From contig CANOTP010000001.1 in assembly GCA_947570135.1 (NCBI GenBank), forward strand, positions 186,001 through 250,000: 64,000 nucleotides of DNA, read 5' to 3'. The position numbers were made by a program, and so were the translations under genes. A model generated the notes under the pieces. It searched no databases. It was not told the DNA's origin and saw only the letters and a program-made list of their open reading frames with translations. Below, piece by piece: positions 1 through 64,000 of the stretch. The stretch is from an uncultured Candidatus Melainabacteria bacterium. Its GTDB lineage: Bacteria > Cyanobacteriota > Vampirovibrionia > Gastranaerophilales > Gastranaerophilaceae. The first letter of the stretch is position 1. Each line of letters begins with the position of its first letter.

Positions 1-1
1 T

Positions 2-214
2 CATTTTGATTATTTCGGTTTTGGAGATTTGATAAGAGTTTTTGCTGATTTAGAGTTATTTGATAATAAAAAATATATAAAACTTTTAAGTACATTAACA
101 AACAGGATTCGGGACTTGAAATATCAGGAAATCCGTGGTGTCGATGTCACAAATGAATTGAACGGAGAAATTAAAAAAGTTCAGGCAATAATGCGTCAGT
201 TAGCAAAATCTTAG
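2..214 (+). CDS. C-terminal end of a protein that begins upstream of the window
   Basis: The reading frame is open from base 2 to the TAG at 212-214, so this is the 3' end of a longer gene and not a 61-residue protein starting at the internal TTG at 29. About 70 residues are visible. They are helical and charged, with a segment LLSTLTNRIRDLKYQEIRG, and carry no diagnostic motif. The pattern resembles the helical tail of DnaG primase, but that is a weak impression. The stop overlaps the convergent tsaD stop by four bases. Confidence 0.6.
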   Translation, partial: HFDYFGFGDLIRVFADLELFDNKKYIKLLSTLTNRIRDLKYQEIRGVDVTNELNGEIKKVQAIMRQLAKS

Positions 215-1245
215 GCTCTTGAAAAAACTTCAATATCAATATCATCAAAGGTGTTTGTATTAAAATAAGCACAAGATGCTACCATAGATGCGTTATCCGT
301 ACAGTATTTCATAGCGGGAGCTTTAACAATAAACCCTTCATCAGAGAGTGCGAAAACTTTTTTACGAATTTCTGAGTTTGCGGCTACTCCGCCAGCTATT
401 ACAACTTGGTTATAACCGCGTTCAATTAATGCTTTTTTGAGTTTTTTTACTAATGTTTTAGAAACACATTCCTGGAAGCTTGCACAAATATCGTTAACGG
501 GCAATTCTTTTCCGTCAAAGGATTTTACAAGACGCAGTACGGCTGTTTTCAGTCCGCTGAAACTGAAGTTATACCCGTCAACTTTGCCTTCGGGAAGTAT
601 AAACGCGTGCGGATTACCTTCCTGAGCCAGTTTATCTAACCTTGGACCTCCCGGGTACGGCAGACCTATCAGCCTTGCAACTTTATCGTAAGCTTCTCCG
701 ACCGCATCATCTATTGTTTCACCTAAAATTGTTTGTTTGGAGTAAGACTCAACATCAATAATCTGGGTGTGTCCGCCACTGACTAAAAGCGCCATAAACG
801 GTGGTTTTAAGTCTGTATCAATATAGTTTGCACAAAGGTGTGCGTTTAAGTGGTTTACTCCGATAAATGGTTTATCGTGGACTAACGCAAGTGTTTTTGC
901 TGCGTTTAATCCGACAAGCAAGCATCCTACAAGCCCGGGTCCGACGGTTGCTGCGAATGCTGAAATGTCTGCAGGTTTTAATCCAGATTGTTCAAAAGCT
1001 TCTTCTACAACTATATTTATAGAATCCAAGTGCTCGCGAGCTGCGATTTCAGGGATTACTCCGCCGAATTTTTCGTGGGTTTTGATTTGTGAAGCTACGA
1101 TATTTGATATAACTTCACGCCCGTTTTTTACAATAGCGCAAGCTGTTTCATCACAACTTGATTCTATTGCCATAATATAGTTATCTTGAGCGCTTTCCAT
1201 ACCGATTTTAACAGGTTGTCCGCTGAATAATGTTCTTTTTTCCAT
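211..1245 (-). CDS. tsaD: tRNA N6-adenosine threonylcarbamoyltransferase
   Basis: TsaD transfers the threonylcarbamoyl group to A37 of ANN-decoding tRNAs, the last step of t6A synthesis, in the cytoplasm with TsaB/TsaE. The protein shows the family signature AIESSCDETA (about residues 26-35), the metal-binding NHLNAH (His132, His136) and a C-terminal AGGVAANSE segment. At 344 residues it is normal length, with about 20 extra N-terminal residues before the usual start, so Met16 or Met25 are alternative starts. There is no Shine-Dalgarno before 1245, but TATAAT (minus strand, 1254-1259) lies 8 bases upstream, suggesting a leaderless mRNA. Confidence 0.97.
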   Translation of the reverse strand: MEKRTLFSGQPVKIGMESAQDNYIMAIESSCDETACAIVKNGREVISNIVASQIKTHEKFGGVIPEIAAREHLDSINIVVEEAFEQSGLKPADISAFAATVGPGLVGCLLVGLNAAKTLALVHDKPFIGVNHLNAHLCANYIDTDLKPPFMALLVSGGHTQIIDVESYSKQTILGETIDDAVGEAYDKVARLIGLPYPGGPRLDKLAQEGNPHAFILPEGKVDGYNFSFSGLKTAVLRLVKSFDGKELPVNDICASFQECVSKTLVKKLKKALIERGYNQVVIAGGVAANSEIRKKVFALSDEGFIVKAPAMKYCTDNASMVASCAYFNTNTFDDIDIEVFSRA

Positions 1246-1274
1246 AAGTTTATATTATACCAAACAAGAAATAT

Positions 1275-4200
1275 TTAAACCCCTGAAAGTGACAGTTTTT
1301 TGCCAAAGTCAGTTGTTTTTGTTTCGTAAGCGTTAGCTGCAACACTCGGGTTTGGCATAAATCTGCCTTGGAACGGAACATTACTTTTATCTTTTTCTTC
1401 TTTCTTTTCAGGCGGAATGCTTGAAAGAATCAGTGTTGAATCTTCGATAGGTGTTGGAACATCTTTATCTCCGTAAACTCTTGATATGTAATGTTTTCCG
1501 TTCTCAATTTTTACATAATATCTGCCTTCATCAGTCGGATCGATATTATAAAACGGTGTATCATTCGGTAAGCCTGCAATACCTATATGGTCTGAAACTT
1601 CGTCTAACCAAATTTTATCAAGATATAGTTTTTGAGGTTCGTAAAAATATCTGTGATCAGGGTTTAGGTTTGATGTGTTGAAAATCGTTATTGCCATGTT
1701 TCCGTCAGGACTTTGCCTGAAAATTGCAGGTAACTTATATCCCTTTTGAGATATTTGCATTTTTAACGGGAAGATTGCACCGTTATTTAAGGCTTCGCAC
1801 TGAGGATTTTTACGGGTTGACATGATTTTATTAAATTCTTTTCTGTATTTATCAATAAATTTCATGTATTTTTCGTTGTTTGAATCGGTGAACCATTCGT
1901 CATGAATCCTTTGTCTGCCTTTTAAGAACATGTTTTTTGTTTTTGTATCGTAACCCGTTGCGCCCGACTCATCTCCCTCAAAGAGTGTCGGTAACCCTGG
2001 AAGTGCTACTAAGTATTTCATCATTCCCATCAGTTTTTTGATTGCAGGGGTTAAGACGGTTTCAAAAACCTGTTTTTCGTAGTCTTTTTCTAATCCTTGA
2101 GGAAGGTTGAATCCGTAAACTTCTTTGGCTTGTTTTAATACCATTGAAATATTTACATCAAACGGACTTACTCCGAACGCTTCAGGGTTAAACGGTTTGC
2201 CTAAGAACTGACCTTTTGCCAAATCCGCAACGGCTTTACTTATCGGAATGAACGCTTTTTTGTCAAACTCTTCATTAGATGAGAATTTACCCTGTTTTTT
2301 ATATTCGTTCAGAACATCCACAAATGCCGGGCGTAAAGCTTCTGCCATTGCAACAGCTTTTGGTGATACGGAACCCCAATCATATTTGTCGACTTCTTCT
2401 TGGCTGAAATTATTCATTGAGCGGTCTTCAAGAACTTTAAACGCTCTGCGTCTGTTTTCCCAAACATTTTTTGAATTATCTTTTGTTAAATCACAGCAGA
2501 AAAATTCCATATCCATTGCTGAGCAATGAAGGGCTCTTGGTTTATCGTGGTTTCCGATAAATGTATACGCATACATCAATGAATCAAGCGAGCCTGATCT
2601 GACAAGTGGCATTTGACCATCTCCGCCGATTAATAATTTATTTAATACGGTTTGCGGATAATCATCGTTACCTATTTTCCCGCCATGCTCAAAGCTTTTT
2701 GTAAACTCGTTTGATACTTTAGAGAAAAAGAACGAATAATCCGCGATTGCTGTTATTCCTGTTTCTCGTTTGAATTTTGCCAAAATTGATTCAAAGTTCG
2801 GGAATCTTTTTGAATTACCACCAAAACCTTTGTTATGCAGGTCATTTTCATCTGTTACTTCAGCAACAAGGTATGAGTTAGGGTTTTTAGAAAGAACTCC
2901 TTGAGCAAATTTCTTCCAGAAATCTATGATTGTATTCCAGGTATCTTCAAATTTTGTACCGCCGCATCTTAAGGATTCAACATCTGCGATATCTTTTGTT
3001 GCGTCGATTCTCCAGTCTAAGCCTGCTTGAGTCTTATCAATGATTAAATCTGCAAGTTTAAAGCTTTCAAGACTTGTATCTTTTAATGTTTTTAATAAAC
3101 TTTCAACAATTTGGCTGTTTTCTGACAAGTCAAGCGTTTTCATTCCTTCCTGAATCTTTTCAAGAAGCATATCGGCTTCATCACGTGGAGAGGCAGGGTT
3201 TGTAATACCTAAACTTTGGAGGTGAGTATCTTTTAACGCTTTATAATCATAAGCTATCTCGCCGTTTTCAGGGATAACTGTTGTTCTGATATTATCTGCA
3301 GTTAACGCTTTAATCATTGAATACTTAGCGATTTCAGAGGTTAACAGCGGAAGTACGTATTTACCGAATTCTGTTACGTTATCGCCGTCAAAGAGTTTTT
3401 TATCATCAGGCTGTTTCGAATCCACAATATCCAAAACTTTTTGAGCAAAATCAGACATTTCATTGGTATAAATGCTGTCCATCTTATCGTAAGTTTCTTT
3501 ATATTGAGGAAGAAGGTTTTTGTTACCCTGTTTAAATAAATTGTATCTGGAAACTCCAATATCATCAGGAGTTACTGCTCTTTTTGATATCAAAGGAGAA
3601 CTTAAAACAGATACGATGTTATCACCAAATTCTATAGAATCTAGCGGTAAGTTCATTAATCCTTCAAGAATTTGTGATTTCTTATCTTCATTAGAAAGCT
3701 GACGTTTGTTGTTGTATAAATCTAATAAAACATTTTCGACTTCGACTTGGGAAACTTGAGCTCTCACTGATACAGGTAGTGTTTTATTGTTTGCCCGAGA
3801 TTGAATATTATTATAAACAAGGGTCGGATTGGCTTTATCAATGTTTTTTAGGGTTTGGGCAACATAAAGTCTTAAAATGTCGTCTGTTTTTTGGGTCCAA
3901 TATTTACCTGATTCTATTGAGTAATCCTGAACCTGACAGTTTCCTTGACGGATTCTGTTTTCTTCTGCTTTTTGTTCGTCTTCAGGAAGGTTTTTGATAC
4001 TTTTGCTGTCATTTGTAGAGAAAGCAAAGTTAAGTTTTGCAATATCAGGGTTAGCATCCCATGTTTCAAATCCGCCTTCAAATTGTCCGTCGATGTTGAA
4101 GTTTGTGAATTTTGACACCAATCTTGTACCCAACGGGCTGTCGATTGTTGCGATTTCGCTACCGATGTTTATTTTGTTATATTCGTTAAGGTTTTTGACG

Positions 4201-5429
4201 TTTTTGTGGTATTCCTTCGGGTTTATTTCAAATGCGTACGGATAAACGGAATCGTTAAAGTCGTGTAATTCGTACGGGTTGTCGGTATTCATTTTTGAGT
4301 ATGTTTTGATAAGTTTTTGTGAGTCTTTTCTTTCATCATCGGTTACAAGTCTTGTATCAAAGAACTGGATATATGTCGGTTTGGTTTTGTCATAAGAAGT
4401 GTTTTCGCGCCAGCCTGTTTTCCCTGCACCTTCATCAAAGTAATAGTAAGGTGCGTTGACGACTTTGTGCGAAATATATTCGCTGTTTTTGACAAAAACG
4501 CCGTAATTAAGCGGACCGTCTTTTAATCCGGGAGTTTTGAACCAGTATTTAAACGGAGAATCCTTACCCCATTTGCTTATACTTTGGAAGTGAACCCCCT
4601 GTAAGCCTTCATTAACGTAAGCTCCGTCAGATACAAAGTTTAAGCCGTGAGCAAACATTTTACGCGATAATGATGAGTAGTTGTTGATGTTGCCAAGCGA
4701 GCTTGCGGTTTGGAAGCAGTTTTTGTTCCAATAAGCGTGTGCTGTAAAATCATCATCCGTAAATATCGGTAATGAAATAATTTTATCGTAACCGTCATAC
4801 TCTCCGTCTTCAACAGCTTTTTCTAAACCTGCAAGAGTTCCGCCGAATTTGTTGTTTAGGGTTTTAACACCTTTCATTCCGCGTTTTGCCAAATCTGAAT
4901 CAAAATTGATATTATTGTTTTCATCATAAACATATCCGACTTTTTGGGAGTCAATAATAACAAGTTTCATTGAACCGCCGCGTGAAATATTTGAACGGTT
5001 TGGCATGACGATATTAAAAATCTTTTTTAAATTGTTTTCGTCACGACCTTCATCTATAACATCGCCTGCATCAATTTTAGTCCATTTTCCGCCGCCGTTT
5101 TTGTGTTCCAAAACGTAATGATACGCGAACGGTTGATTATCGGAAATCCCGTATTCCTTGACCAAATCTATTTTATTTAATCCCTTGTTAAGTTGGCGTA
5201 AATTCTGTTTGTCTTTAGTTTGCGCTCTTTCTGTCGTAAAATAGTTGCCGTATTGGTCTTTATCTACTTTATAAATTTCCAGATAACAGTTTTCTTTATC
5301 GCTGTCAAATGGAAATGATACTGCAAATTCTCTGAAACCAGTATCGGATTTTTTAAATGCATACCCTTTAAATGTCGGTATACTCTTATTTTTTGTTCTA
5401 TCCTTGTTTAAATCAAAATTTACCTTCAC
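1275..5429 (-). CDS. Very large GH13 (alpha-amylase superfamily)-like protein
   Basis: About 1384 residues with no signal peptide, so probably cytoplasmic alpha-glucan metabolism. I place the start at GTG 5429 because AAGGAG lies six bases upstream; an ATG 33 bases earlier (5462) has no such site. Three GH13 catalytic regions can be read: LDWRIDATKD (nucleophile Asp809), LVAEVTDEN (acid/base Glu857) and FIGNHDKPR (His961-Asp962), followed by LPGLPTLFEGDE, the usual post-barrel strand. The N-terminal 150 residues look like a beta-rich carbohydrate-binding or isoamylase-N type domain. A long insertion separates region I (near SDGAYVNEG) from the catalytic Asp. The family is clear; the substrate and subfamily are not. 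Most GH13 enzymes are 450-750 residues, so this is unusually large. Confidence 0.8.
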   Translation of the reverse strand: MKVNFDLNKDRTKNKSIPTFKGYAFKKSDTGFREFAVSFPFDSDKENCYLEIYKVDKDQYGNYFTTERAQTKDKQNLRQLNKGLNKIDLVKEYGISDNQPFAYHYVLEHKNGGGKWTKIDAGDVIDEGRDENNLKKIFNIVMPNRSNISRGGSMKLVIIDSQKVGYVYDENNNINFDSDLAKRGMKGVKTLNNKFGGTLAGLEKAVEDGEYDGYDKIISLPIFTDDDFTAHAYWNKNCFQTASSLGNINNYSSLSRKMFAHGLNFVSDGAYVNEGLQGVHFQSISKWGKDSPFKYWFKTPGLKDGPLNYGVFVKNSEYISHKVVNAPYYYFDEGAGKTGWRENTSYDKTKPTYIQFFDTRLVTDDERKDSQKLIKTYSKMNTDNPYELHDFNDSVYPYAFEINPKEYHKNVKNLNEYNKINIGSEIATIDSPLGTRLVSKFTNFNIDGQFEGGFETWDANPDIAKLNFAFSTNDSKSIKNLPEDEQKAEENRIRQGNCQVQDYSIESGKYWTQKTDDILRLYVAQTLKNIDKANPTLVYNNIQSRANNKTLPVSVRAQVSQVEVENVLLDLYNNKRQLSNEDKKSQILEGLMNLPLDSIEFGDNIVSVLSSPLISKRAVTPDDIGVSRYNLFKQGNKNLLPQYKETYDKMDSIYTNEMSDFAQKVLDIVDSKQPDDKKLFDGDNVTEFGKYVLPLLTSEIAKYSMIKALTADNIRTTVIPENGEIAYDYKALKDTHLQSLGITNPASPRDEADMLLEKIQEGMKTLDLSENSQIVESLLKTLKDTSLESFKLADLIIDKTQAGLDWRIDATKDIADVESLRCGGTKFEDTWNTIIDFWKKFAQGVLSKNPNSYLVAEVTDENDLHNKGFGGNSKRFPNFESILAKFKRETGITAIADYSFFFSKVSNEFTKSFEHGGKIGNDDYPQTVLNKLLIGGDGQMPLVRSGSLDSLMYAYTFIGNHDKPRALHCSAMDMEFFCCDLTKDNSKNVWENRRRAFKVLEDRSMNNFSQEEVDKYDWGSVSPKAVAMAEALRPAFVDVLNEYKKQGKFSSNEEFDKKAFIPISKAVADLAKGQFLGKPFNPEAFGVSPFDVNISMVLKQAKEVYGFNLPQGLEKDYEKQVFETVLTPAIKKLMGMMKYLVALPGLPTLFEGDESGATGYDTKTKNMFLKGRQRIHDEWFTDSNNEKYMKFIDKYRKEFNKIMSTRKNPQCEALNNGAIFPLKMQISQKGYKLPAIFRQSPDGNMAITIFNTSNLNPDHRYFYEPQKLYLDKIWLDEVSDHIGIAGLPNDTPFYNIDPTDEGRYYVKIENGKHYISRVYGDKDVPTPIEDSTLILSSIPPEKKEEKDKSNVPFQGRFMPNPSVAANAYETKTTDFGKKLSLSGV

Positions 5430-5525
5430 AAAATACTCCTTAACGTCAATTATAACAACCATAAAGATAAAATTTTGTTACTTGGGTACCCATTATTAAG
5501 AAAATTTTACAAACTGTTTATTTTA

Positions 5526-5554
5526 TTGGGAAATAATATTTTTTTGCATATAAT
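5526..5554 (+). promoter_or_regulatory. Candidate sigma70-type promoter of ahcY
   Basis: TTGGGA (5526-5531) and TATAAT (5549-5554) are separated by 17 bases and lie about 40 bases before the ahcY start. I looked for a SAH riboswitch in the same leader and saw none. Confidence 0.5.
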
Positions 5555-5565
5555 TATACGTGTAG

Positions 5566-6861
<1,296 letters not shown>

Positions 6862-6866
6862 AAAAA

Positions 6867-6895
6867 GACGGGACTTTTTAAGTCCCGCTTTTTTT
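6867..6895. terminator. Bidirectional rho-independent terminator between ahcY and the DUF475 gene
   Basis: The stem CGGGACTT (6869-6876) pairs with AAGTCCCG (6880-6887) and is followed by a T run; an A run on the other side gives the opposite strand a T run too. The stop codon of the minus-strand gene lies inside the hairpin. Confidence 0.85.
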
Positions 6896-7918
6896 ATTAT
6901 GAATAATTGATGAGATAAGTGCTGCAACTATAAACACAAGCCCGATAAGTCCAGTTACGACTTCGGGAACTTCTTTAACCGTTGTTACAAGCATTATAAC
7001 AGCTAGCGCTCCGATTGCCCAATGTGCACCGTGTTCAAGGTATAAAAACTGTGCTAAAGTTTTCTTTTCAACAAGCATAATTGTTAAAGACCTTACAAAC
7101 ATCGCGCCGATTGCAAGCCCGATTGTTATGATTATTACATCGTTACTTAAAGCAAAAGCGCCTAAAACGCCGTCTAAAGAAAATGACGCATCAATAAGTT
7201 CCAAATAAATAAAACTGATTAAGCCCGTACATTTTACGGCGTTCCCAACATATTGAGCGTTACGCATTTCTTCATGTTTTTCTAAGAAGTGTGCAACTCC
7301 GTCGATTGCAAGATATGTAATTATCCCTGCCATACCGGCAATCATAACCGATACTTTTTCATCCTGCGGGATAAAGCTTTGTGTTGTAATTAACATAAGT
7401 AATGAAATTACAATTTCAATTCCTCTTATGTGGTCTAATTTTGATAAGTGTGATTCAATAGGCGCAATCCAATGAACTTCTTTTTTGTGGTTGAAAAAGT
7501 AGTTAAGAAAAAGCATGATTAAAAACATTCCGCCAAAGGTTACAATAGGAGCATGTGTTGCGTGCAAATACCCTGCGTAACGATTTGCATCTGTAAGTGC
7601 GATTTTTGTTACCGTTACCATATCTAAATGTGCAAAAATTGCAACAACTAAAACAGGGAATAAAAATCTCATCCCGAATACCGCAATCGCAATACCCCAT
7701 GTTAAAAATCTGTGACGCCACTCGTGTGACATTTTTTCAAGTTTCATGGCGTTAACAACCGCGTTATCAAATGATAAGCTTGTTTCTAGTATTGCAAGAA
7801 CAGCTACGATAAAAACACTTGCTAAACCGGAACCCGGGTGAACATGTTCGCCCCAGAAATAAGCCCCGATTACCCCGGCAATCGTGATAATATATGAGCC
7901 TAAAAAGTATTCCAACAT
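6878..7918 (-). CDS. DUF475 / TerC-related integral membrane protein
   Basis: A 346-residue polytopic membrane protein with about nine hydrophobic segments. LETSLSFDNAVVNA (about residues 45-58) and a second half-repeat ELIDASFSLDGVLGA (about 241-255) carry the acidic residues typical of the TerC/DUF475 superfamily, proposed to move or sense metal ions at the inner membrane. WRHRFLTWGIAIAVFGMR is the DUF475 hallmark. Function in this family is poorly known; metal (Mn/Ca) export is the usual suggestion. It is convergent with ahcY, and its stop lies in the shared terminator. Confidence 0.85.
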   Translation of the reverse strand: MLEYFLGSYIITIAGVIGAYFWGEHVHPGSGLASVFIVAVLAILETSLSFDNAVVNAMKLEKMSHEWRHRFLTWGIAIAVFGMRFLFPVLVVAIFAHLDMVTVTKIALTDANRYAGYLHATHAPIVTFGGMFLIMLFLNYFFNHKKEVHWIAPIESHLSKLDHIRGIEIVISLLMLITTQSFIPQDEKVSVMIAGMAGIITYLAIDGVAHFLEKHEEMRNAQYVGNAVKCTGLISFIYLELIDASFSLDGVLGAFALSNDVIIITIGLAIGAMFVRSLTIMLVEKKTLAQFLYLEHGAHWAIGALAVIMLVTTVKEVPEVVTGLIGLVFIVAALISSIIHNKKSGT

Positions 7919-7981
7919 AATATACCTCTTTTCTTTTAAGATTTTAGCTTAAATTAAAGGGCTTGGAATCCTATAAAAAAC

Positions 7982-9007
7982 TTATTTATTTAATAAGTTT
8001 TCAACATCAATTGTTGTTTTTAATCTAAGTGCGTAAATATCGTTTCTGTCAAAACGTGCAAGTTTTACGGCATCTTTTTCTGTTGTGATAATACTTCCTG
8101 AGATATCAACAATATCAATCGGTGCGTATTGGTGATGATCATCAAATGTTAATGTTTTAACAACATGATATTTATCTAAAAAGTCGTAAAACTGTTGCGG
8201 CTGCCCGATTGCACACATCGCGGTAACTGCTAAGCCTTCCATTAAGCGCTGACCTGTTTTGATATTATAAACATAATCAGGCTCGGTGTAACAAATACTT
8301 GTCGGAATATTTAAACGCTCTTGCATAATTTCCGCAACTTGTTGCGCGGTATCGTGTTTTACGCTTTTACTTACAACAACAAGTTTATCTATACGATCCA
8401 AAGCTTCCGCGCCTTCTCTTAGGGGGCCTGCGGGCAGTAAACATTCATTTCCGAAACCTTTTACACTGTCCATTAAGACTATATCTAAGTCCCTATGAAG
8501 TTTTCGATGTTGAAATCCGTCGTCTAAAATTATTACCTGAACCCCGAATTTTTCAACCGCGGTTTTTGCAGCCAAATATCTGTTTCGGCAGGTAAAAACA
8601 TAACATTCGGGCGTATTTTCACTTAGCCAAAACGGTTCGTCTCCTGCTTGAACAGCGTCAAAATAAATCGTTTTACCGTCAGAGATTAAGTTGATATTTT
8701 TGTTATTTAATCTTCCGCCGTATCCGCGTGATACGATTGCAACCTTTTGTCCGCATTGGTTTATCAAAAACTTTGCGATTTCTGATACGACAGGGGTTTT
8801 TCCGACACCTCCCGTTGTCATGTTGCCGACAGAAATTACGTAAGCGTCAACTTTTTTAGGCTTAATAAGTTTTTTATCGTAACAAAAATTTTTCAATGCA
8901 CTTCCAAACCCGTAAAATCGTGAACAGAATTTTAAAAAATCAAACAAAATTCCTTTCGGGTCTCTTTGGTAGTGTAATTGTGTAATTTTTGTTTTTATAT
9001 TTATCAT
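7982..9007 (-). CDS. lpxK: Tetraacyldisaccharide 4'-kinase (lipid A synthesis)
   Basis: Phosphorylates the 4' position of the lipid A disaccharide at the inner membrane. The P-loop GNMTTGGVGKT is at residues 61-71, and the family motifs SRGYGG, GDEP and ILDDGFQHR follow in order. At 341 residues it has normal length, with a hydrophobic N-terminal region. Together with kdsB (34103) it implies that the organism makes lipopolysaccharide. It starts one base after the stop of the upstream MCE gene, so the two are probably cotranscribed. Confidence 0.95.
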   Translation of the reverse strand: MINIKTKITQLHYQRDPKGILFDFLKFCSRFYGFGSALKNFCYDKKLIKPKKVDAYVISVGNMTTGGVGKTPVVSEIAKFLINQCGQKVAIVSRGYGGRLNNKNINLISDGKTIYFDAVQAGDEPFWLSENTPECYVFTCRNRYLAAKTAVEKFGVQVIILDDGFQHRKLHRDLDIVLMDSVKGFGNECLLPAGPLREGAEALDRIDKLVVVSKSVKHDTAQQVAEIMQERLNIPTSICYTEPDYVYNIKTGQRLMEGLAVTAMCAIGQPQQFYDFLDKYHVVKTLTFDDHHQYAPIDIVDISGSIITTEKDAVKLARFDRNDIYALRLKTTIDVENLLNK

Positions 9008-9008
9008 A

Positions 9009-10376
9009 TTAGAATAATAACCTGAACAATAAGAATCTCTTATTAAGTTTATCAGAGAATTTTCTTAAATTATTAGTTGTTACAACCGTATCAGACACTA
9101 TTTGCTGTAAATCTGATGCCTGGTTAGGATTTGACGGGTTAACTTTATTAACCGTATCAAGTGCTGTTGCAACCTCAGACATTGCGCAATTCACGTTTGT
9201 AATAGCTGTTTCGATTTGGTTTTTCAGTCTGTCGTCTTTTGTCATTGAGTTAACACTTTGGCTGATTTGAGCTAAGTTTTCTGATATAATTTTCAAATTC
9301 TTTCCTGTAGCTTCTGCGTCAACCGAATCCATAACTTTATTTAGGTTTCTTGACAGTTTATCAATTGAATCGGCTGTTGACATCATAGTAGTTTTAAATT
9401 GTTTATCGCCGATGATGTTATTAAGGTTGTGAGATAATCTTGCAAAATCATCAGTTGCCTGCTGTGTCATAGTAAGAAGTTGTTCAATATCTGATTTAGA
9501 TGAATCTAAAAGGTTATCGACTTTTCCTAAAGTTTCATTTGAGCGAGCTGTTAAAGATTCAACACTTGCGATAGTTTTCTTTAAGTCTGCAATTGTTTCA
9601 TCTGTCAGGATTTCGTTAACTTTTCTGTTTGTTTCGGTTAATGTTTCTGCTGCTTTATACTGCCAATCCATAAAATCCGATAATCTCATCGGCTCAATTA
9701 TTGTATATTCAGAATCCTGAGTCGGATATGACAACGGCATTTCATCAAGTGGAACAAGTCTTAATTTATGTTCTTTTCCGTCGTTTACGGCTGAACCCTT
9801 GATAAATTCAGGCATAATAAGCCCCGGTAAGTTGATAAAATAATCAACTTTATATGCATAAGCTGTTTTTATACTGTTTTTGTATGAAAACGGAACAGAG
9901 TTTCTTGAAATAACGTCAACAGATTTTACCAAACCTACGTCATAATACTTATCGCTCAATTTCATTTGAACGTAATCGTTTTTATATAATAAATGTGATG
10001 ATTCCATTGGAATATAGATAGTTCTGGTTTTCGGAGGTGTAATTTCAAGGAATAATTCACCGATTAAGCCTGATTGTTGGATAGAGAAAGATGAAGCTCT
10101 CGGGATTTGAACATTTGGGTCAGTGACAACGAATTTTACTTTTACATAGCTGTTTTCACCTTCGACAACAGGTGTAATTTCTTCTACCTGACCGACTTTC
10201 AGACCCATAATCTGAACGCCTGCACCGGGTCTTAATCCGTTTACATCTTTAAACTGGATTTCAACACGTTTAGCTGAAGAAAAAGCTCTTCCTTTTACTT
10301 TCAAAACAGTACCGACAAGAAGCACAAGTGCCGCAAGTGTTAATAATCCAACCTTAAACGATGATGAAAATTTCAT
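9009..10376 (-). CDS. MCE (MlaD-like) domain protein, lipid transport subunit
   Basis: 455 residues: an N-terminal transmembrane anchor (about residues 8-25), one MCE domain (about 35-115, with FKDVNGLRPGAGVQIMGLKVGQV), then a long helical coiled-coil region (about 240-430). MCE proteins form hexameric rings that carry phospholipids between membranes with an ABC ATPase and permease. Those partners are not in the window. Cyanobacterial and plastid versions work in outer-membrane lipid import. It forms an operon with lpxK, which fits an outer-membrane maintenance role. Confidence 0.9.
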   Translation of the reverse strand: MKFSSSFKVGLLTLAALVLLVGTVLKVKGRAFSSAKRVEIQFKDVNGLRPGAGVQIMGLKVGQVEEITPVVEGENSYVKVKFVVTDPNVQIPRASSFSIQQSGLIGELFLEITPPKTRTIYIPMESSHLLYKNDYVQMKLSDKYYDVGLVKSVDVISRNSVPFSYKNSIKTAYAYKVDYFINLPGLIMPEFIKGSAVNDGKEHKLRLVPLDEMPLSYPTQDSEYTIIEPMRLSDFMDWQYKAAETLTETNRKVNEILTDETIADLKKTIASVESLTARSNETLGKVDNLLDSSKSDIEQLLTMTQQATDDFARLSHNLNNIIGDKQFKTTMMSTADSIDKLSRNLNKVMDSVDAEATGKNLKIISENLAQISQSVNSMTKDDRLKNQIETAITNVNCAMSEVATALDTVNKVNPSNPNQASDLQQIVSDTVVTTNNLRKFSDKLNKRFLLFRLLF

Positions 10377-10539
10377 TATCTGCCCTTCCTTAATATTAAG
10401 CCTATATGTATTTTAACAGAAACATAAATAAGCTGTAAAGTATAAGTTTTCGGCTTTTTAAAAATCCTTCATATAGTTGATTTTTGCTGAAATTCGTACA
10501 TAAAACTTAATAAATAACGTATAATTATAATATATTATA

Positions 10540-10567
10540 TTGACTTTACAAAAAATATAATTATAAA
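10540..10567 (+). promoter_or_regulatory. Candidate promoter for the 10614 gene
   Basis: TTGACT (10540-10545), a 16-base spacer and TATAAA (10562-10567), about 45 bases before the start codon; AAGGAG lies just before that start. Confidence 0.45.
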
Positions 10568-10613
10568 CCCAAAAGGTAGAAAGAATAATATAATCCAAGA
10601 AGGAGATAAGTTT

Positions 10614-11675
10614 ATGGGCATGGCAGCTTCACAGGCAAGATGGATAGCACTTGCCGCTAGAAAATCAAATGTTGAATATGAAGGACAACAAATTAACCAG
10701 GCAAGAACTGCCTTATCCAATCAAAGTTCTGAACTTTGGAACAGTCTTTATCAAATGGATGTCCCGACAGCTCCGAGTACAAGTGATTTCACAACTACTC
10801 AGTACTCTTTTGACGTAGGTGATTCAAAACAAACAATATCTTCAATTCAGGATGCTGATTACACTGATAATGACGGTATTCATTACAATTCTTATGTAAC
10901 TTATTATACAAAGATTTCTGAGTATACGGGTATAAGAAATACAAAATCTAATCCTCAGGTGCAGTACGTATTAAATCAGGAACTTGAGCAACCCGGATAT
11001 TATATGGTCGGAACCAAGAAGTTAAACTGTTTGAGTTCAGTTCCTACAGATGCAAGCGAAGATAACAAAAAAATGTGGGAAACTTATGATGCGGCACTAT
11101 CTCAGATTGCTGAGGATTGGCCTGATTCACAGCTTGCGAAAGACTGGTTAAACTATAAAGAAACAAAAGATGCTGCAATTCTTGATAATATCTGGTTCTG
11201 GACAGATAACAACAATGAAATAAATTTTGTATCGCAAAACTCTAATACAAATGATTCGTTAGAAGCTTGCAGACAGGATTCGACATTAGCGCTTCATGCT
11301 TATTATGCGGATTACCAATCAACAAATAAAGAGGTTTCAAAATTCGGTATAATTGATTATGATGCGTCAGGTAGAGCAACAAATCTTCAACTTGAAGGTT
11401 CAAGTATTACCTATCCGCTGGCTGCGTCAAGTGTTACTGATGATAACGCTTACCAAGATGCTATGAATCAATATAATTATGAGCAGCAGGTTTACGAAAA
11501 ACGCGTTCAGGATATCAACGCAAAAACCGAACAGATTCAAACAGAAGACAGAACGCTTGAATTAAGATTAAAAGCTCTTGATACCGAGCAAAGTGCTCTT
11601 CAAACAGAAATGGATGCAGTTCACAAGATTATATCCAAAAATATTGATGGTACATTCAAAACATTTGAAAGTTAA
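10614..11675 (+). CDS. Unrecognised protein with helical ends; possible exported structural protein
   Basis: 353 residues, no signal peptide. The first 45 residues form an amphipathic helix rich in Ala, Gln and Asn (MGMAASQARWIALAARKSN onward), and the last 75 form a coiled coil (about 280-350) ending IDGTFKTFES. The middle is polar, Asp/Ser/Thr-rich, and looks like a surface domain. Helical ends around a variable centre are the design of flagellar axial proteins and some type III needle-tip proteins. With flagellar-type export genes starting 6 kb downstream, a secreted substrate is plausible but not shown. A strong AAGGAG site fixes the start. Confidence 0.75.
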   Translation: MGMAASQARWIALAARKSNVEYEGQQINQARTALSNQSSELWNSLYQMDVPTAPSTSDFTTTQYSFDVGDSKQTISSIQDADYTDNDGIHYNSYVTYYTKISEYTGIRNTKSNPQVQYVLNQELEQPGYYMVGTKKLNCLSSVPTDASEDNKKMWETYDAALSQIAEDWPDSQLAKDWLNYKETKDAAILDNIWFWTDNNNEINFVSQNSNTNDSLEACRQDSTLALHAYYADYQSTNKEVSKFGIIDYDASGRATNLQLEGSSITYPLAASSVTDDNAYQDAMNQYNYEQQVYEKRVQDINAKTEQIQTEDRTLELRLKALDTEQSALQTEMDAVHKIISKNIDGTFKTFES

Positions 11676-11732
11676 TAGAATCTTTTTCCTTCTTATTCTT
11701 CGAGGGTTTAAGATAATAATATAGAGGTCAAG

Positions 11733-12548
11733 ATGTCTTATAAAAATGATAGTAACTTAGTAATAGCAAACAGATTCGGAGACGCAAGCTCTGCAGCTAA
11801 AGCCCAAATGTGGGAAACTTATGATAGGTTAAGAGATTTAACCGTGTCAGGCAGCGGAACGGGAACAGGTTTTGAATCAGCAGGCGGCTTGTTGTATAAT
11901 TTGGCAAGTTTACTTGCGCCGTCATCTTTTGCAACAATATTCGGAAGTTCCGAAACAATGAATATTTCAGGTACTTCGTATTATTCAAAATCTAATGCGG
12001 GAAATGCTTACGGTGTAGATTCTTTGTATAATTTCCCCGGATTTAACGGTGCGGCGCCTATCAGCTCAATTTACGGACTGTCTACAGGCGGAGCTTCATC
12101 AATTCTGAACGGTTGGGGAAGTAATAATCAAGGTTATGCAACGGGTTATGCTTCAAATATCGGCGGGTTGACAGATATTGCAAGTGCAGCGGCTTACGGT
12201 ATCGGAACAGGATCAGGATTAGGCAAAATCGCTTCAAACATTGTAATGCCTTTTGCAAGTTGTATTTCAGGTTTTGGCGGTATCTTAACTGCTGTTTCTC
12301 CTTATTTGGGTGTATATGGCGCGGGAACTACCGTTTTAGGAAACTTAATGCAGGGTACAAGTTCTGCTGCATTAGCCGCTTATCAAAATATTTCGGGTAA
12401 TATTACGGCAAACGCCGATACAATTCTTTCAACAAAAGTAAGAAACATTGAAACTGTCTGTAAAATGCTTGATACACAGGGCGATGTTGCAAAGAAAATG
12501 TTAAAAGAAGGTATCGACAGCGATTCAAAAGCAATCCAAAACTTATAG
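11733..12548 (+). CDS. Gly/Ser/Ala-rich protein with a hydrophobic core; unknown function
   Basis: 271 residues without a signal peptide. Residues 30-160 are rich in Gly, Ser, Ala, Tyr and Asn. A hydrophobic stretch around 165-215 (IVMPFASCISGFGG through GAGTTVLGNLMQGTS) could enter a membrane, and the last 50 residues are helical and charged. A hydrophobic centre with helical flanks is reminiscent of type III translocator proteins, but no family motif is seen. It follows the 10614 gene by 57 bases in the same direction and ends at a terminator, so the two probably form one transcript. Confidence 0.7.
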   Translation: MSYKNDSNLVIANRFGDASSAAKAQMWETYDRLRDLTVSGSGTGTGFESAGGLLYNLASLLAPSSFATIFGSSETMNISGTSYYSKSNAGNAYGVDSLYNFPGFNGAAPISSIYGLSTGGASSILNGWGSNNQGYATGYASNIGGLTDIASAAAYGIGTGSGLGKIASNIVMPFASCISGFGGILTAVSPYLGVYGAGTTVLGNLMQGTSSAALAAYQNISGNITANADTILSTKVRNIETVCKMLDTQGDVAKKMLKEGIDSDSKAIQNL

Positions 12549-12573
12549 AAAATAAAAAATACTTATTATTTGA

Positions 12574-12612
12574 TACGGGTAATGATTTTTTACATTATCC
12601 GTATTATTTTTT
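12574..12612 (+). terminator. Rho-independent terminator after the 10614-12548 gene pair
   Basis: TACGGGTAATG (12574-12584) pairs with CATTATCCGTA (12593-12603) with one G-T pair, and a T-rich run follows. Confidence 0.75.
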
Positions 12613-12775
12613 ACAAATCTAGCTAAAGTTTTTTTTATTTGTGCCGTATGCTTATTGTAGTGAATAAATCTAAAGTCTGCAATATTAAGAAATATTAATT
12701 TTACCTTAAAAAAGTAACAATTTTAATCAAAACAATGTTTTTTAATATATGTAGGTCTAAAGTCCAAGGAGCATC

Positions 12776-13048
12776 ATGTTTCGTCAAACTCTAGAACTAT
12801 ACATAAAAAGAATAATGGAATTCTTAATTTACACAAAGAATTACTTTATCCGAAACAACCCGCTGATGATGTTAGCAAACTCGGTTGTTGAAGGGGTAAA
12901 AGATATTCTGACTGTAAAAAAGAAGTTAAAAATGGCTCAGTACAGGCTTAATTATCACAGGCACCAGTTAAACAAAATGGAACAACTGATAGCCGAAAAC
13001 AGCCAACACAGTTTCTTAAAAGGGTCACATCTCGATCAAAAAAGATAA
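12776..13048 (+). CDS. Small basic helical protein, unknown
   Basis: 90 residues, strongly basic and helical, with no signal peptide. The C-terminal half contains KKKLKMAQYRLNYHRHQLNK, which resembles a stretch in the 79-residue protein at 38131 (KQRLNIACYAINART). AAGGAG lies just before the ATG. It is 15 bases upstream of the next coiled-coil gene and is likely cotranscribed with it. I cannot assign a function; a chaperone or structural role linked to the neighbouring helical proteins is only a guess. Confidence 0.7.
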   Translation: MFRQTLELYIKRIMEFLIYTKNYFIRNNPLMMLANSVVEGVKDILTVKKKLKMAQYRLNYHRHQLNKMEQLIAENSQHSFLKGSHLDQKR

Positions 13049-13063
13049 AAGGCGGAAATTAAA

Positions 13064-13399
13064 ATGGGTTTATTCATTGCTCTCATAAGAAGGCGCGAAT
13101 TAAGGAAAATGCAGGCGGCAGCCGAATGGAATTTGACGCTTATTACGCAGGCAAAAAGTGTTGCCCAAGAATCCGTTAATGATTTGATGCAGGTCGGAAC
13201 CGATTACGAAACCGACAGTGTTGTAGCAAAAAGATTACAAACAAGAAGATATCAGCTTAAAGTTTATGAAGAAAAAATAGATCAACAAAAACAAGCTTTG
13301 GAAACGCAATTGAAAGAAATTTCAGCAGAACTTCAATCTTGCGAACAAATGATTGATGCTAATATCAAGTCTTCGTTCTCTTATAGTGTTGGCGGATAA
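13064..13399 (+). CDS. Small coiled-coil protein, unknown
   Basis: 111 residues, almost wholly helical. Residues 45-95 are a coiled coil (RLQTRRYQLKVYEEKIDQQK onward), and the protein ends NIKSSFSYSVGG, an ending of the same style as that of the 10614 protein (NIDGTFKTFES). No signal peptide or membrane segment. Size and helix content are like those of type III needle subunits, FliJ/SctO stalks or chaperones, but no signature decides among these. Confidence 0.7.
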   Translation: MGLFIALIRRRELRKMQAAAEWNLTLITQAKSVAQESVNDLMQVGTDYETDSVVAKRLQTRRYQLKVYEEKIDQQKQALETQLKEISAELQSCEQMIDANIKSSFSYSVGG

Positions 13400-13406
13400 T
13401 AAAAAC

Positions 13407-13982
13407 TTATCGGGCACCTGTTTGAAGGAATAAATTAATAATGTCGTTCATTACGGCATGCTGTCTTTGATATTGCTGAGCTTTTGCCTCCAAGACAGTA
13501 ATTTGTTTTTTGTATTCGATAATATTATTTTGGCATTCTCTAGAGTTGTTTGCAAAAGTTTCCTGAACCTGTCGTGCTTCTTGTAAAACATTGCTCATTG
13601 AAATCCCGAGAGCTTCCATTGTTTGCTTAATAATCAGTGCGCCTGTTTGTTTTGAAACGCCTGTAGGAAGTTTTGTGATAAGTTGTTTCAGAACCGCAAC
13701 ATTTGCAGGGTAATCAAAATCATCAGAGAAAGAGTTAACACTTGTTCCAAGGTTGTTTGCGATACTTTGTTGGAACGCTGTATCTATGCTTGGCTGAGAA
13801 ATACTTATCGGTTCGCGGTAAGTTTCTGTTTTAGGTGCTTCAAAATTATCCCAATCGTCATCGCCTGCGGATGAAAATTCATCATTATCTAATGAAAGTT
13901 CGTCATTTGAAACTTCGTCCTGCATTTTTAAAGCTTCAACAATTTTTTTTCCCACTCCGTCACTCATGTTATCTAATGCCAT
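13407..13982 (-). CDS. Acidic protein with C-terminal coiled coil, unknown
   Basis: 191 residues. The N-terminal 75 residues are acidic and probably disordered (many Asp, Glu, Ser). Residues 85-185 are helical with a coiled coil near 145-180. It is convergent with the coiled-coil gene ending at 13399, eight bases away. It contains PTGVSKQTGALIIKQTMEALG, which looks like a small helical domain. Similarly built proteins occur as regulators or cargo binders, but I do not recognise the family. Confidence 0.7.
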   Translation of the reverse strand: MALDNMSDGVGKKIVEALKMQDEVSNDELSLDNDEFSSAGDDDWDNFEAPKTETYREPISISQPSIDTAFQQSIANNLGTSVNSFSDDFDYPANVAVLKQLITKLPTGVSKQTGALIIKQTMEALGISMSNVLQEARQVQETFANNSRECQNNIIEYKKQITVLEAKAQQYQRQHAVMNDIINLFLQTGAR

Positions 13983-14078
13983 AATTCCTCTTCAACTATT
14001 ATTTATAAACAATTCAGATTATAGTAAAGACATGCTCATATTTCAAGAATATTTTTTGATATTCTAAGATTTATTAAC

Positions 14079-14107
14079 TTGATAGTAAAAAGTCTTTATG
14101 CTACTAT
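14079..14107 (+). promoter_or_regulatory. Candidate promoter of the PurH-like gene
   Basis: TTGATA (14079-14084), 17 bases, TACTAT (14102-14107). A start near 14114 would exclude the ATG at 14098 and supports the ATG at 14131, which has GAGGG upstream. Confidence 0.6.
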
Positions 14108-14130
14108 CACGTAAGTTAGTGAGGGATATT

Positions 14131-15066
14131 ATGGAAACAATAGAGATAAATGATTTTATGCCACTTTTGTATGGCGAGAATACTCATCAATCTGCAAGGA
14201 TTGCACAAATTGAAGGCGGCGTTGAATATGAAGTTTTAAGGGATGATAAAGCTTTAGAATATATAGATTATTTGAATCTAACTAAGGTTTTAGAGATTTT
14301 AGCCGAATTTTTTGATGTAAATTCTTGTGCTATTGCAAAAGACGGTATGCTTTGCGCTTCGGCTTTAGGAAGTTCTGTTGAAGATGCATATCAAAAGGTA
14401 GTTGATAACAATCCGTTATCAATTGTCGGTTCAACTGTAGGGTTTAGCAAGGAAGTAACATTAGAGGTTGCAAAACAGCTTAAAAGTATGGATGTTAGAA
14501 ACCTTATCGCACCAAAACTTTCTAATGAAGCTTTGAAATATTTACTTGAAATGACCGAAATGAATGTTATTCAGGTAAAAAGCCCGTTGCAGGAAGTTTT
14601 AGGGTTTAACGCGGATGATATAAAGGTTACACCGTTTGGATACCTGGTACAGGAACAAAATCACAGCAAACTTACAAAATCTTCATTCAAGGTTTCAGGC
14701 AAAACAAAACCTACTCAGCAAATGGCAGAAGATGCGATATTTGCCTGGAAGGTTGCAAAGTATACAAAATCAAATTCGGTTGTTATTGCAAAAGATCTGT
14801 CAACAAAAGCGATTGTTCAGGGTGCTTCAAATCAGGTTATTGCCGCAGAATCAGCACTTGATATTGCGTGCGAAAATGCTAAAGAAGCCGTTATGGCAGT
14901 TGACGGTGAAATTTCTTCAGAAGGAACTTTGAATGCTGCCGTTCAAAACCGTATAGGATTGATTATAGAATCGGGAGATGCCGAAATATCATCTAAAATC
15001 GCAAAGCTTGCCGATAAATATAATATTGTACTTATAAAAACAGGTATCAAAAATAACAGATACTAA
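14131..15066 (+). CDS. PurH AICAR-transformylase-like protein lacking key residues and the IMP cyclohydrolase half
   Basis: 312 residues that follow the C-terminal domain of PurH from end to end: LLYGENTHQSA, a SxVGSTVGFSKEV stretch, FAWKVAKYTKSN, a SNQVIAAESALDIA stretch and TGIKNNRY near the end. The MGS-fold cyclohydrolase domain is absent. The catalytic KHxNPCG motif is replaced by AKDGMLCASA, so the active His is lost, and the usual RHFRH ending is KNNRY. It is probably not a working formyltransferase; it could be a remodelled or binding-only paralogue. It starts an apparent operon with the deaminase and trehalose-synthase-like genes. Confidence 0.75.
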   Translation: METIEINDFMPLLYGENTHQSARIAQIEGGVEYEVLRDDKALEYIDYLNLTKVLEILAEFFDVNSCAIAKDGMLCASALGSSVEDAYQKVVDNNPLSIVGSTVGFSKEVTLEVAKQLKSMDVRNLIAPKLSNEALKYLLEMTEMNVIQVKSPLQEVLGFNADDIKVTPFGYLVQEQNHSKLTKSSFKVSGKTKPTQQMAEDAIFAWKVAKYTKSNSVVIAKDLSTKAIVQGASNQVIAAESALDIACENAKEAVMAVDGEISSEGTLNAAVQNRIGLIIESGDAEISSKIAKLADKYNIVLIKTGIKNNRY

Positions 15067-15075
15067 GGGGTTCTT

Positions 15076-15522
15076 ATGGAAATAAAAGCGTGGGATGATT
15101 ATTTTCTTGATATGGCAAAGACTTGTGCAACGCGTTCAAATTGTTTAAGAGCGCAGGTCGGTGCTGTTATTGTCGGCGAAGATAAAAAGATTAAGGCAAC
15201 GGGTTATAACGGAACTCCTTCAAAGGTTGATTCCTGTGCGGAGAGAGGTTTTTGCTATCGTATAAAAAACAATATTGAATCAGGCACAAAGTATGAAACC
15301 TGTCGCTCAATTCATGCCGAGCAAAACGCGATTATCCAGGCAGGGCAAGACAGGTGTAAAGATGCAACAATATACATTTGGGGGCATAATTTTATCTGTA
15401 TTTTGTGTAAAAGATTTATTGTACAGGCAGGAATTAAACAATGTGTGTTGAAAAAAGATGAAAATTCACCGATTGTAAGAGTTTCTGTTGAGGATATAAG
15501 AAAAGAACTTGAAAATGTCTAA
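15076..15522 (+). CDS. dCMP deaminase-like zinc enzyme (ComEB family)
   Basis: 148 residues of the cytidine/deoxycytidylate deaminase fold. dCMP deaminase makes dUMP for thymidylate synthesis. The zinc ligands are present: HAEQNA (His and catalytic Glu) and CILC further on. The usual Pro before the first Cys (PCxxC) is Ile here, and the strand before it reads IYIWGHNF and not the common LYVTLEP, so substrate preference may differ. The N-terminal TCATRSNCLRAQVGAVIV matches dCMP deaminases. AAGGGG precedes the ATG, and the gene overlaps the next by eight bases. Confidence 0.85.
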   Translation: MEIKAWDDYFLDMAKTCATRSNCLRAQVGAVIVGEDKKIKATGYNGTPSKVDSCAERGFCYRIKNNIESGTKYETCRSIHAEQNAIIQAGQDRCKDATIYIWGHNFICILCKRFIVQAGIKQCVLKKDENSPIVRVSVEDIRKELENV

Positions 15523-17557
15523 ACTGAAAATTTTATCGTTAATTTTATTATTAATGTTATCTGCGCCGTGTGCTTTTGCGGCAGAAGATATCAGTGTGCC
15601 GAACGGCGGCGTTTACGTAACACTTGAACCTCAGATTATTTCTACTAAAATAGAAAAAGAGTTAAGAACAAATATTTCTAAGGTTTACGGGGCAGAAAAT
15701 GTTGATGAGATTTACTCAAAAATCGTTGAGATTGCAAAATCAGCCAAAAGTAAACGTTCCGAGCAATTGAAAGACGATGATATAAACCGACCCGCCGATT
15801 GGTATAAAGACGAAATTATATATATGTTTTATGTTGACCAATTCGGAACGGTGACGCCCGAGCGTCCGAACAGGTTCAGTGATACCGTTAAAATGCTTGA
15901 TTACCTAAAAAAGCTCGGGGTGACGACGCTTTATATGCTTCCTTTTGCGGATTCTCCGATGGAGGATGCGGGGTTTGATGTGAAAAATCCGCAGGATATA
16001 AGAAAAGATTTGGGTGGAAAACCTCAATTTGAGGCGTTTATAAAACAAGCCAAGGTTAAAGGTTTTAATATAAAAGCCGATTTGGTTTTAAATCATTTTT
16101 CCGATCAGCACGAGTGGTTTCAAAAAGCACAAAACGGTGATGTTGAAAAACTTGATTACTTTGTAACCCGTGAGGATATGCCCGAATATTCAAAATATGT
16201 TGATGAAAAGCTTGGAACCGTTGTTGAATACAAAGAAGACGACGGTCAGGTAAGTAAGCGCAGACTTATTTTCCCCGAGATTACCGAAAACAATTACCGA
16301 AAGGTTACAATTGAGGGTAAAGATTATTACCTGTATCACACATTTTACCCTTTTCAGCTTGACATAAACTGGGAAAATCCCGAAGTCTTGTATTATAACC
16401 TTGAAACAATGAATTACTGGGCAAATCTGGGTGTAGATATTTTTAGGTTAGATGCAATTCCGTATTTAATCAAGGAAAAAGGTACAAATGCCGAAAATTT
16501 ACCCAAAACTCATTCTGTTATTAAGATTTTGAGTAATTATCTGCAAGCCGTGGCGCCAAGAACTGTATTACAGGCCGAAGCTTGTCAATTGCCAAAAGAC
16601 GTTATTCCGTATTTTGGAACAGAGCGAAAGATCGAAAGTATAATTGATGATACTGTAAAGGATTTAAAACGCACGGATGAAGTTCAGATTGCGTATAATT
16701 TCCCGTATATGCCTGCGTTGTGGGCAAGTTTTATTGCGCAGGACAGTACGTATTTTAAAACTGCGGTGAAACAAACTCCGCAAATCCCCGAATCTGCAAG
16801 CTGGGCAACTTTTTTGAGAGTTCATGACGAGTTAACTTTGGAAATGGTAACTCCCGAGATGCGCCAATTGATTTATGAAGCGTTAGAACCAAAAGGTGCG
16901 CCGTTTAGGAAGGGTTTCGGTGTATCAGGTCGTATGGCAAACTTTTTGGATGAAAACCACGATCATATAGAAATGGCGTTTTCGGTTTTACTTTCAATGC
17001 CGGGGATTCCGATTATATACTATGGGGATGAGATAGGCGCAAAAAATAACTTTGCAAACGCTCGAAAATCAGCTCAATTGCGTCGCGATAACAACCGTAA
17101 AAAGAAGATTAAACTGTTGTCATTTTTTGACAGCCGCGATATAAACAGAGGTTCCCTAACACGAGAGGCATTTTACGATGCGGCATCAAATACCAGAACT
17201 TACAGCGGAAAAATTTTCCATAAAGTTCAAAAAATGATTGAACTTCGTAAGCAAATCCCTGCCCTGCGACGCGGAACTTTGAGTATTTTAAAAACCGAAC
17301 AGCCTTATGTTTTTGCTTATCTTAGAAGCTATAAAGGTGAAAAATATTTAATCGTTAATAACTTATCAGATAAAAGATGCACCGCAGAAGTAGAACTTCC
17401 GACAGATGTTTTGGTTAAATCTTTGAAAAATAAACATCAGGTCTATTTGAAAAATGTTTTAACAAATGATGAATACAAATTAAACATTTCATTAAAAGAT
17501 AAAAAGACAAGGCTTTTGATGTATCCGTTTGCGGTTGTGTGGCTTAAGTTGGAATAG
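15515..17557 (+). CDS. Exported GH13 protein resembling trehalose synthase (maltose alpha-glucosyltransferase)
   Basis: About 681 residues from ATG 15515, which overlaps the previous stop (ATGTCTAA); a TTG at 15509 is a less likely start. The first 22 residues are a signal peptide ending CAFA|AED, so the mature protein is periplasmic or outside. It follows TreS (GH13_16) closely: DWYKDEIIYMFYVDQFG, FRLDAIPYL (nucleophile near Asp313) followed by GTNAENLPKTH, LQAEACQLP (acid/base near Glu355), FLRVHDELTLEM (His437-Asp438) and IPIIYYGDEIG. TreS normally interconverts maltose and trehalose in the cytoplasm, so export is odd. A secreted maltose- or oligosaccharide-active hydrolase is an alternative. 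Confidence 0.8.
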   Translation: MSKLKILSLILLLMLSAPCAFAAEDISVPNGGVYVTLEPQIISTKIEKELRTNISKVYGAENVDEIYSKIVEIAKSAKSKRSEQLKDDDINRPADWYKDEIIYMFYVDQFGTVTPERPNRFSDTVKMLDYLKKLGVTTLYMLPFADSPMEDAGFDVKNPQDIRKDLGGKPQFEAFIKQAKVKGFNIKADLVLNHFSDQHEWFQKAQNGDVEKLDYFVTREDMPEYSKYVDEKLGTVVEYKEDDGQVSKRRLIFPEITENNYRKVTIEGKDYYLYHTFYPFQLDINWENPEVLYYNLETMNYWANLGVDIFRLDAIPYLIKEKGTNAENLPKTHSVIKILSNYLQAVAPRTVLQAEACQLPKDVIPYFGTERKIESIIDDTVKDLKRTDEVQIAYNFPYMPALWASFIAQDSTYFKTAVKQTPQIPESASWATFLRVHDELTLEMVTPEMRQLIYEALEPKGAPFRKGFGVSGRMANFLDENHDHIEMAFSVLLSMPGIPIIYYGDEIGAKNNFANARKSAQLRRDNNRKKKIKLLSFFDSRDINRGSLTREAFYDAASNTRTYSGKIFHKVQKMIELRKQIPALRRGTLSILKTEQPYVFAYLRSYKGEKYLIVNNLSDKRCTAEVELPTDVLVKSLKNKHQVYLKNVLTNDEYKLNISLKDKKTRLLMYPFAVVWLKLE

Positions 17558-17657
17558 TTGACTAACGTGAAAATATTATTAAATATTAAGCATAAAACCC
17601 GCAATTATACTCCTTTTGGTTGATTTTTACCGTTAAAAGTTGAAACAAAGGGGGCTT

Positions 17658-17684
17658 ATGAAGTATTATAAAAAAGAGAGGTAG
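17658..17684 (+). other. Possible eight-codon leader ORF before fliE
   Basis: AAAGGGGG precedes an ATG at 17658 that opens eight codons (MKYYKKER) and stops at TAG 17682-17684. The GAGAGG inside it is also the ribosome site of fliE, so translation of the leader could influence fliE. It may be chance. Confidence 0.2.
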
Positions 17685-17689
17685 TATTT

Positions 17690-18025
17690 ATGCAAAGCAA
17701 TTTTCCACGATACGATTTAGCATCAAGAATCGAGCATTCAAAATTCACATCAGGATTTAATATGCCGAGTATGCGTCTTGACGGTGTCGAAAAGCCCGAA
17801 ACTTTAAACTTTAAACAAGTATTTACGGGACTTGTGGAAAACCTTAACGCAGAAGCAAATGCTCCTGATAACATGTTGAAAGATGTAATGTCAGGCAATC
17901 AAAATGTTGATATCCATGACGTTATGACAGCTATGTCAAAATCTGAAATAAGTATCTCGGTGGCAACTCAAATGGTAGGTAAAGTCATAAACGCTTATGA
18001 CAGAATCTCTCAAATTTCCGTATAA
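17690..18025 (+). CDS. fliE: FliE-like basal-body/rod adaptor
   Basis: 111 residues. The C-terminal half follows FliE well: a VDIHDVMTAMSKSEISIS core and an ending VGKVINAYDRISQISV, where typical FliE has DVHDVMIAxExA and a LVEAYQEIMRMQV type end. FliE joins the MS ring to the rod and is the first exported subunit of flagella. The position directly before fliF is the standard order. The first 50 residues are not conserved. It heads the operon fliE-fliF-fliG-like-fliH-flhA. Confidence 0.85.
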   Translation: MQSNFPRYDLASRIEHSKFTSGFNMPSMRLDGVEKPETLNFKQVFTGLVENLNAEANAPDNMLKDVMSGNQNVDIHDVMTAMSKSEISISVATQMVGKVINAYDRISQISV

Positions 18026-18080
18026 AATTACTTCTTAAAATTTGTACAAATAATATAATATTCAGACAGCGGGACTTCAA

Positions 18081-19760
18081 ATGGATTTTAGTAAATTAAC
18101 AGAAAATAAGCCTTTACTATTCGGAATAATCGGCGGGGTTGTTCTGGTAATCGTTATTGTGGTTGTAGCAATTGCAGTAGCAGTAGGCGGGGGAAATAAA
18201 GGTAAATCGGAAGGAACAGTCGTCGGCGGTGAGCCTTTAAAAACTAATGTGAATTTGCTTACTACCGATAATCTGGGTAAAGCTTTGGAAATTCAGGCTT
18301 TACTTGCAAAACAGGGGATTACCGTTGAAAGACAGCTTGACGGTACAAAATCAATGCTTGTTTTAAATGCCAAAAACTGTTCTACATTAACAAAAAAATG
18401 TACGATAACAGATAGAGATAACGCTTTGATTGCAATTGTTCAAAGCGGTTTGGTTGACCAAAATGTAGGTCTGGAAATCTTTGACAAGGGTGATTTTACA
18501 TCAACCAAAGAAGATAAAAGAATCCGTCTTGCGCGTGCAATGAACGGAGAACTTGCAAGACTTATCAAACAGATTAAGCCGATTCAAAACGCAACCGTAT
18601 TTATTTCAATTCCAGAAAGCGGTTCAATGTTTGATGACCCTAAACCGAAAACCGCAACGGTTCAGATTGTAATCCCGTCAGGTGAAAAACTCGAACCGTT
18701 AAAGGTTAAAGCTATAACTAACCTGCTTTTGGGCAGTGTATCCGGTTTAACCGCTGAAAATATCGCAATAACAGATACTAACGGTAATGTTTACCACAGT
18801 GTTATGAATGCAGAAGATGAGATGCTTCAAAAACTTGAAGAAAACGATAAATACATGCAGCAAAAGATTTCTAAACAATTAGACCGACTTGTCGGACCGG
18901 GAAATTATGTTGCAACCGTAAGTACATTCTTGCGTCAAACTCCTATTGAAAGATTTTCGATAGAGTATGACCCGAATAAAAAAGCATCTGTTACAGAGCA
19001 ATCATTCAGAGAAGGTTTAGGTGATCAAACAAAAGACCAGTCTCAAGGGATCAATGCTGTCAGTACATATCTACCGAATGGTTTACCGACAGGCGGAACA
19101 GATTCAAGTCAAAACAGGAATTATTCCCGTACAGCAACAGAAACACAATACGGGGTTACAAAAACCCAAACAAACGAATACATAAAACCCGGTGTGGTTG
19201 AAGATATTTCAATTGCGGTAACAATTGACAGAAATAATATGCCGTCAGATACAACACCTGAAGAGTTAAAAGAACTTATTGCGCGTGCCGCAAGCCCTAA
19301 AGTTACGGCAGATAATGTTTCACTTGCGTATACAACTTCAAATGATCCGTATTTGACTCCTGAAAGACAACAAAATTTACCGAAAGTTGATGAATCAGGC
19401 AACCCATGGTGGTTAGCATTAATCATCTGTGCGGTAGGACTTATCATAGTCTTTAAAGCAATTTCAGCGAAAGTTAAACGCATAAGAGAAGAAAACGAAA
19501 TTGAAGTCGAATCATTAAGACAAAAAGCTTTAGAACAGGAAAGACAGTTAAGTGATATCAATTCCCGTGCAAGTCAGTTAACACAACGTCAATCAGAACT
19601 TGCTCAAGACTTGATTAACCAACAGCAAAGAGTTGCTATTCCGCAGTTTGATGAAAACTTACTGATTGATTCGCTTGATGCAATTTCAGGTGAAATAACG
19701 GAAGATGCGGCAGATAAGATAAAAAGCTGGATTGAAGAAGGCACGGCAAAAGAAGGGTAG
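18081..19760 (+). CDS. fliF: FliF-like MS-ring protein
   Basis: 559 residues, the size of flagellar FliF (SctJ of virulence systems is 250-330). Transmembrane helix 1 is at about residues 13-35. The ring-building region follows, with KRIRLARAMNGELARLIKQI, ATVFISIPE, TATVQIVIPSGEKL and GLTAENIAITDTNG. A collar region rich in Ser, Gln and Asn spans about 290-370. Transmembrane helix 2 is near 448-465, and a charged tail, where FliG binds in flagella, ends the protein. An unusual cysteine pair (NAKNCSTLTKKC) lies near residues 95-110. It builds the inner-membrane base of a flagellar-type export machine. Confidence 0.92.
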   Translation: MDFSKLTENKPLLFGIIGGVVLVIVIVVVAIAVAVGGGNKGKSEGTVVGGEPLKTNVNLLTTDNLGKALEIQALLAKQGITVERQLDGTKSMLVLNAKNCSTLTKKCTITDRDNALIAIVQSGLVDQNVGLEIFDKGDFTSTKEDKRIRLARAMNGELARLIKQIKPIQNATVFISIPESGSMFDDPKPKTATVQIVIPSGEKLEPLKVKAITNLLLGSVSGLTAENIAITDTNGNVYHSVMNAEDEMLQKLEENDKYMQQKISKQLDRLVGPGNYVATVSTFLRQTPIERFSIEYDPNKKASVTEQSFREGLGDQTKDQSQGINAVSTYLPNGLPTGGTDSSQNRNYSRTATETQYGVTKTQTNEYIKPGVVEDISIAVTIDRNNMPSDTTPEELKELIARAASPKVTADNVSLAYTTSNDPYLTPERQQNLPKVDESGNPWWLALIICAVGLIIVFKAISAKVKRIREENEIEVESLRQKALEQERQLSDINSRASQLTQRQSELAQDLINQQQRVAIPQFDENLLIDSLDAISGEITEDAADKIKSWIEEGTAKEG

Positions 19761-19766
19761 TAATTT

Positions 19767-20768
19767 ATGTCAACACAAAATTTTGATTACGAAGCATTTG
19801 CTCAAAACCTTGCCGCGCAGGCTCAAGACCTTGTTCCGCCCGAGTTTGACGATAATCAGAAACAATATGTTATAAATACATTAGGTAACTTTTCGCTTTT
19901 ATCGGGAAAAGCTATCGCAGAAGACCCGAACCTTAATTTTGATGAGAATCAGGCGGTAACGATTACCCAAATTATTGCAGAATGGTCATTCCATAAATCC
20001 GTCGATTTGATTCGTTCAGGTATCCCGCAACAGTATTGGGATGCTGTTATGCAAAAAATTGCATATACGATTTTTGAAATTGCAAAACAAACTTTTTCTC
20101 AAGGATTACCGCATGACAAAATTTTAGAACTTGTCGAACACCACGTTAAAAAAAGTTACGCAGAAGCCATAACAGAACTTAAAGATAAAGGCGCGATTGA
20201 CGAAGGTTTAATGGAATTTGCGCTCGGTCAATCCAATATGGATAAAATGGCGCAGGAAATGAAACAACAACAAGACGGCGGCGAAGAAGTTTCTATGCCA
20301 AATGCTGACGGTTCAATGCCTCCAATGGGTGCAGGAGCTGCCGAGTTTCCTAAAGTTGACTCTAAAGTTCTTAAACTTGCAACTGTCGCAATGCTGTTTA
20401 AGAAAATGAATCAGGATAAAGTTCAGACAATTTTAAATAAATTTACACCTGAAGACGCGCAGGACGTAATTAAATTTATGCAGGTTCCGAATTTGCCTGA
20501 GCGAATCGGAGCGGCTAATGCGCTTCGCTGCTTGCAGGAAATAAAAACTAATCTGCCTAAAAATACCGAGCTTAATCCGAACAGCGTTGTTTCAAGGATA
20601 AGAAAAGCTGTTTCAAAATATTCAAGTAAAGAAATAGATACAATATTGATTCGCGAGCGAATTGAGGTTAAACGCCTTGTGTTTAATGCTTTAGAGGGTA
20701 AATATTACGATAAAATCCCTTCTAAGGTAGCAAGTATTGTTGCCACACACCTTGCAAGTAGTGTATAA
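19767..20768 (+). CDS. Protein at the fliG position, remotely FliG-like
   Basis: 333 residues, starting six bases after fliF. The N-terminal 170 residues are helical without a motif I recognise. A linker rich in Met, Pro, Gly and Gln (about 175-205) leads to a helical second half (KLATVAMLFKKMNQDKVQTI, then PEDAQDVIKFMQVPNLPERI). That half has the rhythm of FliG middle and C-terminal domains but lacks the EHPQ motif. I cannot see the charged torque-helix pattern. It may be a switch-like scaffold that does not rotate, or an unrelated FliF partner. Length and location match FliG (about 330 residues). Confidence 0.6.
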   Translation: MSTQNFDYEAFAQNLAAQAQDLVPPEFDDNQKQYVINTLGNFSLLSGKAIAEDPNLNFDENQAVTITQIIAEWSFHKSVDLIRSGIPQQYWDAVMQKIAYTIFEIAKQTFSQGLPHDKILELVEHHVKKSYAEAITELKDKGAIDEGLMEFALGQSNMDKMAQEMKQQQDGGEEVSMPNADGSMPPMGAGAAEFPKVDSKVLKLATVAMLFKKMNQDKVQTILNKFTPEDAQDVIKFMQVPNLPERIGAANALRCLQEIKTNLPKNTELNPNSVVSRIRKAVSKYSSKEIDTILIRERIEVKRLVFNALEGKYYDKIPSKVASIVATHLASSV

Positions 20769-20780
20769 TAATGTTGTATC

Positions 20781-21485
20781 ATGATTATAAAAAAGAAAAC
20801 TAAAAAAACAGACGAGGGAGAATTAGAACAAGCTGTCGTGCAGGAAGAGGAGCAAATCTCCGAATCCATAGATGAGCAGGAAATTGATTTGTTCGATCTT
20901 GATAATATAGACTTTAAGCAAAGGCAGGAACGCAGAAAAGGCGACCGCCGCAGAGGTTTTCGCAGGATTGATGACAGAAACCTTATATCGCGCGCAAGAG
21001 AAGAAGCCGATGCGATTAAAGAAGCTGCAGCCAAGGAAGGTTATAATGCAGGATTAGAGGCAGCTAAGTTTGATATCGAAAGTATTAAAACTTCAATTGC
21101 CGAATTTATGAATGCAAAACAGGAAGTTTATAACAGTATTGCTCCCGATATCTTGGAAATAAGTCTTGATATCGCAAAAAAAATCATTAAAAAAGAATTG
21201 AGCGAAGATCCGCAAGTTTTGCTTGAAAACATCAAAGATATTATGAAGGGTTTATCAAAAGAAGAAACAAAGATTACTTTGAAAGTTAACCCGACGCAGG
21301 CTGCAATTTTAAAACAGAATGTACCAGAGGTCGTAAGTTCTCTGGGGTTAGAAGCAAAAATAATTGTGGTATCCGATGAAAACGTAATGGAAGGCGGATG
21401 TGTTGTAACAACCACAAACGGTGTTATTGATGCAACTGTAGAATCACAGCTTGCGGTAATAAGTGAGGTATTGAAAGAAGTATAA
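20781..21485 (+). CDS. fliH: FliH/SctL-like export ATPase regulator
   Basis: 234 residues. An acidic N-terminus is followed by a basic patch (QERRKGDRRRGFRRID), a helical coiled coil with AREEADAIKEAAAKEGYNAG, and the FliH C-domain (about 110-234: SLDIAKKIIKKELSEDP, ITLKVNP, GGCVVTTTNGVIDATVESQL). FliH holds the FliI ATPase to the export gate. FliI itself is not in the window. The stop overlaps the flhA start by one base, so translation is probably coupled. Confidence 0.88.
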   Translation: MIIKKKTKKTDEGELEQAVVQEEEQISESIDEQEIDLFDLDNIDFKQRQERRKGDRRRGFRRIDDRNLISRAREEADAIKEAAAKEGYNAGLEAAKFDIESIKTSIAEFMNAKQEVYNSIAPDILEISLDIAKKIIKKELSEDPQVLLENIKDIMKGLSKEETKITLKVNPTQAAILKQNVPEVVSSLGLEAKIIVVSDENVMEGGCVVTTTNGVIDATVESQLAVISEVLKEV

Positions 21486-23578
21486 TGGCAGCACCTGAAG
21501 GAAATCAAAATCCGATAAGTGAAATTTTTATGGCACTGTTTGTGCTATTCCTTTTGGTTATCTTGTTATGCGAATTGCCGAACTGGATGATTAATATTTG
21601 TATATGTTTGAATATCACTTTGGGCGTTGTACTTTTGATGTTTGCATTGTATGTTCAAAAGACCTTGGAGTTATCGTCTTTTCCGTCAATTATTTTGATT
21701 GGTACAATGTTCAGGCTTTGTTTATCTATTGCCTCAACTCGTTTGATTTTGGCAAAAGGTGAAGCTGGAGAAGTTGTTCATGCGTTCGGAACGTTTGTTA
21801 CGGGCGGGAATATGATTGTAGGGGGAGTAATCTTCCTTATTATTACGGTTGTACAATTTATGGTAATTACCAAGGGTGCTGAGCGTATCGCGGAAGTTTC
21901 GGCACGTTTTGCATTGGACGCGATGCCCGGTAAACAAATGCAGATTGATGCGGATTTTAACGCAGGTTTGATGTCACCTGAAGAAGCGACTAAAAAACGT
22001 GATGACTTATCAAGAGAATCAAGTTTAATGGGTTCAATGGACGGTGCGATGAAGTTCGTAAAAGGGGATACCATTGCAGGTATTATTATTGTACTTATTA
22101 ACATTATCGGCGGATTGTGCGTAGGTTGTATGATGAACCAAATGCCTATTGCTGATGCAGTCGGTAAATATACAATTTTAACAATCGGTGACGGTCTTGC
22201 TTCTCAGGTTCCGTCATTGTTGATGTCAATTGCAGCAGGTGTGTTTATGACTCGTGCCTCTGCAGCAAGCCCTTCTTTGGGTTCTGATGTTACCGCTCAG
22301 ATTACAAGTAAACCGTATGCATTGTTTTTTGCGGCAGGTTTCTTACTCTTGCTTGCTGCAACAGGACACTGGACAGGGTTGCCTTGGCTTCCTTTCCTTT
22401 TATTTGCTGTAGGTTTGTTTGTTGCGGGATTTCAGGTACTTATCAATGCCGATGTTCAATCTCAGTTAGGACAATTGGAAAATGTTCGACAAAATATGCA
22501 AGACCTTGTTAATCCTAACAGAATGTACGAACGTTTGGGGGTTGATATTTTAAGTTTACAGGTAGGTTCAAACCTGCTTGTAATTGCAGATCCCGATCAG
22601 GAAGGTCAATTGCTTGCTAAAATCGCAGCTCTTCGTCAAAGGGTAACGGATGAGTTGGGGTATATTTTACCTAATATTCGTATTATGGACTCCTCAGCAC
22701 TTGATGCTAACGAGTATATGATTTCTATCCGCGGTAACACTGTTGCTACAGGTTATGTTTATCCTGGTAAATTTATGGTAATTGCCGATCAGTGGGATTC
22801 TATGAAACGTGAAGTTCCTGAGGATGCTATTATAGGTATCGACCCGACTTATCAAACTCAGGCTTATTGGATTAACCAGGATGATGCGAAATCAGCAAGA
22901 CTTGTTACAGCGGTTGATGCAACAGATGTTATTGTTACTCACCTGCAAGAGTGTGTAAGAAAACATGTTGATGATGTTATGACAAAGACTGATGTGTTAA
23001 AGCTTATGGAACTTGTACGTTCTCAAGACCCTACGCTTGTTAACGATCTTGTTCCGACAATTATTTCAACAAGTGATTTACGTAAGATTTTTGTTAACTT
23101 AATTCGTGAAAAAGTTTCGATAAAAGATATTATATTTGTCTTTGAAAGACTTTGTGATTACGCGAGGTTCTCAAAAGAACCCGATATCTTATCTGAACGT
23201 TTAAGGGCAGCTTTAGGACGCCAGATTTGCTTATCAAATGTGCAGTCAGATAAGGTTTTATATGCACTGACTCTTTCCCCTGAGTGGGAAAAAACGCTTG
23301 ATGATTCTTGTCAAAGAACCGAGCTTGGTACAATGTTCCTGCTTAATCCTATTCAGGTTCAGGAACTTATTGAAACAACCGCGACAACACTTCTTCGCGC
23401 TCACCAAACATGCGGTCGACAGCCTGTAGTTCTTTGCTCTCCAAGAATAAGACTACCGCTTTATCAGCTTTTGGAACGTCATATTCCGACAATTGTTGTA
23501 ATCTCTTATTCTGAACTTATAACAGATATCAAGGTTGAAGCAATTGATACGGTCGGTGACGCGTATATGGGTGATTAA
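21485..23578 (+). CDS. flhA: FlhA/SctV export gate protein
   Basis: 697 residues. The first 330 hold seven or eight transmembrane helices. The cytoplasmic FHIPEP loop is clear: AERIAEVSARFALDAMPGKQ, then ADFNAG and GSMDGAMKFVKGDTIAG. The C-terminal 350 residues form the ring domain that receives chaperone-substrate complexes (LMELVRSQDPTLVNDLVP, REKVSIKDI). SMDGAMKFVKGD slightly favours non-flagellar SctV, but the FliE/FliF companions are flagellar in type. It sets the substrate order during secretion. It ends the operon, overlapping the convergent 23575 gene by four bases. Confidence 0.95.
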   Translation: MAAPEGNQNPISEIFMALFVLFLLVILLCELPNWMINICICLNITLGVVLLMFALYVQKTLELSSFPSIILIGTMFRLCLSIASTRLILAKGEAGEVVHAFGTFVTGGNMIVGGVIFLIITVVQFMVITKGAERIAEVSARFALDAMPGKQMQIDADFNAGLMSPEEATKKRDDLSRESSLMGSMDGAMKFVKGDTIAGIIIVLINIIGGLCVGCMMNQMPIADAVGKYTILTIGDGLASQVPSLLMSIAAGVFMTRASAASPSLGSDVTAQITSKPYALFFAAGFLLLLAATGHWTGLPWLPFLLFAVGLFVAGFQVLINADVQSQLGQLENVRQNMQDLVNPNRMYERLGVDILSLQVGSNLLVIADPDQEGQLLAKIAALRQRVTDELGYILPNIRIMDSSALDANEYMISIRGNTVATGYVYPGKFMVIADQWDSMKREVPEDAIIGIDPTYQTQAYWINQDDAKSARLVTAVDATDVIVTHLQECVRKHVDDVMTKTDVLKLMELVRSQDPTLVNDLVPTIISTSDLRKIFVNLIREKVSIKDIIFVFERLCDYARFSKEPDILSERLRAALGRQICLSNVQSDKVLYALTLSPEWEKTLDDSCQRTELGTMFLLNPIQVQELIETTATTLLRAHQTCGRQPVVLCSPRIRLPLYQLLERHIPTIVVISYSELITDIKVEAIDTVGDAYMGD

Positions 23579-23919
23579 TCTTTTTTAGGGAACAGTTCAG
23601 CCATTTTGCTCAGGTATTTATCTATCGCTAAAGCGGGAGAATATAAAACTTGGTTAAAACTTAATGCCACGTTATCCCTGATAAGGTTATTCCCAATTAT
23701 GGCTTTTGTTTCGAAATTTCTGTCTAAGCCATGTTCATCTTTGTATATAGAACCAAGGTAAATATCTATTTTATCTGTATCAGAGCCGATTTGTTCTGCT
23801 TTTTTTATAAATTCAACAATTTCATAATCACATAAATCTTTATTTACTCCGCCGCCTTCAAGATTTAATTTAGCTCCAAATGCCTTATTGTTTGTTTGTA
23901 ATCCGATCTTGTTAATCAT
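23575..23919 (-). CDS. Hypothetical protein
   Basis: 114 residues, soluble, no signal peptide. It opens with [19 protein letters not shown], a basic and polar start ending in FGAKL that is seen in other hypothetical proteins of this type of genome. AGGAG precedes the start. No family recognised. It is convergent with flhA. Confidence 0.6.
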
Positions 23920-24005
23920 TTAATAAACTCCTGTTGAAAAACTTCACATTATGTTATAAAATTGAGCAAGAATATTTTTGTTACTGGTTAATAAAATTTT
24001 ACATT

Positions 24006-24212
24006 ATGAAAAAAGTCTTTTTATTTTTAATTAGGATATATCAATATTTTTCAAAATTCACGCCAAAAGTTTGCAGATTTTATCCGACGTGTTCCGAGTA
24101 TACTCGTCAGGCAATAGAAAAGTACGGAATCTTAAAAGGCAGTTGGTTGGGTGTGAAGAGAATTTGTCGCTGTCACCCGGGAAATCCCGGAGGGTACGAT
24201 CCAGTGCCTTAG
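24006..24212 (+). CDS. yidD: Membrane protein insertion efficiency factor YidD
   Basis: 68 residues from the ATG at 24006; an upstream TTG-type start at 23934 would add 24 residues unlike the family. Signature [19 protein letters not shown] and [20 protein letters not shown] matches YidD throughout. It is thought to assist YidC in membrane protein insertion as a peripheral membrane protein. It is usually between rnpA and yidC, which are not here. No clear Shine-Dalgarno. Confidence 0.95.
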
Positions 24213-24230
24213 GGAAAGGGGTAAATACTA

Positions 24231-24774
24231 TTATTTAATATTTTTTACTGCCCATTTGAAATAATTCGCGTCGTGGAGTGCTTTTTCAGCACATGCTACA
24301 CCGTTCAGGTTGTTTGCGGTGTTAAGATTGCAATATTTTTCTTTATCAGTGTATTTTGTACCTTTTGCCCCCCATAGGTACTCTCCGTTTTTTTATATTT
24401 GAAAATAGGTAAATTCAAGTGTCCGTTTATATCAATTATAATAATATGTTCATGACCTCCAAGTTCCGTAAATAACCACGTATTATCACCCATTATTGTT
24501 AAACCGTCATCAAAAAAATAAGAACCTACTACTGTGCCATCCATAGATTTGTGTTCCCTATTAGTAACTCTAAATGTTTGAGCGTAGTTGCGGTACTGTA
24601 CACTTGCCCCTTTTAAATATTTTGCTAAATTTATTGTTACAAATTTTGATTTTAAGTAATGAGCTTTATATGCATTTCTCAAGTTCGGAATAGTAAGAGC
24701 GGCAACCACACCAACGATTCCAAGAGTTATTAGCACTTCAGCTAATGTAAAACCGTTCTTATATTTTGTTTCAT
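24231..24774 (-). pseudogene. Prepilin-like gene broken by two frameshifts
   Basis: GAGAGG precedes ATG 24774, but that ATG is out of frame with the pilin body (NGFTLAEVLITLGIVGVVAA) by one base in a short A run (AAAA). A second one-base loss, in an A7 run near 24396 (coding strand), shifts the frame again. Past it, the true end can be read to the TAA at 24231, finishing CAEKALHDANYFKWAVKNIK. Restoring one A at each place gives a pilin of about 180 residues. Its tail matches the broken pilin next door (25090). Sequencing error cannot be excluded. Confidence 0.75.
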
Positions 24775-24879
24775 TTTTCCTCTCATTGGTATATTTAAAT
24801 ATATATATGTTATCTAAGCATAACCGCATGTTATATGTAGCATATAGTAAATTCCAAGTCAATATGCCAATATTTATTT

Positions 24880-25089
24880 ATGTATCATTTAGATTTAAAA
24901 GTTATAGGCAGAAATATTAAAGCTGAAAGAGTCAGAAAAGGTTTTTCCCAAGAAGAAATAGCTGAGCTTGCGGATACGACAAGACATACAATAAGTATGA
25001 TTGAAACAGGTTCTCAGCATCCTAAGTTGTTATCAATACTTAAAATTTCCAATGCGTTGGGTATTGATATTAATGAGTTATTAAAGTAA
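24880..25089 (+). CDS. Small XRE-family DNA-binding regulator
   Basis: 69 residues, a single helix-turn-helix of Cro/CI type (RKGFSQEEIAELADTTRHTI, then IETGSQHPKLLSIL). It is divergent from the broken pilin ending at 24774, with about 105 bases between. TATATG-TAG-CATATA (24832-24846) is a perfect short palindrome in that gap and a possible operator. The stop abuts the 3' end of the next pilin remnant. Probably represses itself and the pilin, by analogy with the other three such pairs. Confidence 0.85.
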   Translation: MYHLDLKVIGRNIKAERVRKGFSQEEIAELADTTRHTISMIETGSQHPKLLSILKISNALGIDINELLK

Positions 25090-25486
25090 TTACTTAATAT
25101 TTTTTACTAACCATTTAAAGTAGTCAGTATTCTGTTTTGCCTTTTGAGCACAAGTCATACCATTTTGTGGAGAATTGCTATCAAGCGAGCAAAGACTATC
25201 TACATCATTGTATTTAGTTTTTATATCGCCCATTGTTAGTAATTCCCCGTCAATAAATTGAAATGCAAACAAATCATATCCCAACCTGTTAGGTGGTTGT
25301 CCGTATCCGTTTAAATTTACAAAAAGGTATATAAAACTGTTGAATAAGTTTTTAAAAATTGTGCACGCAGTCTGTGAGCTTTGTGTGCGCTCATAAGGTT
25401 AGGGATTGTAATAGCTGCGCGCCGATAATCCCGAGGGTAATAAGAACCTCTGCTAAGGTAAATCCTGCTTTATTGTCCCTTTTTAT
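25090..25486 (-). pseudogene. Decayed prepilin-like gene
   Basis: AAGGAG is followed by ATA at 25486, where an ATG is expected, then codons for KRDNKAGFTLAEVLITLGIIG. Several bases are missing after this. The next part reads in another frame (AITIPNLMSAHKAHRLRAQF) and stops, and the tail (GYDLFAFQFIDGE to YFKWLVKNIK) is in a third segment. The middle of a normal pilin is absent. The tail is about as similar to the 24231 pilin as two paralogues would be. This is a true pseudogene and unlikely to be an assembly error. Confidence 0.85.
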
Positions 25487-25499
25487 TCTCCTTATGTGC

Positions 25500-25562
25500 G
25501 GTATTTATCACAGAATAATTATATTATATACGTATAATCTAATTATGCAAGATGTAAATACC
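25500..25562. promoter_or_regulatory. Inverted repeat spanning the XRE start (candidate operator)
   Basis: GGTATTTA (25500-25507) and TAAATACC (25555-25562) form a perfect 8-base inverted repeat flanking a TATAAT box (25533-25538) and the XRE start codon. The second arm is in codons 4-6 of the gene, the same layout as at 33830-33910. Confidence 0.45.
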
Positions 25563-25772
25563 TATCAAGACCGATTAGCGAAAAATATACGTAAATTTAG
25601 GATGGAAAATAAGTATTCTCAAGAGTATCTTGCAGAATTGATTGATAGGACTCGTGAACATATTAATCGTTTAGAAACGGGTAAAGAAAGTATAGGTTTT
25701 ACAACATTTGTAAAGCTTGCTCAAGTGTTTAATGTATCCTTAGATGAATTAGCAGGGTTTCAAAAGGACTAA
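25545..25772 (+). CDS. XRE-family regulator
   Basis: 75 residues from ATG 25545; an earlier in-frame start at 25359 would run through the pilin remnant and is unlikely. HTH core: NKYSQEYLAELIDRTREHIN then RLETGKESIGFTTFVKLAQV. TATAAT lies six bases before the ATG with no Shine-Dalgarno, so the mRNA is probably leaderless. It is divergent from the decayed pilin (25090-25486), and its stop overlaps the next minus-strand stop by four bases. Confidence 0.85.
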   Translation: MQDVNTYQDRLAKNIRKFRMENKYSQEYLAELIDRTREHINRLETGKESIGFTTFVKLAQVFNVSLDELAGFQKD

Positions 25773-27037
25773 AGAGTTTTAATAAACTCAACAACTTCTT
25801 TTAGTGAGTAAATATTTTGTTGAACAAAGAAGTTTTTGTTTGTCTGTTCTTTTACATAGCTCAGGGTTTTACCGTCTAAAAAGTCTTCTGAGTACGGACG
25901 AAGCATGACTGACGGGATTACTACAATATCGCAATCCGCATCTTTGACGGTTCTAATTAAATCTTCTGTTGTGATAAGTCCTGCAACAGTGATATCATGC
26001 CCCCAGTATTCTGATTTAACGGGGCGAACTTCAATTTCTAAGTTTTTGATTTTATTTAATGTTTCGGCAACTTCTGATAACATATTTTTAGCCGCGTATG
26101 AGCAGGCGAAAACCATTTTATAAGGCTTGGATAAGCTTTTTGGAAGCTTATGTGTATAAAAATCATCCAGTGTCATTCTAAGAGAGCCTACACCGTCATC
26201 AAGTTGGCAAAAGTTTCCGTAATATTTAGCAGACGGAATCGGTTTTTCTGCAAGCAGGAAAAACTCATCAGAACAGCAGACTCGTTTATATTTTGAAGCT
26301 ATTTCAATCGTTTGGGTAGCACATTTTTTATCCACTCTGCGTAATTCCCCTTCAGGTCTGAATTGGGTGATTCCGACAGGTACGATTGCAACTGATAATA
26401 CAGTATTTTTCAATTTGGCTAAATCTGACAGGGTTCTGTCTAGTTCTGCGCCGTCATTTATCCCAGGACAAAGTACGATTTGCGCATGAAACGGGATTTT
26501 GTTTTTACGAAACCAGTTTAAGTTTTCTAATGCATTACCCGCGTTAGGGTTACGGAGCATTTTTACGCGCAACTCGGGGTTTGTTGTGTGAACTGATACA
26601 TAAAACGGCCCGAGATGCATACGCTTAATCCGTTCCCTGTCTTCATCTTTAAAATTTGTCAGTGTAATATATGTTCCTTGCAGATATGAAAGACGATAGT
26701 CATCATCTTTAATGTATAAAGTGTTTCTTAATCCTTTTGGCTGCTGGTCGACAAAACAAAAGATACAATGGTTCAGGCATGGTTTAATCCTGTCAAAAAC
26801 TGCGCTTTCAAAGACTATTCCTAAATCCTCGTCATAATCCTTTTCAATCTCGATTTCTTCAATTTCGCCGTTTGTTTTTTTTATTTCAATAGTGATAAGC
26901 TCTGACTTCATATAGAAATTATAATCAATCATATCAAGCATTTTGTTGCCGTCAATTGAAATAATCTCATCACCTTTTTCTATTTCCAGTTCTTCAGCTA
27001 TAGAACCTTCTAATACACTGTTAACTGTTGCGGGCAT
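25769..27037 (-). CDS. PDZ-radical SAM protein (DUF512 family)
   Basis: 422 residues: an N-terminal PDZ-like domain (about 1-65), a radical SAM core with CLNHCIFCFVDQQPKGLRNT (CxxxCxxC cluster near residue 87), and the C-terminal DUF512 domain (about 270-415, with PVKSEYWGHDITVAGL). The family is found across Cyanobacteria and Firmicutes; its reaction is unknown. Its start overlaps the end of the padR-like gene by 17 bases, so the two are cotranscribed. Confidence 0.92.
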   Translation of the reverse strand: MPATVNSVLEGSIAEELEIEKGDEIISIDGNKMLDMIDYNFYMKSELITIEIKKTNGEIEEIEIEKDYDEDLGIVFESAVFDRIKPCLNHCIFCFVDQQPKGLRNTLYIKDDDYRLSYLQGTYITLTNFKDEDRERIKRMHLGPFYVSVHTTNPELRVKMLRNPNAGNALENLNWFRKNKIPFHAQIVLCPGINDGAELDRTLSDLAKLKNTVLSVAIVPVGITQFRPEGELRRVDKKCATQTIEIASKYKRVCCSDEFFLLAEKPIPSAKYYGNFCQLDDGVGSLRMTLDDFYTHKLPKSLSKPYKMVFACSYAAKNMLSEVAETLNKIKNLEIEVRPVKSEYWGHDITVAGLITTEDLIRTVKDADCDIVVIPSVMLRPYSEDFLDGKTLSYVKEQTNKNFFVQQNIYSLKEVVEFIKTL

Positions 27038-27542
27038 TTTTTTCTAAACCTTCTACTATTGAGATAAAATTTTTGTATTCACAAATCGTATTATCTAAAG
27101 CTATTTTCTGATAGAAATCAGTAGGGGTGTATTCATCAGCCAGAATTTGTTCTGCGTTAACTTTATGCAACAGTGCGATTGATTTTATATTCATAAATAA
27201 TTCGCAGGAATCTTCTTTATTTAAAACCGATGCGCAGGAAATTTTTACCCTCGCATCAGACAAAAACTGAAGCGGGTTGGTCGAAAACGGATTTAATAAA
27301 AGTTTTTGGAGCTCTTTATTACCTTCTTTTGTTAGAGTATAGAAGATTGATAATTTACCGCCGTCTGACATAATTTTGGAAGATGTGATACATCCTGATT
27401 TTTCAAGTCTTACCAGAGCGGGTTTTATTGCCCCGAAACTTGGCGTTGAATACGCCAAAAAGTACTCGCTGATACGCTTATGGATTGCGTACATCGTTAA
27501 GTCGTGTTTTAGTAAAACATATAAAATCATTATTTCTATCAT
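27021..27542 (-). CDS. PadR-family transcriptional regulator
   Basis: 173 residues. The winged helix (about 1-85) has the PadR pattern: ILYVLLKHDLTMYAIHK, SFGAIKPALVRLEKSGCI and FYTLTKEGNKEL. The C-terminal half is the helical dimerisation domain. Upstream, TTTAAT with a TG two bases before it lies six bases from the ATG, and there is no ribosome site, so it may be leaderless. It overlaps the DUF512 radical SAM gene, an unexplained but clear linkage. The ligand is unknown. Confidence 0.9.
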   Translation of the reverse strand: MIEIMILYVLLKHDLTMYAIHKRISEYFLAYSTPSFGAIKPALVRLEKSGCITSSKIMSDGGKLSIFYTLTKEGNKELQKLLLNPFSTNPLQFLSDARVKISCASVLNKEDSCELFMNIKSIALLHKVNAEQILADEYTPTDFYQKIALDNTICEYKNFISIVEGLEKNARNS

Positions 27543-27659
27543 AAATTTATTAAACCATGAAAATTAAGAAATGTAAAAAATGTACCTGAAATAAGGCAAA
27601 TTTTAATATTTTTCATCTTTATGTTTCATAATAAGTGTATAAAAGAAAGAAGGTTAGAT

Positions 27660-27953
27660 ATGGTAGATTCAGTTTCAGCAGTAAAACCGTTAACGGTAGA
27701 TAAACCGTTTACAACGTTAAATTACACAACAAAAGACGGAGAACATGTTTCCGCGACAAAAAATAACGGTATTGTAACTCTTGTAGGTGATCAAAACGGT
27801 ACACGTCAAATGCCTGTAGATGAGTTTCTAAAAGATTTTTTAAACAGTGTTCCTGTTGTAAATAATGCACCAGCCCCTGCTCAGGCACCTGTAGAAACTC
27901 CAAAAGCTCCGACTGCTCCTGAAGTCGGTAAAAAGCTTGATGTAGCTGCATAA
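27660..27953 (+). CDS. Hypothetical protein with Pro/Ala-rich tail
   Basis: 97 residues from ATG 27660, chosen because GAAGG lies upstream; the earlier frame start at 27621 has none. A small beta-rich first half (TTLNYTTKDGEHVSATKNNG, GIVTLVGDQNG) is followed by a linker rich in Pro and Ala. No signal peptide. Function unknown; a terminator follows. Confidence 0.7.
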   Translation: MVDSVSAVKPLTVDKPFTTLNYTTKDGEHVSATKNNGIVTLVGDQNGTRQMPVDEFLKDFLNSVPVVNNAPAPAQAPVETPKAPTAPEVGKKLDVAA

Positions 27954-27974
27954 AAAGTAAGATAAAATTTTCAA

Positions 27975-28007
27975 GGCGACCGCTGTATTACAGCGGTCAC
28001 CTTTTTT
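27975..28007 (+). terminator. Rho-independent terminator
   Basis: GACCGCTG (27978-27985) pairs with CAGCGGTC (27991-27998), loop TATTA, then six T. Confidence 0.85.
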
Positions 28008-28011
28008 ATAC

Positions 28012-28398
28012 TTATGGTCTGCAAAGTCTTTTTGCAACCTCGCTTACTGCGGTTCCCTCCGCTATAGGTTGAAACTTTGCGTATTTGTTGTAATCTCCGT
28101 TAACAAAGTTATCCTGATAGCCGTACGAATCGATTACTCCGATTTTGTATCTCTTTTTAGAACAGTCAATAGTATAATTGCTTAGTGTATAAAGAATTTT
28201 TTTTCCGTTAACGGGTTCATATTGACCTTTGTTAAATGATTTTAAAATAAACGAAAATCCGTACATATCATCTGTTCCGACAATTCCCTCAGGGTTTATG
28301 TAATTATTCTCACAAACCCGTTGCCAATTTATTTCTTCGCTTGCGAAAACACCAAGAACGCTCATAAATATTATTAAAAATGTAATTATTTTTTTCAT
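28012..28398 (-). CDS. Exported protein resembling surface-adhesin E domains
   Basis: 128 residues with a signal peptide (first 19, ending GVFA|SEE). The mature part has NWQRVCENNYINPEGI near the start, two central Cys/Tyr strands (YTIDCSKKRYKIG) and an ending with EGTAVSEVAKRLC. This is the layout of small periplasmic domains annotated as surface-adhesin E: a mixed sheet closed by cysteines. The similarity is by pattern only. It lies directly after the glycosyltransferase gene in the same direction and may be cotranscribed. Confidence 0.65.
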   Translation of the reverse strand: MKKIITFLIIFMSVLGVFASEEINWQRVCENNYINPEGIVGTDDMYGFSFILKSFNKGQYEPVNGKKILYTLSNYTIDCSKKRYKIGVIDSYGYQDNFVNGDYNKYAKFQPIAEGTAVSEVAKRLCRP

Positions 28399-28406
28399 TC
28401 GTTACC

Positions 28407-30083
28407 TTATTTCTTTTGGTACAGTATGTATGTGAAATTATCTTTTTTATATCGTTGTATAAAATTAAAATCTCTTTCAAGTAAGAATAATATGTCATAG
28501 ATATATTTTCTTAACAAGATTTGAACCGCATTATTTTTTACATCTTTAATATTTTTAACGGAATTTCTTAAATCTTCTATTGAAACAATATTATCTCCGT
28601 CAGCACCGTACAGGGCAACAAGGACAAATCTGCCCGTTTCTGTTTTATTATTAATGTCATTCAAGAAATAATCAACAAAATTGTCTGAAAAACATTTATC
28701 AGCAAATACCGAATCATAAATAACTCCGTATTTAGCCTCTTTATCCATAAGTTTTTGTTGTTCAGAGTCATAATATCTGCTGTTATAAGGGTTCCTGAGT
28801 TCTTTGTGGAAGTCAAAATTATGCATTTTAGCAGAATTCGTGAACCTAAAGTAATACGCTGCATCAGAGCCAAACGGTGAAATAATCGTGTCTTGGTTTG
28901 TGAATCCTAATAATTTTGCTTCTTCTTGAACTGCAGATAATGCCAGATGTTTTAGTGTTTTGATTTTTTTAGAATAATGTATATCAAACCCGATTGATGT
29001 TAAGACAAAGTAAGCCAAAAATATAATAAAATGGTGTTTTGTAAGGCTTGAAATCAGTCCGTAAACCGATAGTATAAATAATGGTGCTAAAAGATACAAA
29101 ATATATCTCATTGTAAAAATATTTACTTCAAAGATTGCGAAAACCAGAGCCAATACAAAGTTTAGGAAAAATAAACAGTATAAACTTTTTAAAAATCCTG
29201 AGGATTTAATATACCCTTTAACAAATCCGTATAAAAAGTACCCGCAAGGTATCATCACAAGTAGCACCAGAGCAGGTGTCATATCGTAAGTCCTTAATGT
29301 TGGCCAATACGCGTTGTCTACAATGGTTGAAGCGAAAAAGTTTCTGATAACTTCAACCATTTGCCAGAACGCAAATTCCCCTTCATGTCGTATAACAAAT
29401 AATGAACGCATTTTAGCGTAGTACCCGATTAGGACAAAATAAGGGATTAAACAAGCTGCCTCAATACCAAGTCCTTTTAAATACAGATTAAGAGTTTCTT
29501 TTTTCTTTTTGAAAAGATAAATCCCGTAGCAAACAGCTAATGACAAATTATAAAAGATTCCGCCGACAAGTGTGTATGGAATTAATATATTGGTTAAAAT
29601 TAATTTAATTAAAGATTTTTTGTCACCTTTTTGTTCAAAATCAACAAGAAAGTTTAAAGATACTAAAACAAGAAAAACCGATAACGGATACATTCTGGCT
29701 TCAACTGAGAAAAATACCAACAATGGGCTTACTGCCACAATTGCCATTACTGCCAGCGCAGGAGTCTTATCAAAAAGCTTCTTTGTCACAATATATGCCA
29801 TAGGAACAGAAAAAACTCCGAAAATTAGTGATAAAGTTCTTATCGCTATTTCGCCGTCTCCAAAAATCTTCATCCAAAAATGCAGTAAGAAAAAGTAAAC
29901 GGGAGTGTGCTGCAAGTCTAAGTTTAGTAAATTATCCATTATCCCCAGCGGGAAATTCTGCATTGCACTAAACCAAGAGCATGCTTCATCATACCAAAAG
30001 TCTGTATTTATATATAAAAGTCTTAAAATAAATCCTATGGTAAAAATTGCTAAAAGCCCTAAAACCTTTTTCTTATCCCTCAT
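28407..30083 (-). CDS. GT-C fold membrane glycosyltransferase (ArnT/PMT type)
   Basis: 558 residues with about 10-12 transmembrane helices in the first 390 residues. The first loop carries NTDFWYDEACSWFSAMQNFP, where the Asp-Glu pair after a Tyr is the catalytic mark of PMT/ArnT-like enzymes, followed by HTPVYFFLLHFWMKIFGD. Such enzymes move a sugar from an undecaprenyl-phosphate carrier to lipid or protein outside the inner membrane. The acceptor is unknown. AGGAGGG precedes the start. Confidence 0.88.
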   Translation of the reverse strand: MRDKKKVLGLLAIFTIGFILRLLYINTDFWYDEACSWFSAMQNFPLGIMDNLLNLDLQHTPVYFFLLHFWMKIFGDGEIAIRTLSLIFGVFSVPMAYIVTKKLFDKTPALAVMAIVAVSPLLVFFSVEARMYPLSVFLVLVSLNFLVDFEQKGDKKSLIKLILTNILIPYTLVGGIFYNLSLAVCYGIYLFKKKKETLNLYLKGLGIEAACLIPYFVLIGYYAKMRSLFVIRHEGEFAFWQMVEVIRNFFASTIVDNAYWPTLRTYDMTPALVLLVMIPCGYFLYGFVKGYIKSSGFLKSLYCLFFLNFVLALVFAIFEVNIFTMRYILYLLAPLFILSVYGLISSLTKHHFIIFLAYFVLTSIGFDIHYSKKIKTLKHLALSAVQEEAKLLGFTNQDTIISPFGSDAAYYFRFTNSAKMHNFDFHKELRNPYNSRYYDSEQQKLMDKEAKYGVIYDSVFADKCFSDNFVDYFLNDINNKTETGRFVLVALYGADGDNIVSIEDLRNSVKNIKDVKNNAVQILLRKYIYDILFLLERDFNFIQRYKKDNFTYILYQKK

Positions 30084-30178
30084 TTAACCCTCCTGTTATT
30101 TATTATAATATCATAAAATGAACAATTGTTTTTTATTTTCGTTATAAATTATGTAGAGGCTAATGAAAGGATTAAAAA

Positions 30179-30682
30179 ATGAAAAAATTATTACTAATAG
30201 CAGGCGTTGTAGCAATCGGTTTATCATCACCGGTGTTTGCGGATGAACCCGCTCAACCGCTTCAACCGGGTCCGTGTCCGATTGAACGTTGTCAAAAATC
30301 CGGACCTGATTGTGTTCGCCCTGAACGTATGCACAGACCACCTTGTTTTGATGTCAAAAAGTTTGAGGATGAACTGAATTTAACCGACAAACAAAAAGAA
30401 CAGGCAAAAGCGCTTCGAGAAAAACAGATGGAAGCTGTAAAGCCGATATTCGAACAACTTCAAGCAAAAGACAAAGAAGTTTTGGAGTTAAGAAATCAAT
30501 TAAGAGAACTACGTATTCAAAATAAAAAAGAATTTGAAGCAATCTTAACCGATAAACAACTAAAAAAACTTGAAACTCTCAAACAAGAACGCAGACAAGA
30601 GTTTGCAAAAAGACATCGAGCAGGCATGCATAAAAGACCACCTGTAAGATGTGAATGTAATTGCGGTTGCAATGAAAAATAA
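30179..30682 (+). CDS. Spy/CpxP-like periplasmic protein with Cys-rich ends
   Basis: 167 residues with a signal peptide (cleavage near SPVFA|DEP). The mature helical region has the LTDKQKEQAKALREKQ motif near residue 68 and a second ILTDKQLKKLETLKQ near 122, the two LTxxQ repeats of Spy/CpxP, which are periplasmic chaperones or metal-stress proteins. Flanking parts are unusual: a Pro/Cys-rich start with three Cys and an ending VRCECNCGCNEK, which could bind metal. Monocistronic, closed by a strong terminator. Confidence 0.85.
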   Translation: MKKLLLIAGVVAIGLSSPVFADEPAQPLQPGPCPIERCQKSGPDCVRPERMHRPPCFDVKKFEDELNLTDKQKEQAKALREKQMEAVKPIFEQLQAKDKEVLELRNQLRELRIQNKKEFEAILTDKQLKKLETLKQERRQEFAKRHRAGMHKRPPVRCECNCGCNEK

Positions 30683-30690
30683 TAAAATAT

Positions 30691-30722
30691 GGCGCGGATG
30701 AGTTTACTCATCCGCGCCTTTG
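30691..30722 (+). terminator. Rho-independent terminator after the Spy-like gene
   Basis: A GC-rich 11-13 bp stem (GGCGCGGATGAGT at 30691-30703 with its complement at 30706-30718) followed by a short T run. Confidence 0.8.
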
Positions 30723-30762
30723 ATTGTAGCAAAATTAATTCTTTACACGCTTTAAATTGTAT

Positions 30763-31500
30763 ATGCGAATAAATTTTTGCCCTAATGTTCAATATTTTAC
30801 TTCAAATAACGGTTACTATAAATCAGAAAACGGTAATCCGATAGGTACTGTTACGCAGATGTTTCGTCCCGATTTAGATTGGAACAGGTTTACTGATTTT
30901 ATGGTAAAGCATTTTAAGAATAAGGATAAAGTACAAATTTTACAGTTTGCCGCATCTGATGGATCTGAAGCTTATACTCAAATTATTACTTTGTTGGAAA
31001 ATTTTAAAGGACAAAATATTGATAAATTTTTTCCTATTGAAGCTTATGATATTGATAAAAATATGTGTGATGTAGCAAATAGCGGTTTGTTAAATATGAA
31101 TTTTATCGATTTAAAAAAGTTTAATGATAATAATATTGATGTTGACAAATATTTTGAATTTTATTCTGACAAAAATATTAATATTCTCAATGATACTTCT
31201 GAGCATTTTCAAACTTATAAAGCTCTGCCGATATTGACCGAAAATGTAAATTTTCATCAGGGTGATATGTTTGACGTTAGTAAAAAACATACGGATGATT
31301 CTAATACCGTAGTGTTATGTCGTAATATTCTTGATTATTTAACAGATAGAGAGGTTGAAAACTTTATGATGTATAATTCTTTCAATCTTAAAAAAGGCAG
31401 TTTGTTTGTAACAGGTGAAATTGATGAACATCGAGTTGAGTCTATTATAATGCGAAACGGATTTGTAAAAGTGTTGCCGCATGTTTTTATGAAAGCTTAG
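30763..31500 (+). CDS. CheR-like SAM-dependent methyltransferase
   Basis: 245 residues from ATG 30763 (a TTG six bases earlier is possible). It has the CheR-type order of motifs: VQILQFAASDGSEAYTQIIT (where CheR has a glycine-rich CSTGEEPYSLA), an AYDIDKNM acidic strand end, and VVLCRNILDYL (CheR: IFCRNVLIYF). The N-terminal CheR regulatory domain and the pentapeptide-binding loop are not evident. The substrate is unknown; no chemotaxis genes are nearby, so a receptor substrate is doubtful. Confidence 0.72.
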   Translation: MRINFCPNVQYFTSNNGYYKSENGNPIGTVTQMFRPDLDWNRFTDFMVKHFKNKDKVQILQFAASDGSEAYTQIITLLENFKGQNIDKFFPIEAYDIDKNMCDVANSGLLNMNFIDLKKFNDNNIDVDKYFEFYSDKNINILNDTSEHFQTYKALPILTENVNFHQGDMFDVSKKHTDDSNTVVLCRNILDYLTDREVENFMMYNSFNLKKGSLFVTGEIDEHRVESIIMRNGFVKVLPHVFMKA

Positions 31501-31551
31501 GTTGATTATTCTGTTTCGGTAAGAAGCAAGAAAACCTTGATTTAACAAGAA

Positions 31552-31580
31552 AAAAGACCTTCTTAATAAGGTCTTTTTTT
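31552..31580. terminator. Bidirectional terminator
   Basis: AAAAGACCTT (31552-31561) and AAGGTCTTTT (31568-31577) pair and both strands have T runs. It serves the CheR-like gene (+) and tRNA-His (-). Confidence 0.85.
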
Positions 31581-31581
31581 A

Positions 31582-31658
31582 TGGGGCGCCTGATGGGATT
31601 CGAACCCATGCATATCGGAACCACAATCCGAGGTCTTAACCGCTTGACGACAGGCGCC
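31582..31658 (-). tRNA. tRNA-His (anticodon GUG)
   Basis: The minus strand folds as a tRNA: an eight-pair acceptor stem including the extra G at -1 pairing with C73 (a tRNA-His feature), anticodon loop TTGTGGT on a TCGGA/TCCGA stem, and T-arm GGGTTCGAATCCC. The CCA end is encoded. Confidence 0.97.
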
Positions 31659-31709
31659 ATTGATTACTATCCCATAATAGCATGAAAATATTTTTTGTCT
31701 ATAGAAAAT

Positions 31710-32114
31710 TTAATATCTTGAAAATTTACATGGAAATTGTTCTTTTTTTATACAATCTATTATTTTTTCGCCTGTTTTATTTGCGTATTCATATCTTGAG
31801 TAATTATCAAAAACTTTTTTTACGCTACCATTTTTAGAAACTATGCTTAATTGATATTTGGTTTCGGTTCTTCTGTTATATTTAGATCCTCTGCGTACCG
31901 AATAACTGTCAATAATTATATGATCAATGTGTTTTGCTATTAATGATTTATGTGTTGACTCAATCCCGTATATGTTTTTGGTTTTTAATAAACAATATTT
32001 CCAAGGTGATGTACATTCAAATGTTGCGTCAGTGTTTATAAAAAAGGTCATGAAAAAAAATATTATACCGGCTAAAAGCATTTGAATTCGTCTATCTTCA
32101 AAATCAATATTCAT
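31710..32114 (-). CDS. Small membrane-anchored protein, unknown
   Basis: 134 residues. One hydrophobic helix near the N-terminus (about 12-28, MLLAGIIFFFMTFFI) could be an uncleaved anchor. The rest is beta-rich with cysteines (FECTSPWKYC, IIDCIKKEQFPC) and many Tyr/Arg/Lys. It probably faces the periplasm. I do not recognise the family. It is downstream of rpaB but separated by a terminator. Confidence 0.6.
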   Translation of the reverse strand: MNIDFEDRRIQMLLAGIIFFFMTFFINTDATFECTSPWKYCLLKTKNIYGIESTHKSLIAKHIDHIIIDSYSVRRGSKYNRRTETKYQLSIVSKNGSVKKVFDNYSRYEYANKTGEKIIDCIKKEQFPCKFSRY

Positions 32115-32132
32115 TTGTTCTCCGTTTTATTT

Positions 32133-32160
32133 AAAAAAGCTCCGATAAAGGAGCTTTTTT
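32133..32160. terminator. Terminator downstream of rpaB
   Basis: AAAAAAGCTCC (32133-32143), loop GATAAA, GGAGCTTTTTT: symmetric, so it works on both strands. Confidence 0.85.
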
Positions 32161-32172
32161 ATTTATATAATA

Positions 32173-32922
32173 TTAGTTAATTCTTTGAAACATATATCCG
32201 ATTCCGCGAGCTGTAAGGATTAGCTCAGGGTTAGCGGGGTCTGTTTCCAATTTTGAACGTAATCTTGAAATATGAACGTCAACTACGCGGGTATCAATTC
32301 TGTGATCAGGCGGATAAGCCCAAACGTGCTGCAAGATTTCGTTTCTTGAAAAAGCTTGACCTGAATTGTTTACCAAAAGTTCTAACAAACTGAATTCCAT
32401 GCCTGTAAGTCTGATTCTTTCGTTTTTACGGTAAACTTGACGTCTTGCTGTGTCAATCTTGATATTGCCTGTTGTGATAACGTTTTTGGTAACTTTTCCT
32501 GAAGGAGTAACCATTTCGCGGTTATTTGTTCTTCTTAATACTGCTTTAACTCTTGCTTCCAGTTCTTTAGGGCTGAAAGGTTTGATTACATAATCGTCAG
32601 CTCCTAATTCTAAGCCTGTAATTCTTTCGGAAACATCGCCTAAAGCTGTCAAGATAATAATCGGAACATCAGAAGATCTTCTTACTTCTCTTGTTACTCC
32701 GTAGCCGTCCATTTTAGGCATCATAACGTCTAATACTACTAAATCAGGGTTATATTTGTTGAATGCGCTTACTGCTTCTTCACCGTCTTGCGCGGTGTAA
32801 ACATCATAACCTGCCATTTTTAAACGGGTTTCCAAGATACGTCTTATACTTGCTTCATCATCAGCTAAAAGAATGCGCTGACGATCTTCTGTTTCATTAG
32901 GCATTTCCAAGTTTTCTGTCAT
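32173..32922 (-). CDS. rpaB: OmpR-type response regulator of the cyanobacterial RpaB type
   Basis: 249 residues. Receiver domain (about 16-130) with ILLADDEASIRRILETRL, phosphoacceptor Asp65 in VVLDVMMPKMDGYG, and GADDYVIKPFSPKELEARV; winged-helix DNA-binding domain (about 150-247). The receiver matches cyanobacterial RpaB nearly word for word (DEASIRRILETRL, TGLELGADDYV), which supports a cyanobacterial-line origin. RpaB controls light- and redox-linked genes in photosynthetic relatives; here the role must differ. The histidine kinase is not nearby. AAGGAAAAG precedes the ATG. Confidence 0.92.
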   Translation of the reverse strand: MTENLEMPNETEDRQRILLADDEASIRRILETRLKMAGYDVYTAQDGEEAVSAFNKYNPDLVVLDVMMPKMDGYGVTREVRRSSDVPIIILTALGDVSERITGLELGADDYVIKPFSPKELEARVKAVLRRTNNREMVTPSGKVTKNVITTGNIKIDTARRQVYRKNERIRLTGMEFSLLELLVNNSGQAFSRNEILQHVWAYPPDHRIDTRVVDVHISRLRSKLETDPANPELILTARGIGYMFQRIN

Positions 32923-33140
32923 AGTCTTTTCCTTACTTACTTAAAATCTTATACAATAGTCATAAACCCTGAAAAATATTACAATTATTAAATTTTATTT
33001 ATTTTTCTATAGTTTTATAACATTATGTTACACTAATTTAAGAAAAATTGCAAGCATGTATTTATGAAAAATTTTAAAATAAGTTCCATGGGGGAGGGGT
33101 AAAATTTACTAATTTCGGATACTTTGTGATATAGGTGCAG

Positions 33141-33817
33141 CTACCACGGATAATCATTAGTAATCTTCCAACCGCTGCGCATAATAAGCTCTGTACAGGA
33201 ACTCCCTCCGCTCCAACCTGTACCTTCTTTCCCGCACCTTCTGATAAGTTCGGCTCTTGTTGTATTATCTCCTACTTGATATACGTGTCCGTCGATTTTT
33301 ACCCCAGTATCTGTAAAATGGAGAGCGAAATAAAAAACATCCCTTCCTACTCTGTTAGGTTCCGATTCTCCATTCAAATCAACAAGTATATATAAATAAT
33401 TAGTACAATGATTTGTCATACGGAGCACATTCCGTTATTTAGAGAATAACATTCGTCACCAAAAGCGCCTACCAAAATTGTATCTTCTCCGGCAGGGGTT
33501 TTTGCATTCCAGGAAAATCGATCTTTTTTTATTGTTGAGCCGTTTAAGTATGGGGCAAAGTAAGTTGCAAAAATCCCGTGTATATCATGGGTCTCTAATC
33601 CTCCTTTACAGTAATCTTTTGGTTCATTAAAAACTAATTCATCATCGTTATTTGCCATACGAGCAGCATTTGTAAGTATGGCATAGGCTTCTTTTAATTG
33701 AGTTGCCGCAGCTTTTTTCTGATGTGTTGTAATCAAGGTCGGAATAGTCATTGCCGCAACAATTCCGATTATTCCGAGGATAATTAACACTTCTGCAAGT
33801 GTAAAGCCTTTTTTCAT
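33141..33817 (-). pseudogene. Prepilin-like gene with a one-base frameshift
   Basis: AAGGAGGG precedes ATG 33817, and the first 133 residues (MKKGFTLAEVLIILGIIG onward) are open until SLNNGMCSV. One base is missing there (around 33420): the paralogue at 35806 reads NNGMCFLMTNHGTNY, and here the second part continues in another frame as RMTNHCTNYLYILVDLNG to NDYPW. Joined, it would be a pilin of about 225 residues. Divergent from an XRE gene. The product as read lacks its C-terminal domain. Confidence 0.8.
33161..33310. repeat. Perfect 150-bp direct repeat, copy 1 (pilin C-terminal region)
   Basis: Base-for-base identical to 35826-35975, same orientation, 2665 bases apart. It encodes the VDTGVKI...GGSSC part of two pilin paralogues, while the DNA on both sides differs. 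Confidence 0.9.
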
Positions 33818-33829
33818 TTGCCCTCCTTG

Positions 33830-33910
33830 TTGTGATGTATTACTTCATAGTACTAATATTATAATTCGCGAAAATAAAATTATGCAAAAATATGAAGTAA
33901 TGTATCACAA
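33830..33910. promoter_or_regulatory. Long inverted repeat around the XRE promoter and start (candidate operator)
   Basis: Arm 1 at 33830-33849 (TTGTGATGTATTACTTCATA) and arm 2 at 33891-33910 pair over 18 of 20 bases. Arm 2 lies in codons 4-10 of the XRE gene, and arm 1 is just before the pilin ribosome site, so one protein could block both divergent genes. Confidence 0.6.
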
Positions 33911-34106
33911 AATTATAGCGGATAATATTAAAAAGCTGAGAAAGGCACATAAAATGTCGCAGGAAAACTTCGCGGAAAAGATTAACTGCTCGCGAGAATT
34001 TGTCAGCAGAATGGAAAATTTGAAGGAAAAACCGAGCCTTAAAATGTTGTTAAAGCTGTCTTTTCTTTTTAATGTTGAGCCGAAGTATTTTTTTGAAGAG
34101 TCTTAG
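33882..34106 (+). CDS. XRE-family regulator beside a pilin
   Basis: 74 residues with a Cro/CI helix-turn-helix (HKMSQENFAEKINCSREFVS, RMENLKEKPSLKMLLKLSFL). Divergent from the broken pilin at 33817 with 64 bases between the starts. The inverted repeat 33830-33910 covers its promoter and first codons, suggesting autoregulation. The stop overlaps the kdsB stop by four bases. Confidence 0.85.
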   Translation: MQKYEVMYHKIIADNIKKLRKAHKMSQENFAEKINCSREFVSRMENLKEKPSLKMLLKLSFLFNVEPKYFFEES

Positions 34107-34837
34107 AGTCTTTCTGATACGATTTGTTTAAATTTTTCTAAATCGTCTTTTGTGTCAATACCGACGGGTACAAAATTAACAATGGACGTTTTAATTTTCA
34201 TGCCGTTTTCAAGCGCTCTTAATTGTTCAAGGCTTTCTGTTTGCTCCAGTGGGGTTTGAGCTAATGTTGTCATTGCTTCTAAGGCTTTTCTTTTATATCC
34301 GTAAATCCCTAAATGTCCGTAGAAGGTTGCAAAACCCAAATTTCTTTCAAACGGAATTTTAGAACGGGAAAAATACAGTGCAAAGCCGTTTTTGTCGGTT
34401 ACGCATTTAACAAGGTTAGGGTTGTTTATTTCTTCTTCGTCTGTTAAAATTCTAATTAGTGTTGAAATATCTGCATTGTCGTCTTCTTTAACGTTTCTTA
34501 TGACATCGTCTATGCTGTCAGGCTCAATCAGGGGTTCGTCGCCTTGGAGGTTACAGATAAATGATATTTCAGGGTGGCGGGAAACAACTTCCATGATTCT
34601 GTCGGAGCCGCATTTGTGCTTGGTTGAAGTCATTTCGACTGAGCCGCCGAATGATTTTACTTCGTTAAAAATTCGCTCATCATCCGTTGCAACAATAATC
34701 AAATCGGCAAGTTTTGATTTTTGGGCTTTTTCATAAACCCATTGAATTATTGATTTACCTAAAACTTTTAATAAAGGTTTACCTTCTAATCTTGATGAAC
34801 CGTATCTTGCAGGTATAATTATTGCTGTTTTTGTCAT
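34103..34837 (-). CDS. kdsB: CMP-KDO synthetase (3-deoxy-manno-octulosonate cytidylyltransferase)
   Basis: Activates KDO with CTP for the inner core of lipopolysaccharide. 244 residues from ATG 34837, which has GGAGGG upstream (a start 36 bases earlier lies in prmA). Signature IIIPARYGSSRLEGKPL, then ATDDERI, CNLQGDEPLI, YFSRSKIPFERN and HLGIYGYKR. Normal length. It follows prmA after a two-base gap, in one operon. With lpxK it shows LPS synthesis. Confidence 0.96.
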   Translation of the reverse strand: MTKTAIIIPARYGSSRLEGKPLLKVLGKSIIQWVYEKAQKSKLADLIIVATDDERIFNEVKSFGGSVEMTSTKHKCGSDRIMEVVSRHPEISFICNLQGDEPLIEPDSIDDVIRNVKEDDNADISTLIRILTDEEEINNPNLVKCVTDKNGFALYFSRSKIPFERNLGFATFYGHLGIYGYKRKALEAMTTLAQTPLEQTESLEQLRALENGMKIKTSIVNFVPVGIDTKDDLEKFKQIVSERL

Positions 34838-34839
34838 GT

Positions 34840-35763
34840 TTAATCCCTCCTTAAAACGACAAATGATGTCCACTGATCTTGCTGAATTTCTTCAACAAGT
34901 TCAAGTCCAACGCGCTCGTATGCTTCAATCACCATATTACGTTTTTCGTAAAGAATCCCGCTTAATGACATTTTTGCACCTTGTTTCATTATATTTTTTA
35001 AATCACCCATAATTTCGGCAAGAACAAAGTGAAGAATATTTGCGCATACAAAATCAAATTTATCGGTAATTTTATCTGCCGTGCCAAGCTCAAATGTACA
35101 TTCAACGTTATTTTTTACGGCATTTTCGCGCGCAACATCAATTACCGTATCATCGTTATCGCATCCGTATACGTAAGAGGCTCCGAGTTTTTTTGCCAGA
35201 ATTGATAAAATCCCAGACCCCATACCGATATCTGCGACTTTATCGCCTTGTTTCATATATTTTTCAAGTGCTTTCATACAAAGCTGTGTTGTCTGGTGGG
35301 TTCCCGTACCAAATGCGCATCCCGGTTCAAGTTTTATGGTAACTTCACCTTCTTCAGGTTTGTATTCAATCCAATCGGGAACTACTGCAATTTTATCTGT
35401 TACGTGGGTTACGTCCCACTGTTCTTTCCATTTTTTTGACCAGTCTTCTGTTTCCTTTTCTTCCAAGACAAATTCCCAGCTTCCCAATTCATCTTCTGTC
35501 ATTCCGCGTGAGATAAATTCTTCACGGGACAGGTCTAAAATGTTTTCAATATCATACAGTAAATCTTCATAAGAATCGCCGTATTCGTTTTTAAGAAAAA
35601 TTTTAAGTGTCCCTTGCGTTGTAGAAACCATTTCTAAGTCTTTGTAAGTTTCTTCGGCAAGTACAATACCTTCACAGTCAAAGTTTTCAAAAAATATTTC
35701 TGAAATTAAGTCTTCCATTTCAGGATTGATTTGTAATTTTAATTCGTAATAGTTGTTAGTCAT
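34840..35763 (-). CDS. prmA: Ribosomal protein L11 methyltransferase
   Basis: 307 residues. The N-terminal substrate-recognition domain (about 1-110) is followed by the methyltransferase domain with LEPGCAFGTGTHQTTQLCM, VADIGMGSGILSILAKKLGA, GCDNDD and ANILHFVL in place of the usual ANIL. Trimethylates ribosomal protein L11. TATAAT in an extended form (TG one base before it; 35770-35775) is six bases from the start and there is no Shine-Dalgarno, so the transcript is probably leaderless. Confidence 0.95.
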   Translation of the reverse strand: MTNNYYELKLQINPEMEDLISEIFFENFDCEGIVLAEETYKDLEMVSTTQGTLKIFLKNEYGDSYEDLLYDIENILDLSREEFISRGMTEDELGSWEFVLEEKETEDWSKKWKEQWDVTHVTDKIAVVPDWIEYKPEEGEVTIKLEPGCAFGTGTHQTTQLCMKALEKYMKQGDKVADIGMGSGILSILAKKLGASYVYGCDNDDTVIDVARENAVKNNVECTFELGTADKITDKFDFVCANILHFVLAEIMGDLKNIMKQGAKMSLSGILYEKRNMVIEAYERVGLELVEEIQQDQWTSFVVLRRD

Positions 35764-35805
35764 GGTTTTATTATAACATAATATTTTCTTTCGGCGTGGC
35801 AGAGA

Positions 35806-36482
35806 TTACCACGGATAGTCTTTAGTAATCTTCCAACCGCTGCGCATAATAAGCTCTGTACAGGAACTCCCTCCGCTCCAACCTGTACCTTCTTTCCCGC
35901 ACCTTCTGATAAGTTCGGCTCTTGTTGTATTATCTCCTACTTGATATACGTGTCCGTCGATTTTTACCCCAGTATCAACAAAATGGAGAGCGAAATAAAA
36001 AATATCCCTTCCTACTATGTTAGGTCCAGAGGGACCGTTCAAGTCGACAACTACATAAAAATAGTTAGTCCCGTGGTTTGTCATAAGAAAGCACATACCG
36101 TTATTGGCTAAATAGCATCCGTTCTGAAAGTTTCCTGCCGAAAATACATCTTCGCCTGCCGGAGTTCTAGCCCTCCAATTAGCAATTTTTATTGTAGAAC
36201 CGCTCATATATGGTGCAAAATAAGTTGCAAAATGCCGTACTTATCATGACTTCCTAAAGTGACATCATATACTTCGGGAAGATTATATGTCAAATTATCA
36301 TCGGCAATGGCTTGCCTGCTTGCGTTAACCAGCAGTGAATAAGCTTTTTTTAATTGAGTTTCTGTTGATCGTTTTTGGTAATTGCTGATAAGCATCGGAA
36401 TAGTTACCGCGGCAACAACTCCGATTATTCCAAGGGTGATTAAAATCTCAGCTAATGTAAAACCTAATTTTTTCTCTATCAC
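35806..36482 (-). pseudogene. Prepilin-like gene with a one-base frameshift
   Basis: Starts GTG 36482 (IEKKLGFTLAEILITLGIIG). The frame breaks near 36230, where a T4 run replaces the T5 needed to read GIFATYFAPY as in the 33141 paralogue. It then resumes as MSGSTIKIANWRARTPAGED and ends KITKDYPW. Repaired, it would give about 225 residues. It shares a perfect 150-bp block with the 33141 gene. No obvious ribosome site. Divergent from a small AbrB-like gene at 36580. Confidence 0.8.
35826..35975. repeat. Perfect 150-bp direct repeat, copy 2
   Basis: Identical to 33161-33310. Silent positions are identical too, which points to recent duplication or gene conversion between the two pilins. Confidence 0.9.
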
Positions 36483-36534
36483 TTATAATATTCTTATATT
36501 ATCAATATTAAATGCAAGTATATTATAATTCACA

Positions 36535-36565
36535 GATTTTGTAAAGTAAATATATATACAAAATC
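36535..36565. promoter_or_regulatory. Inverted repeat upstream of the AbrB-like gene (candidate operator)
   Basis: GATTTTGTA (36535-36543) and TACAAAATC (36557-36565) are perfect 9-base arms with a 13-base spacer, between the divergent pilin and the AbrB-like start at 36580. Confidence 0.5.
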
Positions 36566-36579
36566 ATGGAGTTGTAGTG

Positions 36580-36747
36580 ATGAAAAAGAAATTATCCCGT
36601 TCAGGCAGCGGTTGGGCACTGTTTATGCCAAAGACTTTATTAGAACTTATTGATGTTAATCCCGAAACCGATAAGTTGGAAGTTAAGGTAGAAAATAATG
36701 TTATAAAGATTACAAAGGCTGAAGAAGACGAAAAAAATCCTCAATAA
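36580..36747 (+). CDS. Small AbrB/MazE-like DNA-binding protein
   Basis: 55 residues, opening KKKLSRSGSGWALFMPKTLL and continuing LLELIDVNPETDKLEVKVEN. The swapped-hairpin AbrB/SpoVT pattern is visible: a short basic strand, a GWALFMPK turn and an ELIDV helix leading to a VKVENNVIKI strand. GGAG precedes ATG. It may be an antitoxin, but no toxin gene follows; a regulator of the divergent pilin is more likely given the inverted repeat upstream. Confidence 0.75.
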   Translation: MKKKLSRSGSGWALFMPKTLLELIDVNPETDKLEVKVENNVIKITKAEEDEKNPQ

Positions 36748-36762
36748 GTATTGAGGATTTTT
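36734..36762 (+). terminator. Terminator overlapping the end of the AbrB-like gene
   Basis: AAAATCCTCAA (36734-36744) and TTGAGGATTTT (36751-36761) pair across a six-base loop that holds the stop codon. Confidence 0.75.
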
Positions 36763-36781
36763 AAGTATATAAGACAATACG

Positions 36782-36830
36782 AAACTCCTAAGATTCTGAA
36801 TCGAGTTTAGAATAACAGGAGTTTTGTTTT
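36782..36830 (+). terminator. Second hairpin with T run, containing a REP-like core
   Basis: AAACTCCT pairs with AGGAGTTT, then TTGTTTTT. The inner part (36790-36813) is the reverse complement of the REP-like motif at 44067-44089, with two differences. Confidence 0.55.
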
Positions 36831-36834
36831 TATA

Positions 36835-37911
36835 CTATTTTGTTTCGATAAATTCAATATTTGGTTTGTATTCGGAACTTTCGTTTTGGATGTTTAGTTT
36901 ACTTACAATACTTGCGCGTTTTTTACGGAAAAGCATATCTACAAAGGCTTCCAAACGTGTTACAAATCCTGCTTCGCCTGTTTGTTCATCAATTGTCAGG
37001 TTCAAAAGTGGTTTGTTAAACTGTTTAGCTCGTCTTGTAATACGTTCAACCATTAACGAATCAGGTCCGCAGCCAAATGCCGTAATTGTAATAACACCGT
37101 CAACTTTATTATCTTTTAAGAAGTGACCTGCGCTGCCGGTCATCTCATCTTCATTTGCCCAGTATTTTTCGTTACCGAGGCTTGCAATACCTTCATCAAG
37201 CTGTTCGCCTGACAGTTGAAGCGAGGTACAAACTTCAACGTCCATTTTTTCCAATTTATCAAGAACTTTCATACAAACACGTTCATCGTAAATATTATAA
37301 CCGTGTCCGACCAGTGCGATTGAAATCGGATATTCTTTTGATTTGTTTGCAATAACTACTTTACCTTGAAGTGCGTAGCTCAAAGCTTTTGAATAAGGCA
37401 TTCCTGATTTTGTCATAACGTAGAAGTTGTTATAACATCTCCATCCTGCTTTAGATGCTTTTTTGATTAGCTTCATATCGGTAATTCCGTATGGTTTTAC
37501 GCATTCTGCTAAAAATTCATACAATCCCTGATTTTTTTCGGATTTATCCAATGTTGCCTCAATCATTGTGAATGGCTGTTTAATAACGTTTCTCACCAAA
37601 TCAGGAAGTCCTCTGATTTTTGAGCAGTTATATATTTTATTATCAATAGACTGAAGTGACGGTACAAATATCTTATCAACCCCTTTGTTCAGTAGGTTTA
37701 AGATATGTCCGATGTAAACCTTAATCGGCAGACAGGTTTCTGTTACTACAAGTCCCGCACCTTCTGACATTGTTTGTTTAGTTGTAACATCAGATAGTAT
37801 AATTTTGATGCCTAAATCCGTAAAAAATCCGTAGTAAAACGGATAATTATTGTAAAAAGACATTGCTCTGGGGATACCTATAATTTTTTCTTCAGTTTTT
37901 GATTGTGTCAT
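36835..37911 (-). CDS. DUF2229 / acyl-CoA dehydratase activase-related protein
   Basis: 358 residues. Family features: an IGIPRAMSFYNNYPFYYGFF start, VTETCLPIKVYIGH (a cysteine that would bind an Fe-S cluster), IALVGHGYNIYDERV and TITAFGCGPDSLMVERITR. These proteins relate to the HgdB/HgdC dehydratase and activator group of anaerobes, and the domain is often fused to an activase ATPase. It stands alone here and the reaction is unknown. Fits an oxygen-free lifestyle. Confidence 0.85.
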   Translation of the reverse strand: MTQSKTEEKIIGIPRAMSFYNNYPFYYGFFTDLGIKIILSDVTTKQTMSEGAGLVVTETCLPIKVYIGHILNLLNKGVDKIFVPSLQSIDNKIYNCSKIRGLPDLVRNVIKQPFTMIEATLDKSEKNQGLYEFLAECVKPYGITDMKLIKKASKAGWRCYNNFYVMTKSGMPYSKALSYALQGKVVIANKSKEYPISIALVGHGYNIYDERVCMKVLDKLEKMDVEVCTSLQLSGEQLDEGIASLGNEKYWANEDEMTGSAGHFLKDNKVDGVITITAFGCGPDSLMVERITRRAKQFNKPLLNLTIDEQTGEAGFVTRLEAFVDMLFRKKRASIVSKLNIQNESSEYKPNIEFIETK

Positions 37912-38130
37912 GGCTTAATTTCCCTAATATAAATCTTACTGTTTATATAATATCTCAAAAAAATATTTTTTGACAGTTGAGCGAAATAACTTTATGTTAA
38001 TAAAACTTAATATTTATTTAAAAAAAAGGCAATTCTTACAGACAAAAAAACTTTATAAGTATATAAGGAATATCTAGGATATATTTTTTACAGGAACAGG
38101 ATGATTACAAATCAATAGGGAGGACTACGC

Positions 38131-38370
38131 ATGGGCGTTGGCGCAGAAGATTACATCGATAAGATGTTAGTACAAAAGTATCAGGAAGAACGAGTTGACA
38201 ATCACGACAATATGGAGTCAATGGTTGATCCGAATAAGATGTTGGAAGCTATGAATGATTATGCCGCAACTCTTAGAAACATGATGGAATTGAAACAAAG
38301 ATTAAATATCGCGTGTTATGCAATTAATGCAAGAACAGCACGTTATCAAAAATCTTTGGGTCGAAGATAA
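38131..38370 (+). CDS. Small helical protein, unknown
   Basis: 79 residues, all helix, acidic first half and basic second half. The stretch KQRLNIACYAINARTARYQK resembles KKKLKMAQYRLNYHRHQLNK of the 12776 protein. GGGAGGA precedes the ATG. Possibly a paralogue in the same process as the 10.6-14 kb cluster; function unknown. Confidence 0.65.
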   Translation: MGVGAEDYIDKMLVQKYQEERVDNHDNMESMVDPNKMLEAMNDYAATLRNMMELKQRLNIACYAINARTARYQKSLGRR

Positions 38371-38437
38371 TAAATAAGTTTGTGTTGAATTGTGCCTGTT
38401 TTTGTTTAAAAATAGGGAAAACACAAGGAGATACACT

Positions 38438-39013
38438 ATGGGAAAAATTATCCTAGGCTCTTCATCTCCCAGAAGAGCAGATATTCTAAAGAAACTAAAA
38501 TTGGATTTTGAAATTATTCCGTCTTCTTATGTGGAACCGCATGACAAGACGGATTTCTCTTATGAATTTGTGGAAAGTCTTGCGTATAACAAGGCGATTG
38601 ATGTTGCAAAGGGGATAAAAGAGAATGCGCAAGTTATTGGCGCCGATACTATTGTTGTAATTGATAATAAAATTCTTGGTAAGCCTGCTGATAAGGTTCA
38701 AGCGTACGAGATGCTAAAAATGCTCTCCGGAAGAACTCATTTTGTTGTAACCTCCGTTGCAGTAGTTGAATCTCCAAGTCTTGAATTTAGAGTTAAATCT
38801 GTTACAACTTATGTAACTTTTGAAGATTTAACGTCTGAGCAGATAAAGTATTATATAGAAAACTTCAAGCCGTTTGATAAAGCGGGTTCATACGGGATTC
38901 AGGAACTGCCTGAGGGGTATGTAAAATCGGTTGACGGGCAGTTAGATAATGTTATCGGGCTTCCGTCAGAAACTTTACTTGAGCTATTGACATTTTCAAA
39001 AAATAATAAATAA
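38438..39013 (+). CDS. maf: Maf-like nucleotide pyrophosphatase
   Basis: 191 residues from ATG 38438, which has AAGGAG upstream; the frame start at 38390 adds residues unlike Maf. Motifs: LGSSSPRRADILKKL, ESLAYNKA, GADTIVV, LGKPADKVQAYEML, SGRTH, KAGSYGIQ and IGLPSETL. Maf proteins hydrolyse dTTP/UTP or modified nucleotides and were linked to septum arrest. The pilin gene begins seven bases after its stop. Confidence 0.95.
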   Translation: MGKIILGSSSPRRADILKKLKLDFEIIPSSYVEPHDKTDFSYEFVESLAYNKAIDVAKGIKENAQVIGADTIVVIDNKILGKPADKVQAYEMLKMLSGRTHFVVTSVAVVESPSLEFRVKSVTTYVTFEDLTSEQIKYYIENFKPFDKAGSYGIQELPEGYVKSVDGQLDNVIGLPSETLLELLTFSKNNK

Positions 39014-39020
39014 TTAATAT

Positions 39021-39776
39021 ATGAGACTTGGTTTTTCGCTTGCAGAAACTTTAATAACACTCGGGATTATTGGAATAGTTGCGGCTATGACGATTCCTGT
39101 GTTAATTTCTAATACTAACGGTGCAAAATACAGAGGTCAGTTAAAAAAGACATATTCTACTTTAAATCAGGCAGGATTAATGGCTCAGGCAAAGTATGAG
39201 TTTGATTATTCGGGTACAAATGAGGTTTGTCCAGAAGCTGCGGCGGATGGCGCTAAACACAGTCCTGAAGAAGTTCACAGTTTTTGCTCTATTTTTAACG
39301 GAACATTAGTCGGAGCAACTTATGTCGGTAAGGTTTCCAATTTAAAACGTACGGATTCAAAAAATAAGAATGCGGAAGTTGCGTATTCTCTTGCGACAAA
39401 AGAAACATTGCCTGATAATTACGGAGACTTTCTTGCTTATGTGTTGCCAAACGGTGCGATTGTCGCGTTTCATCCCGAGGCAAAAGATTGTGATTTGCCT
39501 ATCGGAAGACGACCTGTTCAGGAGGTTTTCACAGGCACAGTTCAAGGGTTGTCGTTAAAAAATTGTGTCGGGTTTATTGATGTAAACGGGGTTTCTCTGC
39601 CTAACCGTGAAGTTCGCTGTTCGTCAGGAGAGAATAAAGTTGACGCGGGTTCAAATTGTATTGTTGATAATAATGCAAACAGGCTGCTTGATGTTTATCC
39701 GATAGTTTTTCATAACGCTACGGTTGAACCTGCATCAGGGGCAGCCCAATTTGTATTAGATACCGCTAAGATTTAA
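39021..39776 (+). CDS. Type IV pilin-like protein (intact)
   Basis: 251 residues. Prepilin N-terminus RLGFSLAETLITLGIIGIVAA with a very short leader and Glu5 of the mature chain. After the hydrophobic helix come a helix-bend (NTNGAKYRGQLKKTYSTLNQ) and a long C-domain with five cysteines, ending VEPASGAAQFVLDTAKI. Similar throughout to the 43191 pilin (FIDVNGVSLPNREV). Exported and cleaved by PilD; probably a pseudopilin or surface pilin. No ribosome site; likely coupled to maf. Confidence 0.9.
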   Translation: MRLGFSLAETLITLGIIGIVAAMTIPVLISNTNGAKYRGQLKKTYSTLNQAGLMAQAKYEFDYSGTNEVCPEAAADGAKHSPEEVHSFCSIFNGTLVGATYVGKVSNLKRTDSKNKNAEVAYSLATKETLPDNYGDFLAYVLPNGAIVAFHPEAKDCDLPIGRRPVQEVFTGTVQGLSLKNCVGFIDVNGVSLPNREVRCSSGENKVDAGSNCIVDNNANRLLDVYPIVFHNATVEPASGAAQFVLDTAKI

Positions 39777-39803
39777 TTTAATTAATATATATAATATAAA
39801 CTC

Positions 39804-40478
39804 CTAGACCATGCCTTCTTTAACAGCTTTTACTGCTGCTTGAACGCGGTCATTTACGCACATTTTTTGTAAGATTGAACATACGTGTGCTTTTGCTGTG
39901 TGAACACTTACGATTAATTCTTTAGCAATTTCAGTATTGCTTTTTCCCGCTACAAGGTGTTTTAGAACTTCAAATTCTCGTTCTGTCAGCGGAATACGGG
40001 CTTGTTCGGATACCTGATTGCCTAAAAGACCTACATTTTCTGTTCTCGGAATTGATTTTAATGCAAGGTTTGCTACAACCGAGTCAATCCAGCAAACGCC
40101 TTGTGATACGTCTCTTATAACGTCTGCAAGTTTAGAAGGATCAATATCTTTTAAGCAATATGCGTTGGCACCTGAACTTAATGCTGCAAGAACTTCTTCT
40201 TCTCTGTCGTGAGAAGTTAATGCTACAATTTTTATATCGGAAGACATTTCTCTTATTTTAACCATAGCTTCAATCCCGTTCATACCGGGCAACCCTAAAT
40301 CCATCAAAACAACATCCGGGTGTAGTTTTTCTATTTCCCCGAGACCAATTATTGCATCTTCGCATTCCGCGATGACGTTCATATCAGGATTTGCATTAAG
40401 TGCGCATCTTAAGCCTACTCTTGTTAATTTGAAATCCTCTACAATAATAATTGAAATTTGTTTTTGATCTGTTACCAT
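39804..40478 (-). CDS. NarL/LuxR-type response regulator
   Basis: 224 residues. Receiver with IIVEDFKLTRVGL, phosphoacceptor Asp60 in VVLMDLGLPGMNG, and GANAYCLKDID. LuxR-type HTH at about 155-215 (LTEREFEVLKHLVAGKSNTE, SVHTAKAHVCSILQKM). Regulates transcription when phosphorylated. No sensor kinase adjacent. Convergent with the 39021 pilin, so it may or may not govern it. Confidence 0.92.
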   Translation of the reverse strand: MVTDQKQISIIIVEDFKLTRVGLRCALNANPDMNVIAECEDAIIGLGEIEKLHPDVVLMDLGLPGMNGIEAMVKIREMSSDIKIVALTSHDREEEVLAALSSGANAYCLKDIDPSKLADVIRDVSQGVCWIDSVVANLALKSIPRTENVGLLGNQVSEQARIPLTEREFEVLKHLVAGKSNTEIAKELIVSVHTAKAHVCSILQKMCVNDRVQAAVKAVKEGMV

Positions 40479-40643
40479 TTTTTAACTCTCCATCTTTATT
40501 AAATAATAGGGGGATAACCCTTTCTGATTAAGTACAAATGTATATCTAAAACAAAAGAAATGAATTAGACAGTCGGGTAATATTAACATGTTGCGGTATT
40601 AATATTTTCTTATGATATAATCTTTATACATAGGGAGATATTT

Positions 40644-42938
40644 ATGTTTAGATTATTTTTTAAAAGAGAGAAGTCAGAAACTGTAGTTAAAGATGCTGAA
40701 TTGAACAAGGTTTATGAGGCATTAAAAAAAGCTTATCCGTTTGAAAATATTTCGGAAATGAGAAAGAAATACCTTTCCATGCACATTCAGAAATATGGGT
40801 ATTTGACATATCCTTACCAGAAGGCGTTGGATGAATTGACAAATGAAGAAACGCTTTTTGCGCTTGAAGAAAAATGGAAACAAAATAATGTATTTAAAGA
40901 CGGTAAATTCCATTTTAAAAATAATCAAATAAGTCCGTTGTCAAGAAATCAGGAAAAACATTCTGATTGGTTTAAGAAAGAAGGACATAATATCAAGCTT
41001 ATTAACCTTGCCGCACTCGGTAACGGCAATAAATCATCTGAAACAGGTAAGTTTTTTGACTGGTTAAAACAACTGTTAATTCTTCCTACCGGAAACCTTG
41101 ACAGTAAAATATATAATACAACCATATATTTAATACCGTTTCACCCCAGAGAATTTGGCTGTGCATATCTTCCGAAAAGCAGCGAGGTAAGTTCAAAACT
41201 TAATGATTCACATATTGAAGAACTTACAGGCATGGATGTAAAACAGCAGGTTCAAACATTTATAGAAATGGCTCAGCTTGCGGGACATCCTGTGATTTAT
41301 GATATTCTGCCGCAAACGGGAAGATTTTCGAAATTCGTGCTTGCAAATCCTCAGGTAGCAAGGTGGTATGATATAACTGAACTTCAAAAACAGTTGGTTG
41401 CTAAAGTTGATGAAGTTGCGGAATTTTTATCAAAAAATAATGATCAGGATGATATTCAGATTGTTAAAGATATTTATATTCAGCATCTTCAAGGAAATTC
41501 AGGTGACTTAAGTCCAGCATTCCAAGAGCTTTACAACAACTTTGAAGGAATAATGTCCGAACATAAAAAACAGTTTTCAAATACAATGCTTTCAAGGGCT
41601 TTTCAAATAAAAATTCATAAGCGCGTAAAAGAAATTGTTGCAAATGTTCATGAATTTAAAAATGATAAGAAGAAACTTGAAGAAAAAGATATAACAAAAC
41701 AAATTGATACCATTCAGGTGCTAATGGAAGAAGGCTTATGGCCTGCTCCGGGTGGAGCATGGTGTTCTGCGGGGGTCCCTGTTTATGACGGTATGAGCGA
41801 ATGCGGTGGCTATCCGATGTTTAAACACTATGATTACAAAGGGGATGATGTAACGTCATTCGCAAACCTTGATTGCCAGACTCCGTATTACTTTGTTAAT
41901 CTGGAAAACGGTAAATTCAATGATGATGTAATTGATTTATTTATTGATAGTATGAAACAATTGCAGCATGATTATAATTTTGACGGATTCCGAGTTGACC
42001 ATATAGATCATGTCGTTGATGAAGTTTCTGAACGTAACGGTGTTCCTATCAGTTATAGAGCACCAAGGGTTGTGTTAAATAAATTAAACTCAACAATGAA
42101 AAAGAAAATCCCTTATTTTGCAACTTTGGCAGAATATATGCTTTGGGATAACTTTTATAAAGAATATCACCAGGATATGAAGTTTGACCTGTTGTGGGGT
42201 AACGATATTGTATCGCAGTTTGATAAAACCCCTGAAAAAATTATGGATGATAATCAGTATCTTGCCGCATATAATGTTAAATTTAAAAAAGGAAACATGC
42301 TTTCAGTTTTAAAAACTTACAATAACCAAGACGGCGAATTTCACTGTATAGACCAGTATCCTGCCCAGTTAGGAGAAAACGGCGCATTATATAAATGGGC
42401 AAAATATAAACTTCTCCCAGGGGGTAAATACGCTCAACGTCCTATGCTGTATGTAGACGGAGATGAAAGCTTTACGCAAGGCGGAACGGAATATACAATC
42501 GGTGAAGAAGTTGCGATGATGCGTTCCGATAACGAGGATTTTTATAACAAGTTTGACGCTATAGACAGATTTGTTAAAAGTAATAATATAATTACTCAGG
42601 GCGAGGCTCAGATAATCGTAGAAGATGAAGACGGTTTTTGCGCATGGCTTATTACCCGTGAACCGATGAGAAAAGCTTACCTGGTAGTTTCAAACTATAA
42701 ATATCCGACCGAAAAGGTTACAAAAACAGCGCCTACAGGCGAATGTTACCGAGAAATCGTTGAGGGTTATACGATATTTGATAAAGAAATTTATATCCCG
42801 AGTGATTATGATCTTAAAAACGAGTATGTATTGATTGAAAAAGACTTCCAAGCACAAGAAACCGAAAACTCCGACAGTATTCATTTTGACAAACTTGAAC
42901 CGGGAGAATTCAGAATTTTTGAGCTTGAAAGAGGGTAA
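40644..42938 (+). CDS. GH13-like protein, second cytoplasmic type
   Basis: 764 residues without a signal peptide. The barrel region shows PFHPREFGCAYLP, then PGGAWCSAGVP, a FDGFRVDHIDH nucleophile region (Asp452) and ATLAEYML with a candidate acid/base Glu497. I could not find a clear NHD/VHD fourth region; FDKTPEKIM lies where it is expected. It may therefore be a divergent or inactive member. A helical insertion (about 245-345) interrupts the barrel. Probably acts on glycogen-type glucans or oligosaccharides. GGGAG precedes the start. Confidence 0.7.
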   Translation: MFRLFFKREKSETVVKDAELNKVYEALKKAYPFENISEMRKKYLSMHIQKYGYLTYPYQKALDELTNEETLFALEEKWKQNNVFKDGKFHFKNNQISPLSRNQEKHSDWFKKEGHNIKLINLAALGNGNKSSETGKFFDWLKQLLILPTGNLDSKIYNTTIYLIPFHPREFGCAYLPKSSEVSSKLNDSHIEELTGMDVKQQVQTFIEMAQLAGHPVIYDILPQTGRFSKFVLANPQVARWYDITELQKQLVAKVDEVAEFLSKNNDQDDIQIVKDIYIQHLQGNSGDLSPAFQELYNNFEGIMSEHKKQFSNTMLSRAFQIKIHKRVKEIVANVHEFKNDKKKLEEKDITKQIDTIQVLMEEGLWPAPGGAWCSAGVPVYDGMSECGGYPMFKHYDYKGDDVTSFANLDCQTPYYFVNLENGKFNDDVIDLFIDSMKQLQHDYNFDGFRVDHIDHVVDEVSERNGVPISYRAPRVVLNKLNSTMKKKIPYFATLAEYMLWDNFYKEYHQDMKFDLLWGNDIVSQFDKTPEKIMDDNQYLAAYNVKFKKGNMLSVLKTYNNQDGEFHCIDQYPAQLGENGALYKWAKYKLLPGGKYAQRPMLYVDGDESFTQGGTEYTIGEEVAMMRSDNEDFYNKFDAIDRFVKSNNIITQGEAQIIVEDEDGFCAWLITREPMRKAYLVVSNYKYPTEKVTKTAPTGECYREIVEGYTIFDKEIYIPSDYDLKNEYVLIEKDFQAQETENSDSIHFDKLEPGEFRIFELERG

Positions 42939-42997
42939 GTTGTTACAATTTTTTACAAAGTCTGAAATCTAATAATAATACATATTTTAACGATTAT

Positions 42998-43039
42998 AAT
43001 TACAAAAAACTAATCCCTAAGGATTAGTTTTTTGTAATT
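42998..43039. terminator. Perfect 19-bp hairpin, bidirectional terminator
   Basis: AATTACAAAAAACTAATCC (42998-43016), loop CTAA, and its exact complement 43021-43039, which includes a T6 run. It closes the 40644 gene. Confidence 0.8.
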
Positions 43040-43104
43040 AATGTTATTTTACTAGTTAATTTGGGTTTATTATTTATATAAGAATTTAAAAATCATTCAA
43101 ATGG

Positions 43105-43136
43105 TTGACAGATTTTTGAAAAAATAGTAATATAAT
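43105..43136 (+). promoter_or_regulatory. Strong candidate promoter of the 43191 pilin
   Basis: TTGACA (43105-43110) is consensus. TATAAT (43131-43136) is 20 bases away and TAATAT (43128-43133) is 17 away. An AAAGAAAGG ribosome site precedes the gene. Confidence 0.6.
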
Positions 43137-43190
43137 CAAAACGTAAAGCGTATTATAAGTTAAACTTATTTAAAGAAAGGTGAAAAAATT

Positions 43191-43931
43191 ATGACAAAAA
43201 GATTCGGTTTTACTTTGGCAGAAGTATTGATCACTTTAGGTATTATTGGTGTTGTAGCAGCAATGACAATCCCTACATTGATTGCAAACACAAACGGTGC
43301 AAAATTCCGTTCACAATTTAAGAAAACAATTTCAACATTGAACCAGGCAGGTTTGATGGCTCAAGCTCAGTATGACTTTGACTATGCAGGTACTACTGAA
43401 AAATGTACAGGTACAGTTGCTACCGATGCAGGTCAACACCCTGAATCAGTAATGTCTTTCTGTGCAATTTTGAACGGTACATTAACAGGTCAAACTTACC
43501 AAGGTGCTGTTACAAATATTAAACGCAGCAACAACGGTGCAGAAGAAGCTTATGCTATTAAAACAGTTTCTGCTTTAACAAAAGCAACTGCGGAAGCTTA
43601 CTTAGCTTACACATTAGCTGACGGTTCAATTGTTGCATTCTCAGCTGATGCTCAAGGTTGTGAACTTCCTATCGGACAACAATTAACTAAAGCATATATC
43701 TATAATGATCACCCTGAATGCTTAGGTTTTATCGACGTAAACGGTGCAACATTACCTAACAGAGAAGTTTCTTGTTCAGATGATACAAAAGATGCTCAAG
43801 ATGTAACTACTCCATGTGCAGTTAAAAACGATGCTAACCACATGACAGATATCTTCCCTGTATTCTTCCACGATGCAACCGTAGAACCTGCTTCAGCAGC
43901 TGCTAAATATGTATTAACAACTTCTAAATAG
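43191..43931 (+). CDS. Type IV pilin-like protein (intact, probably highly expressed)
   Basis: 246 residues: leader KRFG, then FTLAEVLITLGIIGVVAAMT, a central helix and a C-domain with several cysteines, ending VEPASAAAKYVLTTSK. Consensus promoter, good ribosome site, a strong terminator and a narrow codon choice (GCA, GCT, ACA, GGT) suggest high output, so this is the best candidate for the main pilin. Paralogue of 39021. Needs a prepilin peptidase and pilus assembly proteins encoded elsewhere. Confidence 0.93.
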   Translation: MTKRFGFTLAEVLITLGIIGVVAAMTIPTLIANTNGAKFRSQFKKTISTLNQAGLMAQAQYDFDYAGTTEKCTGTVATDAGQHPESVMSFCAILNGTLTGQTYQGAVTNIKRSNNGAEEAYAIKTVSALTKATAEAYLAYTLADGSIVAFSADAQGCELPIGQQLTKAYIYNDHPECLGFIDVNGATLPNREVSCSDDTKDAQDVTTPCAVKNDANHMTDIFPVFFHDATVEPASAAAKYVLTTSK

Positions 43932-43987
43932 TCCTCGCCGGACGTGTTGAATACATAAGTGTTTCAACATAGAAGGAAAAATATTTG

Positions 43988-44020
43988 AGGCGGAACAAAT
44001 ATTTGTTTGTTCCGCCTTTT
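43988..44020 (+). terminator. Rho-independent terminator after the 43191 pilin
   Basis: GGCGGAACAAA (43989-43999) pairs with TTTGTTCCGCC (44006-44016), then TTTT. Confidence 0.85.
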
Positions 44021-44061
44021 GTATCTTGTCACATTGAACTTTACAAAACGAACCCAAATTT

Positions 44062-44196
44062 TTGTCATTCTGAACTTGATTCAGAATCTGTCAATGTTGG
44101 TTTTTCCAGAAAGGGGACATTGACATTGATAGACTCCGTATCAAGTACGGAGTGACAATGATTGAATGGTGTTATTATGCTCAAGCTCAGAATGAC
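44062..44196. repeat. REP/MITE-like palindromic intergenic element
   Basis: No gene is present between 43932 and 44296. The segment TTGTCATTCTGAACTTGAT (from 44062) has a complementary partner ending at 44158, making a long imperfect hairpin of about 97 bases, and each arm has its own small hairpin (ATTCTGAA/TTCAGAAT and ACTCCGTA/TACGGAGT, both with 5-base loops). A third, inverted arm lies at 44181-44196 (TCAAGCTCAGAATGAC). A further related core is at 36790-36813. Confidence 0.65.
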
Positions 44197-44296
44197 CTGT
44201 TTATAGTGTTTCCCCTTAATATTTACCCCTTGATATTTATACCCCCTCGTGATATCCTAAAATTGCTGAATATAAATAAGAAAGAAGGATATTATT

Positions 44297-45760
44297 ATGT
44301 CAGAAGTAAGAGTTAGAATAGCACCGTCACCAAGCGGTAACTTACACGTTGGTACTGCTCGTACCGCTTTATTTAATTATTTATTCGCAAAGAAAAATAA
44401 CGGTAAATTTATTTTAAGAATTGAAGATACTGATGCTGAAAGAACTTCTCAAGAATATATCGATAATATTTTTGACAGTTTGAAAGCTTTAGGCTTAAAC
44501 TGGGATGAAGGTCCTGATGTTGGCGGACCTTACGGACCATATACACAATCAGAACGTTTCGATATTTACCCGAAATACGTTCAACAGCTTTTGGATTCGG
44601 GCTTTGCGTACGAATGTTTCTGTACACCTGAAGAACTTGAAGAAGAAAAAGCTCAGGCAACTGCCGAAAAAAGAGCTTACGTTTATTCTAAAAAATGTGA
44701 AAACTTAACAGAAGAAGAAAAAGCAAAACTAAGAGCCGAAGGCAGAAAACCTGCAATCAGATTTAATATTGCAAAAGCTCAAAAAGCATTCCATGATTCT
44801 TCAATCTTAGAATTTGAAGACCTTGTGAAAGGTAAATTACACATGGATACTGACCTTTTAGGCGACTTTGTTATACAAAAATCGAACGGAGCACCGACTT
44901 ATAACTTTGCTGTTGTAATTGATGATGCTTTGATGAAGATTTCTCACATTATCCGCGGAGAAGACCACATTTCAAATACTTATAAACAAATTTTAATCTT
45001 TGAAGCATTAGGATTAGAAGTTCCGAAATTCGGACATTTAGGTATGATTTTGGCTCCGGACAGAAGTAAATTATCAAAACGCCACGGTGCTACTGCTGTT
45101 TCTGATTTTGTTAAACAAGGTTACTTAACAGAAGCTTTGATAAACTTTGTCGCGCTTTTAGGCTGGGCACCGTCAGACGGGGAAGAAATTAAGCCTGTTG
45201 AAGCTATCGCTCAAGATTTTAGAATCGGTGAAATATCTTCATCAAATTCAATCTTTGAATACGACAAATTAAAATGGATGAACAGCCACTATATCAAGAT
45301 GTTACCTATGGATACATTGAAAGAAATGTTAAAACCGTATTTAACACAATATAATTTAGATGAATTAACAGACGAACAGTACACAAAAATGGTTGAAATA
45401 ACACGTGAACCGTTAACCTTGTTATCTGATATAACAGATGCTGTTCCGTATTTCTTTGGTAAAGATGTTGAAATTCAACCTGAAACCCAAACAGGAACAC
45501 TTGATACTGAAACCGCTCAAGATGTTTTGAAAGATTTTGTAAAAAGAGCAAAAGATTGGGAATGGACGGAAGAAAATCTTCACGAAGTTCTTGCAACTTT
45601 CAGAGCTGATTGGAAAGAAAAAGGTGTTAAACCTAAAGTTACGATGTGGGCGGTTAGAGCAGCGATTACAGGAAGAACCTGCGGGGCTGATATGGTCGGA
45701 ATCCTTGAAATCTTAGGAAAAGACACATCATTATATAGAGCAAATAAATCTATTAAATAA
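44297..45760 (+). CDS. gltX: Glutamyl-tRNA synthetase
   Basis: 487 residues, class I synthetase. N-terminal RIAPSPSGNLHVGTARTALF (HIGH-type motif), ILRIEDTDAERTS, then KLSKRHGA (KMSKS-type) near residue 256, and a helical anticodon-binding C-domain. Charges tRNA-Glu for translation and, in cyanobacterial relatives, for tetrapyrrole synthesis. GAAGGA precedes ATG. Monocistronic, closed by a strong hairpin. Confidence 0.97.
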   Translation: MSEVRVRIAPSPSGNLHVGTARTALFNYLFAKKNNGKFILRIEDTDAERTSQEYIDNIFDSLKALGLNWDEGPDVGGPYGPYTQSERFDIYPKYVQQLLDSGFAYECFCTPEELEEEKAQATAEKRAYVYSKKCENLTEEEKAKLRAEGRKPAIRFNIAKAQKAFHDSSILEFEDLVKGKLHMDTDLLGDFVIQKSNGAPTYNFAVVIDDALMKISHIIRGEDHISNTYKQILIFEALGLEVPKFGHLGMILAPDRSKLSKRHGATAVSDFVKQGYLTEALINFVALLGWAPSDGEEIKPVEAIAQDFRIGEISSSNSIFEYDKLKWMNSHYIKMLPMDTLKEMLKPYLTQYNLDELTDEQYTKMVEITREPLTLLSDITDAVPYFFGKDVEIQPETQTGTLDTETAQDVLKDFVKRAKDWEWTEENLHEVLATFRADWKEKGVKPKVTMWAVRAAITGRTCGADMVGILEILGKDTSLYRANKSIK

Positions 45761-45767
45761 ATTATAA

Positions 45768-45804
45768 AAGGCGCCGATGAAAAATTTCATCGGCGCCTTC
45801 TTTG
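45768..45804. terminator. Terminator shared by gltX and the 45805 gene
   Basis: A 15-bp GC-rich stem (AAGGCGCCGATGAAA with its complement at 45785-45799) followed by CTTT; convergent genes end on both sides. Confidence 0.8.
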
Positions 45805-46779
45805 TTAATTCTGTGTAACCTGGTTTTCACCAAGTATAAAAACTTTCCAGTTTGCGGATTCTTCTTTTATCGGTTTATAAAAATCTTTTACAAGTATTTG
45901 CTGTGTTTGGATTGGGTTATAGCCTTGAGATTTGAGAAATTCTTCGAACTTTTCCGCGTTTTTTACATATTTTTTCTGTTTTATAATCGGGTAGAATGCG
46001 CGTTTCTTGCCTGCAATCTCGCAAAGCATAATGTTTATAATTTTGTTATAATCGATTTCATAGCCGCTGTTTATGGTCATATCAAGGATGTAATTTAGGT
46101 TATCGCTTGTTGTTATTGAAAAATATGCAAGAATGTTTTTCTCATCTTCAATAACATAGCGCATTTTATAAACATCTGTCAAACCTTTAAAAAACACTTC
46201 CTGAAACTCTTTGTCATATCTTTGTAACGACGGTTTATACATATTTATAAGTTCAGAGTTATACAATTCGGCTACTTGTTTAGAGTCCGAATTTTGGGCA
46301 TATCGCCAGCGAAGCTCGGATTTAACAGGTGTCGGTTTTTCTATCTTCCAAAGTGTTTCTGAAGCGCACTGTCTGAATCCGCAGCCGTTTATAAACAAGT
46401 TAAACAATTCGTCGTGGCACTCATCTATTGTGACCGTAAACGACAGAGCTCCTTTTGAGCCGTATTTTTGAACAACAAAATCTACAAGCTGTTTTCCCGC
46501 ATCGTAAAGGTTTTCTTTAAAAATAAGTCTTGTTATATTAATTTTACGAGGATTTCCTGCTGTTGTTACAACTGTTATTAACCCTAAGATTTCTTTTCCT
46601 TCAACAAGAATAAAGGATTCTGATTTGAACTTCATAGAAAGCGGCAGCATTGCATTTATAAATCCTGCAGGTTCTTCTGTTATTGATTTTGCAAGTTTGT
46701 CGTTATCGTCCGTGCAAAGGTATGATACGAGTTTTTTCAGCTTTCTGTAATCAAAATACGTCAATCTTCTTATTTGCAT
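45805..46779 (-). CDS. Probable GNAT-type acetyltransferase (two-domain), function unknown
   Basis: 324 residues. Both halves look like GNAT folds: first half with FILVEGKEILGLITVV and a FVVQKYGSKGALSFTVTID strand, second half with LRWRYAQNSDSKQVAELYN and MRYVIEDEKNILAYFSI. The acetyl-CoA Q/RxxGxG/A loop is not clear, so the call is by fold pattern. TATAAT (46786-46791 on the minus strand) lies six bases before the ATG and no ribosome site is present: a leaderless candidate. Confidence 0.55.
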   Translation of the reverse strand: MQIRRLTYFDYRKLKKLVSYLCTDDNDKLAKSITEEPAGFINAMLPLSMKFKSESFILVEGKEILGLITVVTTAGNPRKINITRLIFKENLYDAGKQLVDFVVQKYGSKGALSFTVTIDECHDELFNLFINGCGFRQCASETLWKIEKPTPVKSELRWRYAQNSDSKQVAELYNSELINMYKPSLQRYDKEFQEVFFKGLTDVYKMRYVIEDEKNILAYFSITTSDNLNYILDMTINSGYEIDYNKIINIMLCEIAGKKRAFYPIIKQKKYVKNAEKFEEFLKSQGYNPIQTQQILVKDFYKPIKEESANWKVFILGENQVTQN

Positions 46780-46878
46780 AACTATATTATAGTATTTTTG
46801 ATGATCTTGTGCAACTCCTATTTACCCCCCATTTTCTTTGTGATAAAATAACTGTACAGAAGGGAATCGAGGTTGATT

Positions 46879-47901
46879 ATGGATAATTTAAAGATTTATC
46901 TTGATAAAGATATTGATCAGGATTTGATTAAGGGTAAAAAGATTGCCATAATAGGTTTTGGCTCACAAGGCTATGGTCAATCAATGAATTTGAAGGATTC
47001 GGGTTGCGAGGTTGTTTTAGGCTTAAGACAGGGCGGAAAGTCTGATATTAAAGCTAAAAATTACGGTTTTAAAACAATGACAATCGAGGATGCCGTAAAA
47101 TGGGCAGATATCGTTCAGGTTTTGATTCCTGATGAGTTGCAGGCAAGGGTTTATGAAGAACAAATTAAACCTAATATGCGCGCAGGTCAGTATTTGATGT
47201 TTTCTCACGGGTTCAATATTCATTACAAAAAAATTGTGCCGCCGTGTGATATAAATGTGATTATGGTTGCGCCGAAAGGGCCGGGGCATACCGTCAGAAG
47301 CCAGTATGAAGAAGGTAAAGGTGTACCGTCTTTGATTGCGATTTACCAAGACCCTTCAGGTGATTCCAAAGAGGTTTCACTGTCTTACGCATCAGCAATC
47401 GGTGCAGGGCGCGCAGGGATTATTGAAACCTCATTTAAAGAAGAAACAGAAACCGATTTATTCGGTGAACAAGCTGTTATTTGCGGCGGTGTTTCAGCCT
47501 TGATGAAAGCAGGATTTGAAGTCTTAACTGAGGCAGGATACTCGCCTCACATGGCTTATTTTGAGGTTCTGCATGAAATGAAACTTATCATCGACCTCGT
47601 AAACCAGGGCGGGCTTGCCGATATGAGATATTCGATATCTAATACCGCTGAATACGGTGATATGACACGCGGTCCGAAGGTTATCGGTGAAGCTTCCAAA
47701 AATGCGATGAGAGAAATTTTAAAAGATATTCAGTCAGGCAAGTTTGCCGATGAATTTACAACCGAAATGGCGTCAGGATGCCGTAATTTTAACAGATTAC
47801 GTGAAGAAAATGCCTCACACCCTATAGAAAAAACAGGTGAAGAAATACGTTCTTCTTTTGTTTGGGGGCAGGATAAGATTATAAATAAGGATAGGAATTA
47901 A
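46879..47901 (+). CDS. ilvC: Ketol-acid reductoisomerase
   Basis: 340 residues from ATG 46879 (GAGG upstream). Class I KARI: IIGFGSQGYGQSMNLKDSG (NADPH Rossmann loop), LRQGGKS cofactor-specificity loop, MVAPKGPGHTVR, then ETETDLFGEQAVICGG with metal-binding acidic residues and FEVLHEMKLIIDL. Acts in valine, leucine and isoleucine synthesis. It stands apart from other ilv/leu genes, with yhaM two bases downstream. Confidence 0.97.
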   Translation: MDNLKIYLDKDIDQDLIKGKKIAIIGFGSQGYGQSMNLKDSGCEVVLGLRQGGKSDIKAKNYGFKTMTIEDAVKWADIVQVLIPDELQARVYEEQIKPNMRAGQYLMFSHGFNIHYKKIVPPCDINVIMVAPKGPGHTVRSQYEEGKGVPSLIAIYQDPSGDSKEVSLSYASAIGAGRAGIIETSFKEETETDLFGEQAVICGGVSALMKAGFEVLTEAGYSPHMAYFEVLHEMKLIIDLVNQGGLADMRYSISNTAEYGDMTRGPKVIGEASKNAMREILKDIQSGKFADEFTTEMASGCRNFNRLREENASHPIEKTGEEIRSSFVWGQDKIINKDRN

Positions 47902-47903
47902 TT

Positions 47904-48737
47904 ATGTTCAACACGGAAGATTTATATGAAGTAGTTATATTTTCAATAGGTGATACAAAAGCAGGTACTAAAATGGGTAAATTGCAGCTTAAAAATACCG
48001 TTGATAATACCGTTTTAAACTGTATTTTGTGGGAAGAAACTCTGAACCGTTTTGATGCTAAAATATTTAGAACAGGGAATTTAGTCAGAATAGTTTCTGC
48101 TAGTTTTAACGAAAAGTTCAATAATTGCCTTGTTTCGGCACTTGAGCTTGTGAAAGAATCAAAATTAGGACTTGACGCCTCTGAAATTGAAAAATACTGG
48201 GCAAAACTTCAATCATATATTTCAAAAATAAAAGACGAAAAGTTGAGAACTTTTGTGTCTTCTCAATTTTCACAGTATGAAAACGAGTTTAAAACAAAAC
48301 CTGCAGCAAAACTTATGCACCACAATTATGTAGGCGGTCTATTGGTTCATACCGTTGAGTGTGCTGAGTTTGCCGAGCTTAATATGTCTAATTTCAGCTA
48401 TAAGTTGAATGAAGATGAAGTTTATGCAGCTTGTTTATTGCACGATTTTGGTAAAATCTTTGAATACACGGTTGATACCGAAACAGGCTTGATAGATTAT
48501 GCGCAAAATTTTCGTGAAGAATGGATTTCACACTCTCAATACGGGTTCTGTGTTTGTATGAGCGCTGGTTTTAAAATGGTTGCTAAAATGATTGCATCTC
48601 ACCACGGAAGAGCTGAATGGGGTGCGATTATCGATTTAAACCAAAAAGATTTGGAACCTGAATTATATGTAATTCACTTTATTGATAATTTGTCCGCAAA
48701 ATTCGGAAAAATCAATACCGCAATGCTTGAGGGGTAA
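47904..48737 (+). CDS. yhaM: YhaM-type 3'-5' exoribonuclease (OB fold + HD domain)
   Basis: 277 residues. N-terminal OB-fold nucleic-acid-binding domain (about 1-95), then an HD domain: LMHHNYVGGLLVHTVECAEF, ACLLHDFGK (His-Asp pair), SHSQYGF and ASHHGRAEWG supplying metal ligands. YhaM/Cbf1 removes nucleotides from RNA 3' ends and can take DNA. About 40 residues shorter than the B. subtilis protein at the C-terminus. It follows ilvC after two bases. Confidence 0.9.
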   Translation: MFNTEDLYEVVIFSIGDTKAGTKMGKLQLKNTVDNTVLNCILWEETLNRFDAKIFRTGNLVRIVSASFNEKFNNCLVSALELVKESKLGLDASEIEKYWAKLQSYISKIKDEKLRTFVSSQFSQYENEFKTKPAAKLMHHNYVGGLLVHTVECAEFAELNMSNFSYKLNEDEVYAACLLHDFGKIFEYTVDTETGLIDYAQNFREEWISHSQYGFCVCMSAGFKMVAKMIASHHGRAEWGAIIDLNQKDLEPELYVIHFIDNLSAKFGKINTAMLEG

Positions 48738-48761
48738 ATGTTTCAGTATTGCAGGAAGTTG

Positions 48762-49389
48762 TTAGGTTATATTCGGTATGTTTTTTAATAATTTTTGCAT
48801 ACCTTCGCCGATTCTTCTTGCATCTACTTCTTCGAAATTCTGAAAATATGATGCAAGGTTTGTATGACCGTTTTCATATTGTCTTTTGGCTGATATAATT
48901 TTTTTAGCAAAATTGTGATATTTCTTTGGTAAGTCCTCTATACTGAATCTTTTCATACCAAAAATTGATAAACAATCTTCAATACAACTTTGTGCTACTG
49001 CTGCGTTAAAACCACTCTTCGCGCGGGGATTTAACTTTCTCAATGTTTCTATAAATGAAGGGCTTTCCATTTCCGAATCCAAAATTCTTTTTTACTTCTT
49101 TAAACAAGGCTTTTAAATAGTCTTCATCACGTTCTATTTTTCCTATTTCCTTGTATCGATTAAGGATTTCTTTTGTTTCGGTTATTGTGTGATATTATCA
49201 CGCATGAATGCTTCTTGAAACATCTTCTGGACACGTTTCAAATAGTTATTATCAGCCTTTTTCTTAACCGCTAATACTTGCCCCCTATTGCTAACGTTCC
49301 TAAACCTCCTAAAATTAATGCTGCTTTGTTTGTTTTAGTGTTTGGAGTTCTTTGATTAAATTGAGATGTAAAATTTATTTTATTAATCA
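48762..49389 (-). pseudogene. Frameshifted hypothetical gene
   Basis: ATG 49389 opens INKINFTSQFNQRTPNTKTN with a hydrophobic stretch LILGGLGTLAIGG. Frame breaks near 49282, 49195 and 49085 divide the rest, which ends as the open segment EMESPSFIETLRKLNPRAKS to KLLKNIPNIT. All pieces read well as one helical protein of about 200 residues. I do not recognise it. Its neighbour at 49402 has a similar small membrane-protein build. Confidence 0.65.
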
Positions 49390-49401
49390 TAAGATTCCTT
49401 T

Positions 49402-49938
49402 TTAGTCATTCATAGAGTCAAGGTATTCATTAAGTACTTTAAATCTGAATTCTTCCAGCTTGATTTTCTTTTGAATTAATCTTTCAGTTAATTCTGGCTT
49501 ACCATCTCCTAAATCCGCGATGACTTTATCGATTTCTGCTAATTGGTTATCGCATTTTTCAAGAGTTGCTTTAAGTTTTTCTGATTTTGGAGCCTCTTGT
49601 AATGTTTTTTCAACAGTTTGAGAAGCTTGATTTTTATTAACAATTTTATCGCGAATGGCACCTATAAGTCTTCCTGCTGCTCCTGCTAATAATGCGCCTG
49701 TAGTAAGAGCAACCGCAAGGACAATTTGTTTTGACCTAATAAAGTTATTTAATTTTGTTTTCGATAGCGGCTGTCCTAATTTTTGAAATACATCGGCGCT
49801 GTTTTCTTTTAAAAACTTGCCAATAGTATGTCCTGAATATGCAGCACCAATACCTGCTCCAAGTATTGTTCCCCATTTTTTACCTGCGGAGGTTTTCTGG
49901 TACTGATTGTCTTGTGGTGTTAAATTAATACTTGTCAT
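49402..49938 (-). CDS. Small membrane protein with charged C-terminal helices, unknown
   Basis: 178 residues. Two hydrophobic stretches (about 22-37, WGTILGAGIGAAYSGHTIG, and about 70-90, VLAVALTTGALLAGAAGRLI) and a helical, charged C-terminal half (100-178) with a coiled-coil look. GGAAG precedes the ATG. No family recognised. Next to the decayed 48762 gene on the same strand. Confidence 0.65.
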   Translation of the reverse strand: MTSINLTPQDNQYQKTSAGKKWGTILGAGIGAAYSGHTIGKFLKENSADVFQKLGQPLSKTKLNNFIRSKQIVLAVALTTGALLAGAAGRLIGAIRDKIVNKNQASQTVEKTLQEAPKSEKLKATLEKCDNQLAEIDKVIADLGDGKPELTERLIQKKIKLEEFRFKVLNEYLDSMND

Positions 49939-50185
49939 CTTACTTCCTTTCTACTTTTCTACATATTTATTAAAATCAGGAACAGATAAAAATTGCTTCC
50001 CTTCCTGCTTTTCCACCATTTTTAAATTGGAATTTACTTTTCTTCATAAATGCCTGAAGTTTGTAAAATGTTACAAAATAAATAAAAATTTACGTTACGA
50101 AACATTTTGAGTCATGGAGCATGGTTTATGCTAAATTAAAGGTATTAAACGGATATATTTAGGAATAGTTTTAAGGAGATAATGA

Positions 50186-50842
50186 ATGTCTGAATATCTG
50201 AGCAAAGAAGAGATAAAACAATGGAGAAGTTCATTAGAAAAAATTACATTAGAGGAATTTGCTGCGAGATTAGGGAAAAAAGTTGAAGAAAAAAAAGAAA
50301 CCAACGACCTTATAGATATTGTTTTGCACGGTAAACCCGTAGTGTCTGATATTCCGAATTGGAATTCTAAGGTTGAACGTTTAAGTGCTATCGCTGATAA
50401 AGCTTATGAAAAAGAAAAAGAGCTTTATGTTTCACCTTTCTCTGCTCAAAATCTTAAAATTGATGAGCCTGAAGTAGAAAAACAAACGGTTAAAAAAGAA
50501 GCTCCTGTTAAAAAAGCTCCAGCTGCTAAAACAGTTAAACCTAAAAAAGCTGAAAAAACGATTAAAGCTGTTAAAGAAGAAGTTCTGTCCGAAACTAAAA
50601 CAGGTGATGTTGTAAGAGATGAGGTTAGAGTAGTATTTAAAAAAGCTCTGACAGACAGAGAACAAAAAGTTTTTGATTACTTTGCCGCTAATAAAAATAA
50701 GATTGTTTATGCTAAAGACTTAGCTAATCTTTTAGACTTACCAAGAGATTATGTTTATAAGTATATTAAAAACTTAAGAGCAAAAATCGATGGCGAAGCT
50801 CTTAAAAATGCAGATAAAGGCGGTTTTGTTTTATCAATATAA
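50186..50842 (+). CDS. Putative winged-helix DNA-binding protein with Lys/Ala/Pro-rich linker
   Basis: 218 residues: an N-terminal helical part (about 1-75), a basic linker rich in Lys, Ala and Pro (about 95-140, histone-like), and a C-terminal winged helix (about 150-218: LTDREQKVFDYFAANKNKIV, YAKDLANLLDLPRDYVYKYI, RAKI). The end resembles the DNA-binding domain of OmpR-type regulators. It may be a nucleoid protein or regulator. AAGGAG precedes the ATG, and a GC-rich terminator closes it. Confidence 0.7.
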   Translation: MSEYLSKEEIKQWRSSLEKITLEEFAARLGKKVEEKKETNDLIDIVLHGKPVVSDIPNWNSKVERLSAIADKAYEKEKELYVSPFSAQNLKIDEPEVEKQTVKKEAPVKKAPAAKTVKPKKAEKTIKAVKEEVLSETKTGDVVRDEVRVVFKKALTDREQKVFDYFAANKNKIVYAKDLANLLDLPRDYVYKYIKNLRAKIDGEALKNADKGGFVLSI

Positions 50843-50850
50843 GTTTATAA

Positions 50851-50888
50851 AAAAGGCGGCGGATGAATGTCATCCGCCGCCTTTTTTA
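50851..50888. terminator. Strong terminator shared by convergent genes
   Basis: A stem of 15 bp (AAAAGGCGGCGGATG with its complement at 50871-50885) with a 5-base loop and T runs on both strands. Confidence 0.9.
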
Positions 50889-50896
50889 TTGATTTC

Positions 50897-51277
50897 TTAT
50901 TTTATTTCAAGTGTTGCACCAACAAATTCAAGTGCTTTTTTGGTTAAATCCGCTTCTTTTTCTGAAACATTAGTCATAATTTCTGCAGGGGTTGAGTTTA
51001 CGATTGTCTTTGCCGCGTTATAGTCAATCCCAGTGATTTGTCTTAATGTTGCCATAACTGTTGCTTTATTTGCTCCTGCATCAACAAGTATAAGTTTTTT
51101 ACCTTTTGAAACAGGTTCTCTTTTTATAACTGATACCTTTTTTACGGGTTTTAGCTTTGTTGTATATTTTGATATGTCAAAATTATCCATATCAAATCCA
51201 TAGCGTTTTTTTAGGAAATCGCGCAAAATTATGATTAACATTATAGCGATACCTGCGTATAAAAATTTCATATCCAT
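50897..51277 (-). CDS. Membrane-anchored protein with a ribosomal L7/L12 C-terminal domain
   Basis: 126 residues. One transmembrane helix (about 4-19, FLYAGIAIMLIIIL), a basic linker, then about 65 residues that follow the L7/L12 C-terminal domain: KLILVDAGANKATVMATLRQ, ITGIDYNAAKTIVNSTP, a KALEFVGATLEIK end. The dimerisation domain of L7/L12 is absent. It lies directly downstream of rplL (gap 127 bases, same strand), so it may have arisen by tandem duplication. The L7/L12 C-domain recruits translation GTPases; a membrane-tethered version is unexplained. Confidence 0.85.
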   Translation of the reverse strand: MDMKFLYAGIAIMLIIILRDFLKKRYGFDMDNFDISKYTTKLKPVKKVSVIKREPVSKGKKLILVDAGANKATVMATLRQITGIDYNAAKTIVNSTPAEIMTNVSEKEADLTKKALEFVGATLEIK

Positions 51278-51404
51278 AATATTTAACGCTCCGTATAATC
51301 TTCTTACTTACAAATTTATAATATCACGGCGAGGTTTAAAAATCAAATAAAGGTGCCCGGAAAAACCGAACACCTTTAAATAGTTTTTAGAGTTGAAAAT
51401 CAAA

Positions 51405-51776
51405 CTATTTGATTTCGATAACAGCACCAGCTGCTTCAAGAGTTTTCTTGATTTCAGCAGCTTCTTCTTTTTTGATGTTTTCTTTAACTGCTTTAGGAGC
51501 TGCTTCAACTAGATCTTTAGCTTCTTTTAAGCCTAAACCTGTTAAAGTTCTAACTTCTTTTAATACAGCGATTTTCTTATCAGCTGGAACAGAAGCTAAG
51601 ATAACAGAAACTTCAGCGTCAGCATCTTCAGCTGGAGCTGCTGCTGCAGGAGCTGCTGCAACTGCTACTGGAGCTGCTGCAGAAACACCGAATTTTTCTT
51701 CCATAGCTTTAACTAATTCAGCTGCTTCTAATAATGTTAATTTTTCAATTGATTCTAAAATTGATTCTACACTCAT
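51405..51776 (-). CDS. rplL: 50S ribosomal protein L7/L12
   Basis: 123 residues. N-terminal dimerisation domain ([20 protein letters not shown]), an Ala-rich hinge, and a C-terminal GTPase-recruiting domain ([28 protein letters not shown], ending AAGAVIEIK). AAAAGGAG precedes the ATG. Cotranscribed with rplJ. Confidence 0.98.
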
Positions 51777-51850
51777 TGTTTTTCTCCTTTTATTATTTTT
51801 TTGTTTTGTACGAAGTGATTTTTAAGCGCAAAGGCTTAATTTATGCTGCG

Positions 51851-52372
51851 TTAAGCAGCTTTTTGATCTCTGACAGCTGCCATAGCTCTTGTAAGTTGTG
51901 ACATAACTGCGTTGATAGATCCAACGATACCAGATGCTGGTGAGTTGATTGATCCAAGCATTTTTGCAAAAAGTTCTTCTTTTGAAGGAAGTTCTGCCAA
52001 TGCTTTTGTTTCTGCTTCTGTTAATAATTTACCGTCTAATACGGCACCAACGATAGCGCCTTTTTTAGATTCTTTGATAAATTTAGCAACAGCTTTAGCA
52101 GGAGTTACAGGATCTTCAAAACCGAAAGCCAAAGCGATAGGACCAGTCATTTTTTCAGCTAATGCTTCGTATTCGGTACCTTTAACAGCGATTTTAGCCA
52201 AAGTGTTTTTTGTAACCATATAATCGCCGCCTGTTTTTTGGATTTCACGTCTTAACTTTGTGATATCTTCAACAGTAAGTCCTTGATACTCAGTGATAAC
52301 TGCAACTTGCGCCTTTTCGATTTTTGTTTTAATAGCATCTATTTTTTCTGTTTTAAATGCTTTTGTTGCCAT
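51851..52372 (-). CDS. rplJ: 50S ribosomal protein L10
   Basis: 173 residues with the L10 body: VITEYQGLTVEDITKLRREI, GGDYMVTKNTLAKIAVKGTE, GPIALAFG, and a C-terminal helical spine that holds L7/L12 dimers. Feedback control by the L10(L12)4 complex is likely through the upstream leader at 52486-52622. Confidence 0.98.
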   Translation of the reverse strand: MATKAFKTEKIDAIKTKIEKAQVAVITEYQGLTVEDITKLRREIQKTGGDYMVTKNTLAKIAVKGTEYEALAEKMTGPIALAFGFEDPVTPAKAVAKFIKESKKGAIVGAVLDGKLLTEAETKALAELPSKEELFAKMLGSINSPASGIVGSINAVMSQLTRAMAAVRDQKAA

Positions 52373-52485
52373 TTTTAGCTCCTTTTTTATGTTATCGACC
52401 TTGTTAAAAACTAAAAAAGATTTTGCTTTTCTAGTTTTCGCCGCAAAATCTTACACAAATCAATATAAAACTATTTACATTTCTG

Positions 52486-52622
52486 GTGTAACCTCGATTA
52501 GCTGGATTATTAAGGACTTTGGGTTTTGCTTTTTTACAAGCCTCGGGGTCAAGTTCTTACAAACCTTTCGGTTTCTTCCCTGTGCCCTTTGTGCCCGCCG
52601 CCCGCTAATTGTCTACGGCTGT
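52486..52622 (-). ncRNA. Ribosomal protein L10 leader (autoregulatory RNA)
   Basis: Read on the minus strand, the rplJ leader has CCGTAGACAATTAGC near its 5' end and GCTAATCGAGGT near its 3' end. The pairing of ATTAGC with GCTAAT and the CGTAGAC/CGAGGT edges match the L10 leader consensus. It sits in a 350-base gap with no gene (52373-52723). GAAACCGAAAGGTTT in the middle is an internal hairpin with a GAAA loop. Confidence 0.75.
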
Positions 52623-52723
52623 ATGTCTAATATATATTAAAGGTAATAAAAAATCAAGTAAAATTTTAACAAAAATATACATTATAACGGCAATTTTTGA
52701 CTTGAACGTGTTTTAATTAATAT

Positions 52724-53038
52724 ATGGTAGTAGAAAATAATAAACCTTTGCCAAATCATAATATGCATTACGGCACGCAAAACCTTGTGGGGGTAATTGA
52801 TGCGCCAGATGTTATTAATAAGCATTCTTATTATTCCAAAATTGATGCAAAAAAGATGTATGATGACATTCAACAGGATACTTATATCAGGCTAAAACGA
52901 GCTCCGGAACCTAAAAAAGGCGGTGTGCCGAAAGTTTTGAAATATTTGACGGGAGTAATCGGATTTGCAAGCATTGTTCTTTTTGGAAAAAGCATTAAAA
53001 ACGGTATTGTGAAGTTTATTAAAAATCTTCCAAAATAG
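52724..53038 (+). CDS. Small protein with one transmembrane segment, unknown
   Basis: 104 residues. A polar first part (many Asn, Tyr, Asp) is followed by a basic stretch and a hydrophobic helix (about 76-90, YLTGVIGFASIVLFG) near the C-terminus. No signal peptide, so a tail-anchored topology is possible. No family recognised and no ribosome site seen. Confidence 0.55.
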   Translation: MVVENNKPLPNHNMHYGTQNLVGVIDAPDVINKHSYYSKIDAKKMYDDIQQDTYIRLKRAPEPKKGGVPKVLKYLTGVIGFASIVLFGKSIKNGIVKFIKNLPK

Positions 53039-53040
53039 GT

Positions 53041-53889
53041 TTATTCTTTAACTTCGAACTCTTTTAATCTTGTGTATATGATTGGTGAAAATTCTTTTGT
53101 TGTAACAATATCAATGATTTTGTAAGAATTTGGCATTGATAAAAGCGAAGGACTTGATATGTGGTAAACTCCGTCGTTCATGTTTTCGGAATTCACGTGA
53201 AAATGTCCTGAAATTACCGCTAAAACGTTATGATATTGAGAAAGGATTTTTTGATAATTCTCTACTTTGTAAGTTTTATGAGTTCTAAGTGCGGATTCAA
53301 CTCCTTGCGGATATTCTACAGGAAAATGCTGTAGTATAACTACTTGTTTTTTCTTTTTGTCATACTGAGCAAGTTCTTTCTCAAGCCATTTCAGTGTATC
53401 TTCTCTGTAATATCCGACAGAACCCGGGATAATTTCTTTTGCTCCGTCAACAACCAAGAAAATGAATCCGTTTTTTCTGAATTTGTAGTTAGGTTTATTT
53501 TGCAGATAAAAAGGGTTTGCTTCATGCAAAATTTCGTAGTATTTGACTTTTGATAATCCGCCTGATTTGTAAACATCATGGTTTCCAACTGCTACATAGT
53601 ATGGAACTTTTAGTTTTTTTATCTCTTTTGCAAATACTTTTAAGTTTTCTTCTTTAGGGTTTGCGATATTATCACCCGTAAATACTACAAACGAAATTTC
53701 GGGTTGAGAATTTATATCATCAATTGCTGCTTTTAAGACATTTACAGAATATTCGGAGTTTGCAGAAAGATGTGTATCCGTAACTTGTGCAAATTTGATA
53801 TTATCAGCTAAAACTGCACAATTTGAAAATGCTAAACTCATTAACAATCCGACAATTAATAATAAAAATTTTCTCATAAAAAACTTCAT
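53041..53889 (-). CDS. Exported calcineurin-like metallophosphoesterase
   Basis: 282 residues with a signal peptide. All five metal-ligand motifs are in order: VTDTHL, VVFTGDN, AVGNHDVYK, VILQHFPVE and VISGHFHVN. Such enzymes hydrolyse phosphomonoesters or diesters with a two-metal centre in the periplasm. The ATG at 53889 abuts its ribosome site, so ATG 53877 (MRKFLLLIVG) may be the true start. A cysteine near the signal peptide end (SNCAVLA) gives a weak lipoprotein alternative. Confidence 0.88.
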   Translation of the reverse strand: MKFFMRKFLLLIVGLLMSLAFSNCAVLADNIKFAQVTDTHLSANSEYSVNVLKAAIDDINSQPEISFVVFTGDNIANPKEENLKVFAKEIKKLKVPYYVAVGNHDVYKSGGLSKVKYYEILHEANPFYLQNKPNYKFRKNGFIFLVVDGAKEIIPGSVGYYREDTLKWLEKELAQYDKKKKQVVILQHFPVEYPQGVESALRTHKTYKVENYQKILSQYHNVLAVISGHFHVNSENMNDGVYHISSPSLLSMPNSYKIIDIVTTKEFSPIIYTRLKEFEVKE

Positions 53890-53944
53890 TCTCCCTGCTG
53901 AAATTATATCATAAAATTAAAATATGTGTTAAAATATAAGCATT

Positions 53945-54193
53945 ATGAGATTAGATAAGTTTTTAAAAGTATCAAGATTAATAAAAAGACGTACTGTTGC
54001 GAACGAAGTGTCAGATATGGGCAGGGTTTTTATTAATGATAACCCCGCAAAACCGGCTAAACAAATTAAAGAAAATGATATTATCACAATTGAATATGCA
54101 AACCGTACTGTTAAGGCAAAAGTTCTAAAAGTACCGACAGGTAACGTTAGCATTCAGGAATCTTCGACTTTATATGAGTTGTTATCAGATTAG
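53945..54193 (+). CDS. rqcP: S4-domain RNA-binding protein, RqcP/Hsp15 type
   Basis: 82 residues consisting of an S4 domain: MRLDKFLKVSRLIKRRTVAN, then DMGRVFINDNPAKPAKQIKE. RqcP/Hsp15 bind stalled 50S subunits carrying peptidyl-tRNA in ribosome rescue. TGTTAAAAT (extended -10 form) ends nine bases before the ATG and there is no ribosome site, so a leaderless message is likely. The stop directly abuts the stop of the opposing pilin. Confidence 0.85.
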   Translation: MRLDKFLKVSRLIKRRTVANEVSDMGRVFINDNPAKPAKQIKENDIITIEYANRTVKAKVLKVPTGNVSIQESSTLYELLSD

Positions 54194-55013
54194 TTATTTA
54201 CATTTACGTTTATTTTTGTAACTTAAATCTGAACAGTATTGGTAATCAAGATTTCCAGTTTCAAGTACCCATCCTGCACAAGAGCCTGCGGATCCTATAT
54301 CTTGCATGCAAGATTCTTTGAATCTGTGCCAATATGAGGCGTTTTCATCTGCAATATTACCAATTGGAGATACTCCGTCTTGAAATATTTTAAATCCGAA
54401 TAAATCTCTATTGTTAGTGTTTGGACCGCTTAAGCCGTTTATGTCAACTAGTAATATTCCGCAGTGATAATAAAATCTACCGGCTCCGGTTAAGTCTTTT
54501 GAAGCTTTACACCAATTTTCTGAATAGTTATCTCCTGCATAAATGCTAAAATATAATATAGTTCCGTCTTTTAATGTGTAGGCTGTTGTGTAATTATTGT
54601 TAGCTCCTAAATAAAAATATTTTGATTTAATAGTTCTATACTTGTATTTTGTTTGTACTTTTAACTTTTGTATATTTAAATATCTTGAAAGTACTTCAGG
54701 AATTGCTTTTTGGCAACTTTCCAAGTTTCCGGAATGAAATGTTGAAGCATCACACCACATGTCAACAGTTCCTTCTTCTTCTACAGCTTGTTGAAAAGCT
54801 TGGTTTAATACTGCGTAAGTTTTTAATAGTTTAGTGTATGCTGTCCTATCATAATTTTTCTGTAATAAACCTGGAATTGTTAAAGCTGCAACAACTCCGA
54901 TGATTCCAAGTGTTATTAAAATCTCTGCTAATGTAAATGCCTGAAAGCTAATTGCAGTACGGGTTTTTGCTCTACCCCCCCCCTAAAGTGCGCTCTATGA
55001 TTGGGTTTTGCAT
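54194..55013 (-). pseudogene. Prepilin-like gene switched out of frame by a poly-G run (likely phase-variable)
   Basis: AGAGGAG precedes ATG 55013, which opens MQNPIIERTLGGG and stops at TAG 54972 because a run of nine G lies in frame. With eight (or eleven) G the frame continues RAKTRTAISFQAFTLAEILI through the whole pilin to 54194, an open frame of about 270 residues with no other interruption. The C-domain carries many cysteines (MWCDAS, WCKASKD, CGILLVDINGLSGPN). The gene is OFF as sequenced. I interpret it as a contingency locus. Confidence 0.8.
54975..54983 (-). repeat. Poly-G tract of nine in a pilin leader
   Basis: Nine C on the plus strand, that is G9 in the coding strand, codons 11-13 of the pilin leader. 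It is the longest G/C mononucleotide run I noticed in this AT-rich window. Confidence 0.9.
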
Positions 55014-55160
55014 AATGTTCTCCTCTTGCGTTTTATTATTACATAATATTTTTTTTGAGTAAATTAGTTTTAAGAAATGTAACAACTTAAATCTTTTCTG
55101 AAATAATGATTTCCAAAAATACTTTATTAAAATATAAGAGAGTATAACGGAGAGCATATT

Positions 55161-55466
55161 ATGAATAACAGAATTGATGGCGCAGGTAGAATTAATAATG
55201 ATATTAAGATTAACTTAACAGGTATAAAAGATAATGTAAAAACAACCGTAAACAGCACATTCGGTGACGGTTTTGCCGTTAAAGATACGGGGTTTGTTTC
55301 TGTCGATTCAAGGTTTCAGAGTTTAGCTGCCAAGTTTGATTTTGAAGCTCCGAAATATCCGAAAGGCGGATTTGCTCAGTTTAATCCTACAGAATCTGAT
55401 TATCAGACGATGAAACATTTAGACGGTGTTTTAGATTGCCCAGAACAACAATATTGTGAAACTTAG
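55161..55466 (+). CDS. Hypothetical protein
   Basis: 101 residues, soluble, Asn/Asp/Gly-rich with no signal peptide or motif (starts MNNRIDGAGRINNDIKINLT, ends CPEQQYCET). Divergent from the phase-variable pilin with 147 bases between starts. GGAGAG precedes the ATG. Function unknown. Confidence 0.6.
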   Translation: MNNRIDGAGRINNDIKINLTGIKDNVKTTVNSTFGDGFAVKDTGFVSVDSRFQSLAAKFDFEAPKYPKGGFAQFNPTESDYQTMKHLDGVLDCPEQQYCET

Positions 55467-55481
55467 TGTCTGAATAAGCAA

Positions 55482-55520
55482 TAAAAAAGAGCCGATATGT
55501 ATATCGACTCTTTTTTTTAT
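55482..55520. terminator. Terminator shared with rpmA
   Basis: AAAAAAGAGcCGATAT and ATATCGaCTCTTTTTT pair with one mismatch; T runs exist on both strands. Confidence 0.85.
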
Positions 55521-55536
55521 TAATTGTTTTGTTTGA

Positions 55537-55791
55537 TTATACAGCGTAAACACTAACTTGTTTTCTGTCGCGTCTGTGAGGTTCAAATTTAACCGTACCG
55601 TCAATCAATGCAAACAATGTATCATCAGAACCGATACCTACATTGTTACCCGGGTGAATTTTTGTTCCTCTTTGTCTGACAAGGATGTTACCTGCTTTAA
55701 CAGCTTCTCCGCCGAATTTTTTAACGCCTAAACGCTTCGCTTCGGAGTCGCGGCCGTTACGGGTTGATCCCATACCTTTCTTATGTGCCAT
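55537..55791 (-). CDS. rpmA: 50S ribosomal protein L27
   Basis: 84 residues: [20 protein letters not shown] then [33 protein letters not shown]. The N-terminus starts directly at MAHKKG without the extra cleaved leader of some Firmicutes. In an operon with rplU (47-base gap). Confidence 0.98.
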
Positions 55792-55838
55792 TTTTCATTT
55801 TCTCCTTTTAAGTTTGTACTGTAACGATATTAGGCTGC

Positions 55839-56192
55839 TTATTCTGCTGCAGCTGTTTCTTCACTTGCAGACTTTTTAGCTGATGTTCTGATTTTTGAAA
55901 TCATAACTCTTGTAAAGCCTTGTCTGTGACCTTGTTTTTTTCTGTAACCTTTTTTAGGTCTTTGTTTGTAAACGATAATTTTCTTAGCTCTGTCATGTAA
56001 CATGATTTTACCTTCTACAGAAGCTCCTGTTACGTATGGTTGACCGATTTTAGATTTTTTACCGTTAACAATCATAACGATTTTGTCAAAAACTACTTTT
56101 GAATCTTTTTCGCCTTCTAACAATTCGATATCAACGTAGCGACCTTCTTCAAGTTGATACTGCTTTCCGCCTGTTTCGACTATTGCGTACAT
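55839..56192 (-). CDS. rplU: 50S ribosomal protein L21
   Basis: 117 residues: [56 protein letters not shown], then a short acidic-polar tail beyond the usual end. Cotranscribed with rpmA in the standard order but without the ysxB-type gene between them. Confidence 0.98.
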
Positions 56193-56321
56193 CTTTTTGT
56201 CCTTTCATTTGCGGGTTTCGTAACCCTTTGCGGGGTTTTGTAAACGATTGACCCAAGTAATCACGTATAGTAATTATCTATCGGACACAACGCGCTGTCA
56301 AGTAATTTTAAATTTTGTTAA

Positions 56322-56645
56322 TTAATCCGAAATTAAAAGTTTTATTAATTTATAAGCTTTTTTCGATTGTTTAGGGGTAAGTTTTCGGGTAAGTTTATTT
56401 AATTTATTTTCTTGCTCGACAGTTAATTTATTATCAATTGAGTAAAATTTATCAATATTAATTTGTAATACGTTTAATATTTTTAAAAAAGTGGGAACGC
56501 TCGGGTAATGTATACCACGTTCTATTTCCCCTATTTGCTTGTCGTCAATCCCGACAAGTTCAGCCAGTTCAAATTGTGTAAATCCATTATTCTTTCGGAA
56601 ATCTTTAATGATTTTTCCTATTTGTTGTGCTGAAATTTCATTCAT
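56322..56645 (-). CDS. XRE-family regulator beside a pilin
   Basis: 107 residues: N-terminal Cro/CI HTH (NGFTQFELAELVGIDDKQIG, EIERGIHYPSVPTFLKILNV), then a Lys-rich helical tail. Divergent from the pilin at 56797. The gap holds a perfect 26-base palindrome (56738-56763) and a partial copy of its core (CGTATACGCGTT) at 56657-56668, only 12 bases before its own start, so it probably regulates both genes. Confidence 0.85.
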   Translation of the reverse strand: MNEISAQQIGKIIKDFRKNNGFTQFELAELVGIDDKQIGEIERGIHYPSVPTFLKILNVLQINIDKFYSIDNKLTVEQENKLNKLTRKLTPKQSKKAYKLIKLLISD

Positions 56646-56737
56646 GGCTTACCCTTCGTATACGCGTTGTTTTATTATTCATAATATACTGATTTATGTA
56701 TAATTAGGACAATGTATATATTAGTTGTATTGATTTG

Positions 56738-56763
56738 ACCATAACGCGTATACGCGTTATGGT
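56738..56763. promoter_or_regulatory. Perfect 26-bp palindrome, candidate XRE operator
   Basis: ACCATAACGCGTA followed by its exact complement. There is no loop and no T run, so it is a dimer binding site more than a terminator. It lies 33 bases before the pilin start. Confidence 0.75.
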
Positions 56764-56796
56764 TTTGTGGTAAAAATTTTAAGAAAGGAAGCGGTT

Positions 56797-57549
56797 GTGG
56801 GAAAAGTAAGAGGTTTTACATTGGCAGAAACATTAATTACTCTTGGTGTTATTGGTGTTGTGTCGGCATTAACCATACCAAGTTTAATGCATGCCTATAA
56901 AAAACATCTTATTGAAACAAGGTTAAAATATACGGTAGCTGCGCTTTCTAATTTAGCCAGACAGGTTCAGGATGAAGAAGGTTCCTTTCAGACTATTTAT
57001 CAAGGAATTCCTGATACAGGAAATCTTAACGACAGAAGTGTAGCTTTTCATAAGATTCTTCTAAAATATATTAAAGCTGCTCCTTGTTCATCAATTAAGT
57101 CTTATGATGCCAGAATATCTCAGAGGCAATGTATGACTGGGGCTTCGAAAAATTTCTCTTAGTGGCAGGGGATAGTCAGTGGTGAAAAATTGGTGTTACC
57201 TAACGGGATAGGTTTTGCTTTTTACAATATGGATACTACGGGTAATATTATACCCGTAGATATTGATTTGGGCATATCTTCACATAAAATGATTTACGGG
57301 GTTGATTATTTTAAACTTATTCTTGTTCCAGACGGGCAAATTAAGGCTGTAAATAAAGACGGTTCAAATTATCATTTTAAATGCTCTTCAACGTTTAGAG
57401 GTTCAGACAATGAAGTTATTACAAATGTTCGTGAACGTAGTGAAGACCCGGGCAGAGATGATTATCAGGGATATTATGCGACATATTGTGCAGCATTGAT
57501 TGAATGTAACGGGTGGAAAATTCCTAAAGATTATCCTATTAAATTTTAG
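56797..57549 (+). pseudogene. Prepilin-like gene with an in-frame amber codon
   Basis: GAAAGGA precedes GTG 56797 (GKVRGFTLAETLITLGVIG). The frame runs 121 codons to TAG 57160-57162, then continues in the same frame (WQGIVSGEKLVLPNGIGFAF) to GWKIPKDYPIKF and a stop at 57547. Apart from the single TAG it is a complete pilin of about 250 residues. CAG to TAG is the simplest origin. The two halves are not separate genes, since the second has no ribosome site and begins mid-domain. Confidence 0.82.
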
Positions 57550-57603
57550 TTAACATTTATAAATATAACATTCGTCTTAAGATTTTTGGTATAAAATAGA
57601 AAT

Positions 57604-58932
57604 ATGATGTTTAAACTGGATTTAATTAAGGTAACGGGAGCAGTAATTTTAAAAGACGAGGTTGAAGGAAATACAGAATTTGGAATTTCAACCGATACGC
57701 GCACGATTAGTGCAAATGATATTTATTTACCTCTAAAAGGTGCGAATTTTGACGGCGAAAAGTTTATTGATTCATCGCAGCTTAAGGCTTATTTTTCTAC
57801 AACAGATAAAATTACAGACGGTGCAAAACTTGTACTGAAAGTCGAAAATACACTGGATGCATATTTAAAACTTGCACAATTTTATATAAGGCAGGTATCA
57901 CCAGTTGTTATCGGTGTTACCGGAAGTTCGGGGAAAACTACGACAAAAGAAATTATTTACTCCGTGCTTTCTCAAAAATTCAAGACCCATAAGACTTTTT
58001 CAAATCATAATAATGAAATAGGGTTTTGCCAAACCGCATTTGGTATGAGTGAAGACACTCAGGTATTGATAGTTGAAGCAGGTATGAGAGGTTTAGGAGA
58101 AATTGAACTTATTTCAAAACATTTGAACCCTGATTATGCAATTGTGACAAATTCCGGAACGGCTCATGTAGGGCGTTTGGGGTCTTTGGATAATATTGCG
58201 GTTGCAAAATGTGAAATAACATCAGGCTTAAAACCTGAGGGTGTCTTTTTTGCGCTAAATCAGGATATTATTAAAAAGCACGTTAAGTTTGATGGTGAAA
58301 AGGTTTATTATTCAATAAAAGATGTTGAAGTTTTAGACAGGGCGCCGTCTTATTCAAAATTCGGATATCGCGGAGAGGTTTTTGAACTTAATGTTGAAGG
58401 GGATTACAATATCGAAAACTCGCTTCCTGCAATTGAACTCGGGGTAAGGCTCGGAATGACTTATGATGAGATTCGTAAAGGTTTAGCGTCTTATCATCCT
58501 ATTGAAAAACGTTGGGAAGTTGAAGAAATTAAGGGATTAAAATTTATTAACGACAGTTATAACGCGAATCCAGATTCAATGAAAGCTTCCGTTAAAGCGT
58601 TTGTAGAGCTTTACGAAAACCCTGTTGTTATCTTGGGTGATATGGGTGAGCTTGGAGAGAACGAAGTCGGGTATCACAGGCTGGTTGGGGAGTTTTTGGC
58701 GGATTTAAATCCAAATGTTAAATACTTAACAGTCGGAAATTTGGCGGGGGAAATAGGGAAAGTCCTTTTAGCTCATGGTTTTGAGGTTAATTCTTTTGAG
58801 ACTAACGAGCAGGTTTCATGTTACATTCTTGAAAACCTGAATCACCGTAATACAATATTTTTAAAGGCTTCGCGTTCAATGAAGTTTGAAGAGATTTTAG
58901 AGTCGGTAAAAAGAGGAATATGTAAATTATGA
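57604..58932 (+). CDS. murF: UDP-MurNAc-tripeptide D-alanyl-D-alanine ligase
   Basis: 442 residues. Mur ligase with an N-terminal UDP-binding domain (ISTDTRTISANDIYLPLKG), P-loop GVTGSSGKTTTKE (about 104-116), EAGMRGLGEI, FSNHNNEIG and INDSYNANPDSM. Adds D-Ala-D-Ala to complete the peptidoglycan pentapeptide. First gene of the cluster; TATAAAAT at 57590-57597 lies six bases before the ATG and no ribosome site is present (leaderless candidate). Overlaps mraY by four bases. Confidence 0.97.
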   Translation: MMFKLDLIKVTGAVILKDEVEGNTEFGISTDTRTISANDIYLPLKGANFDGEKFIDSSQLKAYFSTTDKITDGAKLVLKVENTLDAYLKLAQFYIRQVSPVVIGVTGSSGKTTTKEIIYSVLSQKFKTHKTFSNHNNEIGFCQTAFGMSEDTQVLIVEAGMRGLGEIELISKHLNPDYAIVTNSGTAHVGRLGSLDNIAVAKCEITSGLKPEGVFFALNQDIIKKHVKFDGEKVYYSIKDVEVLDRAPSYSKFGYRGEVFELNVEGDYNIENSLPAIELGVRLGMTYDEIRKGLASYHPIEKRWEVEEIKGLKFINDSYNANPDSMKASVKAFVELYENPVVILGDMGELGENEVGYHRLVGEFLADLNPNVKYLTVGNLAGEIGKVLLAHGFEVNSFETNEQVSCYILENLNHRNTIFLKASRSMKFEEILESVKRGICKL

Positions 58933-59909
58933 TAATGATAACAATAGCGTTCTTATTGGGAATGGTTCTGTGTATGCTTTTTGGCGTACCTTATATTGAT
59001 ATGTTGAAAAAGAAAATGATTGGACAGTACGTAAAAGAATTGGCGCCCGAAAATCATGCTAAAAAACAGGGAACCCCGACAACAGGCGGTGTTTTCATTA
59101 TTGCGGCTATTATTATGGCATCTGTCACAGCACTTTCTCTTGCTCAAAAGATGACAACAACAGCTCTTATTACGATAATGACGCTTGTATTTTATACATT
59201 TGCAGGATTTCAGGATGATTATATTAAAATAAAAGGAAAAGGAAACGACGGGTTAACCCCTCGCGGCAAACTTTTCAGACAAATTGCGATTGCACTTTTA
59301 CCGACTTTGTTTTTAATTATTACCAATCCAAGCGCCACAATATTTTCTGTCGGAAATTTTGCGATTGATTTGAAGTGGTTATATCCGTTTTTTGCGGTGT
59401 TTGTAATTACAGGGGCATCTAACGCTTATAATTTGACTGACGGCTTGGACGGGTTAGCTGCAGGGTGCGGCGTTCCTGCATTTATTGCATGCGCGGTTAT
59501 CTCTTTATCTATGGGTGAAACCGAATTAGCGATAATTTCAGCAGCTGTTGCGGGTGCATTATTAGGCTTTTTGAAATTTAACAAGCCTAAAGCCGAAGTA
59601 TTTATGGGTGATACTGGCTCTCTTGCAATTGGCGGATTGCTCGGTACTTTGGCAGTATTGGGTAAATTTGAGTTTTTGTTAATCTTTATCGGCGGTGTTT
59701 TTGTTGTTGAAACTTTGTCTGTAATTATTCAGGTTACAAGTTTTAAAACAACAGGAAAAAGAGTTTTTAAAATGGCACCGATTCATCACCATTTTGAACT
59801 TTTAGGCTGGAATGAGAAAAAAGTTGTAGTCGTATTCACGTTGGTTTCTCTTGTTTTATCAATTGTTGCCGTAGTTTTATTTGAATTATTTAGTAGAGGT
59901 ATTTTATAA
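58929..59909 (+). CDS. mraY: Phospho-MurNAc-pentapeptide transferase
   Basis: 326 residues with about ten transmembrane helices. HAKKQGTPTTGGVFII, FQDDYIKI (Asp-Asp pair), GASNAYNLTDGLDGLAAG, VFMGDTGSLAIGG and PIHHHFELLGWNE are all family hallmarks. Makes lipid I on undecaprenyl phosphate. Overlaps murF by four bases (ATGA) and murD by one. Confidence 0.97.
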   Translation: MIMITIAFLLGMVLCMLFGVPYIDMLKKKMIGQYVKELAPENHAKKQGTPTTGGVFIIAAIIMASVTALSLAQKMTTTALITIMTLVFYTFAGFQDDYIKIKGKGNDGLTPRGKLFRQIAIALLPTLFLIITNPSATIFSVGNFAIDLKWLYPFFAVFVITGASNAYNLTDGLDGLAAGCGVPAFIACAVISLSMGETELAIISAAVAGALLGFLKFNKPKAEVFMGDTGSLAIGGLLGTLAVLGKFEFLLIFIGGVFVVETLSVIIQVTSFKTTGKRVFKMAPIHHHFELLGWNEKKVVVVFTLVSLVLSIVAVVLFELFSRGIL

Positions 59910-61339
59910 TGGGATTATTTGATATTTTCAAAAAAAACAAAGATGTTCAGGATTTGCGCGGTAAAAAAGTTTTTGTTCTTGGACTTTCAAAAAGCGGAAT
60001 TGCTGCAGCTAAACTTGCGAAAAGACACGGCGCGAATGTTTATTTATCAGAAGGAAATGAGGTTTCAAAAGATAAATTGCATTTAGTTGAGGAACTTAGA
60101 GAACTGGGGATAAATGTAGAATACGGAGGACATTCCGATGAATTTATATCTAAATCAGATTTTGCCGTCACAAGTCCGGGGATTCCTCCGCATAGTGAAA
60201 TTATTCAAAATCTTAAAACTCGTAATATCGAAACTATTTCCGAGCTTGAATTTGCATACAGAGAAAATGATAAAAATAAAACACCAAAACAGTTTATTAC
60301 TATAACAGGAACTAACGGTAAAACTACAACAACATCTCTCACTGAATTTATACTGAAAAAAGCAGGACTTAAGGCAAAAGCCTGCGGAAATATCGGTATC
60401 CCCGCAAGTGACCTTGTTGATGAAGAAGATTTGGATTGGCTTGTTTGTGAAGCAAGCTCGTTTCAACTTGACATGACAAAATACTTTGGATCTTTTGTTT
60501 CTGTATGGACAAATTTTACTCCTGACCATATTGATTGGCATAACGGGTTAGAGAATTACTTTAATGCTAAAACAAAAGCCTTTAAATATTCATCTTTTTC
60601 TGTATTAAATGCAAAAGATGAAAAATTGGTCGAATTTGCAAATACACTTAAAAATGATAATATGGGAGGCGACTCTGTTTTCTTTTTTGACGGAAATATC
60701 GGTGATAATTGCTGCTATATAGAAGATGATGAAATTAAATTTAAAGAACTCGGAGATGTGGAAACAGTTATTAAACTCTCAGATTGTCCGATTATCGGGC
60801 ATCATAATTACCAAAATATTATGTGTGCAATAATTTGTGCTAATTTAGCAGGTAATTATAATGATACAACTACTGATAACGAAACAATTAAAAACGCAAT
60901 TATGGAATTTAAAGCCCCTGCCCATAGATTAGAAAAAATTGTAGAAAAAAATGGCATAACATATTATAACGATTCAAAGGCGACAAACCCCGAAGCTGCA
61001 ATCGTTGCCATAAATTCGTTTAATAACTCGGATGTTGCCCTGATTGCGGGCGGAAGAGATAAAAATACAGATTTAACAGAGTTTTGTGAGTCGGTAAAAG
61101 GTCATATTAAAACCGTTATTCTAATCGGGGAGGCAACCGAGCGATTTGAAACCGAGCTTCGCAAAAACGGGTTTGATAATATAATCAGGGAAAAAACAAT
61201 ACAATCGGCGATTGACCATGCTACAGGGTTAAAACCTGATGTTGTATTATTATCGCCTGCTTGTGCAAGTTTTGATATGTTTACGGGATATGAACAAAGA
61301 GGAGATGTTTTCAGAGAATATGTCTTATCGCGAGTATAA
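59909..61339 (+). CDS. murD: UDP-MurNAc-L-alanine D-glutamate ligase
   Basis: 476 residues. N-terminal Rossmann-like domain (VFVLGLSKSGIAAAKLAKRH), ATP loop TITGTNGKTTTTSL (about 131), a central ASSFQLD and NFTPDHIDWHNG, and a C-terminal domain with NDSKATNPEAA and LIAGGRDKN. Adds D-Glu in peptidoglycan precursor synthesis. About 25 residues longer than typical. Its end overlaps the ftsW start by 20 bases. Confidence 0.96.
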   Translation: MGLFDIFKKNKDVQDLRGKKVFVLGLSKSGIAAAKLAKRHGANVYLSEGNEVSKDKLHLVEELRELGINVEYGGHSDEFISKSDFAVTSPGIPPHSEIIQNLKTRNIETISELEFAYRENDKNKTPKQFITITGTNGKTTTTSLTEFILKKAGLKAKACGNIGIPASDLVDEEDLDWLVCEASSFQLDMTKYFGSFVSVWTNFTPDHIDWHNGLENYFNAKTKAFKYSSFSVLNAKDEKLVEFANTLKNDNMGGDSVFFFDGNIGDNCCYIEDDEIKFKELGDVETVIKLSDCPIIGHHNYQNIMCAIICANLAGNYNDTTTDNETIKNAIMEFKAPAHRLEKIVEKNGITYYNDSKATNPEAAIVAINSFNNSDVALIAGGRDKNTDLTEFCESVKGHIKTVILIGEATERFETELRKNGFDNIIREKTIQSAIDHATGLKPDVVLLSPACASFDMFTGYEQRGDVFREYVLSRV

Positions 61340-62525
61340 ATCACCACAAAGATTAGAGCGTGAACGCAAAGAAAGACGTCGAAAAAAGAAAAATTCCGAC
61401 GTTATACTTTCACCTCCCGATCATTCGTTGATTGTAATTGTTGCATTCCTTGTCATAATCGGTTTTTTGGCAATATTTTCAGCTACTGCGCCAAAATGTA
61501 TGAGAGAAGGAGTTAACCTTGTAACTTTCCTTGTAAAACAGCTCATATATGCGGGTGTAGGTTTTTTTGCCATGGGATTTTTTGCTCATTTTGACTATAA
61601 AAAACTTGAAAAATATAACAATAAGTTCATGTGGACAGTAATTGTTTTGTTGTTGATTTTACAGTTTACGCCTTTAGGGGTTACTATTAACGGTGCAAAA
61701 CGCTGGATAAACCTGGGGTTTATGCAGTTGCAGCCGTCAGAGCTTGCAAAACCTCTTTTCTGTATGGTTATAGCAAGTATGTTTAAAGATAAGGTTGATT
61801 TTAATACGTTTGCGAAGAATTTTACCAATATTGTTATTCCAATGGGTGTGATACTTTTGCTGATTTTGAAACAACCAAACTTAAGTATGGCAATAATTCT
61901 TTGTATGACAACATTAGCGCTTTATATTTGCGCTCGCGGACCGTGGCTTCCTATCTGGATAGGCTCGGGAGTTATGGGTTTGGGTATTTTAACGATGTTG
62001 CCAAAACTTTTGCACGGGTATCAAATGGACAGAATTAATATTTGGCTTAACCCCGGAAGTGACGCGCAAGGGAAGGGTTATAATATTATTCAATCGCTGA
62101 TAGCGTTTGCCTCAGGAGGATTCAGCGGAGCCGGTTACGGCGGGTCTATTCAAAAACTTGCGTATCTGCCCGAATGTCACACGGACTTTATTTTTGCTAT
62201 TATCGCAGAAGAATTTGGGTTTTTAGGATGTTTCTTTGTTGTAGGATTGTTTGTTGCGCTTGTTCATAGGGGCTTAAGAATTTCCAAACGCTGTCCTGAT
62301 ATGTATGGCAAGCTTTTGGCTGTCGGGATTACTTTTATTTTTGGCTTCCAGGCGTTTTTGAATATGTCCGTTGCAAGTTCGTTCATGCCTGTAACAGGTG
62401 TTACTCTGCCGTTTATAAGCTACGGCGGAACCTCTATTATTGTGTCGCTTGCTATGGTCGGTATTTTATTAAATATTTCAAAGCAGAGAATTAAACGAAT
62501 CAGAGCGGAGGAAGTTAATGCGTAA
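61320..62525 (+). CDS. ftsW: FtsW-type SEDS peptidoglycan polymerase
   Basis: 401 residues from ATG 61320; a start at 61305 is possible but sits on top of its ribosome site. A basic, Arg/Lys-rich cytoplasmic head is followed by about ten transmembrane helices. SEDS marks: NGAKRWINLGFMQLQPSEL, ECHTDFIFAIIAEEFGFLG and PVTGVTLPFISYGGTSI. Polymerises lipid II at division or elongation with a class B PBP. Position between murD and murG indicates FtsW rather than RodA. Overlaps murG by eight bases. Confidence 0.94.
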   Translation: MSYREYKSPQRLERERKERRRKKKNSDVILSPPDHSLIVIVAFLVIIGFLAIFSATAPKCMREGVNLVTFLVKQLIYAGVGFFAMGFFAHFDYKKLEKYNNKFMWTVIVLLLILQFTPLGVTINGAKRWINLGFMQLQPSELAKPLFCMVIASMFKDKVDFNTFAKNFTNIVIPMGVILLLILKQPNLSMAIILCMTTLALYICARGPWLPIWIGSGVMGLGILTMLPKLLHGYQMDRINIWLNPGSDAQGKGYNIIQSLIAFASGGFSGAGYGGSIQKLAYLPECHTDFIFAIIAEEFGFLGCFFVVGLFVALVHRGLRISKRCPDMYGKLLAVGITFIFGFQAFLNMSVASSFMPVTGVTLPFISYGGTSIIVSLAMVGILLNISKQRIKRIRAEEVNA

Positions 62526-63624
62526 GTATTTTATAACAGGCGGTGGAACGGGCGGACATATTTACCCTGCGGTAGCTGTGGCGGATGAACTTTTAACGCT
62601 TGGTGATACCGAAAAAATTTATTATGTCGGGAATCCCGATAATCTTGAAGCTTCAATTGTGAAAAATAAAAATTACGAGTTTTTACCCGTGAAATCTTCG
62701 GGAATGCCGCGAAAAATTGGTTTTGAGATTGTTAAATGGTCGTTTAAGATGTTTTTTGCCTTCTTAAAATGCTGTAAATATATTCAAAAATACAAGCCTG
62801 ATGTAATATTTGGGACAGGCGGTTATGTGTCTGCGCCTGTTGTTATGGCAGGAGCTTTTATGAAAGTTCCGTTTGTCCTGCACGATTGTGACGCTAACCC
62901 GGGGCTTGTAACAAGGAAACTTGCGCCGTTTGCAAAAAGTTTATCTGTTGCATTTGAGGCGGCAAAATTTAAACTTAACAATACGAATTGTGTAGTTAAT
63001 GGAAACCCTATAAGAGAGAAGTTTTCAACATTGACAAAATCTCAGGCAAGAAAAGATTTGGGGTTAGATGACAGATTAACTCTATGTATAATGGGCGGTT
63101 CGCAAGGAGCTAAGAGTATAAATTCTGCGGCTGTCGGGATTTTAAAAGAATTGTCGCAGAAATATAATTTGCAGGTCATTTTTCAGACGGGAAAGAGAAA
63201 CTTTGAAGATGTTGAAGCTATGCTCAAAGAAATTTACCCCGAGTATAAAACCGATAAAAACCTTATTGTAAGACCTTATTTTGAAGATATGGTGACTGTT
63301 TTAAAATCTTGTGATATTGCGGTGTCGCGCGCAGGTTCGTTAAGTATCTCGGAACTTTGCGCAAGCGGGATTGCACCAATATTTGTCCCGTATCCTTATG
63401 CGGCTGCCGATCATCAGCGAAAAAACGCAAAATGTATGGTTGAATCAGGTGCTGGGTTGTATTTGGAGGATTCTGAAACTTCTGCGCAAACACTTTTGTC
63501 GCTAATAGTTGACCTTATAGAAAATCAGGATAAACTTGCTAAAATTCAACAATCATCGTTAAACCTTGCAAAATTGGATGGGGTAAAACGTATTGTTAAG
63601 CAAATTCAGGACTGTTTAGCTTAA
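62518..63624 (+). CDS. murG: UDP-GlcNAc:lipid I N-acetylglucosaminyltransferase
   Basis: 368 residues. N-terminal GGGTGGHIYPAVAVADEL (about 8-25), GTGGYVSAPVVMAG, then C-terminal IMGGSQGAKSIN, SRAGSLSISEL and VPYPYAAADHQRKNA. Makes lipid II at the inner membrane face. It ends the cluster here: murC, murB and fts genes do not follow, since the next gene is convergent. Confidence 0.97.
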   Translation: MRKYFITGGGTGGHIYPAVAVADELLTLGDTEKIYYVGNPDNLEASIVKNKNYEFLPVKSSGMPRKIGFEIVKWSFKMFFAFLKCCKYIQKYKPDVIFGTGGYVSAPVVMAGAFMKVPFVLHDCDANPGLVTRKLAPFAKSLSVAFEAAKFKLNNTNCVVNGNPIREKFSTLTKSQARKDLGLDDRLTLCIMGGSQGAKSINSAAVGILKELSQKYNLQVIFQTGKRNFEDVEAMLKEIYPEYKTDKNLIVRPYFEDMVTVLKSCDIAVSRAGSLSISELCASGIAPIFVPYPYAAADHQRKNAKCMVESGAGLYLEDSETSAQTLLSLIVDLIENQDKLAKIQQSSLNLAKLDGVKRIVKQIQDCLA

Positions 63625-64000
63625 ACTTGCCAGGTATTCTTTATTAGCGTCAAGCGTATCTTGGGTTGCAGTCATTGAGTAAACAGGTTTCCCTTTAAAA
63701 ATATAATTTGCTGCGTTAAAAATATCATCAGCGGTTATTGTGTCAATCGTTTCAAGTATTTTGTTTGCCATATCAACGCCGTAGAAAGACTTACTGCCTG
63801 AGTCTATTATTCTTGTTTTGACATCAGTTGATTCAAGCATTGTGAGTAAATTTGATTTTAATGTCTTTTTAGCCGCATCAAGTTCTTGAGGTGTAACTTT
63901 TTGGGTCTTTAATTTTGCGATGTTATCGTTGAATCCTTCTATTGCTTTTTGGATATTGTCAAATGATTTTTCACCTGTTTCAAGGTTTTCAGTGGTTGTT
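63616..64000 (-). CDS. M16 (pitrilysin-type) peptidase, C-terminal part
   Basis: The frame is open from the window edge to the TAA at 63616, so the start lies beyond 64000. About 127 residues are visible. AAKKTLKSNLLTMLESTDVK, YGVDMANKILETIDTITADD and an ANYIFKGKPVYSMT end match the last domain of M16 metallopeptidases. The catalytic HxxEH would be in the missing part. It overlaps the murG stop by nine bases, convergent. Confidence 0.8.
   Translation of the reverse strand, partial: TTTENLETGEKSFDNIQKAIEGFNDNIAKLKTQKVTPQELDAAKKTLKSNLLTMLESTDVKTRIIDSGSKSFYGVDMANKILETIDTITADDIFNAANYIFKGKPVYSMTATQDTLDANKEYLASLS

Follow-up and report, generated by a model that had tools for sequence, protein, structure and literature searches.

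A poly-G tract in the leader of a prepilin gene as a probable phase-variation switch in a Gastranaerophilaceae genome

The window analysed here, a stretch of 64,000 nucleotides from an uncultured Candidatus Melainabacteria bacterium, carries on its minus strand a prepilin gene that is out of frame as sequenced (54194..55013; ATG at 55013, stop at 54194). A Shine-Dalgarno-like GAGGAG (55020..55025, minus strand) lies 7-12 nt upstream of this ATG, and the leader that follows encodes MQNPIIERTL, then a run of nine G, then a TAG in the frame of the ATG. The run, which reads as nine consecutive C at positions 54975-54983 of the plus strand and hence as G9 on the coding strand, is the proposed slipped-strand switch. 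With nine G the ATG frame gives MQNPIIERTLGGG-stop, so that translation ends after a 13-codon leader ORF (55013-54972, minus strand). Downstream on the same strand lies the class III (prepilin) signal and N-methylation core QAFTLAEILITLGIIGVVAALTIP (54878..54943). Two genes on the plus strand provide context for comparison with other genomes, namely an S4-domain-like RNA-binding protein (53945..54193), a conserved neighbour that establishes synteny and is 90% and 89% identical at the corresponding loci L155 and L156, and a hypothetical protein (55161..55466) that synteny comparison showed to be conserved at L155. A neighbouring pilin gene within the window (56767-57549, plus strand), which has no poly-G tract, is split by a single in-frame TAG at approximately 57160-57162, with both halves otherwise open.

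The body of the pilin gene is intact. Its frame (P0001) extends for 262 amino acids from the tract onwards and is free of stops down to position 54194, while directly 5' of the tract the same frame contains a TAG. No ATG, GTG or TTG was found in the body frame of this gene between the pre-tract TAG and the FTLAE core, and because of this and the TAG itself the body has no means of restarting. With eight rather than nine G, the ATG at 55013 joins a single open frame of 272 codons. An initial annotation had proposed that G9 places the start codon out of frame, that G8 would restore about 270 residues and that the body is otherwise undamaged, and all three claims held. It had also named two observations that would count against a switch, a usable downstream start, and G9 fixed in all reads and strains together with stops gathering in the downstream frame; in the single assembly available for this species, neither such a start nor such stops were found. 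The tract is the only run of seven or more G or C in the window, where all other such runs are at most six long, and the dinucleotide content predicts approximately 0.03 runs of nine or more per window.

The encoded protein shows the features of a class III signal, with a leader, a (G/A)FTLxE motif and a hydrophobic helix (AFTLAEILITLGIIGVVAALTIP). Its match to the prepilin motif PF07963 falls below the curated cut-off (E=0.0019 when the genome was scanned; as a protein it scored 16.3 bits, where 21.2 are required), with a core sequence that is nonetheless typical, and most of its paralogues pass. We therefore regard it as a type IV pilin-like prepilin, an inference from sequence alone, as assembly into a pilus or pseudopilus has not been demonstrated. 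On the same inferential basis, prepilin peptidase would remove the leader segment that contains the tract, and since the tract precedes the peptidase site the mature pilin should be untouched by the length of the tract or the resulting glycine stretch.

What the initial annotation missed is that about 33 pilin genes of this genome share the arrangement and that the trait extends across the family. The source genome (G000; 1.90 Mb in 16 contigs, 99.9% complete) belongs to the Gastranaerophilaceae, a family of non-photosynthetic cyanobacteria, and contains 111 matches to PF07963. Searching the genome for G8 returned 54 overlapping matches, which collapsed into 39 distinct runs of at least eight G after two had been dropped as the same tract at overlapping contig ends, compared with approximately five expected by chance. 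Prepilin leaders hold 33 of these 39 runs, and the six others are close to the chance expectation of roughly five. Thus the position that is poly-G in the window gene is also poly-G in 32 other leaders of the genome. The 33 tracts lie approximately 29-30 nt 3' of a Shine-Dalgarno sequence and ATG, directly before FTLAE-type pilin cores; one of them (C4:30725) has the leader without an in-frame pilin core, and two are at contig ends with the body lying off the contig. A typical leader of this genome reads ATGAAAAAGCAGACTATAGTTAGAATTTC-G8-TAACTTTTTAAGCTCC and would be in frame with G9, so that most copies are a single G short of ON. In nearly all copies the body frame stays open for approximately 190-290 codons. 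In two cases (C9:32060 and C3:225992) the leader is ruined, by a stop codon or by interruption of the tract as GGGCGGGG, yet the body is intact, and body intactness alone is therefore no proof of expression.

Some prepilin leaders were found to carry inserts. Palindromic repeat-like inserts, which translate as ...VIPDLLRNLS or NLIQDLS..., lie in frame between the tract and the pilin core, where they lengthen the leader and leave the frame open (for example C1:334142, C4:107644 and C15:148 in the source genome, and loci L210, L212 and L217). At C2:46584, C3:208412, C1:267681, C9:21355 and C4:23925 of the source genome, a partial FTLAE-like motif precedes a short insert (GATHVTLLP...) and a second FTLAE core, an arrangement that resembles insertion of a cassette into the signal motif.

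Syntenic orthologues of the window gene are present in two other species of the same genus, bounded on one side by the S4-domain protein and a phosphoesterase and on the other by L27/L21 or the same hypothetical protein. The orthologue in G014 (L155) is 59% identical, with G10 in a 27-nt leader, and that in G044 (L156/L271) is 55% identical, with G9 in a 31-nt leader; both are OFF with intact bodies. Tract lengths in the three genes are thus G9, G10 and G9, while the leaders have diverged in sequence and length, and a tract that persists as its surroundings change is what would be expected from selection on the tract. The public record for G014 (JAMPCZ) is titled Muribaculaceae, and a whole-genome search assigned it to the genus of the Gastranaerophilaceae genome studied here. 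Elsewhere in the genus, about two dozen pilins in G001 have leaders ending G(9-12)CACCGTTAAAGCTCTCC, and nine pilins in G025 have leaders ending G(9-15)TAAAAGCC. Scanning the family for at least eight G followed 2-32 nt later by a prepilin core gave matches in 33 of 146 genomes and in 15 of the 41 genera sampled, and the reversed control pattern gave none. The flanks of the tract vary by species, whereas the G run and its position are constant.

Two broader descriptions of the tract were considered and rejected. A universal DNA element, TTTC-Gn-TAACCYTTWAARGCYT, is real in approximately 11 of 46 genomes of the genus, but other species have other flanks, leaving the G tract as the constant. A conserved RNA hairpin, GGG-GTAA-CCC, was not supported, as single folds were inconsistent and species with GnCACCG or GnTAAAAGCC have the poly-G run without it.

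The poly-G DNA motif also occurs outside pilin genes. It is found in the leaders or signal peptides of large secreted proteins (L112, L113, L118, L131, L226, L237, L244, L262, L270, L272 and L276), with lengths of G9 to G12, and there the TTTC-Gn-TAACCYTTWAARGCYT element is read in a different frame from that used in pilins, as TLKALS rather than NLLRL. Among ten secreted proteins four are in the ON state, and some match Chlamydia PMP repeats (Chlam_PMP). At L119/L254, L121 and L128 the motif lies near the 3' ends of genes or before genes in apparent surface-sugar (surface-glycan) synthesis loci, which gave a weak MptE-like match and, in one case, contain what we take to be the start of an acylneuraminate cytidylyltransferase-like gene.

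Pilin bodies bear the mark of purifying constraint despite being out of frame. Cross-species pilin pairs, each member out of frame in its own genome, gave dN/dS values of approximately 0.05-0.25 at dS of approximately 0.7-2.5, and it follows that the proteins are used at times. These data bear on one alternative, namely ordinary decay of the gene or a homopolymer assembly error. In its favour, an assembler could miscount a G9 run, and the frame is broken. Against it stand the 33 loci in one genome with the tract at a conserved position, the retention of the tract across species, and the intact, selected bodies with low dN/dS. We consider decay or error very unlikely, and largely refuted.

Leaders and bodies have different histories. 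Whole pilin bodies can be matched across species at 75-88% identity. By comparison, leader identity between unrelated pilins of one species averages 0.78 (0.89 in G001), compared to 0.66 between orthologue-like pilins of different species and 0.65 between unrelated pilins of different species. Two leaders of one species thus resemble each other more closely than do the leaders of orthologues, which indicates concerted evolution of leaders within each species, with the bodies tracking descent. We infer that recombination, by copying leaders, is the likely cause.

Such a pattern could also be expected if the OFF copies served mainly as silent cassettes that donate sequence to other pilin loci by recombination, as pilS does in Neisseria, with the shared leaders representing recombination tracts. 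This reading is supported by the greater likeness of leaders within species, by the many OFF copies, and by the copies that combine ruined leaders with intact bodies. However, nearly every copy has its own Shine-Dalgarno sequence and ATG at a fixed distance, replacement of the leader sequence has not removed the tract, and the bodies can be matched whole between species at the identities given above. We regard silent cassettes as an unlikely main function, although it is possible that such a role operates alongside phase variation.

Further support for phase variation comes from differences in tract length between close copies. Leaders from the same genome that differ by only 0-5 mismatches in the 60 flanking bases carry unequal runs, with lengths of 8 and 9 in the source genome, 9, 10 and 12 in G010, and 8, 9 and 10 in G014. 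All tract lengths are consensus values from single assemblies, mostly MAGs, without reads. Two contig pairs of the source genome, C2/C15 and C15/C5, share an overlap of exactly 55 bases that ends at a tract and involves no further contig; the MutS2-type gene on C15 is single-copy in each genome. These 55-nt joins, which lie at two tracts other than that of the window gene, suggest G8/G9 mixtures, since a k=55 assembly graph that could not resolve the two lengths would show such a trace, although a repeat might also account for it. Loss of mismatch repair was rejected as a cause of length change in view of the presence of MutL and two MutS-family genes in essentially all members of the genus. 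Hypermutable Campylobacter lack MutS and MutL, and in this respect the presence of both here counts against the phase-variation reading.

To describe the coding states of the tracts, we compiled 96 pilin loci with a clear ATG and body, drawn from the genus of the window gene together with one locus of another genus. Only five were ON; two of these come from the same locus, which contains a scaffold gap, and another has a truncated body. The remaining 91 were OFF; 54 of them would come into frame by gaining one G and 37 by losing one, and both directions of shift are often needed within one genome (G000, G014 and G044). Start codons of any kind in the body frame were absent from 63 of 71 OFF loci with short leaders. 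Against the one third of ON loci expected if the three frames were equally frequent, the excess of OFF gives p=2.7e-11, a value that is too small owing to shared descent. All eight loci of G105 were likewise OFF. In G303, a genome of genus g24, near-identical leaders were ON with G10 (n=5) and OFF with G11 (n=4) or G9 (n=1), while a further G10 with a shorter leader was OFF and obeyed the same frame rule. This mixture is the expected snapshot of phase variation and confirms the assumed start and frame. Since five of the 11 loci in G303 are ON, the OFF excess is not universal. Where it does occur, its combination with one dominant length per genome weighs against the switch model unless OFF is selected for, leaders were copied recently, or mutation is slow.

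An alternative reading of the OFF excess is that transcriptional slippage or ribosomal frameshifting on the G run yields some in-frame product from OFF alleles, such that low constant expression is the aim and genomic length is not a switch. The strength of the OFF excess in the genus, the uniform lengths within genomes and the selection acting on pilin bodies all speak for it. On the other hand, the OFF alleles need shifts in both directions (54 by one G more, 37 by one fewer), often in the same genome, truly in-frame alleles exist and reach five of 11 in G303, and near-identical leaders are unequal in length. A single programmed frameshift was rejected as the main explanation because of the two-way shift requirement together with the in-frame alleles, and slippage or frameshifting more generally appears unlikely. 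Phase variation through tract length remains the preferred reading.

The tracts are also unevenly distributed between strands. In the source genome, 28 poly-G pilins lie on the plus strand and only one, the window gene, on the minus strand, compared with 33 and 49, respectively, for the other pilins (p=3e-8). Where sampled, contigs of this genome are G-rich on the plus strand, and nearly all sampled contigs appear to be so oriented. With the gene itself excluded from the calculation, 27 of 28 tracts in G014 lie on the locally G-rich strand; in G044 the figure is five of seven, and the bias is not significant. The runs therefore tend towards the strand that is usually leading, a correlation only, and any role of this orientation in slippage is speculative.

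The locus shows those defining features of SSR contingency loci that can be judged from assembled sequence. Its G9 reaches the length thresholds given for G tracts, which are at least seven in Campylobacter (PMC6321876) and at least nine in Neisseria (PMC5953494); gain or loss of a single G switches the frame between open and closed, without an alternative start; tracts occur above chance and are concentrated in surface genes (33 of 39); and tract length differs between homologues and close copies. We therefore conclude that the window gene is very likely (probability approximately 0.85) a contingency, or phase-variable, locus with translational ON/OFF control through poly-G length. The reading of the gene as phase-variable, as first proposed in the initial annotation, is supported as the best explanation, with the reservations that switching itself has not been observed and polymorphism at this tract has not been shown; switching in growing cells, surface display and benefit are all inferred. 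In the proposed mechanism, the G run in the coding part of the cleaved leader would change length through slipped-strand mispairing at replication, and a change of one G would link the Shine-Dalgarno sequence and ATG to the pilin body or cut that link, giving ON with G8 or G11 and OFF with G9. A repertoire of approximately 33 pilin genes, mostly OFF in the sampled population, may then lead different cells to display different pilins, with evasion of immunity or phage, or diversity in adhesion, as the putative benefit.

Several features of this arrangement recall known systems. The phase-variable pilC of Neisseria has a G run of 9-20 inside its reading frame (PMC5953494) and resembles the present genes in that a type IV pilus gene contains poly-G within its coding sequence and is set ON or OFF by the frame. 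The G run of pilC falls in the part encoding the signal peptide. In contrast, PilC is a pilus-associated protein encoded in two copies, whereas here the run is found in the prepilin leaders of tens of genes for the pilin-like subunits themselves. As in the Campylobacter phasome described with PhasomeIt (PMC6321876), a small, AT-rich gut genome contains many tracts of at least 7-8 G, most in coding frames and mostly 9-10 long. Campylobacter tracts are spread over many unrelated genes, largely glycan and surface genes; here, by contrast, a single gene family with a common leader accounts for nearly all of them, and the genome encodes MutS and MutL. The opa genes of Neisseria number about 11 (PMC3745409) and use CTTCT repeats (PMC5953494), and the vlhA/pMGA genes of Mycoplasma use GAA repeats. 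Both resemble the present family in having many paralogues that are switched individually by a repeat close to the 5' end, and differ from it in repeat type, protein family and phylum; in both, few copies are expressed at once, a number that is unknown here. Finally, pmpG of Chlamydia, a polymorphic membrane protein gene with poly-G, has been proposed as a contingency locus (PMC4488443), and the secreted relatives with poly-G leaders described above match the Chlam_PMP repeat. This likeness is at the level of Pfam and confined to some non-pilin relatives, while the window gene encodes a pilin. In the open-access literature searched, we found no earlier report of phase variation or poly-G tracts of this kind in Melainabacteria, Gastranaerophilales or Cyanobacteria. 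What is new relative to the known systems is the dedication to pilins, the location of the tract in a cleaved leader, the copy number, the species-wide homogenisation of leaders, and the lineage.

A bolder reading extends the conclusion to the whole family. Gut Melainabacteria would each possess an antigenic repertoire of tens of poly-G-switched pilins, with a leader module homogenised per species apart from the bodies, placed almost always on the leading strand of replication, and with nearly all copies held OFF so that few are displayed. We put this forward tentatively, judging the odds to lie slightly against it. A shared leader module that turns over apart from the gene bodies is in itself an unusual evolutionary pattern. 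The way in which pilin genes of this lineage are annotated would be affected if the switches are real, as many of these genes would otherwise be called pseudogenes. Most known cases of poly-G phase variation come from pathogens; if our reading is true, a commensal gut lineage runs stochastic surface variation at the scale of the Campylobacter phasome, clade-wide and dedicated to pilins, and pilus variation by commensals against phage, IgA or competitors would become testable.
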